From: Candidatus Bathyarchaeota archaeon
GTDB taxonomy: Archaea; Thermoproteota; Bathyarchaeia; TCS64
Assembly (NCBI GenBank): GCA_026014875.1
Contig: JAOZHO010000050.1
Coordinates: 1-36,089 of the forward strand
Direction of reading: 5' to 3'
DNA: 36,089 nt
The stretch's first letter is position 1; every line of letters starts with the position of its first letter. Both the position numbers and the translations under genes were made by a program. Below the pieces are notes generated by a model, which was given only the letters and a program-made list of their open reading frames with translations, ran no database searches and was not told the DNA's origin. This document shows, piece after piece, positions 1 through 36,089 of this stretch.

Positions 1-2799
1 CTCACCCCCCACACGCACAGCCGACACCCGCAGCTCACCCCCCCGGGGCATAGCATCCACCGCGTTTCTGATCAGATTATCCAGCACCCTCCTGATCTTC
101 CCCGGGTCCAGGGAGACCTCCCCCAGCCCCTCCCCCACATCCACGGAGACCTCCACGCCCTCCGGCACACCCGCCTCCCCCACGGCGGCCCCCACTAGGG
201 CCCCCAGATCCACGGGGACCATCACGGGCGGCGAGTCCCGGGTGCTCTCCCGGAACTCCTCCAGCATCCCCGCGGCCATCTTCACAGAGCCCTCGATGAT
301 CCCCAGGCTGCTCTCCGTATCCTCAGGGTCCACACGGATCAGATACGCGGCGTTGCTGATCGCCGAGAGGGGCCCCCGCAGGTCGTGGCCCACCATCGCG
401 GCCACCCTCCCCGCAGCCGACATACGCTCAGAGTTCACGAGCCTCCCCTCCATCTTCTTACGCTCCGTCTCATCCCTCACGAAGCCCACCATCCCCGTGG
501 GCTTGCCCCCCTCGTCGGTGAGCAGAGAGAGGTTGAGGAGAGCCGGAAACGTCGACCCGTCCCTCCGGGTCAGCAGCCTCTCGAAGTCCCTGACGGGAGC
601 GCCCTGCGACATCCGTTCGAAGGTCTTCTCGTCAATAGCCGTCCATCCGGGGGCGACTTTCTGGATGTTCAGTGACCCAAGCTCCTCTTGGGAGTACCCT
701 GTCATCCCCCGGAAGGCCTCGTTCCACTGGATGAAGACCCCGTCCATGCCGATGACGGCGATCCCCTCGAGGGCGTTGGAGATAATCGATTCGGAGAAGG
801 CCTTGGCTTCCTGCAACTCCTCGGTCCGCTCCTCCACCATCCCCTCCAGGTTCACCCGGTACTCCTCCAACCTCCTCTCCACCTCCTTCCTCTCCGTGAT
901 GTCCCGGGCGATCCCCATCACCACGGTCTCCTCCCCCAGCTTAACCGGGTACGTGGAGATCTCCACATCCACTTGGCCCCCGCCCCTCCTGTTCAGCGTG
1001 AACTCGTCGGGACCCGTCCGCCGCCCCAGCCTGTTCAACACCAGCAGCTTCGCCGCCCGAGGAATCTGCCCCGCCGGCAAGATATTCAGCTTCAAAAAGT
1101 TCCCCCCTATAAGCTCCTCCCGGCTGTAACCCGTGAGCTCCTCCGCCGCCCTGTTCCCGTCGATGAAAGTCCCCGAAGGGTCGTTGAGGTAGATCGCATC
1201 CGGGGCGTTCTCCATCAGCACATCGAACCTCTCCCGGAGCTCCACCAACCGGGTGATGTCCCGGGTCCGAATCTGGACCATCCTAGTCCCCCCGATCCAG
1301 ACATCCTCGGCGAGGAGATCCACCCGGGTCACCCCCCCGTCGGGCCTCTCGTACCCCAGCTCCAGGGAGGCTCCCGTCCCCGCCTCCCGGACCTCGAAGA
1401 ACCTCTTCCGGGCAGCCTCCCGGAGATTCGGGGGTCGGAGCTCCCAGATCTTCATGGATAGAAGCTGCTCCCGGCTCCTCCCCGTCTGCCTCATGTACTC
1501 CTTGTTGCAGTCCAGGATGCCCCCGTCCTCCGGGTTCAACATCACCAGGCCGTCCCCCGAGTCCTCCCAGAGACGCCGGTACTGCTCCTCGCTCCTCGTC
1601 AGCGCCTCCTCGATCCGCTTCCGCTCGGAGATATCCCGGGTGATGTGTATCACCTGACTGATCTCGCCCCCCTCGCCGAGCACCGGATAGACGCTCACCT
1701 CGGTCCAGAATTGGCCCCCCTCCCCGTCGTAGTGGGTGTGATCCACGGTCACGCTTCTCCCGGTCTCCATGAGCTCGCCGAGGGGGCACGTATCATCCGG
1801 AGGCTCACACGGGGTCGCCCTGCTGTGGGTGACGGCATAGCAGCATCTCCCAACGATCTCCCCCTCGTCCAACTTCAACTGCTTCTTCAGGGACTCGTTC
1901 ACCCTGAGAATCCTGTAGGTCTCGGGATCGATCATCATGATGGGTTCGGAGATGCTCTCGAACAGGGTCGTGTAGTGCTCGGCGGACTCCCTCAGCTCCT
2001 CCTCCACCGTCCTCCGCTCGATGAACCGCCCCAGCCTACCCGTTATCTCATCGATCAGGTCCCTCTCCTCCTTCAGGAAGGGCCCCTCGTCGAACTCGGG
2101 CATCTCCTCCAAATAGAAGACATCGAGAACCCCCTCCCCGACGCCGTTGACCATGACATCGGAGGACTGACTCCACTCGCTTTCACCGAAATTCTCCGAC
2201 GTGAACACGTCGTCCCCAACGGTCAATCTGGCGCAGGCCACATCGGGGTGCTGCCACGCAGGGGGGACGATGTCGACGATGCCCTGGAAAAGGCTGTCCG
2301 TGTCCTCCCCGAACCGCTCCTCCAGCTGGGGGATATGGTACAGAATCCCCAGCTCCTTCAGCCGTTCCTCGAGGGCCCAGTTAAAATTCCTCTGCTCCTC
2401 CTCGACGGCCTTCCGCCCCGAGATATCCCGGACAACCCCCACCGCGTGCCACCCGTCCCCCACCCGGACCGCCGACAGGGAGAGCTCCACGGGGAACTCG
2501 GAGCCGTCCCTCCGGAGGACCGTGAGCTCCAGAGTCTCCCCGATCGAGGCCCCCTCCCCCATCTCCTGGAACTGCCTGAACCCTCCGATGAACGCGGAGC
2601 GGAACCTCTCGGGAACCAGCTTAGCGTGGAAACTCTCCCCCATAAGCTCCCCCCGGGGGTACCCGAACATCTCCACGGCGGCCCCGTTCAAGTATGACAC
2701 CTTCCCCTCGACGTCGATCACGAATATCGCGTCCTTAGCGGCGTCGAGTATCGACTGCAGCACCTCGGCCTTCAACACATCACTCTCATAACCCCACAT
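1..2799 (-). CDS. Multi-PAS sensor histidine kinase (3' end beyond window)
   Basis: Signal-sensing kinase of a two-component system, truncated by the left edge; 933 codons are visible from the ATG at 2799, the first in-frame start after an upstream stop. No membrane segment is seen, so it is probably cytosolic. Domains in order: PAS about 12-130; a GAF-like segment about 140-265; PAS 2 about 275-395, with a cysteine cluster (C319, C320, C331, C338); PAS 3 about 405-515; PAS 4 about 525-640; coiled coil about 640-665; PAS 5 about 668-782; HisKA 790-850 with VGHDLRGP and phosphoacceptor H805; then the ATPase N-box DNLIRNAVDAMP at 907-918. The G boxes lie beyond the edge. The cysteine-rich PAS could bind metal or sense redox state, which is an inference. 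The receiver-TackOD1 gene upstream on the same strand is the likely partner. Confidence 0.93.
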   Translation of the reverse strand, partial: MWGYESDVLKAEVLQSILDAAKDAIFVIDVEGKVSYLNGAAVEMFGYPRGELMGESFHAKLVPERFRSAFIGGFRQFQEMGEGASIGETLELTVLRRDGSEFPVELSLSAVRVGDGWHAVGVVRDISGRKAVEEEQRNFNWALEERLKELGILYHIPQLEERFGEDTDSLFQGIVDIVPPAWQHPDVACARLTVGDDVFTSENFGESEWSQSSDVMVNGVGEGVLDVFYLEEMPEFDEGPFLKEERDLIDEITGRLGRFIERRTVEEELRESAEHYTTLFESISEPIMMIDPETYRILRVNESLKKQLKLDEGEIVGRCCYAVTHSRATPCEPPDDTCPLGELMETGRSVTVDHTHYDGEGGQFWTEVSVYPVLGEGGEISQVIHITRDISERKRIEEALTRSEEQYRRLWEDSGDGLVMLNPEDGGILDCNKEYMRQTGRSREQLLSMKIWELRPPNLREAARKRFFEVREAGTGASLELGYERPDGGVTRVDLLAEDVWIGGTRMVQIRTRDITRLVELRERFDVLMENAPDAIYLNDPSGTFIDGNRAAEELTGYSREELIGGNFLKLNILPAGQIPRAAKLLVLNRLGRRTGPDEFTLNRRGGGQVDVEISTYPVKLGEETVVMGIARDITERKEVERRLEEYRVNLEGMVEERTEELQEAKAFSESIISNALEGIAVIGMDGVFIQWNEAFRGMTGYSQEELGSLNIQKVAPGWTAIDEKTFERMSQGAPVRDFERLLTRRDGSTFPALLNLSLLTDEGGKPTGMVGFVRDETERKKMEGRLVNSERMSAAGRVAAMVGHDLRGPLSAISNAAYLIRVDPEDTESSLGIIEGSVKMAAGMLEEFRESTRDSPPVMVPVDLGALVGAAVGEAGVPEGVEVSVDVGEGLGEVSLDPGKIRRVLDNLIRNAVDAMPRGGELRVSAVRVGGE

Positions 2800-3094
2800 C
2801 GAACCCGAAGAGGACTCTGGGCGGAGCCTACACCTGCTTCGTCAGCGAGGGTAAAAGGGTTCTTTCGGAACCCGATATAGGGACCAGACATCCCCGCTCG
2901 GATTCTGGAAGAAATTAATTAGCGCCATATATTTGGCGCTCACTCGGGATCGACTGCGTTGGCTTTACCGATGATTGGGAGAACCAGCAGAGCCTCATAA
3001 TCCCGCCCCAGCTATGGGCATGTAGGTGCTATTAACGTAAACGCGAAATAAATCTTATGGATAATCCACAAAGAACGGTCTAGGCTAATTCCAT
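2800..3094. promoter_or_regulatory. Kinase upstream region with two inverted repeats
   Basis: No gene is seen. AGCGCCA at 2921-2927 and TGGCGCT at 2934-2940 form a perfect 7-bp inverted repeat around an AT core; read on the minus strand the core is AAATATAT, so the kinase TATA box may lie inside an operator. GGGTTC (2857-2862) and GAACCC (2868-2873) form a second hairpin followed by TTTT on the minus strand, inside the presumed kinase leader. The first could instead be part of the terminator of the regulator gene. Confidence 0.4.
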
Positions 3095-4090
3095 TCAGGA
3101 TACACTGGAGCCCAAGAACTCATGGTCAGTCTCCACGTGTAACCCGAGTTGGAGCTTGAGTTTCCCTTCCCTCCTCAATCGGTACTCGTGGATAATCTTG
3201 ATCGGGGCCTCGTCGAGGTCGAAGGTCTCCCCACACTCCGTGCACTGCAGCTGCATGATCAGCGTCGTGAACAAGTGCCCATTGGAACACTTGTAGCTGA
3301 GACCCGGCCGGGTGTAGTCGACCCCTATCGTCCTCAATTCCTTACCGCATTGCGGGCAGACCAGGTTCCCGTCGTCCCTTTTGAAGCTCTCCTCGAAATC
3401 TACGTGGCCGCAGGTGTAATGCTGGATGATGTTGTTCCTCTTGATGATCGTGCTGGAGCACTCCGGACATTTCAATCTAAGTTTCTGATCGTGGGCGCTG
3501 CAGCTAGGGCAGACCACTGTCGAGAGGAAAGGGGTCTTCTCCATGATGCCGTTGCTTGCGAGTCTCTCGAGGCCGTACAGGATGTCCGGGGAGATCTCCT
3601 CCGTTAGCTGGGGGGAGGTGAGCTGGATCTCCTGCTCGATGTTGATGAAATCTGTCTTCGAGAAGATACTCTGGATACTCTTGAGGGCCTCCCGGGAAAT
3701 GTCGTCGGGTATGTTGACCTCTAGGAGAACCTCGTTGATTGCAGCGATGATCCTGGTTGGGCTCATATCGATCTTGCGGATGTAATCCTTAGCCCCGAGC
3801 TTCATGGCCTGAACAGCGATAGCCTCGTCCCCGGAGCCCGTCAGAACTATCACGGGGGTCTTGGAGTGCATCTCCTTCAATTCCTCGAGGATCTCTATTC
3901 CGCTCTTTCCTGGCATCTTGTTATCCATGATAATGAGGTCGTAGCTGTTCCCTCTGATCTTCTCGATCCCTTCTTCTCCCGTCACTGCGGTGTCGAGTTC
4001 CAAATCCCCTTTGATGGAACGCTCTAGGATTCTGACGAAGGCCTCCCGTTCCAAGGGATTGTCCTCCATGTAGAGGATTTGGATGGTCAT
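3095..4090 (-). CDS. Response regulator: receiver plus TackOD1-like zinc-binding output domain
   Basis: 331-residue two-component regulator. The receiver (1-120) has acidic pocket E9/D10, phosphoacceptor D56 in LIIMDNKMPG, T84 and K101, so it should be phosphorylatable. A linker follows to about 165. The C-terminal half holds paired cysteines (CPSC, CPEC, a CGH knuckle, CPQC, a CSNGH knuckle, CTEC) and the segment LRTIGVDYTRPG, which fits the TackOD1 output domain known from TACK archaea. That domain is thought to bind metal; whether it binds DNA is unknown. It ends 295 bp before the kinase on the same strand. A TATA element near 4121-4136 would give a near-leaderless transcript. TackOD1 is assigned by pattern, not by a profile search. 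Confidence 0.9.
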   Translation of the reverse strand: MTIQILYMEDNPLEREAFVRILERSIKGDLELDTAVTGEEGIEKIRGNSYDLIIMDNKMPGKSGIEILEELKEMHSKTPVIVLTGSGDEAIAVQAMKLGAKDYIRKIDMSPTRIIAAINEVLLEVNIPDDISREALKSIQSIFSKTDFINIEQEIQLTSPQLTEEISPDILYGLERLASNGIMEKTPFLSTVVCPSCSAHDQKLRLKCPECSSTIIKRNNIIQHYTCGHVDFEESFKRDDGNLVCPQCGKELRTIGVDYTRPGLSYKCSNGHLFTTLIMQLQCTECGETFDLDEAPIKIIHEYRLRREGKLKLQLGLHVETDHEFLGSSVS

Positions 4091-4118
4091 TCGCAGTCGA
4101 TACTGAATTGAATAATTT

Positions 4119-4136
4119 CAGTTTATAAATTTATGG
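4119..4136 (-). promoter_or_regulatory. TATA region of the response regulator
   Basis: On the minus strand this reads AAATTTATAAACTG, a good archaeal TATA box. Its centre lies about 36 bp from the ATG at 4090, so transcription should begin only a few bases before the start codon. Confidence 0.55.
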
Positions 4137-4229
4137 AGAATAGATACACCCCTTAGCTACCAGGCTGACTGAGAGCCACAACCCCCCTCAACACCGGATC
4201 GCATTGGTAAACGCCCTGCTCAGCCTCTC

Positions 4230-4247
4230 CTTAAACCGTTTATATCC
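4230..4247 (+). promoter_or_regulatory. TATA-like element
   Basis: AAACCGTTTATATCC resembles a BRE plus TATA box pointing rightward. About 25 bp downstream is ATG 4265, whose frame stops after six codons and again at 4307 before opening into the frame at 4328. It may be the relict promoter of a decayed gene. Confidence 0.35.
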
Positions 4248-4264
4248 GTATTCATTTAGTGGAG

Positions 4265-4500
4265 ATGAGCCCGATTGGAAAGTAGGGAAAGGATCAAAAG
4301 TGCTGTTGAGTACCACACTGGGATAGAGTGCCCCTCGAGTGGTACAAGCATGACGAGGGGGAGCTGGAGAGGAGCGACTTTGTCTGGGTCCGCTACAAAT
4401 CCCTCGGTGAGCCCCTGATCGTGGATGAGGGGGATGAGGTCCGGAAGACGGACAAGTGGGAGTGCGCGTGGGTCAGCTACAAGTCGGGGTCACTCTTGCC
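4265..4500 (+). pseudogene. Decayed, unrecognised ORF interrupted by a transposase remnant
   Basis: The frame from ATG 4265 meets stops at 4283 and 4307, then reads open from GTG 4328. The readable part (WYKHDEGELERSDFVWVRY..., then KWECAWVSYKSG) is acidic with two similar WV-YKS segments. I do not recognise it. From about 4495 the sequence becomes the antisense of a transposase fragment, so the original 3' end looks replaced. It could instead be a genuine short gene starting at 4328; no family supports either view. Confidence 0.3.
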
Positions 4501-4721
4501 TGTGCGGTTGTCCGGGGCTCGCCGCTGTAGGCGTCTACGTGGGTGCTGTCAACGGCAATGACATCTCCCATCACCACCCCATCCTCCAGCAGACCTCGGA
4601 GTAGCTGGTTGAAGATTCGGTTGTAGATGTCTTGTCCCAGTCGGTGCCTGAAGGGGATGAAGAGGCCGTGGCTAAAGGTGTGTTTCTTGAAGTCGCAGGT
4701 TTGGCATTCAGGCGAATAAGT
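4473..4721 (-). pseudogene. DDE transposase remnant (IS4/IS5-like N-terminal part)
   Basis: The minus strand reads open for 82 codons between a TAA (4724-4722) and a TGA (4475-4473) with no convincing start. The translation contains SPECQTCDFKKHTFSHG, then FRHRLGQDIYNRIFNQLL, then GDVIAVDSTHVDAYSG. This is the pattern of the DUF772-type N-terminal region running into the first catalytic aspartate of an IS4/IS5-group transposase. The other two acidic residues of the DDE triad are absent because the frame ends soon after. No inverted terminal repeats were found. It is therefore a broken fragment, not a working element. Confidence 0.7.
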
Positions 4722-4818
4722 TTAGTCCCCTTTCGGATCAATATCCTTGAGGGGTGCTCCTATTTTGGCAATATTATTATTCCACCTCCCCGGGCTAAGG
4801 TAGTGGATTCCAGTCAGA

Positions 4819-5826
4819 ATGATCCAGAAGCAGGTGTTTGACGTGGCTAAAAAGAAGGGATTGGCGCTCCTCTCGGGCGGTTTGGATAGTACCCTCGCAG
4901 TCAAGGCGATGGTGGACCAGGGGATCGAGATGGAGGGGGTCCACTTCACGACACCGTTCTGCAACTGTGATAAATGCTCCGTGGACCAGATCGGTGAGCA
5001 GTTCGACATCCACGTGCATCACCTGTTTATGGGCCAGGATTTCCTAGACCTGGTGGCCGACCCCCCCCACGGCTATGGGAGCCAGATGAACATCTGCATC
5101 GATTGCCGGATCATCATGCTCCGGAAGGCCAAGGAGCTGGGGGACGAGATAGGCGCCGAGTTCTTCGTGACCGGGGAGGTCCTGGGCCAGCGCCCCTTCT
5201 CCCAGAGGCGGAACGCGATGGAGCTCATAGAGTCCAAGGCCGGGCTCAAGGGCAAGATACTGAGGCCTCTCTCGGCCAAGCTCATGGGCAAGACCGAGGT
5301 GGAGGAAGAGGGGGTCGTCGACCGGGACTCCCTCTACGCAATCCATGGTCGCCGGAGGATCCCCCAGTTCGAGCTAGCAGAGGAACTCGGGGTCTACGAC
5401 TACCCCTGCCCCAGCGGAGGCTGCCTCCTCACCGACCCCCAGTTCGCGAAAAAACTCAGAGAGTACATCAAGCACGAGGGGAAACCCAAGCTGGAGGACA
5501 TGATCCTCCTGCGTCTGGGCAGACATTTCAGGCTCGGCCAGGCCAGGGCCATCGTTGGGAGGAACGAGCAGGAGAACAACGTTCTCAGCGCCTTGGCCGA
5601 GAGGCGGGGACTCCCCCGTTTCGAGGTCACGGGTCACATGGGGCCCGTCTCGATTCTCGTGGGGGACGCCGAGGCGGAGACCGTCGAGATGGTGGCCGCC
5701 ATCACCGCGAGGTACTCCGACGCTCCGAAGGATGAGACCGTAGATGTAGAATTCGTAGACGGTGACACCAGGGTCCTGAGGGTCTCCTCCATGAGTGATG
5801 AAGAGATCGAGAGTCTCAGGATTTGA
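4819..5826 (+). CDS. PP-loop ATPase, tRNA thiolation-type protein
   Basis: 335-residue cytosolic protein of the N-type ATP pyrophosphatase superfamily. The PP-loop SGGLDS is at 19-24 of KKKGLALLSGGLDS. Cysteines are grouped: C47/C49/C52 (CNCDKC), C92/C95 (ICIDC) and C196/C201 (CPSGGC), which could carry sulfur or an Fe-S cluster. The family is often annotated as an MnmA/ThiI-like tRNA 2- or 4-thiouridylation protein; the target base cannot be told from sequence. The C-terminal part, from about 205, includes LEDMILLRLGRHFRLG and a segment resembling the NFACT-R/DUF814-type extension. The gene stands alone after the decayed region, with an AT-rich element about 4770-4785 as a possible promoter, and converges on pheA 53 bp downstream. 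Confidence 0.85.
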   Translation: MIQKQVFDVAKKKGLALLSGGLDSTLAVKAMVDQGIEMEGVHFTTPFCNCDKCSVDQIGEQFDIHVHHLFMGQDFLDLVADPPHGYGSQMNICIDCRIIMLRKAKELGDEIGAEFFVTGEVLGQRPFSQRRNAMELIESKAGLKGKILRPLSAKLMGKTEVEEEGVVDRDSLYAIHGRRRIPQFELAEELGVYDYPCPSGGCLLTDPQFAKKLREYIKHEGKPKLEDMILLRLGRHFRLGQARAIVGRNEQENNVLSALAERRGLPRFEVTGHMGPVSILVGDAEAETVEMVAAITARYSDAPKDETVDVEFVDGDTRVLRVSSMSDEEIESLRI

Positions 5827-5879
5827 GTCCCAAACCCGCCTGCAGGGAACCCAACCCGATATTTCCAGCCCACTAAGTC

Positions 5880-6692
5880 TCACTGGATTCTGGGATAGGA
5901 TCCCAGTATCTTGATGAAGTTGGTGGACTCTCTCAGCTCCTCTAGGGCCTCCCGCATCAACGGCTCATCCCTGTGCGCCTCGATGTCGATGAAGAAGGTG
6001 TACTCCCAGGGCCTCCCGGGGATGGGACGGCTCTCGATCTTCGTCAGGTTGAGACTCCTGCTGGCGAAGGTCCTCAGGGACTCTAGGAGGGTCCCCGGTC
6101 TGTGATGGACGCTGTATGCGACGGTGCTCTTGTCGTTGCCGGTAAGGTCTGTTACGCCGTCCCCAATCACGAAGAACCTAGTATAGTTCTCGTTGTCAGT
6201 CTCCAATTCACGGGCGAATACGACCATATCGTAGACCTCTGCGGCCCTGGCGCTCGCTATGGCGGCTGCATCGCGGAGGCCCTCGTCCCTGATCATCTTG
6301 ACGCTCCCCGCCGTATCGTACCAGGACACCGCCTCGAGGCCGTGGCCATCCAGATACGCGCGGCACTGACCCAGGGCCTGGGGGTGGGAGTAGACCCTCT
6401 TCACGTCCCCAAGGGTGGCTCCCTTGTTCGCGATGAGGCAGTGGATCACCCTGAGGACCGTCTCCCCCTGGATCTTCAGGCCCCGCTCCAGGAGAAGGTC
6501 GAACGTGCGGACTATGCTCCCCTCAAGGGAGTTCTCCGCCGGGACCAGGCCCAGGTCCGCTTCCCCGTTCTCCACGGTGTCGAAGACATCCTTCAGGTAC
6601 GGCCTGGGGACGGGCTGGGCTTTTTCCCCGAAGTGCTGGATGATGGCCTCCTCGCTGTAGGCGCCGAGTTCCCCCTGGAAAGCGACCTTCAT
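5880..6692 (-). CDS. pheA: Prephenate dehydratase with ACT domain
   Basis: Converts prephenate to phenylpyruvate, the last step of phenylalanine synthesis before transamination. I take ATG 6692 (MKVAFQGELGAYSE), not the upstream in-frame start at 6722, because it overlaps the chorismate mutase stop as ATGA. The 270-residue product has the catalytic domain at 1-180, with the TRF motif (171-173) in NYTRFFVIGDG, and an ACT domain from about 188 with ESRP (220-223), the motif associated with phenylalanine feedback inhibition. There is no fused mutase domain; that activity is the separate gene just upstream. It is the last gene of the aromatic operon. No prephenate dehydrogenase (tyrA) is in this window. 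Confidence 0.95.
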   Translation of the reverse strand: MKVAFQGELGAYSEEAIIQHFGEKAQPVPRPYLKDVFDTVENGEADLGLVPAENSLEGSIVRTFDLLLERGLKIQGETVLRVIHCLIANKGATLGDVKRVYSHPQALGQCRAYLDGHGLEAVSWYDTAGSVKMIRDEGLRDAAAIASARAAEVYDMVVFARELETDNENYTRFFVIGDGVTDLTGNDKSTVAYSVHHRPGTLLESLRTFASRSLNLTKIESRPIPGRPWEYTFFIDIEAHRDEPLMREALEELRESTNFIKILGSYPRIQ

Positions 6693-6970
6693 GCCTCGTC
6701 CTCTAGCTCTGCTTGGGTGCAAAGGGCTATGATCTCCTTGAACACCTTCTCCGCGCCCCCGGGGTCAATCCCCGTCTCCTCCGCGAGGGCTCGGACCTGC
6801 CGGTAGACCCTCGACTCCCGGCTTTTATCCACGATTGGCCTGCCGTGGCGGTGCTTCACAGCTCCTATCTCCATCGCCACCCTTACCCTGTCCGCGAGTC
6901 TCTCCACGATCTCGACGTTGAGCCTGTTGATCTCGTCTCGCAGGGGTCCGATCTCTTCCTCGTACGTCAC
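6689..6970 (-). CDS. Chorismate mutase, AroQ class
   Basis: Rearranges chorismate to prephenate. The product has 93 residues, the normal length of a monofunctional AroQ-type mutase. It starts at GTG 6970, which overlaps the aroC stop as GTGA and fits the tight packing here; a longer open frame running upstream from this point is an antiparallel-frame artefact over aroC. Helix 1 carries LRDEINRLNVEIVERLADRVR (R11, R28 region) and is followed by VAMEIGAVKHRHG with K39, then DKSRES with D48/R51/E52, the usual active-site residues. It feeds pheA, whose ATG overlaps its stop by 4 bp. No regulatory domain is attached, so feedback would act on PheA or at the DNA. Confidence 0.93.
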   Translation of the reverse strand: MTYEEEIGPLRDEINRLNVEIVERLADRVRVAMEIGAVKHRHGRPIVDKSRESRVYRQVRALAEETGIDPGGAEKVFKEIIALCTQAELEDEA

Positions 6971-8073
6971 TCCTCGTCCCCCCCTAGCACTCTGGGGATC
7001 AGCCCCGCCCTTATCGCGTGGTCTGCCAGGGTGAACGCCACCATCCCCTCGACCACAGGGACGGCCCGGGGGACGATGCAGGGGTCGTGTCTCCCCTCGA
7101 CGAGCAGCTCTGTCTCCTCCATCTTGGAGATGTCGACTGTCCTCTGGGGCTTCCTTATCGAGGGCGTGGGTTTTACCGTCACCCTGCAGGTGATGGGCAT
7201 CCCGTTGCTGATGCCCCCCAGGATACCCCCGGCGTTGTTGGTCTCCATTGTTATCTCGCCCTCTTCGAGTGCGTACGCGTCGTTCACTTCTGATCCCCTC
7301 GCCCCCGAGTAGGCTGTCCCGAGGCCGAACTCGACGGCCTTCACTGCGGGGATCGCGAAGAGGGCCTTGGAGATGTCCCCCTCGAGGGTGTCGAAGACCG
7401 GGCCGCCCACCCCGGGGGGCATGTTCAGGGCGATGCACTGTATTGTTCCCCCGAGGCTGTCGCCGTCCTCGGATGCCCTTTGGATCGCCTCTATCATCCG
7501 GGTTGCTGACTCGGGGTCGGCGCATCTCACCGGGTTGCCCTCCGTGTTTGCCTTGATCTCATCGACGTTCGTGTCGCCCGCTTTGATGCCCCCGATCTCG
7601 ACGGTGTGGGCGAGGACCTCCACGCCCAAAGTCTCGCGGAGCAGGACCTTCGCGACCGCGCCGGCCATCACGAAGCCCGCGGTGATCCTCCCTGAGAACC
7701 TCCCCCCGCCCCGGTAGTCGTTGAAGCCCCCGTATCTCACGTGGGCGGTCCAGTCTGCGTGGCCCGGCCGGGGGGTCCACCTCCTCTCCTCGTATCCCAA
7801 GGAGTCCCTGTCCATGTTCCAGACCAGCATGCAGATGGGAGCCCCCGTGGTGCGGCCGCCGTGTATCCCCGAGAGCACCTCGAGGCGATCCGCCTCCGCT
7901 CTGCTCGTGGTCAGGCCGCTCTGGCCTGGGCGTCTCCTATCGAGCTCTCCCTGGATCTCCTCCGGGTCGAACCTGAGCCCCGCCGGGCATCCGTCCAGCA
8001 CGACGCCTATGCATCGTCCGTGGCTCTCCCCGAAGCTGGTCATCCTGAGCGCTTTTCCTAGGCTGTTATCCAT
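6967..8073 (-). CDS. aroC: Chorismate synthase
   Basis: Forms chorismate from 5-enolpyruvylshikimate-3-phosphate using reduced FMN. The 368-residue product is of normal length. Signatures include GESHG at 15-19, the RRRPGQS segment near 47, GGGRFSGR near 123, NNAGGILGGISNG in the C-terminal half, and KPTPSIRKPQ. It starts at ATG 8073, four bases after the aroA stop, and its TGA overlaps the GTG of chorismate mutase. No separate flavin reductase is visible nearby, so reduced FMN must come from elsewhere. Confidence 0.97.
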   Translation of the reverse strand: MDNSLGKALRMTSFGESHGRCIGVVLDGCPAGLRFDPEEIQGELDRRRPGQSGLTTSRAEADRLEVLSGIHGGRTTGAPICMLVWNMDRDSLGYEERRWTPRPGHADWTAHVRYGGFNDYRGGGRFSGRITAGFVMAGAVAKVLLRETLGVEVLAHTVEIGGIKAGDTNVDEIKANTEGNPVRCADPESATRMIEAIQRASEDGDSLGGTIQCIALNMPPGVGGPVFDTLEGDISKALFAIPAVKAVEFGLGTAYSGARGSEVNDAYALEEGEITMETNNAGGILGGISNGMPITCRVTVKPTPSIRKPQRTVDISKMEETELLVEGRHDPCIVPRAVPVVEGMVAFTLADHAIRAGLIPRVLGGDEE

Positions 8074-8077
8074 CTTT

Positions 8078-9340
8078 TCATCTCCCGATTTGTGCGCCGA
8101 GGGTCTCGAGGTCCTCCCAGAAACCAGGGTAGGACTTGGAGACGCACCCGGCGTCCTTGATCGCGGTCTCTCCTCTCGCTGCGAGCCCCAGGATCCCGAA
8201 GGCCATGGCGATCCTGTGGTCGTCGTGGGGGTCGATCACGGCGCCCTCGGGCGCCCCCCCGTGGATGGTCATCGTCTCGTCCGAGGATTCCGTCTTCACG
8301 CTCATACGGCTCAACCCCTCCACCATGGAGGCTATCCTGTCGGATTCTTTTAACCTGAGGCGCTTTATCCCCCGGAGCCTGCTCTCTCCCTTCGCGGCGG
8401 AGCAGAGGGCGGCCACGACGGGGAAGAGGTCGGGGCTATCCGTGAGGTCCCAGTCTATTCCCTTCAGCTCGGTGGTTTCGACGCTGATTCCTTGTCCACG
8501 GAATATGGGCTCTGCTCCCATCGCCCCCAGGATCTCAACTATTGCCGCATCGGCCTGCCTGCTCCCTCGGTGGAGGTTCTCCACGGATACTTTCCCAGCC
8601 AGAGCCCCCGCCGCAAGCATGTAGGCCCCAGAGGACCAGTCCCCCTCCACGGCGAACGTGGCGGGCGTGTACGCCTGTCGCTTGACCGTGAACTCCCTGT
8701 ATCCCTCGGAGGCCTCCGCCTGGACCCCGAAGGCTCTCATCGCGTCCAGCGTCATCCCGACGTAGGGCGCCGACTCCAACCTCGTGGTGACCTTCACCCG
8801 GAGCTGTTCCCGGGCGAATGGGGCGACGAGGAGGAGGGCCGATACGAACTGCGAGCTGATGTCCCCCCTGATGGAGGCCTCGCCTCCCTCGAATCCCCCC
8901 TTCCCATGAACCTTCACGGGGGGGTTGCCGCCCCGGCTTTCGCATTTGACGCCTAGCTGCCTCAGCGCGTCGAGGAGAGGCTCCACCGGCCTGCTGGAGA
9001 GTGATGGCCCCCCCTTCAGGACGCTCGTCCCCTCCGCGAGGGTGCAGACCGCGGTCATGAGCCTGAGGGTGGTCCCTGACTCGCCGCAGTCTAGGGGTTC
9101 CGTCGGAGGGTTGAGCGTTCCCCCTTCGATGATCCAAGATCCTTTCAGCTTCTCGACGTCTACCCCGAGGGCCTGGACGGCCCTGAGGGTTGCCTCGGTG
9201 TCGTCGGCGGAGAGGGGGTGTTCCACCCGGCTCCTGCCCTGGGCGAGAGCGGAGCAGATCACGGCTCGGTGGGTCATGCTCTTGGACGATGGAGCCGTGA
9301 TCCTCCCATCGATCTCGCTCCTCTCGACGGTGACCCTCAC
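8078..9340 (-). CDS. aroA: 3-phosphoshikimate 1-carboxyvinyltransferase (EPSP synthase)
   Basis: Transfers the enolpyruvyl group of phosphoenolpyruvate to shikimate-3-phosphate. The 420-residue product shows SSKSMTHR near 18-25 (substrate lysine), the glycine-rich DCGESGTTLRL near 83-93, and the LKESDR motif in the last third, all typical of EPSP synthase. It begins with GTG 9340, three bases after the aroK stop, and ends four bases before aroC. The order aroK-aroA-aroC follows the reaction order, so the products of neighbouring genes act in sequence. Confidence 0.97.
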   Translation of the reverse strand: MRVTVERSEIDGRITAPSSKSMTHRAVICSALAQGRSRVEHPLSADDTEATLRAVQALGVDVEKLKGSWIIEGGTLNPPTEPLDCGESGTTLRLMTAVCTLAEGTSVLKGGPSLSSRPVEPLLDALRQLGVKCESRGGNPPVKVHGKGGFEGGEASIRGDISSQFVSALLLVAPFAREQLRVKVTTRLESAPYVGMTLDAMRAFGVQAEASEGYREFTVKRQAYTPATFAVEGDWSSGAYMLAAGALAGKVSVENLHRGSRQADAAIVEILGAMGAEPIFRGQGISVETTELKGIDWDLTDSPDLFPVVAALCSAAKGESRLRGIKRLRLKESDRIASMVEGLSRMSVKTESSDETMTIHGGAPEGAVIDPHDDHRIAMAFGILGLAARGETAIKDAGCVSKSYPGFWEDLETLGAQIGR

Positions 9341-9343
9341 CTT

Positions 9344-9856
9344 TTATCCGCCCTCCCTGAGGTATTCGATGATCTCCCGAGCCACCTGAGCCTGGGTCTT
9401 CCCGCCGGTGTCCACGGCCTTGTCGGCGGCCTTGAGGTATCTGGGCATCCTCTCCCCCAGGAGGCGGGCTATGGGCTCCACTTTCTCCTCGACGCTGAGG
9501 AGGGGTCGCGTGTCCCCGTCGGCCTCCACCCTCCGTAGTATGGTCTCGGGGTCGGCCGTGAGGAGGATCATTCTCGAGTTCCCCCTGAGGGCTTCCAGAT
9601 TATCCTCGTCGAGGACGGTTCCCCCGCCGCATGCGATCACGACGCCATCCCGGGCCGCTATCATCCGGGTGGCCTCCTTCTCGAGTTTCCTGAACCCCTC
9701 TTCGCCTCGCTCCTTGAAAATTTCGGGTATCTCCTTCCCGGCATCGGCGACTATCGTCTCGTCGAGGTCCACGAACTCCAGTCCCAGGGCCTCGGCCACG
9801 AGCCTCCCCACGGAGCTCTTCCCCACCCCCATGAAGCCGAAGATTGCGACGTTCAC
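9344..9856 (-). CDS. aroK: Shikimate kinase, P-loop (bacterial AroK/AroL) type
   Basis: Phosphorylates shikimate at O3. The 170-residue product is a P-loop NMP-kinase-fold enzyme: Walker A GFMGVGKSS at 7-15, DLDE at 31-34, ACGGGTV in the shikimate site, and the lid segment DTRPLL. Many archaea use an unrelated GHMP-superfamily shikimate kinase instead, so the bacterial-type enzyme in an otherwise complete archaeal aro operon deserves note. It starts at GTG 9856, one base after the aroE stop, and ends three bases before aroA. Codon choice looks like its neighbours, so any gene replacement would be old. Confidence 0.96.
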   Translation of the reverse strand: MNVAIFGFMGVGKSSVGRLVAEALGLEFVDLDETIVADAGKEIPEIFKERGEEGFRKLEKEATRMIAARDGVVIACGGGTVLDEDNLEALRGNSRMILLTADPETILRRVEADGDTRPLLSVEEKVEPIARLLGERMPRYLKAADKAVDTGGKTQAQVAREIIEYLREGG

Positions 9857-9857
9857 G

Positions 9858-10706
9858 TCACTCCCCTCCCAAGGCCTCCACGACCGCCGCCTTCATGGTC
9901 TCCACCGGGGGATCTACCCCGGTCCACATCCTGAACGCCGTCGCCCCCTGGTAGACAAGCATGTTGACCCCCGGGAGGATGGCGGCCCCGGCTTCCTCCG
10001 CCTCCCGGAGAAGCCTCGTCTTGATCGGGTTGTAGACCAAGTCGAAAACGAGGAGGCCCGGGTGAAGCATCTCCCTTTGGACGGGCGTATCACCTGTCTT
10101 GGGGTGCATCCCCAGGGGGGTCCCGTTCACCAGTATGTCCGCCTCCTCGATGGCGGCTCGGAGGGCATCCCTCTCCAGGGGAATCGATCTCACGGTCGCC
10201 CGGCACTCGGGGTTCGCCGCCAGGCTCGCCGCCAACTCCTCCGCCCTCTCCACGGTCCTGTTGGCGATGGTAAGCTCCCGCACAGCCGTGGAGAGATGAT
10301 AGCCGACGGCCCTAGCGGCTCCACCCGCACCGACCATGATAACTCTCGCTTCCTCGACATCCCCGTAGGCCTCGGTTATCCCCCTCAGGGCTCCGGTGCC
10401 GTCGGTGTTGTACCCCTTCAGCTGTCCGTCCTCGTTGACGATGGTGTTCACGGCCCCTATCCTCAACGCAGAGGGATCGACCCAGTCGAGGTGCTCAATG
10501 ATAGCGAGCTTGTGGGGAATGGTAACGCTCGCTCCGGCGAAATCGGTTCCCCGAAGTTCTGAGGCTACGAGGGCGCCCAGCTCCTCCGGAGGGACTGATT
10601 TGAGCTCGTATCTGTAGTCGAGCCCCAGCTCTTGGAAGGCGGCGTTGTGCATCACCCCGCTCATGGAGTGGCCCACGGGGTAGCCCAGGAGATAGCAGAC
10701 CCGCAT
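9858..10706 (-). CDS. aroE: Shikimate dehydrogenase
   Basis: Reduces 3-dehydroshikimate to shikimate with NADPH. The 282-residue product has the substrate-domain motif VTIPHK (61-66, catalytic K66), YNTDGTG, the dinucleotide-binding GAGGAARAV, and a C-terminal YQGATAFRMWTG segment with the conserved glutamine. ATG 10706 lies one base after the aroD stop. No fusion to aroD is present, unlike the bifunctional plant enzyme. NRT after the Rossmann glycines favours NADPH, but this is not tested. Confidence 0.96.
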   Translation of the reverse strand: MRVCYLLGYPVGHSMSGVMHNAAFQELGLDYRYELKSVPPEELGALVASELRGTDFAGASVTIPHKLAIIEHLDWVDPSALRIGAVNTIVNEDGQLKGYNTDGTGALRGITEAYGDVEEARVIMVGAGGAARAVGYHLSTAVRELTIANRTVERAEELAASLAANPECRATVRSIPLERDALRAAIEEADILVNGTPLGMHPKTGDTPVQREMLHPGLLVFDLVYNPIKTRLLREAEEAGAAILPGVNMLVYQGATAFRMWTGVDPPVETMKAAVVEALGGE

Positions 10707-10707
10707 C

Positions 10708-11388
10708 TCAGACCCCCATGAGCGTGTAGATCTCCCTCATCTCGGCGAGGGTGAGCTGCCCGGGGGCGCTCTCCCCTCCCGCGTGGGAGCTGGCGTAGGT
10801 GAACTCGCCTCCCATGAGGGGTGAGAGCACCCTCGACAGGATGCCGTCACGCCCCATGCCGAAGCACACGAGCCCGCCCTCCCTGGGAGACCCGAAAAGA
10901 CCAAGGTAGACGAGGTTGTCCCTCGGGCTCTGAGCGGTCCCTATGATCTTGCAGACATCGGCGCCGCGCTCCGCCATACGACTCATGGTCTCCCGGAGCT
11001 CCTCGGCCGACGGTGTCCCCCGGAAATCGTGGTGTGAAATCACCAGGCTTCCACCGAGAGCTTTCACTCTTGAGCCCAAGTTGTCCAAGCCGAGAGTGTT
11101 AAGCTCGAGGTCGGCGTAATCGAACCCCGCCTCGACCGCATCGAGGATCACGGCCAGCCTGTCCGGCTCACTCATCTCCGAGTGGCCCCCCTGATCCCTC
11201 CTCCTGTGGGTGGCGATCAGCGGGAGATCCGTCGAATCCCTGATGACCTCCGGGTCGCCCGGGGACTCCATGTAGTCGAACCTGACCTCGATGAGATCCG
11301 GACCCTGAGACGCCAGCTCGGTGAGTCTCTCCAGAGCTTCCGCCGTGTCCCTGGCCGTGATGACGACGCATATCCTGGGGCTAGCCAA
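10708..11388 (-). CDS. aroD: 3-dehydroquinate dehydratase, type I
   Basis: Dehydrates 3-dehydroquinate through a Schiff base. The 226-residue product has DLIEVRFDYM (31-40), ISHHDF (118-122) carrying the catalytic histidine, and CKIIGTA with the Schiff-base lysine K147, so it is class I, not the dodecameric class II enzyme. The only start consistent with the conserved N-terminus (RICVVITARD) is TTG 11388, which overlaps the end of aroB by 8 bp. TTG and the overlap suggest expression by translational coupling. Confidence 0.95.
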   Translation of the reverse strand: MASPRICVVITARDTAEALERLTELASQGPDLIEVRFDYMESPGDPEVIRDSTDLPLIATHRRRDQGGHSEMSEPDRLAVILDAVEAGFDYADLELNTLGLDNLGSRVKALGGSLVISHHDFRGTPSAEELRETMSRMAERGADVCKIIGTAQSPRDNLVYLGLFGSPREGGLVCFGMGRDGILSRVLSPLMGGEFTYASSHAGGESAPGQLTLAEMREIYTLMGV

Positions 11389-12463
11389 CTCCCGCCCTCC
11401 CGAGCTCCTGGACTATGAGGTCTTTATCGATAGGTCTTAAGACGGGCGCTGTTCCGATCCCCGTGGGGAGGACGAACCTGACGGACCCCCCCTCGACCTT
11501 CTTGTCCCTCGAAAGCGCGTCGAGAATATCGCCCAGTTTCAGTTCGGGTATGCCGGTCTCCAGCCCGAGGCTCGCCAGGAGGCCCCGCTGCCTCTCCAGC
11601 TCCCCCTCCTCCATGAGCCCGAGCCCCGCAGATATCCTCCCTGCGAACTCCATGCCGATGGCGACCGCCTCCCCGTGCCGCATCCGAGGTGCCATGAGTG
11701 TCTCCACGGCGTGGCCCATGGTGTGGCCGTAGTTCAGTGCGGCGCGGATCCCCTCCAGGTCCCGCTCGTCCTCCTCAACGTACCTCGCTTTAATCACCAC
11801 GCATCTTCTCACCACCTCAGTGAGAGCATCTGGCTCAGCATCCCGGAGGGCGTCTCCTTTTTCTTCGACATTTTTAAAGAGCTTCGAGTCGGCGATCACA
11901 CCGTACTTGACAACCTCTGCGAGGCCGGAGCGCATCTCTCTCTCCGGTAGAGATGCGAGGAGCTCTGGGTCAGAGACGACCAGCCCGGGCTGCTTGAACG
12001 CCCCGATGAGGTTCTTCCCCTTCGGGTGATTGACCGCGGCCTTCCCCCCGATGGCGCTGTCCACGTGGGCGAGGAGAGTCGTGGGTATCTGGACAAGGTT
12101 TATTCCCCTGAGGTAGATCGCCGCTACGAAGCCGGCGAGGTCCCCCACCGCTCCACCCCCGAAGGCGATGAGTGTGGACCTCCGGTCGAACCCGAGGTCC
12201 AGGAGCTCCCCGATGAGACGGGCAGCCTCGCTCCATGATTTCGCCTTCTCCCCGTCGGGAACGTGCACTATATCTGCCTCGAAGCCTGCTGCCTCCAACG
12301 ATTTCGCTAGGGCTCTCCCGTGGATTCCCCAGATGTTCTCGCTCGTGACGATGGCGCATTTTGCGGCCGATGGGAGCCTCTCCGCGATCAGGCTTCCGAC
12401 CCCGGATATCAGGCCTAGTGCGACGTAGACCGGGTAGCTTCTCACCCCGAGACGGACCGTCAC
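11381..12463 (-). CDS. aroB: 3-dehydroquinate synthase
   Basis: Cyclises DAHP to 3-dehydroquinate with bound NAD and a metal ion. The 360-residue product is the classical AroB, with DGEKAKSW, the NAD-binding FGGGAVGDLAGF near 100, PTTLLAHVDSAIGGKAAVN, and metal ligands in SGLAEVVKYG, NYGHTMGHAVE and MRHGEAVAIGM. It is not the alternative AroB' used by many euryarchaea with aspartate semialdehyde, so the pathway here starts from erythrose 4-phosphate. It starts at GTG 12463, 38 bp after the DAHP synthase stop, the widest gap within this run of genes. Confidence 0.96.
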   Translation of the reverse strand: MTVRLGVRSYPVYVALGLISGVGSLIAERLPSAAKCAIVTSENIWGIHGRALAKSLEAAGFEADIVHVPDGEKAKSWSEAARLIGELLDLGFDRRSTLIAFGGGAVGDLAGFVAAIYLRGINLVQIPTTLLAHVDSAIGGKAAVNHPKGKNLIGAFKQPGLVVSDPELLASLPEREMRSGLAEVVKYGVIADSKLFKNVEEKGDALRDAEPDALTEVVRRCVVIKARYVEEDERDLEGIRAALNYGHTMGHAVETLMAPRMRHGEAVAIGMEFAGRISAGLGLMEEGELERQRGLLASLGLETGIPELKLGDILDALSRDKKVEGGSVRFVLPTGIGTAPVLRPIDKDLIVQELGRAGVG

Positions 12464-12501
12464 CGACCAGATACCGGAATCCAGAGCCTAACACGCACCC
12501 G

Positions 12502-13338
12502 CTAAATCCTTCGACCCACTGCTTCGGCGACGGGTCGTATGCCCTCCATGAGGCTGGCGAACCCCGCTGGCCTCAGGGACTGGGCGCCGTCGCTCATCGC
12601 CTTCTCGGGATCGTTGTGGACCTCTATTATGAGGCCGTCCGCCCCCGCCGCGACGGCGGCCCTCGCCATGGGGGCCACGAGCTGCCTGTGCCCCGTGCCG
12701 TGGCTAGGGTCGACGACCACGGGGAGGTGGGTGACCTCCTTGAGCAGGGGGACTGCGGTGAGGTCCAGCGTGAATCTCGTGAGCTTCCCGAAGGTCCTGA
12801 TCCCCCTCTCGCAGAGGATCACATTCTCGTTCCCCCCGGCAAGGATGTACTCAGCCGCCCCGAGCCACTCCTCGATGGTGGCCGAGAGGGCCCTCTTCAG
12901 GAGCACAGGCTTCTCCGCCTCCCCGACCCGCTTCAGAAGGGGGTAGTTCTGCATGTTCCTCGCCCCGATCTGGAGGACGTCGGCGTAGGCCTCGACCAGC
13001 CCCACGTCCCCGGGGGCGACCACCTCGGTCACGACGGGGAGCCCCGTCAGTTCCCGGGCCTCGGCGAGGATCTTCAATCCCTCCTCCTCTAGCCCCTGGA
13101 AGCTGTAGGGGAGGGTCCTGGGCTTGAATGCCCCGCCCCTGATCATGTGGGCTCCGGCCTCCTTCACCGCGGAGGCCACCTCCAACATCTGCTCTCGGGA
13201 CTCGACCGAGCAGGGTCCGGCGATGACGACGACCCTGTCTCCGCCGATCTCATGTGCCCCGACACGGACTCTCGTCGCCTCCACGCCCTCACTTTTCGCT
13301 GCGAGCTTGATCCTTGGCGATATCTCTATTCCAGCCAT
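12502..13338 (-). CDS. aroF: DAHP synthase, type I-beta (KDO8P-synthase-like)
   Basis: Condenses phosphoenolpyruvate with erythrose 4-phosphate, the committed step of the pathway. The 278-residue product carries IAGPCSVES near 39-47, [49 protein letters not shown] and DPSHGTGHR, the pattern of the short I-beta class related to KDO8P synthase. There is no N-terminal ferredoxin-like and no C-terminal mutase regulatory domain, so allosteric control by an attached domain is not expected. ATG 13338 lies 7 bp after the transketolase C-half. The symbol follows common archaeal usage. Confidence 0.95.
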
Positions 13339-13345
13339 GTTTGCC

Positions 13346-14284
13346 TCATTTCCTCTCGATAACCCTGCGAACGGCCTCCGCTATCGCCTCCGGGGTCAGC
13401 CCCACGTGGGCGAGGAGCTCGGGATAGCTCCTGCTGGACTCCCCGAAATGGTCCCTTATTCCGATCCTCTCCATGGGCGTGGGAATCGCCTCCACTAGGG
13501 TCTCGGCCACGGCGCTTCCCAGACCTCCTATGATGCTGTGCTCCTCGGCCGTGACGATGGCCCCCGTCTCCTTGGCCATCTTCGCGATGGCACCGGTGTC
13601 CAGGGGCTTGATCGTGTGCATGTCGATCACTCTCACGTTGATCCCCTCCCCTATCAGCCTTTCCGCAGCCGTCAAAGCCCGGGAAAGCATGATCCCGTTC
13701 GCGATGACCGTTGCGTCGGAGCCCTCCCGCAGGACGTTGGCCCTGCCCATCTCGAATTCGATATCTTCGCAATAAACCGTGGGGGTCGAGCCCCGCATCA
13801 GCCTGAGGTAGACAGGGCCCCTGTACTCCAGGGCGGCCCTGAGGGCCTCGACGGCGGAGGGCGCGTCTCCCGGGACCACGACCCGCATGTTAGGGACTGT
13901 CCTCATGAGGGCGACGTCCCCGTACATCTGGTGGGACTCCCCGTCTGCGTGGGGCGAGAGCCCCGCGTGGGTGCCCACGATCTTGGCGTCGAGCCTCTGG
14001 CGGGCGATGCTGTTGGCGATCTGCTCCCAGCCCCTCCCGATTATGAACATGGCGAACCCGACGGCTATGGGGGTCTTCCCGGCGGCGGCGAGCCCCGAGG
14101 CGATCCCCAGCATGTCCTGCTCGCTTATCCCCACCCGGATGAATCTGGAGGGGAAGCTCTCGGCGAAGTAGATGGTCTTGGTTGAGGAGGCGACGTCGGG
14201 GTCGAGGACCACGATGTCATCCCTCTCCCGGCCCAGTTCGACGAGGGCCCTCCCGAAGCTCTCGAGTTGTGATGAACTCTCCAT
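13346..14284 (-). CDS. Transketolase, C-terminal (pyrimidine-binding plus C) half
   Basis: Second subunit of a split transketolase. I prefer ATG 14284 ([11 protein letters not shown]) because AGGTGA stands 8 bp before it; GTG 14293 adds three residues and is also possible. The 312-residue product shows [11 protein letters not shown], the thiamine-site glutamate in [47 protein letters not shown] and a C-terminal domain with [17 protein letters not shown]. It lies directly downstream of the N-half. With that subunit it would make erythrose 4-phosphate from fructose 6-phosphate and glyceraldehyde 3-phosphate for the next gene's enzyme. Confidence 0.94.
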
Positions 14285-14293
14285 AATTTTCAC

Positions 14294-15439
14294 CTAGGCC
14301 AGCTCGGCGAGGGCCCTGGCGAGCTCGGATGCGTCTGGGATCGACTTGCTGAACTTGTTCCCCTCCATGAATGAGACTCCTTTCCCCTTGGTGGTGTGGG
14401 CGATGATGGCGCTGGGCTTCCCCCCGGTGAGCTCGCAGACGTCGAGGGCGTCCAGAATGCTGGGCGGATCGTTCCCGTCTGCCTCGACGACCTCCCACCC
14501 GAACGACTTCCACTTCTCCCCCACGGGCTCCATAGCCTTGACCTCCTCGGTTCTCCCGGTGAGCTGGAACTGGTTCCTGTCCACGATGGCGACGAGGTTG
14601 TCGAGGCCATGGTGACCCGCGGTGAGGGCGGCCTCCCAGATCTGCCCCTCGTCGAGCTCCCCGTCCCCGATTATTGCGTAGACCTTGTGGGGGGCCTCGT
14701 CCATCTTGGCGGCGAGGGCCATTCCCACCGCGATGGAGAGCCCCTGCCCCAGGGATCCTGTGCTCGCATCGACCCCGGGAATCTGTATTTCGGGGTGGCC
14801 CTGGAGGAGTCCACCGAGCCTCCTGAGGGACACCAGCTCCTCCTGGGGAAAGTATCCGGCCTCAGCGAGGACGGCGTAGAGGGCTGGGGCGGCGTGCCCC
14901 TTGCTGAGGACGAGGCGGTCTCTTTCCGCCCATTCCGGATTTGAGGGGTCGTGCCTCATCTTCACGAAGTAGAGGACCGCGAGGATGTCGATGACGGAGA
15001 GGGACGCCCCGAGGTGCCCCGAGCCTGCCTCCGCCACCATCCGGAGAACCCTCTGCCTCAGTCCTTTCAAGACGGTGCCCAGGGGCCTGAGCCCGGACAC
15101 AGTCTGGACCATGGTCCCGAGGAGGGAGGGCTCCTCACCTGCCGTCAGCTCCGTTATGAAGCGTCCCAGCTCCGTGAGCTCTACTCCTGAGAAGTCGGAG
15201 GCCTCACCGTATGTGATGAGGTTCATGCTCTTGAGGATCTGGGCGTTCCTCCTGAGAGTCGAGAGGGGTACGTTGTATCTCCTCGAGATGTTGCGGAGAA
15301 CAGACGTGATCGAGGTTGGAACCCGGGGTATGTTGGAGAGGATGAGGACCTGATCCTTGTTAACGGTCTTTAGAATGATTCGACGTAGGTCGTCTAAATG
15401 GGCGTCGGATATTGGAATTGGCGCATTGATACCACACAC
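14294..15439 (-). CDS. Winged-helix domain fused to transketolase N-terminal half
   Basis: First gene of the aro operon, 381 residues from GTG 15439. Residues about 125-381 are the thiamine-diphosphate-binding half of transketolase: SGHLGASLSVIDILAVLYF with H142, SKGHAAP with H182, GSLGQGLSIA, and the TPP motif GDGELDEGQIWEAA (258-271) to N289. Residues 1-105 do not belong to transketolase. They look like a winged helix: a turn after RVPTSITSVLRNISRRYNV, the recognition helix PLSTLRRNAQILKSMNL (58-74), then a wing and VELTELGRFI. The frame is unbroken and no internal start separates the halves. The obvious hypothesis is that it binds its own promoter. A purely structural role for the extra domain cannot be excluded. 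Confidence 0.92.
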   Translation of the reverse strand: MCGINAPIPISDAHLDDLRRIILKTVNKDQVLILSNIPRVPTSITSVLRNISRRYNVPLSTLRRNAQILKSMNLITYGEASDFSGVELTELGRFITELTAGEEPSLLGTMVQTVSGLRPLGTVLKGLRQRVLRMVAEAGSGHLGASLSVIDILAVLYFVKMRHDPSNPEWAERDRLVLSKGHAAPALYAVLAEAGYFPQEELVSLRRLGGLLQGHPEIQIPGVDASTGSLGQGLSIAVGMALAAKMDEAPHKVYAIIGDGELDEGQIWEAALTAGHHGLDNLVAIVDRNQFQLTGRTEEVKAMEPVGEKWKSFGWEVVEADGNDPPSILDALDVCELTGGKPSAIIAHTTKGKGVSFMEGNKFSKSIPDASELARALAELA

Positions 15440-15461
15440 CAGATACGCACCCTACACTTTT

Positions 15462-15474
15462 GAAATTATTTAAG
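15462..15474 (-). promoter_or_regulatory. TATA region of the aro operon
   Basis: The minus strand reads TTAAATAATTTC about 29 bp before the GTG at 15439, so the transcript should be leaderless or nearly so. It is the natural place for autoregulation by the winged-helix domain encoded directly downstream. No clear palindrome is visible in the 62-bp gap. Confidence 0.5.
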
Positions 15475-15501
15475 GTTAATGGGCAGGCCAGATTGGCCTT
15501 T

Positions 15502-16323
15502 TCATTCCCAGCCCAGGGGCTCCACCCTGAATGTGAAGATGTTGGCCATCTCTTTCGCCTTCTCCCGGAGATCCTCGAGGGTTCCCACCATGAGCTTACC
15601 GTAGCTCGTCCAGACGCCGGCGGCCTCCTCGTGGTGCAGCTCGTCGATGGCATGAAGGTCCACCTGAGTCCCCAAGAGGGTGGCGAGCTTGTTGAGGCTA
15701 CCGGGGACGTCGCTGAGCTTCGCCGTGATCTTCACGAGCTTCTCCCCTTCGGGGTAAAAGTCGAGGAACAGGGCCTGTATCCTGGGCCAGGCCTTGAGGA
15801 TAGCATGGGCTCCCCTCCCTTTAGTTCCCCCGGGGAGCTGAGGCAGGAAAAGGTACAGCCCCTCCTCCGCGCTCCCCTCGATCAGATAGGTCTCCGTGAG
15901 CTCGAAGGCCCTGGGGAAGAGCTCAGTTATCTCCCTGGAGATGACGAAACCCCCCATCCCCTCGATCTCCTCGGCGATGGCGTCGGGATCGGCGTCTACT
16001 CCCTGAAAATCGGCGATGAACTCGGAGATCCATATGTTCCCGAAGCCGAAGGCCCCCCCGCTCAGTATGTTGACTCCCCTCTCGGAGAAGAGGGCGGTCA
16101 TGGATGCCAGGGAGCCCCTCACGTCCTCGAGGAAGATCTGGTAGTAGGTGACCCTGGGGGTCAGCTTGAGGGAGGAGATGAAGAGGCGCTTCGAGCCCTT
16201 CTCCTCGACGCCGAACAATGTCTGCCCGGGGAAGAAGCTGAGGGCGTCGCCGACCCTCTCGTCGATGAGGACCTTCCAGCCCTCTTCAGCTGGCTCGACG
16301 GTGGAGTGACCGCATACAATCAT
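15502..16323 (-). CDS. Tandem ACT-domain protein, candidate amino-acid sensor
   Basis: 273 residues from ATG 16323. The first ACT-like unit starts near 52 (YYQIFLEDVRGSLASMTALFSERGVNIL) and the second near 195 (LVKITAKLSDVPGSLNKLATLLG). Both have the DxxGSL turn typical of ligand-binding ACT domains. Residues 1-45 (KVLIDERVGDALSFFPGQTLFG) may form a small beta domain of AbrB-like appearance, which is uncertain. No catalytic domain is seen. It ends 62 bp before the aro operon on the same strand, so binding of an aromatic amino acid is a fair guess. A TATA element at 16357-16372 would serve it. Confidence 0.8.
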   Translation of the reverse strand: MIVCGHSTVEPAEEGWKVLIDERVGDALSFFPGQTLFGVEEKGSKRLFISSLKLTPRVTYYQIFLEDVRGSLASMTALFSERGVNILSGGAFGFGNIWISEFIADFQGVDADPDAIAEEIEGMGGFVISREITELFPRAFELTETYLIEGSAEEGLYLFLPQLPGGTKGRGAHAILKAWPRIQALFLDFYPEGEKLVKITAKLSDVPGSLNKLATLLGTQVDLHAIDELHHEEAAGVWTSYGKLMVGTLEDLREKAKEMANIFTFRVEPLGWE

Positions 16324-16354
16324 GTTTATTCCTCGGCGGGATGCATGAAGAATG

Positions 16355-16373
16355 AGGCTTTTAATATTTTAGA
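16355..16373 (-). promoter_or_regulatory. TATA region of the ACT-domain gene
   Basis: The minus strand reads CTAAAATATTAAAAGCC about 40 bp before ATG 16323, giving an expected start of transcription near 16338. Confidence 0.45.
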
Positions 16374-16437
16374 GTTCCCCGTCCAAGCGGCGGTCTGAAT
16401 CTCCATTTATCAAAAGAGAGAGTTCCGCGACTACCGT

Positions 16438-17124
16438 CTATCTTTCCAGCTTCCTCACGCCATCCGGTGTGCCCACGTAGGCAAGATCCGCAAAGCCCAG
16501 AAACAATCCCGTCTCGAGAACGCCCGGGATGGACTTTAGCTCCCGCTCGAGCCCCGCAGGGTCGTCTATGGGACCGAAATCGGCATCCAAGATGAAGTTG
16601 CCGTTGTCCGTTGTCACAGGGCCATTCTTTCCCCTTCGGAGGACCACGGAGGCCCCGAGTTTCCCGACTCTATCCGCTGCGGGTGCCGCTGAGAACGGCA
16701 GGATCTCGATGGGTAGGGGGAATCCAGTGCCCAGCTTTTCCACGATCTTCCTCTCATCGGCGATGAGGATGTACGTCTTCGAGGCGGATGCCACGATCTT
16801 CTCCCTGAGGAGCGCGCCTCCCCCGCCCTTGACGGCGTTCAGGTATCCGTCGATCAGGTCTGCACCGTCGATGGATAACGTGAGTTCCGGGTGATCGTCC
16901 AGGGTCGTCAGGGGGATTCCCGCCTCTTTGGCGTCTGCGGATGTCTGGTTGCTCGTGGGGACGCCCTGGATGTCCGTGAGTTTCCCCGCTGATATGTAGG
17001 ACCCTATTATCTGGATCAGGTGTTTCGCCGTGCTGCCCGTCCCGAGGCCTATAACGGTTCCGCTTTTTACGTGTTGAGCCGCGGCCTCGGCTGCCCTCCG
17101 TTTCGCCCCGTCGACCCAGCTCAT
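16438..17124 (-). CDS. rpiA: Ribose-5-phosphate isomerase A
   Basis: Interconverts ribose 5-phosphate and ribulose 5-phosphate. Using ATG 17124 (MSWVDGAKRRAAEAAA) the product has 228 residues, a usual RpiA length; TTG 17133 would add three residues. Signatures are IGLGTGSTAKHLI, SIDGADLIDGYLNAVKGGGGALLREKI with the catalytic aspartate and glutamate, and LIADERKIVEKLG. It lies 11 bp after the coiled-coil gene and probably shares its promoter. With the split transketolase it covers part of the non-oxidative pentose-phosphate route that supplies erythrose 4-phosphate to the neighbouring aro operon. Confidence 0.96.
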   Translation of the reverse strand: MSWVDGAKRRAAEAAAQHVKSGTVIGLGTGSTAKHLIQIIGSYISAGKLTDIQGVPTSNQTSADAKEAGIPLTTLDDHPELTLSIDGADLIDGYLNAVKGGGGALLREKIVASASKTYILIADERKIVEKLGTGFPLPIEILPFSAAPAADRVGKLGASVVLRRGKNGPVTTDNGNFILDADFGPIDDPAGLERELKSIPGVLETGLFLGFADLAYVGTPDGVRKLER

Positions 17125-17135
17125 GAAGACCAACC

Positions 17136-17897
17136 TCAGACTTCGAGCTCGAGCCTGTCGAGCTCCTCGAGCTCCTTGATGACCTCGCCCCTGAGCTTCT
17201 CCAGCCTGGCGTCGACGTCGGATCTGGGCCTCCTACGCCTGGGCCTCTCCTCGGTCTCCTCTTCTCCGGCCTCTTCCTCCTCGTCGGGCTCCCCTTCCTC
17301 TTCTTCCTCCTCGCTCTCGACGGGTGCTATCCGAGTCCGCTTCTCCGCTCTCTCGGCCCTCACCTCGATCTTGAGCTCATTCATGATGGCGTCGATGCGG
17401 GTCTGGGTGCTGGTGAGGGTGGCCTCGAATTTTTTCACGATGTCTTCCTTTATCGCCTCGAGCTCGTGGAGGGAGACGACGAGCTCCGCCTGCTCCAGCT
17501 CCTCGTTGCCCCTCCTCAACTCGGTCTCGTATCCCCTGGAGAGGCTCGCCCTCTCGTCCGCTGTGATCTCTCCGTCGTCCTCGGCTTCGAATAGGCGCTT
17601 CAGGATGAGGCTGAGGAGCTCGCTCTGGAGTGTGAGGGTCCTTATCTTGCTCTGGGCTCTGGCTATGTCCGTCCTCTTCAGGCTGCGCCTCGTCGTGGGG
17701 GTCCTGTAGCTCCTCGATCCGAGGCGGGGCTCCCTGAGACTTGACGACAGATAATCCCTCTCCGGGTCGGTCCGGGGCGTCTCTCTCCTCAGGCCGCTTG
17801 TGCCGCCGCTGGCCCTGATGAAGAGGTAGATCGCCATGCCCGCGACGACGATCGCGGCCAGACCTACGTATATGTCTAGGGTTGATAGCGGGGCCAT
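17136..17897 (-). CDS. Membrane-anchored coiled-coil protein of unknown function
   Basis: 253 residues. One transmembrane segment lies at about 8-28 (IYVGLAAIVVAGMAIYLFI), followed by a basic, Ser/Arg-rich linker (30-75), a long charged helix or coiled coil (75-185, with KRTDIARAQSKIRTLTLQSE), a strongly acidic stretch of Glu at about 196-218, a short Arg-rich patch and a final helix. No enzymatic motif is present. The bulk would face the cytosol. The acidic then basic tract suggests a flexible region that binds a partner. It is cotranscribed with rpiA judging by the 11-bp gap to the chosen start, but no functional link is evident. Confidence 0.75.
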   Translation of the reverse strand: MAPLSTLDIYVGLAAIVVAGMAIYLFIRASGGTSGLRRETPRTDPERDYLSSSLREPRLGSRSYRTPTTRRSLKRTDIARAQSKIRTLTLQSELLSLILKRLFEAEDDGEITADERASLSRGYETELRRGNEELEQAELVVSLHELEAIKEDIVKKFEATLTSTQTRIDAIMNELKIEVRAERAEKRTRIAPVESEEEEEEGEPDEEEEAGEEETEERPRRRRPRSDVDARLEKLRGEVIKELEELDRLELEV

Positions 17898-17920
17898 TCT
17901 TACTCATTTTCCTTAAACAG

Positions 17921-17936
17921 CCGATTATATATAAGC
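17921..17936 (-). promoter_or_regulatory. TATA region of the coiled-coil/rpiA operon
   Basis: The minus strand reads GGCTTATATATAATCGG, a near-consensus archaeal TATA box about 30 bp before the ATG at 17897, so the transcript is probably leaderless. Confidence 0.65.
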
Positions 17937-17950
17937 CTGAGCCTGCGACG

Positions 17951-18058
17951 GCCCCTTTCCGGGGCTGTCTATCCGAGAGGAAATGTTTTCGGGTGCAGCA
18001 GAGGAGATCGCCTTCAGGGGTCGGAGCCCTGGGGGTGCCGGTGGATAAAATGTTATCC
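17951..18058. promoter_or_regulatory. Divergent intergenic region with two small inverted repeats
   Basis: GCCCC (17951-17955) and GGGGC (17961-17965) form a short hairpin. GGATAA (18043-18048) and TTATCC (18053-18058) form a perfect inverted repeat about 48 bp before the ATG at 18106; the centre GATAAAATG could act as a TATA element for that gene. Either repeat may be chance. Confidence 0.3.
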
Positions 18059-18105
18059 CTTCCAAAGATCAATGATAATCGAGGGATAGAGCCCGAGGGA
18101 CATGA

Positions 18106-19047
18106 ATGAGCGGCTCCGAAAAGTATCCGACCTTGGGTCTCGGAAAGGTGAGCCGGGAGGTGCTGGCGCGATCAGTGTTCCCCTACCTGCCCCTGGCTGA
18201 CACTCCCCGGCTGGACGGCGGAGTCCTCCGGTGCCAGGGCGAAGTCGTCGTCGCACACAGCCCGTCTATAGGCTTGCCTCTGGAATCCCTCGGCTTCTTC
18301 GCATTCCATTACGCGGCCTCGAACGTCGCGGCCCGCTTCGCCCGACCCAAACATCTGGTGACAGGCCTGTACCTTCCCGTGGGCTCGGAAGTGCGCGACC
18401 TTGAGATCATCGCCGGAGGCCTCGGAGACGAGGCGAGGAGATACGGCGTCACTGTGGTTGCGGGCCAGACGGCGACCTACGTCGGGATCGAGGCGCCTTT
18501 CGTGACGGCGACCTGCCTCGGGGAAAGCGTCAGGACCCCCGTTGACCCGGCTCCCGGGGACGCCATATATGTCATTGGTGAGGTTGGCGGTGAGGCCGCA
18601 TGGCTCAAAGGGCTATCCATGGGGGTCGCCGGCGATGAATGGAAGGGTTTCACTCCACTTCCCATCCTGCTGAGATTGCAGGGGGTCGACGGCGTGACTT
18701 TGATGCATGACATATCGGAAGGAGGGGTGAAGAGAGCCCTGCTGGAGGTCACAGAGGCCCTGGGCGTGAGGTTGGATGTGGCGACCGATGATGTTCGCTT
18801 AGCCGAGGGTGTCCTGAGCCTCGAGGAGGACCCCCTGAGGCTGCCTACCTATGGAGCTATGATCGCCCTCGCCGGCTCTGGAGCGAGGGAGGGCGTCGAG
18901 GAGGCTTGCGGTGAACTGGGCGTGCCGTGCTCCATGGTCGGTGTTATCGAGGCGGGGGAGGGTCTCATCGTGGACGGGGAGGCGGTGACGCGGTTAGACA
19001 GAGTTGACCTGGATTGGCTATATGGTTCGTTCAGTGATAAGCGGTAG
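18106..19047 (+). CDS. PurM/HypE/ThiL-superfamily (AIR synthase-related) protein
   Basis: 313 residues with the two-domain layout of the AIR-synthase superfamily: an N-terminal half ending in VTVVAGQTATYVG and a C-terminal half beginning VDPAPGDAIYVIGEVGGEAAW and including LMHDISEGGVKRALLE, the motif shared by HypE, PurM and ThiL. The residues that define each named enzyme are not all present. The GDDAA/D-V motifs of ThiL are replaced (VVVAHSPSIGLP), and the C-terminal cysteine of HypE is missing (the protein ends YGSFSDKR). It lies immediately upstream of the thiamin-regulated transporter, which makes a thiamin-related role worth considering but not shown. Start ATG 18106. Confidence 0.75.
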   Translation: MSGSEKYPTLGLGKVSREVLARSVFPYLPLADTPRLDGGVLRCQGEVVVAHSPSIGLPLESLGFFAFHYAASNVAARFARPKHLVTGLYLPVGSEVRDLEIIAGGLGDEARRYGVTVVAGQTATYVGIEAPFVTATCLGESVRTPVDPAPGDAIYVIGEVGGEAAWLKGLSMGVAGDEWKGFTPLPILLRLQGVDGVTLMHDISEGGVKRALLEVTEALGVRLDVATDDVRLAEGVLSLEEDPLRLPTYGAMIALAGSGAREGVEEACGELGVPCSMVGVIEAGEGLIVDGEAVTRLDRVDLDWLYGSFSDKR

Positions 19048-19117
19048 GCTACACACCCGGAGATGCGTTTTCCCTCTTTTCGGTCAAGGGGTTGATTTAA
19101 ATTCTCAATTGCGTGAT

Positions 19118-19222
19118 TCCATTTGAAGGGGGAGCTGGGCAGCAGCCCGGCTGAGAGGACGTTGATTCGTCGACCCTTTGAACCTGACCCAGGTAATACT
19201 GGCGGAGGGATAAAAAAAAGTG
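19118..19222 (+). promoter_or_regulatory. TPP riboswitch (THI element) upstream of thiT
   Basis: The core matches the thiamin pyrophosphate aptamer: GGGGGAGC at about 19128-19135, a P3 hairpin, GGCTGAGA near 19149-19156, a variable stem, ACCCTTTGAACCTGA (19173-19187), then GGTAATACTGGCGGAGGGA (about 19192-19210). The 3' element GGAGG at 19204-19208 is also a Shine-Dalgarno sequence for GTG 19220. CATTT (19120-19124) can pair, with one G-U, to AAGTG (19218-19222), so P1 would include the start codon. This predicts translational shut-off when TPP is bound. The aptamer match is seen directly; the P1/start pairing is my inference. Confidence 0.92.
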
Positions 19223-19735
19223 AGTAATAGCTTAAGCACGAAGGTTCTCGCAGAAGTAGCGATTCTGGTTGCATTGGCGACCGTTTTGAGTTACATACGG
19301 TTTGTGGTTTTCCCGCAGGGGGGCAGCGTCACCCTTGCGAGCATGGTGCCCCTGATAATACTATCGTACAGGCGTGGCTGGAAGGTTGGAATATTCGCCT
19401 GCCTCGTACACGGGCTGATACAGTTCTATCAGGACCCGTATATGCTGAGCTTGGCGCAGGTCCTACTGGAATATCCTGTCGCCTTTGGCGTCATCGGCTT
19501 AGCCGGCATCTTCAAGGGAAACGAGCTGATCGGTGCAGTCGTCAGCCTAGGGTTGAGATTCCTAGCCCACACGCTTGCCGGGGTAGTATTCTGGAGTGAC
19601 TACGCCCCCCCGGATATGTCTCCTATACTATACAGCATCATCTACAACGGCACCTACATGCTTCCGGAGATCATCATAAGCGGTGTCTTCGTATACGCAC
19701 TGGTGAAACGTGGCATCCTAGAGATGAACCTATAA
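19220..19735 (+). CDS. thiT: Thiamin ECF transporter S component
   Basis: 171-residue membrane protein that would bind thiamin and work with shared ECF energising subunits encoded elsewhere. About six hydrophobic segments are seen. ThiT-like features include GGSVTLASMVPLIILSYRRG (residues 31-50), the GxxxGxxHGLIQF stretch, and WSDYAPPDMSPILYSIIYN with the tryptophan and tyrosine of the binding site, followed by LPEIIISG. It starts at GTG 19220, 12 bp after the riboswitch GGAGG. The TPP riboswitch in front makes thiamin the likely substrate. No ECF ATPase or T component is in this window. Confidence 0.92.
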   Translation: MSNSLSTKVLAEVAILVALATVLSYIRFVVFPQGGSVTLASMVPLIILSYRRGWKVGIFACLVHGLIQFYQDPYMLSLAQVLLEYPVAFGVIGLAGIFKGNELIGAVVSLGLRFLAHTLAGVVFWSDYAPPDMSPILYSIIYNGTYMLPEIIISGVFVYALVKRGILEMNL

Positions 19736-19740
19736 ACCCT

Positions 19741-19756
19741 CCTTTTTTTCTTTTCA
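19741..19756 (+). terminator. T-rich terminator after thiT
   Basis: CCTTTTTTTCTTTTC follows the thiT stop by a few bases. Such T tracts are the usual archaeal termination signal; there is no preceding stem. Confidence 0.6.
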
Positions 19757-19857
19757 GGCCCCAGCAGGTTCGTGATGCGATCTTGATTTTAGTGTAGTCT
19801 TAGTTGACTTGAAACAGCGAACCATCCTCATGCTACTGGAAAGTCCAGATTTTAACC

Positions 19858-19872
19858 TAAACATATAATAAA
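19858..19872 (+). promoter_or_regulatory. TATA region of the surface-protein gene
   Basis: AAACATATAATAAAATC lies about 35 bp before ATG 19903. The expected transcription start near 19890 falls after the alternative GTG at 19882, which favours the ATG. Confidence 0.55.
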
Positions 19873-19902
19873 ATCTGTGACGTGTTCCTAGGTGGTCCTT
19901 TT

Positions 19903-21384
19903 ATGGTGTTCCTTGAGGTCTCGGGTTCGAATCATCCAGATAATTCGGGGGTTTCAACTCCTAATCATAAAAGAGGCGGGCCAAAGGCAATCCCACGTAA
20001 AAGGTTGGCTCTCCTCGTCCTTTCAATTCTGATGTTCGGAGCTTCTGCGTCTCTTCTCTCTGGCGTCTGGGCTGCGACATTAGATTCCGAGTTGCCCCTG
20101 GAAGCCGATATCACGTTTATTGTATATCCCAACGGGGACTTCGAGATGAGGGCTCATGGAACCCTCGAGCAGAGTTACGATTTCTATCAGACTGCGTCGC
20201 CCATACGAGAGATGCTTTTTTCCTTCCAAGGCGAACCCGTCGATACGGATCTACATAGTGAGTCGGGAAGCATCGTTTTCAAGCTGGCGCCTCAGTATGC
20301 CCTCTTCCTCGCGAGCCTCGACCTCGACATAGATTTCCATGCGGAACGCCTGAGCTCAGAAACGTCGATCCAGCTGGGCTTTCCTGGAATGGTGGACCTC
20401 GAGATGAGCGTGGAGACGATCTCCCAGGAGGGGACCTTCGAGGGATCCGTCGACGTGGAGGCCACCGCAACGATATGGTACTCAATAATGCCGGAGGAGA
20501 CGATCAGCATGCTCGTGCTTGGATTCCCCCTCTTCAAAGCTGAGATCGAGTCCCAGCTCCACGAATACTCCGACGGAAACCTCGAGTTCAGTGAACTCGC
20601 CATCATCGAGAGCGAGCTGGGCGAGGTCTCCGCCACGATCACTGCGAAGATGACCGTGGAGGGGGATTTCGGCGCCGGGGTCACCGCCTTCGGGGAGAGC
20701 TACATACCGGAGTACATGGATCCTCCCGTGGAATCCTCGATCCCCCCTGAGTCATGGACGACTACCATGAGATCGGGGGACGTGCACATATCCTACGACA
20801 GCGAAGACCTGGCTTTCATTATCGAATACGAGGCTATTGTGGAGGGGGACGTTGACGAGCAGTTCAACTCTATGAAAGACCTCATCCTGGAAGAAGTGCT
20901 GGATGAATCCGATTTGGACCCTGATGCGACCCGATTAATTAACAGCCTTATTCTGCCCTCAGAGGTGAGCATAGTCAATCTGGGAATCACATACAACGCG
21001 ACCCTGGACGGGGAGACGACCACCATGGAGTTCGATGTAGACGGCCTGGTCCTGAAGCCTCCCAGCCCGGAAGCGCTCCTCTCCTTCCTGGAGGAGGCCT
21101 CGGAAGGGGTAATCGGAGACAAACTAACCCTCACCTTAGAGGGAGCATCCCAGGGGAAGGAATACGTCGAGATCCAGGTCCCGGACGAGACAACCGAACC
21201 CCTCTCACAGGAACCCCAAAAGGTGGTTTGGACCTTCGCCGACATTGAGAACCTGGATAAGGTCACCTTTGAGGTCAAGGAAACGCCGTCCTCCCCACTG
21301 AACACGACCCTGCTGATACCCGCCGTCGGTGTCGTGGCCATCGCCGCGGTCGCCATATGGTATTTCATGTCTAAGAGAGGCTGA
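19903..21384 (+). CDS. Secreted, membrane-anchored surface protein of unknown function
   Basis: 493 residues from ATG 19903. A basic N-terminus (KAIPRKRLALLVLSILMFGA) leads into a signal-type hydrophobic segment at about 33-55. A long, acidic, beta-rich ectodomain follows with Asn-glycosylation-like sites (YNAT, NTT), and a C-terminal membrane anchor with the stop-transfer WYFMSKRG at the end. The arrangement resembles archaeal cell-envelope proteins. No enzymatic motif or known repeat is recognised. It is a single-gene unit between a T-rich terminator and a stretch without a clear gene. Confidence 0.75.
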   Translation: MVFLEVSGSNHPDNSGVSTPNHKRGGPKAIPRKRLALLVLSILMFGASASLLSGVWAATLDSELPLEADITFIVYPNGDFEMRAHGTLEQSYDFYQTASPIREMLFSFQGEPVDTDLHSESGSIVFKLAPQYALFLASLDLDIDFHAERLSSETSIQLGFPGMVDLEMSVETISQEGTFEGSVDVEATATIWYSIMPEETISMLVLGFPLFKAEIESQLHEYSDGNLEFSELAIIESELGEVSATITAKMTVEGDFGAGVTAFGESYIPEYMDPPVESSIPPESWTTTMRSGDVHISYDSEDLAFIIEYEAIVEGDVDEQFNSMKDLILEEVLDESDLDPDATRLINSLILPSEVSIVNLGITYNATLDGETTTMEFDVDGLVLKPPSPEALLSFLEEASEGVIGDKLTLTLEGASQGKEYVEIQVPDETTEPLSQEPQKVVWTFADIENLDKVTFEVKETPSSPLNTTLLIPAVGVVAIAAVAIWYFMSKRG

Positions 21385-21505
21385 GAAATCTATCTCCCGT
21401 GATAAGAATTATAGTATGCAGTGATTTCGTCATAATTTACGTGTAATTTGTATCCCTAGCACTCTATTTCCAGCATCCCTGTCGATATAGATCTCCAAAC
21501 TGACT

Positions 21506-21738
21506 ATGGGGCGGGTCTACCCAGTCCTGCCGCCGGTCGACGATATACTCAAGCGGGCCTGATCCTCGGACAGGGATTGGTCGCTCGCGCGGGGAAGATC
21601 CACGTGCGGGTGCCCACGGGGCTCACCACCGTCAAGTACTGCCTCGGGGGCGGGGGGCACGTCGTCGCCGATGATGCTGCAGGGAGCAGGCTGTTCACCC
21701 ACAGGTCTATTGACAGAGAATGGAAGGGAAAGCTGTGA
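21506..21738 (+). pseudogene. Possible frameshifted remnant, unrecognised
   Basis: ATG 21506 opens a frame reading MGRVYPVLPPVDDILKRA that stops at 21562. The next frame continues without a break from about 21555 (AGLILGQGLVARAGKIHVRV, then LTTVKYCLGGGGHVVADDA) to a stop at 21738. Joined, they would give a product of roughly 75 residues with gene-like codon use. This looks like one short gene with a frameshift, or the 3' end of a lost one. No family is recognised. The flank 21385-21505 is AT-rich and holds no gene. Confidence 0.35.
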
Positions 21739-21771
21739 GGCGGCGCGCGCCTTCGCCCTCAGCCTTTTTGC

Positions 21772-21963
21772 TCAGCGGCCATCCCAGACGCATTCACCAT
21801 TTCGGTTATACTGGCACACCTCGCGGCAGTACCTCGCCTCCGAGATGTTGTAGATCTCTTTGTTGACCTGGGCCCTCTCGCAGTTCTTGGCCATGAGCCC
21901 TGAAGGATCCAGCTCCATCTTTTTCTCCTCGGAGGCCGACCGGGAGATCTCGGCCCGGGACAC
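21772..21963 (-). CDS. Small cysteine-containing protein
   Basis: 63 residues from GTG 21963; an internal ATG at residue 16 or 24 could be used instead. The C-terminal half has four cysteines (NCERAQ, then YCREVCQYNRNGECVW), spaced so that a small metal-binding knuckle is possible. The N-terminal part is charged. It is preceded on its strand by TTCTTTTATCC, a weak TATA candidate. It lies downstream of the ABC exporter on the same strand, with a likely terminator between them. I do not recognise the family. Confidence 0.5.
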   Translation of the reverse strand: MSRAEISRSASEEKKMELDPSGLMAKNCERAQVNKEIYNISEARYCREVCQYNRNGECVWDGR

Positions 21964-22036
21964 TGGAGATATCTGCGTGGGGGATAAAAGAAGCTTCGGC
22001 TGATGGGCCTAAAAAGGGGTCAGGGCATGGTTTAGA

Positions 22037-22061
22037 CCCCCGAATGTAAATAAAACGGGGG
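22037..22061 (-). terminator. Inverted repeat with T-rich loop after the ABC exporter operon
   Basis: CCCCCG (22037-22042) and CGGGGG (22056-22061) are perfect arms; on the minus strand the 13-nt loop is TTTTATTTACATT. It sits 30 bp past the exporter stop, so termination of the padR-ABC transcript is the simplest reading. Confidence 0.45.
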
Positions 22062-22091
22062 GAAATGGAATCAGGGGCCGACTAGACTAGC

Positions 22092-24260
22092 CTAGCTGCC
22101 CCCGAAGCGTCTGCGCATCTGCTCCAAGCGTTCCTGGGAAAGGTAGTACTTGCCCCGGTGCTCTAGGATGAGCCCCGACTGGCCCATGGGGCCCTGGAGC
22201 ATCATCTGGAACATGGGGGGGAGTCCCAGCTCCTCGGGGGTCATCGCGGTCTCTGGGGTGGTGGCTCCTTTCTTCACGAAGGTCTCCACGATCTCCTTCA
22301 TCCGTTCGTGCCCTCCGCCGGACATGGGGCCGTGGCCCATCATCGGTGGTCGTCCCTGGGGGAATTGGGGTGCCTGGGGCTCGGCGGGGGTGAGGCTGAT
22401 GGGCTCGAGGTCCCCGCCGTTGGTGCCCTTGAACTGGCTCATGTAGACCCTGTAGTAGAAGCCCCTCTTCTCCATGAGCTCCCCGTGGGTGCCCCTCTCG
22501 ATGATCTCCCCGGCGTCGATGACCAGGACCCTGTCGGCCCTGCGGATGGTGCTGAGCCTGTGGGCGATGACGAAGCTCGTCCTGCCGTGCATGAGCGTCC
22601 GGAACGCCTCCTGTATCTGTATCTCCGTACGGGTGTCGACACTGCTGGTGGCCTCATCCAGGACCAGGATGGCCGGGTCGGCGACCAGGGCACGGGCGAT
22701 GCTGATGAGCTGCCTCTGGCCCTGACTCAGGTTGCCCGCCCTCTCGCTGAGCTCCGTCTCGTAGCCTTTGGGGAGGCGTCGTATGAAGCCGTCCGCGTTC
22801 GCGAGCTCGGCGGCCCGGATGCATTCCTCGTCGGTGGCGTCGAGCCTGCCGTATCTGATGTTGTCCATCACCGTGCCGCTGAAGAGAAAGACGTCCTGGA
22901 GCACGATGCCCAGCTGGCGTCGCAGGTCGTCTTTCTTGATCTCCCTGATGTCTGTGCCGTCGATCCTGATGCTGCCGGCTTGGATGTCGTAGAATCGGGT
23001 GAGCAGGTTCACGATGGTGGTCTTCCCCGCCCCGGTGGGGCCCACGAGGGCGATGGTCTGGCCGGGCTCGGCCTTTAGGCTGACGCCCTTGAGGACCGGG
23101 ACGCCTGTGACGTACTCGAAGTCCACGTCCTCGAACTCGACGAGGCCCTCAAAGTCGTTCACCCCGATGGCTTCGGGCGCGTCGGTGATCCCCGGCACTG
23201 TGTCGATAACTTCGAAGATGCGCTCGGCTCCTGCGAGGGCGGATTGGATGCTGTTGTAGATGTTGCTGAACTGGCGTAGGGGGTCGGCGAAGCGTCTGCT
23301 GTATGTGATGAATGTGGCTATGAGGCCCACCGTGGCCATTCCCTGGAGGGTCATCCAGGCGCCTATGCCGGCCACGATGGCGATGTTGGCGTTGCTCAGT
23401 ACGCTCATCAGGGGCATCATGAGCATCGCGTATGTGTTGGCCTTGACGCTGATCTTCTTCACTGTTTCGTTGGATGAGTCGAACTTTCTGTTCACGGATT
23501 CCTGCTGCTCGAAGGCGATGACCACCCGCTGTCCTGTGATGGTCTCCTGTATGATGCTGTTGAGGGAGCCCATCTCGGCCATCAGGTCCCGGAAACCGGA
23601 TCTGGTTCTCTTGCCCACCACGGCGGTTAGGATCACCATAATCGGGAAGACTACGAGGCTCGCCAGGGCCAGCCAGACGTTGAGGGCGAACATCATCACG
23701 AGGATGCCCACCAGGGTGATGGCGCTGCTGATGAGTGTGGTCACGTTCTGGGAGATGGCTCTCCCGATGGCGTCCACGTCGTTGGTGAGCCTGCTCATGA
23801 GGTCCCCGGACATCCTCCTGTCGAAGAAGCCGAGGCTCAGAGTCTGCATGTGCTCGAAGAGTTCCCCCCTCAGCTTCATGAGGCTCCTCTGGCTGATGAT
23901 GGCCATGACCCAGCCGGAGGCCATGGAGACCAGGGCGCTGAAGAGGTAGATACCCGCCAGGAGCATGGCTATCCTCGCGAGCCCCTGGAGGTCGCCGGTG
24001 ATTATGGTGGTGTCTATGGCCACCCCGATGAGGTATGGGCCCGCCAGGGCCAGTATGGCGCTGACCGCGGTCAATATGGAAATGATCACGAGATGGGTCT
24101 TATAGTCGCCAAGGTATCTGACGAGCCTGTTGAAGGCTCCCCTCGCGTCCTTGGCTTTCTCTACGGCTCCTCCCCCGTGGGGGCCTCGGCCCATCATGCG
24201 GCGGGGTTGGGACTGTTGGCTGTCGTCTCTGCTGTTCCTCTGCTGTCCGTGGCCGCTCAT
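22092..24260 (-). CDS. ABC exporter half-transporter, catalytically complete subunit
   Basis: 722-residue membrane-plus-ATPase subunit of a multidrug-type exporter. Residues about 1-40 form a Gln/Arg/Gly-rich head containing MMGRGPHGGG. Six transmembrane helices follow (about 55-340), then an ATPase domain with Walker A GPTGAGKT, signature LSQGQ, Walker B ILVLDEATSSVD (catalytic Glu present) and H-loop FVIAHRLST. A 100-residue tail follows, with PMMGHGPMSGGGH and a helical, winged-helix-like end (TPEELGLPPMF, YYLSQERLEQM). Its ATG overlaps the partner's stop as ATGA. With the partner's degenerate site this is a classic asymmetric heterodimer (TM287/288, BmrCD type). The substrate is unknown. 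Confidence 0.94.
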   Translation of the reverse strand: MSGHGQQRNSRDDSQQSQPRRMMGRGPHGGGAVEKAKDARGAFNRLVRYLGDYKTHLVIISILTAVSAILALAGPYLIGVAIDTTIITGDLQGLARIAMLLAGIYLFSALVSMASGWVMAIISQRSLMKLRGELFEHMQTLSLGFFDRRMSGDLMSRLTNDVDAIGRAISQNVTTLISSAITLVGILVMMFALNVWLALASLVVFPIMVILTAVVGKRTRSGFRDLMAEMGSLNSIIQETITGQRVVIAFEQQESVNRKFDSSNETVKKISVKANTYAMLMMPLMSVLSNANIAIVAGIGAWMTLQGMATVGLIATFITYSRRFADPLRQFSNIYNSIQSALAGAERIFEVIDTVPGITDAPEAIGVNDFEGLVEFEDVDFEYVTGVPVLKGVSLKAEPGQTIALVGPTGAGKTTIVNLLTRFYDIQAGSIRIDGTDIREIKKDDLRRQLGIVLQDVFLFSGTVMDNIRYGRLDATDEECIRAAELANADGFIRRLPKGYETELSERAGNLSQGQRQLISIARALVADPAILVLDEATSSVDTRTEIQIQEAFRTLMHGRTSFVIAHRLSTIRRADRVLVIDAGEIIERGTHGELMEKRGFYYRVYMSQFKGTNGGDLEPISLTPAEPQAPQFPQGRPPMMGHGPMSGGGHERMKEIVETFVKKGATTPETAMTPEELGLPPMFQMMLQGPMGQSGLILEHRGKYYLSQERLEQMRRRFGGS

Positions 24261-25999
24261 GCCTCGGCACCTCCGTCGCCGAGTTGGCTGTCATATATCT
24301 CCTGGTAGAGGGGGCTCGTGTCCATGAGCTCTTCGTGGTTGCCCTCTGCGGCTATCCTGCCGTTGTCCAGGACCAGTATCTTGTCGGCCTTGAGGACGGT
24401 GCTGATCCGCTGGGCGATGATGAAGCTGGTGGTGTCGGCCATGAGGGATTCCAGTGCGTTCTCGATCTTGGTCTCGGTCTCGACGTCGACGGCGCTGGTG
24501 CTGTCGTCTAGAATCAGTATCTTGGGCTTCACCATGAGTGCCCGGGCTATCGCGATGCGCTGTTTCTGTCCTCCGCTCAGGTTGACCCCCCGCTGCCCCA
24601 CCATGGTGTCGTATCCCTCGGGGAATGCGGTGATGAAATCGTGGGCCTGAGCGGTCTGGGCGGCCTCGACTACTTCCTCGTCTGAGGCGTCGGGGTTCCC
24701 GTATCGGATGTTGTCCCTGATGGTGCCGCTGAAGAGAACCGCCTCCTGGAGGCTGATCCCCATGTGGCTCCTTAGGCTGTCCATCTTGATCTCCTTGACG
24801 TCGACCCCGTCGATGGTGACGCGCCCCTCGCTGGTGTCGTAGAAACGGGGGATCAGGTTGATGAGGCTGGACTTGCCGGAGCCGGTCTGGCCGAGCAGGG
24901 CCACCTTCTCCCCGGGCTCGGCGGTGAAGCTGATGTCGGTGAGGACAGGGTCGCCCCCGTCGTCCCTGTAGCTGAATGTCACGTTTTCGAAGGCCACTCT
25001 TCCCTGGATCTCGTCCAGGGTGACGGCGTCGGGGCTGTCCTCGACGTCCGGCACCGAGTCGATGACCTCCATGATTCGGGTCGCCGATGCGCTGGCTCCT
25101 GAGATGTGTGCGGCCATCATGGAGAGCATGAGGACGGGGAACATCGTGGCGAACAGGTAGTTGGTGAATGCCATGATCTGGCCGATCGATGTGGTGCCTG
25201 CGTGGACTTGGAGCCCGCCGTAGTAGATGATGGCAACGGTGCCCAGGTTCATCAGGGCCATGACGATGGGGAAGAATATGCTGGTGTACTGGGTCATCTT
25301 CAGGGAGATGTCGTAGAGCCTGGTGTTGGCAGTCTCGAACCTCCTGTTCTCGTGGTCGCTCCTAACGAAGGCCTTGACGACCCGGATCCCTGAGAGGTTT
25401 TCCTGGAGGACCTGGTTCAGGTGGTCCAGCCTCTCCTGGACCTGGGTGAATAGGGGCCTCACGATCTTGATGAAATAGGTGACGAGAATCAACGTGACGG
25501 GCATCAGAGAGAGTATCACCAGGGCCAGGTTGGGGTTGGTGGCGAACATGATCCCGAAGCTCCCCAGGAACATGAGGGGTCCCCGGGTGAACATCCTGAG
25601 CCCCATGGAGACCACGAGCTGAACCATGTTGAGGTCGCTGGTGAGCCTCGTGAGGAGCTGCCCCGTGTTGAGGTCGTCCAGGTTGCCGAAGCTGAATGTC
25701 TGGATCTTCTTGAATATGGCCTCCCGGAGGTCGGCCTCGAAGCCCCGGGACGCCTTCACGGAGAAGTAGGTGTTCGCGATGGATAACGCGGCGCTGAGGA
25801 CGCTCGCCCCGATCATCAGCAGGCTCGTCCACAGGATGATGTTCATGTCTCCCTGGGCGATGCCGTCGTCGATGATGACTTGGACCAGCCGGGGGATGGA
25901 TAGGTCGGCTATGACGACTAGGGCCACCAGGATCGTGGCGATGCTGGCTTCCTTCTTGTAGGGATTGAGGTACCTGAGCATCCTTCTGAGGTCGCTCAT
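24257..25999 (-). CDS. ABC exporter half-transporter, degenerate-site subunit
   Basis: 580 residues: six transmembrane helices (about 15-310) and an ATPase domain with Walker A GQTGSGKS, signature LSGGQ, Walker B ILILDDSTSAVD and H-loop FIIAQRIST. Aspartate replaces the catalytic glutamate and glutamine replaces the switch histidine, so the ATP site built on its Walker motifs should be inactive. Its intact LSGGQ completes the partner's good site. This matches asymmetric heterodimeric exporters. It starts at ATG 25999, three bases after the padR stop, and is coupled to the next subunit by a 4-bp overlap. Confidence 0.95.
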   Translation of the reverse strand: MSDLRRMLRYLNPYKKEASIATILVALVVIADLSIPRLVQVIIDDGIAQGDMNIILWTSLLMIGASVLSAALSIANTYFSVKASRGFEADLREAIFKKIQTFSFGNLDDLNTGQLLTRLTSDLNMVQLVVSMGLRMFTRGPLMFLGSFGIMFATNPNLALVILSLMPVTLILVTYFIKIVRPLFTQVQERLDHLNQVLQENLSGIRVVKAFVRSDHENRRFETANTRLYDISLKMTQYTSIFFPIVMALMNLGTVAIIYYGGLQVHAGTTSIGQIMAFTNYLFATMFPVLMLSMMAAHISGASASATRIMEVIDSVPDVEDSPDAVTLDEIQGRVAFENVTFSYRDDGGDPVLTDISFTAEPGEKVALLGQTGSGKSSLINLIPRFYDTSEGRVTIDGVDVKEIKMDSLRSHMGISLQEAVLFSGTIRDNIRYGNPDASDEEVVEAAQTAQAHDFITAFPEGYDTMVGQRGVNLSGGQKQRIAIARALMVKPKILILDDSTSAVDVETETKIENALESLMADTTSFIIAQRISTVLKADKILVLDNGRIAAEGNHEELMDTSPLYQEIYDSQLGDGGAEA

Positions 26000-26002
26000 G
26001 GT

Positions 26003-26503
26003 CTAGGATTCAATCTCCCTGATCTCGGTAGCGGCGGAGTCCAGCGCGGCCTTCAGTTTCCCGGAGACGGCCTCGTCGTCACGGTGCCTCGTGTAGACGC
26101 CCTCGACGGCGTCCAGCAGGGCTCCGAGGCTCTCGTAGAGCGCCCCGGGTATCCCCGTGTGGAGCCTCCAGTACATCTTCCGGATGTTCCTGTTGCAGCT
26201 CTTCATGGGCTCGCCGTGGGCCAGGAACTCCTCGACGTGGCTCCTGCCTTCCTCGGTGAGCTCGAAGCGTTTCAGCGTGGGGTCCTGGTCCTCGTGGACC
26301 CGTATGAGCCCCACCTCCTGCATGTGGGAGAGGAGGGGGTAGATGCTCCCCGGGCTGGGCCTCCAGTCTGTGTACTCCTCGATCCTGTCCACGATCTCGC
26401 TCCCCGACACGGGGCCCTCGCTGAGGAACTGGAAGCTGAGGTGTCTCAGGAGCCCCCGGGGAACTCCTATCCTCGGGTGTCTGCGTCTTGGTTTATTTAC
26501 CAT
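26003..26503 (-). CDS. PadR-family transcriptional repressor
   Basis: 166 residues. The winged helix (about 15-90) contains LLRHLSFQFLSEGPVSGSEI, PSPGSIYPLLSHMQEVGLI and the wing RFELTEEGRSHVEEF, as in PadR regulators. A helical C-terminal dimerisation part follows. It is first in the operon with the ABC exporter. PadR proteins commonly repress an exporter and release DNA on binding the exported compound, so the exporter substrate is the likely inducer. The promoter has two copies of CCGATATCG between the TATA box and the ATG at 26503. Confidence 0.93.
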   Translation of the reverse strand: MVNKPRRRHPRIGVPRGLLRHLSFQFLSEGPVSGSEIVDRIEEYTDWRPSPGSIYPLLSHMQEVGLIRVHEDQDPTLKRFELTEEGRSHVEEFLAHGEPMKSCNRNIRKMYWRLHTGIPGALYESLGALLDAVEGVYTRHRDDEAVSGKLKAALDSAATEIREIES

Positions 26504-26515
26504 TGAATATCACTT

Positions 26516-26582
26516 CCGATATCGAATACGTTATCATTCCCGATATCGTATCCGATACACCTATATAAGTTTTCCCGGGAAA
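26516..26582 (-). promoter_or_regulatory. padR promoter with phased palindromic operators
   Basis: TATA (CTTATATAGG on the minus strand) is at 26561-26570. Between it and the start codon lie two copies of CCGATATCG, at 26516-26524 and 26540-26548, exactly 24 bp apart, each followed by a related half (AATACG, TATCCG). The second copy covers the expected transcription start. On the other side of the TATA box, TTTCCCGGGAAA (26571-26582) is a perfect 12-bp palindrome at the BRE position. The layout fits autorepression by PadR. Confidence 0.7.
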
Positions 26583-26673
26583 CCGAGGAGACGACCCGAT
26601 CCGGACTCCTCCCAGTTTCGGGTCAAACCTGGATGATAACGTTTTTGAGTCATCACGCCGTGAAATCTCCGTC

Positions 26674-27771
26674 ATGGGCATCCCCGAGAAGATCAAGAAG
26701 ATCGAGGATGAGATGAGTCGCACCCCTATCAACAAGGGGACTGAGCGGCATCTCGGGGTGCTCAAGGCGAGGCTCGCAAGGCTCAGGGACGAGATGGAGG
26801 TGAAAGCCCTCCGGAAATCCGGTAGGAGCGGGGAGGGGTACACCGTCAGGAAGGACGGGGACGCGACGATCGTCCTCCTCGGGTTTCCCAGCGTGGGGAA
26901 GTCCACTCTCCTGAATCACCTCACCAACAGCAACTCCAAGGTGGGCGCCTACGACTTCACCACACTCACGGTGATACCCGGGATGCTCCACCACAAGAGC
27001 GCCAGGATCCAGATCCTCGACATCCCCGGGATCATCAGGGGGGCCAGCAGGGGGCGGGGGCTGGGGAAACGGATTCTCTCCACGACGAGATCCGCGGACC
27101 TGATTCTCGTCATGATCGACGTCTTCAACCCGAAGGTCAGGGACGTCCTATTGGACGAGATCAGGGCCATCGGGGTGAGGCCCGACGAGCATCTCCCGTA
27201 CCTCAGGATCCGGAAACGGGGGTCGGGGGGCATCATCGTCACCGATCTGGTGGGCATGACCAAGATGGATCCCGAGGGGATCAAGGAGATCCTCCGGGAG
27301 TACAGGTACCATAACGCCCGGGTGGTGGTGAGGGAGGATGCGACCTACGATCAGCTCATCGATGTGTTGCTCAGGAACAGGGTCTACGTCCCGACACTGA
27401 CGGTGCTCAACAAGGTGGACATGGTGGAGGCATCGGAGGTCTCCAGGATCAGGGGGGAGTGCGATTTCGACTTTTTGCCCATCAGCGCGGACACCGATCA
27501 TAATCTCGATCTGCTCAAGGACTGGATATTCGAGAAACTGGACCTCATCAAGCTGTATATGAAGCCCCGGGGCGAGGTGGCTGACTTCGATGAGCCTCTC
27601 ATCATCAGGAAGGGGTCCACCATCGGGGACGTGAGCGACAAGATCCACCGGGGGCTCAAGGACGAGCTCCGGTACACCCGGATCTGGGGCAGGAGCGTGA
27701 AGCACGGCGGCCAGAAGGTGAGGCTCTCCCACCGCCCCATGGACGAGGACATCATCACATTCTTCACGTAG
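26674..27771 (+). CDS. DRG-type GTPase (Obg superfamily) with TGS domain
   Basis: 365-residue cytosolic GTPase, the usual length of archaeal and eukaryotic DRG proteins. An N-terminal helical region (1-50) leads into the G domain: G1 GFPSVGKS (70-77), DFTTLT switch I, G3 DIPG (116-119), an insertion about 160-230 typical of DRG, G4 NKVD, and an ISA G5-like segment. The TGS domain occupies about 290-365 (RKGSTIGDVSDKIH, ending DEDIITFFT). DRG proteins act with ribosomes in translation. It starts at ATG 26674, divergent from padR across 170 bp, and looks like a core gene. Confidence 0.95.
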   Translation: MGIPEKIKKIEDEMSRTPINKGTERHLGVLKARLARLRDEMEVKALRKSGRSGEGYTVRKDGDATIVLLGFPSVGKSTLLNHLTNSNSKVGAYDFTTLTVIPGMLHHKSARIQILDIPGIIRGASRGRGLGKRILSTTRSADLILVMIDVFNPKVRDVLLDEIRAIGVRPDEHLPYLRIRKRGSGGIIVTDLVGMTKMDPEGIKEILREYRYHNARVVVREDATYDQLIDVLLRNRVYVPTLTVLNKVDMVEASEVSRIRGECDFDFLPISADTDHNLDLLKDWIFEKLDLIKLYMKPRGEVADFDEPLIIRKGSTIGDVSDKIHRGLKDELRYTRIWGRSVKHGGQKVRLSHRPMDEDIITFFT

Positions 27772-28074
27772 GCTCGCCGGACTCGGCCTGTGGGCTCGAC
27801 GCTTGAAGCGCGCGAGGATATTGAACGTTTATTCAAAATTATAGGTTTAAAACGTGAACGAGTGTATCTAAAAAAGGTAAGCTGTTCGGAATAGCGTCGG
27901 CGGCGCGCACAGTACTATGCAGGTAGGTACAACTCGAAAAGACGCCATGAATTTACGACGAGCGAGCTTTTTTCCCATTAATGGAAAAAAGTTTTGAATA
28001 AATGAATAATGAGGTAAAATATTTGCCAAAATCGTTAGAGAACCTTTATCTGTAATTAGAACAAAAAGTGCTTA
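27772..28074. other. AT-rich intergenic region with a long inverted repeat
   Basis: No gene is supported in these 303 bases. CTTTTTTCC (27967-27975) and GGAAAAAAG (27983-27991) form a 9-bp inverted repeat around ATTAAT; the T run on either strand could end transcription. CCTTTATCTG near 28042 is a possible TATA element for the gene starting at 28075. The composition turns AT-rich here, at the edge of the accessory stretch. Confidence 0.5.
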
Positions 28075-28398
28075 ATGGCTCAGAAAAGTTCTCGGCAAGA
28101 GATTGCCAAGAATATGTTCTACCAGTTTCAACCCCGTCTCCAACAAGAGGGAGAATGGAACCCTCAACATAAGTCCGCTGAGAGTCTGGAGAGTACAGGA
28201 GTAAAGTCACCCAGAGAGTTCCTCAGAGTCATAGGCCTTCTATTTACCTCTCTGACGTTGCTCCACCTCCTTCTTATTCTCAGATATGGAGCGGTGAGAA
28301 TCATCGAACCCCGTCTGTGGATTCTAATACCCGAGGTAATCATGATGACTTTCCTGGTCATTCTCTTTCTTTGGGATATTCGTGAAGGAGATCATTGA
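28075..28398 (+). CDS. Small two-helix membrane protein, unknown
   Basis: 107 residues. A polar, Gln-rich N-terminal half (about 1-48) is followed by two transmembrane helices (about 50-68, FLRVIGLLFTSLTLLHLLL, and about 80-100, WILIPEVIMMTFLVILFLW) and a short charged end. No homologous family is recognised. ATG 28075 is about 30 bp after a possible TATA element, so the transcript would be leaderless. Its AT-richer composition is like that of the genes that follow. Confidence 0.6.
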   Translation: MAQKSSRQEIAKNMFYQFQPRLQQEGEWNPQHKSAESLESTGVKSPREFLRVIGLLFTSLTLLHLLLILRYGAVRIIEPRLWILIPEVIMMTFLVILFLWDIREGDH

Positions 28399-28600
28399 TA
28401 GCGACACATGCAAGGCCTACCCCTACATGAGATCATCTACCACTGAGTAAATAACGTACTAACCTTCATGGTAAATGTCGCCCATCAGGGTCAACACCGA
28501 GGGACCTCACCCGGAAACCAGCCACCAAGATCACAGAACCATTGCGCTTAGGCTGATTAAATAATTCAGGTTCATTGGGAGACCCCACGCGCGACGAGAT
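28399..28600. other. Intergenic region without a recognised gene
   Basis: No ORF, RNA or repeat is supported. Its right end (from about 28580, TTCATTGGGAG, then GCGACGAGATTCAGAGGGA) begins to resemble the region just past the carboxymuconolactone decarboxylase stop at 32485-32520, so the duplicated block extends slightly beyond the coding fragment. Confidence 0.5.
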
Positions 28601-28714
28601 TCAGAGGGATTCTTCAACCTCTTGAATCAACGGAATCGCAAGCTCCGCAACCGTGACCCCCGCCCCCCAAGCCAACAGAGCGATTCCAAACATTAGTCTC
28701 GTATTAGATCTCAT
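28601..28714 (-). CDS. Microprotein: duplicated C-terminus of the carboxymuconolactone decarboxylase-like gene
   Basis: 37 residues from ATG 28714, with a good Shine-Dalgarno (AGGAGAGA) 5-12 bp upstream. Residues 1-11 (MRSNTRLMFGI) are unique. Residues 12-37 (ALLAWGAG...QEVEESL) are identical to the last 26 residues of the gene at 32509-32841. Over that part the DNA differs at eight codons, all silent: A, L, G, A, P, V, E, E. A dead fragment would not be expected to keep every amino acid. The peptide is largely hydrophobic, then acidic at its end. It follows the secreted-protein gene by 21 bp and probably shares its transcript. Confidence 0.6.
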   Translation of the reverse strand: MRSNTRLMFGIALLAWGAGVTVAELAIPLIQEVEESL

Positions 28715-28735
28715 CTTATCTCTCCTAGTTTGTCA

Positions 28736-30055
28736 TCAAGTTACGGGTATCAGTTCATGGAAGCCTATACTGATGATTTCGTCTCCAAATGGAGCGGGCC
28801 CTATTATGGTGCCCGATATCATGTAACACAGAGGCGGATATGTTTGAGGAGGGTCACTGTGATGGTCGATGAAATACACCAGCTCCACCTTCTCGATGGT
28901 CAACTGCCCCTCACGGGGTATTGCGCCATACAGCGTCGTGAATCCAAGCTCTTCTATCGAGTAGTTCCCCGTCAAGAATCTGTCTAATGCTTCCGGAGGC
29001 GATAAGGGTAGATCCGTGTACTCTTCGATGAATACCGAGGGTATGTGGAGTTCGACGTCGTATACCTGGCCATCGGCTATCGATAATCCAAAGTCAGCCC
29101 CTGGCCCGTACAGTTTGATGCCGGCCACCTTCACGCTGTATCTAGCCCCTATTTTGTTTACGACTCTCGTACCGTTTTCATGGACCGTCACGGAGCTTGG
29201 CCTGATTGTGTCGAACTCGATATGGGCCTCCGTCGGGACCTGCCAGTAGTTGTACAGGTTCTCGAGGAACTCATCGGCGATTGCCCTGATCTCCGGTTCC
29301 GACCAGTCCTCCACGATGGTCTTGTCGCCCAGCGTCTGGTAGAAGACGTCGTTCAGCCCGTAGAAATAGAGCCTCTTATTGCCCTCGACGACGGCCAGGC
29401 TACCCGTACGCTTCTCCATTTTTTCGATGTCGCTGAAGTTGAAGGCGTTCAACGCGATTGTCTCTGCCGTACTGTTAGTAATGGGGATTCTCTCGACCTT
29501 CAGCCGTGGAACATATTCCAGTGTTGAGGGCAGATCGCAATTCATAGCCAGATTATGTCTTGATAGATCGCCTAAAGGACCCGAAACAGTAGTCCCATTT
29601 GAGCTTGTGGTATTATCGTAAGGTTGGATGTTGGGTTCCATAATCAGGACTGTTTTCTCTACTCCCAAACAGGTAATGGTGAACTCTCCAAGAAATTTTG
29701 GTTTGAAGCCTTGATGTAACAATTGTGCCTTTGACTTTGCAGGAATGTGAAATTTATCTGCCCAACTGATATCGACAATGCCTATAGCTGGTTCTGGGTC
29801 ATTTTCGCTAACACCGGAAAATGAGAGACGGGGTATTGGCTCCACCCAAACATCCCTTGAACGAGTATTCACCAATGAGACATTTGCGGTGAAGCTCTCA
29901 CCTAATACATAGTAATTCCTTGATGTGAAAATCTCGACCTCAACATCATTCACCGTCATAATAGTCCGCATAAGCCCGCTATTGGGTAACCAGACGATGA
30001 TCACCAGTAGTATAACCGCCGACAGAATGACGATTCGCTCAGATGCATCAGCCAT
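28736..30055 (-). CDS. Secreted membrane-anchored protein, paralogue of the next gene upstream
   Basis: 439 residues. An N-terminal anchor or uncleaved signal (MADASERIVILSAVILLVIIVWL) is followed by a long ectodomain with several NxT/NxS sites and many beta-strand patterns. Residues about 35-130 (VNDVEVEIFTSRNYYVLGESF, then PKFLGEFTITCLG-KTVLI) match the upstream protein (30063-30824) in order and spacing, as does the start MADASERI. The remaining 300 residues are unique. It starts at ATG 30055, seven bases after the upstream stop. The function is unknown; an Ig-like beta fold is plausible for the shared part. Confidence 0.7.
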   Translation of the reverse strand: MADASERIVILSAVILLVIIVWLPNSGLMRTIMTVNDVEVEIFTSRNYYVLGESFTANVSLVNTRSRDVWVEPIPRLSFSGVSENDPEPAIGIVDISWADKFHIPAKSKAQLLHQGFKPKFLGEFTITCLGVEKTVLIMEPNIQPYDNTTSSNGTTVSGPLGDLSRHNLAMNCDLPSTLEYVPRLKVERIPITNSTAETIALNAFNFSDIEKMEKRTGSLAVVEGNKRLYFYGLNDVFYQTLGDKTIVEDWSEPEIRAIADEFLENLYNYWQVPTEAHIEFDTIRPSSVTVHENGTRVVNKIGARYSVKVAGIKLYGPGADFGLSIADGQVYDVELHIPSVFIEEYTDLPLSPPEALDRFLTGNYSIEELGFTTLYGAIPREGQLTIEKVELVYFIDHHSDPPQTYPPLCYMISGTIIGPAPFGDEIISIGFHELIPVT

Positions 30056-30062
30056 ACCTTCA

Positions 30063-30824
30063 TCACCCTAGTATCTCAAATTCTATGATGAGCGTATATG
30101 ACTCCGGAGTAACACTATCCTCGACAGTTTTACTAATTCTGTACTGACCGATCTCCAGTGCATCAATCGTAACTTCTTGACGGAAGACATTTCCTGAATC
30201 TAATAGGTCTAAATACATGAGCCAGATGTTGGGGTGATGGAGGGATGCAGGTACTTCTACCCAGAGATCGCCATCTTTTTTCTGAATCTCATATTTATCT
30301 CCTAAAGTTATTCTGTTTAGACCAACATTCGTGATAAAAAGAGTGGCTTCATCTGTACTCTTAAACGAGTGTTTATTCATCATTGCGATTACTGTTTCGC
30401 CCTCAGATGGCGGATCAAAGATTAGAACCGTTTTATTCGCTCCCAAGCAGGAAATTAAGTACTCGCCAGAATATTTTGGTGTGAGGGGTCTAGAATGGAA
30501 TTTTATTCTTGAGTTAGGCGGAATCTCACTGTAAACTATAGGGTGGCCGTGACCCGTAGAAGCAGGGCTTGGTTCGCGCTCTGGTGTGTATCCTTCTATG
30601 ACCTTATCGATATTCGTATTAAGTTTGACCGCAAAAGGTTTCTCATTATAGAAGTATACTTTGACCTCGATATCCTCATTCATTTCATATACTCCTTTCT
30701 CTGTCTCCAATTCAATCCTGACATCGTCTAAAGATACAATTGGAGTAGTCGTAGATGTCCAAGCAATAATTCCAATTAGTAAAAGAGCTGACAGAACTAT
30801 GATTCGCTCAGATGCATCAGCCAT
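30063..30824 (-). CDS. Secreted membrane-anchored protein, shorter paralogue
   Basis: 253 residues from ATG 30824, chosen over ATG 30836 because GGAGTG precedes it and the start MADASERI matches the next gene. An N-terminal membrane segment (VLSALLLIGIIAW) is followed by a beta-rich ectodomain with IELETEKGVYEMNEDIEVKV and KYSGEYLISCLGANKTVLI, which align with the paralogue downstream. The single cysteine of CLG is shared by both. It overlaps the end of the preceding gene by coupled translation. Its composition is AT-rich compared with the core genes. The function is unknown. Confidence 0.7.
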   Translation of the reverse strand: MADASERIIVLSALLLIGIIAWTSTTTPIVSLDDVRIELETEKGVYEMNEDIEVKVYFYNEKPFAVKLNTNIDKVIEGYTPEREPSPASTGHGHPIVYSEIPPNSRIKFHSRPLTPKYSGEYLISCLGANKTVLIFDPPSEGETVIAMMNKHSFKSTDEATLFITNVGLNRITLGDKYEIQKKDGDLWVEVPASLHHPNIWLMYLDLLDSGNVFRQEVTIDALEIGQYRISKTVEDSVTPESYTLIIEFEILG

Positions 30825-30825
30825 T

Positions 30826-31399
30826 TTACACTCCAACGATTCTCTCGGACAACCAATCTCGTTTAATCCAAATGGATAACAAGACCGCTACTCCGATACC
30901 TGCTTCTATCATTATAATCGGAGAGAAAGGTGCGGGGATGCTTATTCTCCGTCCATAAGAGTTCATGGCTACACCATCGAAGATAGAGAATTTCCCCTGA
31001 GACCCCCCTAAAACCTCAAAAAAATCTGGAGTAACCTGCCTCAAAAACACATACACTTTCTCCCCCACATTGAACCCAAGCGCATGCTCGATGCCCTCAA
31101 TCCACTCATAAACGATCGTTCCCTCTGAGGTCACCCACTCTCTAAGAGTATAGGTGGAATAATGAATTACTAGAGACGAAGCCTCCAAGGGATTCTTGAG
31201 ATATCTCTCCACTTCGACATCGACATAATGGTCATCCCCTTCGCGCGTTATCGACGTCACGCTTCCGATGACAATGGTGTCGGATTCTCTCCACAACTCA
31301 CCATCATCTATCGCGGCCCATAAGGCACTAGAGCAGACTAGGGGAGCGATTAGAATTAGGATAAACCGTAGCTACCAGCGGGATATTTCGGAACTGCAT
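30826..31399 (-). CDS. Secreted protein with C-terminal anchor; apparent frameshift in the signal peptide
   Basis: The open frame reads back from the stop at 30826 past TTG 31296 to a TAG at 31374-31372. The part above TTG 31296 is a clear signal peptide (RFILILIAPLVCSSALWA, cleaved before AIDDGELW), yet it has no ATG, GTG or TTG start. ATG 31399, placed correctly after a TATA element at about 31426-31440, opens the neighbouring frame (MQFRNIPLVAT). One missing base near 31340-31375 would join the two. The mature part is about 160 residues with a final transmembrane helix (IIMIEAGIGVAVLLSIWI). Either the gene is broken or the base is a sequence error. The function is unknown. Confidence 0.55.
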
Positions 31400-31679
31400 C
31401 TATCTAACAGAGTATATTGAAGCTTGACTATTTAATCCTACAGAATAGAACACCCATCTATTCAACGGGAAGAGGCTGAGGCAGCCGTTTCGTTCGAGGA
31501 GACTGAAGAAGCAGTCACGGTATTAAGCCCGTACTCGACGAGATACTTCCAAACCCCTCTCCTCCTACGCCTAAGAAGCTCGAATTAGAGGCGTTGGATG
31601 AACGATCCCCGTTCAGGGGTCTCCGTCAACCAAGGCATCTCAGAAAGGTTCATAACGTGATAAATCAAACAAATAATTG
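31400..31679. other. Intergenic region with promoter and a startless reading frame
   Basis: It contains the leftward TATA region (ATTAAATAG on the minus strand, about 31428-31438). On the plus strand a frame is open from about 31437 to a stop at 31588 with no start codon (IQREEAEAAVSFEETEEAVT, then SPYSTRYFQTPLLL), perhaps a remnant. GATAAATC at about 31661 may serve the small gene that follows. Confidence 0.35.
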
Positions 31680-31895
31680 ATGCTCATCGACCAAATCACT
31701 GCTCTCGTTACCCAGGACCCCCAGGAGATGATCTGGATCGAGACACAGGCATCAATACTCGCGATTATAGCCATCTGCCTTCTATGTCTCTGGCCTTTAG
31801 CGGAATATTACCGCTATCATGTGCGAGTAAAAGAAGGAGCCATCGTTAAACACGGGATGAAATATCTTTTCGCGAATCGCGACGACACGAAATAA
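31680..31895 (+). CDS. Small single-helix membrane protein, unknown
   Basis: 71 residues from ATG 31680; the TTG just before it would add one residue. One transmembrane helix (ASILAIIAICLLCLWPLAEY, about 25-44) is followed by a basic cytosolic tail (YRYHVRVKEGAIVKHGMK). No family is recognised. It lies in the accessory stretch among other small membrane proteins, with an AT-rich upstream region. Confidence 0.5.
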   Translation: MLIDQITALVTQDPQEMIWIETQASILAIIAICLLCLWPLAEYYRYHVRVKEGAIVKHGMKYLFANRDDTK

Positions 31896-31944
31896 CCTCG
31901 CACAAATGCGCACACGATCCGAGGAATCACCAAGATTCAGAACG

Positions 31945-31962
31945 GCCAAACAGATATAAATA
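31945..31962 (+). promoter_or_regulatory. TATA region
   Basis: AACAGATATAAATATCG is a good rightward TATA candidate about 110 bp before ATG 32065, implying a leader of roughly 80 bases. Confidence 0.4.
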
Positions 31963-32064
31963 TCGAGATTCCATACCATTCAAGGCTCTGATCGAACGGA
32001 TGAGCCTCGGCTCCGATGCGGGGAGAAGTGCCGGCATCAACAGGAGGGGAGAGGTGAAAGAGAA

Positions 32065-32403
32065 ATGTGGTTACCGTTTCCTCTCGACCTACCCAAGGAA
32101 GTCTTACTTGGCTATAGTCTGACACTAATAACGGCGGCCATACTGTGGCTGATCGTCGCCGATTACAGGAAGGCGCGCGCGGCGCGCCATCGCACCCACG
32201 AGTGGATTTTACTGGGTTTCATCCTAATGATCAACGCCGCAATCGTCTCAGTCATAATATTCTACAGGAGTGAACTGGCCTCAATCCTATCGAGCGCCCG
32301 CACGGTGGCAACCGAACCCGCTGTACTGCTCGCGCTCCTCGTAACAATAGGCTACGTAATATACGCCAGATACGCACAGGACCCCCAACTCACCCCATCA
32401 TAG
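32065..32403 (+). CDS. Small three-helix membrane protein, unknown
   Basis: 112 residues. Transmembrane helices lie at about 13-32 (LLGYSLTLITAAILWLIVAD), 46-66 (WILLGFILMINAAIVSVIIFY) and 82-100 (AVLLALLVTIGYVIYARY), with a basic loop (YRKARAARHRTHE) between the first two. ATG 32065 has GAGGTGAAAGAG before it as a ribosome-binding site. No known family is recognised. It converges on the carboxymuconolactone decarboxylase-like gene. Confidence 0.55.
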   Translation: MWLPFPLDLPKEVLLGYSLTLITAAILWLIVADYRKARAARHRTHEWILLGFILMINAAIVSVIIFYRSELASILSSARTVATEPAVLLALLVTIGYVIYARYAQDPQLTPS

Positions 32404-32508
32404 ACTATCATGAAAAGCGTCGCAAAAACACCACACGATAGGAGACACGAATTGAAAATAGAAAAGAGTTGATGTTACGGACGAATCTTCATTGCGCGCT
32501 CACGAGAT

Positions 32509-32841
32509 TCAGAGGGACTCCTCGACCTCTTGAATCAAAGGAATCGCAAGCTCAGCAACCGTGACACCCGCCCCCCAAGCCAACAACGCAGCCGCCTGAA
32601 TCTCCTCCTTAGACACACCCGCCTTGAAGGCCTCACCCACGAAGTGCCGAAGAGCAACAGGGTCCCGAGTAACCGCGTAAATCCCAATCCGAACCAGAAT
32701 CAACGTCTTGGGATCCAAAACACCTTCAATGTTGATCTCCTCAGACAGCTTCATCCAAGCATCAGCCACTCCCGGGGTCTCCTCACAGAAAATCTGCCAA
32801 ACATTCTTCCCGACCATGCTGAAAAACAGAGACGCCTCCAA
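32509..32841 (-). CDS. Carboxymuconolactone decarboxylase/AhpD-like protein without the CxxC pair
   Basis: 110 residues, all helical, with the family layout: an N-terminal segment (VADAWMKLSEEINIEGVLDPKTLILVRIGI) and the core AVTRDPVALRHFVGEAFKAGVSKEEIQ. In AhpD the core reads C..C..H; here only the histidine remains, so thiol peroxidase chemistry is not expected. The start is TTG 32841 or ATG 32817; I keep TTG because it gives the full N-terminus, but neither has an ideal ribosome-binding site. The last 26 residues recur in the microORF at 28601-28714. The role is unknown. Confidence 0.82.
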   Translation of the reverse strand: MEASLFFSMVGKNVWQIFCEETPGVADAWMKLSEEINIEGVLDPKTLILVRIGIYAVTRDPVALRHFVGEAFKAGVSKEEIQAAALLAWGAGVTVAELAIPLIQEVEESL

Positions 32842-33050
32842 CTATACATCACTTTCCTCCCCCACTCCCCAAAAAAAGCGCGAATCAAAGAAAACCCCCT
32901 CAAGCAATTCAGTAGCTATTCAGTACCAAAACAAACCAAAAAACCACCTCCCCAACCAAAAGGGCCAAAAACACCCAAATAAACCAACAAAGGTTTAAAC
33001 CCGGAAAACCGCTATAAACGGCCACGTTTATAACCCCCACTAACCAGAAA
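32842..33050. other. Strand-asymmetric A/C-rich spacer
   Basis: From about 32850 to 33000 the plus strand is mostly A and C with few T and G (for example AAACAAACCAAAAAACC). It lies between the decarboxylase-like gene's start and the 3' end of the tRNA. No gene is supported. On the minus strand its G/T-rich runs could terminate the tRNA transcript. Confidence 0.45.
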
Positions 33051-33149
33051 TGGAGCCCCGGGCGGGATTTGGACCCGCGATCTCCTCCTGTTCGGCCCCC
33101 ACAACGGGAGATACCAAGGAGACGCTTTACCAGGCTAAGCCACCGGGGC
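33051..33149 (-). tRNA. tRNA-Thr (GGU) with a 22-nt intron
   Basis: The acceptor GCCCCGG pairs with CCGGGGC, then discriminator U and an encoded CCA (33053-33051). The D stem is GCTT/AAGC, the anticodon stem TCTCC/GGAGG with loop TTGGTAA (anticodon GGU), the variable loop AGATC, and the T arm GCGGG-TCCAAAT-CCCGC. The exons, 33149-33112 and 33089-33051, add up to 77 nt. The intron 33111-33090 lies at the canonical 37/38 site. TTGG pairs with intron CCGA to give a 4-bp central helix flanked by 3-nt bulges TAT and ACA, and CTCCC/GGGGG closes the intron hairpin: a proper bulge-helix-bulge splice motif. Confidence 0.95.
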
Positions 33150-33198
33150 ACAGAACGACGAAATAAGTGAACCCCCGACCAAGATTTTAATCTTCCCT

Positions 33199-34044
33199 TC
33201 AAACCGACCCCGCGAGCCCCCGGGCCACAACCATGTTCCCCGGGTTCCCCCGCCTCTCATCCACGGGCGTCTCCATGATCATCGGCACACACCCAAGCCT
33301 ACTGTTCACCACCAGCCCCAGCCCCCCCAGTCCGATCTCCCCCAACCCCAGATGCTCATGATGATCCCTCCCGCTCCCCAACCCCCCCACAGAGTCATTG
33401 AGATGCACCAACCCCAGCCGACCCAAACCCACCGCCCCGTCGAAAGCATCAACCGTCGCCCCCAGCCCCTCAGCCGTCCTCAACTCGTACCCCGCCGCGA
33501 AGACATGACACGTATCGAGGCAGACCCCCACCCGATCCCCCACCGCAACACCCTCCAGGATCAGCCCCACCTCCTCGAAGGTGGAGCCCACGCCGTTCCT
33601 GGAACCCGGCCCCGTCTCCAGGAGAACCACGACACCCGAATCATCCGCCCCCAGAGCCGCGTCCAGGGCATCCACAACCCTGCCCACCCCCAACTCCGAA
33701 CCCTTCCCCAAATGGCTCCCAACATGGGTCACCAGCATGGGAATCCCCAGCGCCTCGCAGCGCGCAAGCCCCGTCCCGAGGGAAGCGACAGAACGATCAT
33801 AGACCCCCCTCTCCGGAGACGCAAGATTCAGGATATACGGCATATGCCCATAGACCGAATCGATCCCCGCCTCAGCCCTCTTAGCCCTGAAAGCCTCAGG
33901 CTCCCCCTCCCCGAACTCCCTCGTAGCCCAGCTCCGGGGGTTCCGCGTAAAGATCTGGAAGGCGTCGCATCCCAGCTCCCGCGCCCTGTCCACCGCCATA
34001 TCGATGGAATCGGAGATGGAAACATGGAAACCGAACTTCACCAT
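33199..34044 (-). CDS. nfo: Endonuclease IV (AP endonuclease)
   Basis: Cuts DNA at abasic sites during base-excision repair. From ATG 34044 (MVKFGFHVSISDS) the product has 281 residues, the usual length; GTG 34053 is an alternative. The TIM-barrel metal ligands are recognisable: FGFHVS, VYGHMPYILNLAS, THVGSHLGKG, LLETGPGSRNGVGSTF, GVCLDTCHVFAAGY, LVHLNDSVGGLGSGRDHHEHLGLGEIG and PMIMETP. The trinuclear zinc site therefore looks complete. It stands alone, close after the tRNA promoter region and divergent from the TrmB-type gene. Confidence 0.96.
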   Translation of the reverse strand: MVKFGFHVSISDSIDMAVDRARELGCDAFQIFTRNPRSWATREFGEGEPEAFRAKRAEAGIDSVYGHMPYILNLASPERGVYDRSVASLGTGLARCEALGIPMLVTHVGSHLGKGSELGVGRVVDALDAALGADDSGVVVLLETGPGSRNGVGSTFEEVGLILEGVAVGDRVGVCLDTCHVFAAGYELRTAEGLGATVDAFDGAVGLGRLGLVHLNDSVGGLGSGRDHHEHLGLGEIGLGGLGLVVNSRLGCVPMIMETPVDERRGNPGNMVVARGLAGSV

Positions 34045-34212
34045 GGAGCACACATCTCCCGGAGCATGCTCCCAGGTAAACTCCTCGATTCAGCAACCGT
34101 TGATTCACCCCGATTAGGCAGGGTTCCGCAGAATATCATGGATTTCAGACAAGTGATATCATTCCATAATTCTCTTTTAAGCTCTCACTCAACCCTTCCC
34201 CGGGACAGGAAA

Positions 34213-35172
34213 ATGCAGCTAGAACGATTATCGCGATTAGACTCCGAGACAGACGAGAACCAAGCATCAGACCTCGAGCTCCTCACCGTCCGGAGCAGAA
34301 TCAACACCAGAAAGGTCTCAGAAGAGGAGGCGGAGCACCTCAAGTCCCTCAAGCGCATCAAAGACGCCCTGGGCCGATTCGACCTCTCCAAGAACGAGGT
34401 CCGGGTCTACCTCTACCTCGCCAGATTCGGGGCCCAGAAAGCCCAGAGGATCGCAGAGGCCCTCAGCGTCCACAGGACCGAGGCCTACAAGATCCTCCGC
34501 CGCCTCGAGAAGCAGGGGCTCGTCTCCTGCGTCTTCGAGAGACCCATGAAGTTCGTCTCGGTTCCCTTCGAGAAAGCCCTGGGGAGCCTCATCGAGGAGC
34601 GGCGCCAGAGAGTCCACCAGATGGAGCAGTGGAAGAAGGATCTCCTCAAAACATGGAGGAGCCTCCCCACCCCGGAGGACAAGGCGACCCGGAAGGAGAC
34701 ATTCCAGGTCCTCGAGGGCAGGAGGCAGCTGGGGGTGAAGGCCACCGAGATATTGAACGGCTGCACCGGCGAGATCCACATGATCCTCAGGGACGAGACA
34801 CTCCTCTGGCTCTTCAACTCCCCATTCTTCGACGACCTCGAGAAACTCGCGAAGAAGAGAGGGGTCAAGGTCAGCCTCATCACCAACTTCTCCCCCACGA
34901 GCACCTACGTCCTCGAGGAGGTGGACCTGGGGAAAGGGGACTTCGACTACAAGGAGATCGAGGACTCCCCGTGCTTCATCCTCTCCGACAACGGCCAGAT
35001 GCTCCTCCTACTGCACCGGGACGGAGACGACGGGAAGCCCTATGCGATGTGGACCAACTACCTGACCCTAGTACAGTCATTCAGGCTGCTCTTCAACCTC
35101 CTCTGGGCCGAGAAGAGCGTGCCCCACGAGGACGTCACGGAACTCCCCGAGCTGCCCCCCGAGGCCCAGTAA
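34213..35172 (+). CDS. TrmB-family transcriptional regulator
   Basis: 319 residues from ATG 34213, chosen because ACAGGAAA precedes it; the frame is open far upstream, but that part is antisense to nfo. The winged helix lies at about 60-125: FDLSKNEVRVYLYLARFG, AQRIAEALSVHRTEAYKILRRLEKQGLV, then the wing RPMKFVSVP. A coiled coil follows (LIEERRQRVHQMEQWKKDLL), then an effector-type domain from about 175 (FQVLEGRRQLGVKATEIL, and a VSLITNFSPT segment as in PLD-like TrmB C-termini). TrmB proteins often sense sugars, but the ligand and target genes here are unknown. Confidence 0.88.
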   Translation: MQLERLSRLDSETDENQASDLELLTVRSRINTRKVSEEEAEHLKSLKRIKDALGRFDLSKNEVRVYLYLARFGAQKAQRIAEALSVHRTEAYKILRRLEKQGLVSCVFERPMKFVSVPFEKALGSLIEERRQRVHQMEQWKKDLLKTWRSLPTPEDKATRKETFQVLEGRRQLGVKATEILNGCTGEIHMILRDETLLWLFNSPFFDDLEKLAKKRGVKVSLITNFSPTSTYVLEEVDLGKGDFDYKEIEDSPCFILSDNGQMLLLLHRDGDDGKPYAMWTNYLTLVQSFRLLFNLLWAEKSVPHEDVTELPELPPEAQ

Positions 35173-35340
35173 TCCATCCCCCATCCCTATTCTCGACACA
35201 TATCAGTGGTAGATGTCAGCTACACACAAACCGAGATATCCGGACTTTTCAAAGGTAAAACAAAGAATCCGCAGTCAGTCTGGACGAGGTTAGGCCATGG
35301 AAAGGCGATTCGCCCCGAGACAAGATGGAGAGAGAGGACA

Positions 35341-36089
35341 TTGAGGAGAAAGTATAGGGAGAATCCGAAGAAACGCAGAGGCCTCGCCGCCCCCGTGAGC
35401 CTCCTCCTCATAGTCTTCTCCCTCACCCTAGTCTCCACCGTGGCCTACAACTACGCCCTGAGGCAGATCGACGCCAGGAAGGAAGACCTGAAACTGGTAG
35501 CAGCGGAGGAGAAGATGCTCGACCTCGAGGAGGCCATCACATCCACGGCCTGGACCCCCTCCGGATCCCGGACCCTAGCCTTCTCGAACTACGGGGGGCA
35601 GCTCAGGGTCGAGACAGCTGCCAACCCGTTGCAGATCAACGTCACCCTCGGGGCGTCGAACGGCACGGTCTATAACAGCGACACGGGGCGCTTCATCTAC
35701 GAGCTCCCCAGCACGATCCTGGGGCGGGAGGGCTGGTGGCTCAGGGGGGACAGGAGGGCCATCGTCAACCAGAGCACCGCGTATCAGGCTCAGATGAGCG
35801 TCGTGATTGGCTCTGAATATCAGGAGCTGGTCTCCCGATACAGGCCTCTTGTCTCGTCGTCGGTGGGTGGCCTGTCTGCCGGTCGGAGGATCAACTATGT
35901 GAGGATCTATGTGATCAACCTCAACGCGTCCGAGGGCATCGCATCTGGTGGGGAGTTCCACGTCAAGGTCACGTGCATTGACATCACCGCCAGCCTCGAC
36001 ACATTCAACGGCACCTCCTCCGACACCAGTATGAGTGTCTCCGTGAGCCTCGACGGGGCAACCCGGATCATCTCGGTGCCCATAAGCGT
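35341..36089 (+). CDS. Pilin-like secreted membrane protein (3' end beyond window)
   Basis: Starts at TTG 35341 with GGAGAGAGAGG just upstream; no ATG or GTG lies in frame nearby. 249 codons are visible before the right edge. The N-terminus is basic (RRKYRENPKKRRG) followed at about 13-36 by a hydrophobic helix (LAAPVSLLLIVFSLTLVSTV), resembling the class III signal of archaeal type IV pilin-like proteins, with possible cleavage after RRG. A helix (RQIDARKEDLKLVAAEEKML) and a beta-rich, N-glycosylation-site-rich ectodomain follow (NVTLGASNGT, NQST, NGTSS). It is larger than a simple pilin, so a surface protein with a pilin-type anchor is more likely. Confidence 0.75.
   Translation, partial: MRRKYRENPKKRRGLAAPVSLLLIVFSLTLVSTVAYNYALRQIDARKEDLKLVAAEEKMLDLEEAITSTAWTPSGSRTLAFSNYGGQLRVETAANPLQINVTLGASNGTVYNSDTGRFIYELPSTILGREGWWLRGDRRAIVNQSTAYQAQMSVVIGSEYQELVSRYRPLVSSSVGGLSAGRRINYVRIYVINLNASEGIASGGEFHVKVTCIDITASLDTFNGTSSDTSMSVSVSLDGATRIISVPIS

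Follow-up and report, generated by a model that had tools for sequence, protein, structure and literature searches.

In Escherichia coli K-12 the prophage e14, located in icd, has duplicated 165 bp of the gene, and the duplicate, icdC, is the displaced icd 3' end at the far side of the prophage; the two copies are separated by 12 exchanges, two of which are conservative replacements (PMC11148124; Hill et al. 1989 cited there). The bias towards silent changes at icd/icdC requires no selection on the displaced piece. Here, we describe a locus with a similar arrangement in a Candidatus Bathyarchaeota archaeon. The window, i.e. the whole stretch of DNA that was analysed, is 36,089 nucleotides long, and its gene for a protein of the carboxymuconolactone decarboxylase family (CMD) takes the place of icd: an intact gene with one 3' end is followed by extra DNA and by a second 3' end in the same orientation. 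As at icd, the differences between the two ends are nearly all silent, here eight exchanges with no replacement. However, the duplicated stretch is only 26 codons long, compared with 54 in icdC, and the intervening DNA, 3.9 kb, contains no integrase, unlike e14. Further, the comparison with icd lacks an uninterrupted CMD gene. Since the integrase is missing and no uninterrupted CMD locus is known, we describe the locus as resembling icd/e14/icdC and not as a member of the same class.

The features of the locus are listed in Table 1. All of the arrangement lies in a stretch of 5.28 kb with a GC of about 40-53%, compared with about 60% in the surrounding DNA. This stretch is missing from the closest relative (G001), in which 87 bp separate the DRG GTPase gene from the tRNA gene and nfo, while here 5.28 kb intervenes. 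Both outer flanks are syntenic between the two genomes. A tRNA-derived att repeat at the ends of the island was considered and rejected, as a shared 10-mer is absent in either orientation. There is no integrase between the repeats described below, and the three integrase-family matches in the genome are all on other contigs. The bordering tRNA gene, 96 nt long and probably containing an intron, is detected by Rfam and missed by ARAGORN.

The genes at 28736-31296 form an operon of related secreted/membrane proteins with the common start MADASERI, and their homologs in the family are patchy and domain-shuffled. No virus-borne relatives were found for either the 439-aa protein of this operon or CMD. 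At 27991-28049, just ahead of a 107-aa ORF at 28075, there is an 83% match to another genome (G003, C1:19375-19429). Elsewhere in the window a TPP riboswitch (19118-19227; RF00059, 66.5 bits) directly precedes a 171-aa membrane protein (start at 19220), which is plausibly a thiamine transporter component.

Table 1. Features in and around the low-GC stretch, with positions in the window
Feature	Position	Strand	Remarks
Low-GC 5.28-kb stretch	27772..33049	.	missing from closest relative G001
Recurring intergenic motif	28544..28592	+	directly downstream of the fragment
Displaced CMD 3'-end copy	28594..28681	-	26 codons, stop and about 7 nt downstream; direct repeat D1
MicroORF	28601..28714	-	11-codon unique head, 26-codon CMD tail and TGA
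439-aa predicted membrane-anchored/secreted protein	28736..30055	-	directly upstream of the microORF; no Pfam match
257-aa protein	30063..30836	-	Big_14 domain (PF20251); N-terminal paralog of the 439-aa protein
156-aa protein	30826..31296	-	C-terminal hydrophobic segment; homologs in a few family members
72-aa small hydrophobic ORF, unconfirmed	31677..31895	+	no Pfam match above cut-off
112-aa small membrane-type ORF, unconfirmed	32065..32403	+	no Pfam match above cut-off
Second copy of the stretch, 3' end of the intact CMD gene	32502..32589	-	direct repeat D1
CMD gene, 110 aa	32509..32841	-	TTG start at 32841; PF02627, E 3.8e-9
Right-hand tract, right of the CMD gene	32869..32905	+	about 11 nt from the motif at G000:C50
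tRNA gene at the island border	33054..33149	-	Rfam RF00005, 52.6 bits

The displaced 3' end is part of a microORF that an earlier note on this DNA had described as born from the 3' end of the CMD gene and as encoding a short peptide, apparently made and selected. Our results agree with that description of its structure. On the minus strand, the ORF starts with an ATG at 28714 and stops with a TGA at 28603-28601. Its 37-aa product consists of the head MRSNTRLMFGI and 26 further residues, ALLAWGAGVTVAELAIPLIQEVEESL, which are identical to the C-terminus of the CMD protein. Upstream of the ATG there is a AGGAGAGATAAG stretch with an SD-like GGAG, comparable motifs are present at other genes of the window, and the gap to the stop codon of the 439-aa gene is 21 bp. 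The head is indeed unique, in that its DNA does not match the CMD gene. An origin from an FtsX-like ABC permease (MKSNTLL...) was rejected: the weak protein likeness is at chance level (E about 0.6) and there is no DNA similarity. The only part that distinguishes the micropeptide from its parent protein is the junction peptide LMFGIALLAWGAG..., and no Pfam model matches the 37-aa product.

The CMD gene itself is the only full-length copy in the genome. Its Pfam score is 36.8, compared with a cut-off of 23 bits (Carboxymuconolactone decarboxylase family, PF02627); its 110-aa ORF is intact and aligns from end to end with orthologs, the frame being restored by the proximal copy of the 3' end. Together the two 3' ends form the direct repeat D1, 84 nt at 93% identity, in one orientation and 3908 bp apart. 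The repeat continues beyond the stop codon, for 7 nt without gaps and for about 16 nt with one gap, indicating that non-coding sequence was copied as well. In contrast, the 5' boundary of the fragment is abrupt, and no remnant is seen of the other 84 codons of CMD. The origin of the fragment from the 3' end of a gene, as the earlier note proposed, is thus supported.

In two other genomes of the same family (G008 and G013) CMD is part of a conserved cluster and convergent with a gene that we take, from our own reading of its sequence, to be DUF123-like. Part of this cluster is also present in our genome, on contig C46. The idea that CMD is still in this cluster, as in the other genera, was rejected: on C46 a HAD-like hydrolase occupies the place that CMD has in G008 and G013. 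The presence of a cluster remnant without CMD indicates that the gene studied here has either moved to its present location or been acquired there.

Our recount of the substitutions gives the same result as the earlier note: the microORF and the CMD tail differ at 8 of 78 nucleotides, in eight codons, and all eight changes are silent (seven at third positions, one at a first position, CTG/TTG). Between the two tails dN is 0 and dS about 0.56, a distance that excludes recent gene conversion as the cause of the protein identity. A random single change in this sequence has a 28% chance of being silent; with both copies neutral, eight silent changes out of eight have a probability of 4e-5. With the fragment alone neutral since it was copied, 44% silent and 56% replacement changes are expected, and the absence of replacements among eight changes has a P of 0.0014. 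It is therefore unlikely that the fragment was copied from the gene and then drifted. The silent-only pattern shows that, for most of the time since they separated, the two tails were both constrained at the protein level.

The question is on which protein this constraint acted. As a control, silent and replacement changes were counted over the same 26 codons in pairs of intact, full-length orthologs of the same family; not all of these pairs are independent. At a similar or greater silent distance the silent:replacement counts are 12:0 (L008/L011), 8:1 (L005/L006) and 11:1 (L011/L012). The remaining pairs give 6:5, 5:4 and 8.5:8.5, so that 8:0 is on the conserved side. These counts show that 8:0 falls within the normal behaviour of a full-length gene. 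Since silent-only tails are also found between intact orthologs, and the displaced end at icd/icdC is nearly silent-only as well, there is no need to assume that the micropeptide was the target of the constraint. Of the selection claimed in the earlier note, the constraint on both tails thus stands, while selection on the micropeptide is not required. The silent changes give no evidence of a new small protein that is produced and under selection.

It should be added that the tail does vary over longer times: compared with the nearest orthologs (G008 and G013), both copies show a dN of about 0.16-0.18, and every lineage-specific residue is common to the two. The tails are thus closely related, with a dS (0.56) about as large as between sister species, and they could have diverged while each of them ended a working protein.

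We consider it probable that the microORF is a scar, that is, the leftover 3' end of a second CMD copy which was displaced by an insertion or a rearrangement. Two versions of the CMD 3' end would first have diverged as ordinary full-length genes in different lineages. Later, about 3.8 kb with the operon of secreted/membrane proteins would have come to lie in the CMD 3' end; one 3' end would have stayed with the intact gene, and the other would have been displaced to the far side with its orientation unchanged. There the displaced tail would have landed in frame behind a start codon and an SD-like sequence. These probably come from the truncated next gene of the operon, and the 11-residue head would most likely be the start of that gene. 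Such a landing would give an ORF by chance (about 1 in 3 for the frame), and the resulting peptide would have no function. Truncation after divergence as full-length genes leaves exactly the silent-only pattern that is observed. On the favoured route, an element carrying its own functional 3' end would have integrated into the 3' end of the gene; we infer this mechanism, and with it which of the two copies is native. What counts against a scar is that the ORF is intact and has an SD-like site, features that a dead fragment would not have to retain, and against the site-specific route counts the absence of an integrase between the repeats. An empty site, i.e. a CMD gene without the cargo, was not found; G001 lacks the whole 5.28 kb including CMD.

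The same scar could also be reached if two full-length CMD genes had long ago stood in tandem and the first 84 codons of one were lost through a deletion or through a cargo insertion that was not site-specific. This origin explains the substitution pattern and the missing integrase equally well; however, two neighbouring CMD genes of this subfamily were not found in any genome examined. In general, a tandem pair broken by cargo or deletion fits almost as well as an integration of the e14 type. We regard it as a possible, although not the likely, history, and its probability overlaps with that of the scar, as the tandem pair is one possible route to it. A simpler origin would be that part of CMD, its 3' end, was duplicated inside this genome and then drifted neutrally. 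The abrupt 5' boundary, with no trace of the other 84 codons, is what such an event would leave, but the lack of replacements where 56% are expected (0 of 8, P 0.0014) largely refutes it, and we find it extremely improbable. An artefact is also to be considered: in an assembly chimera or a strain mixture, the fragment or the end of the gene would derive from a contig of a related strain. The assembly consists of 51 contigs with an estimated contamination of 3.9%, it is the only genome of its species in the comparison, and the divergence of the tails resembles that between species. However, the window is inside a contig of 144 kb, both outer flanks of the 5.28-kb stretch are syntenic with G001, and the tails, whose shared exact matches do not exceed about 20 nt, are a poor cause of misjoining. 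An artefact of this kind is therefore very unlikely in our view.

The remaining alternative is that the microORF encodes a functional small peptide, possibly inserted in the membrane, as the last gene of the operon of the 439-aa protein, and that it has been selected since the duplication. Judged from its start codon, SD-like site and operon-like position and spacing, the micropeptide could be made. With a mean hydropathy of up to 1.81 over 19 residues, a basic start and an acidic end, it could also insert into a membrane. Further, the finding that 8 of 8 changes are silent rejects a fragment that has been neutral since it was copied. Against this, intact orthologs give an equal substitution pattern, the hydrophobic stretch pre-exists in the tail of the parent CMD (1.79), and the copied stretch takes in non-coding bases downstream of the gene. 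Homologs of the 439-aa gene in other genomes occur without a trailing microORF. The earlier note had also suggested a search for the 26-residue tail as a stand-alone ORF in relatives; in 26 other genomes of the family it was found only at the end of full-length proteins. As the genomes compared are not close, both absences carry little weight. A functional peptide is for these reasons unlikely. A related reading, in which the displaced tail was taken over as the last gene of the operon and is now a selected 37-residue membrane peptide with its sequence held identical to the C-terminus of the parent enzyme, seems quite unlikely to us.

The DNA outside the repeats provides a further view of the scar. 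A second intergenic region in this genome, at C50:11668-11770, aligns colinearly with the two flanks joined together, with an identity of 82% to 28544-28592 and of 89% to 32869-32905. At C50 these two pieces are about 11 nt apart, compared with 4.3 kb in the window, and the right-hand tract is present only at these two sites in the genome when up to 3 mismatches are allowed. As the flanks are nearly adjacent at C50, 28593-32868 behaves as one inserted unit. This suggests that the fragment, the cargo and CMD form a single unit, which entered a recurring intergenic sequence or was assembled inside it.

The left-hand motif, GATTAAATAATTCAGGTTYATTGGGAGACC..., recurs in this genome and in G007/G013. 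Its sites are 28544-28592 in the window, 1169-1217 in L100, 926-966 in L101, 411-450 in L103 and 210-237 in L104. In L103 and L104 it resembles an archaeal TATA promoter with a TGGGAGA...TCTCCCA hairpin behind it. The motif is possibly an undescribed small RNA, and no convincing match to it was found in Rfam. Another recurring sequence is the A/C-rich intergenic tract CAGTAGCTATTCAGTACCAAAACA... at 32893-33009 of the window, with dozens of copies in this genome and several in G002.

As a scar, the microORF is of a known kind. For the calling of microproteins from silent-only differences it illustrates a trap: when two gene tails have diverged within full-length proteins, a perfect signature of protein-level constraint remains even though one of them is later cut off. 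Further, the locus may turn out to be a protein-coding integration site in a genome of the Bathyarchaeota type, provided that an integrating element arranged in this way is discovered.
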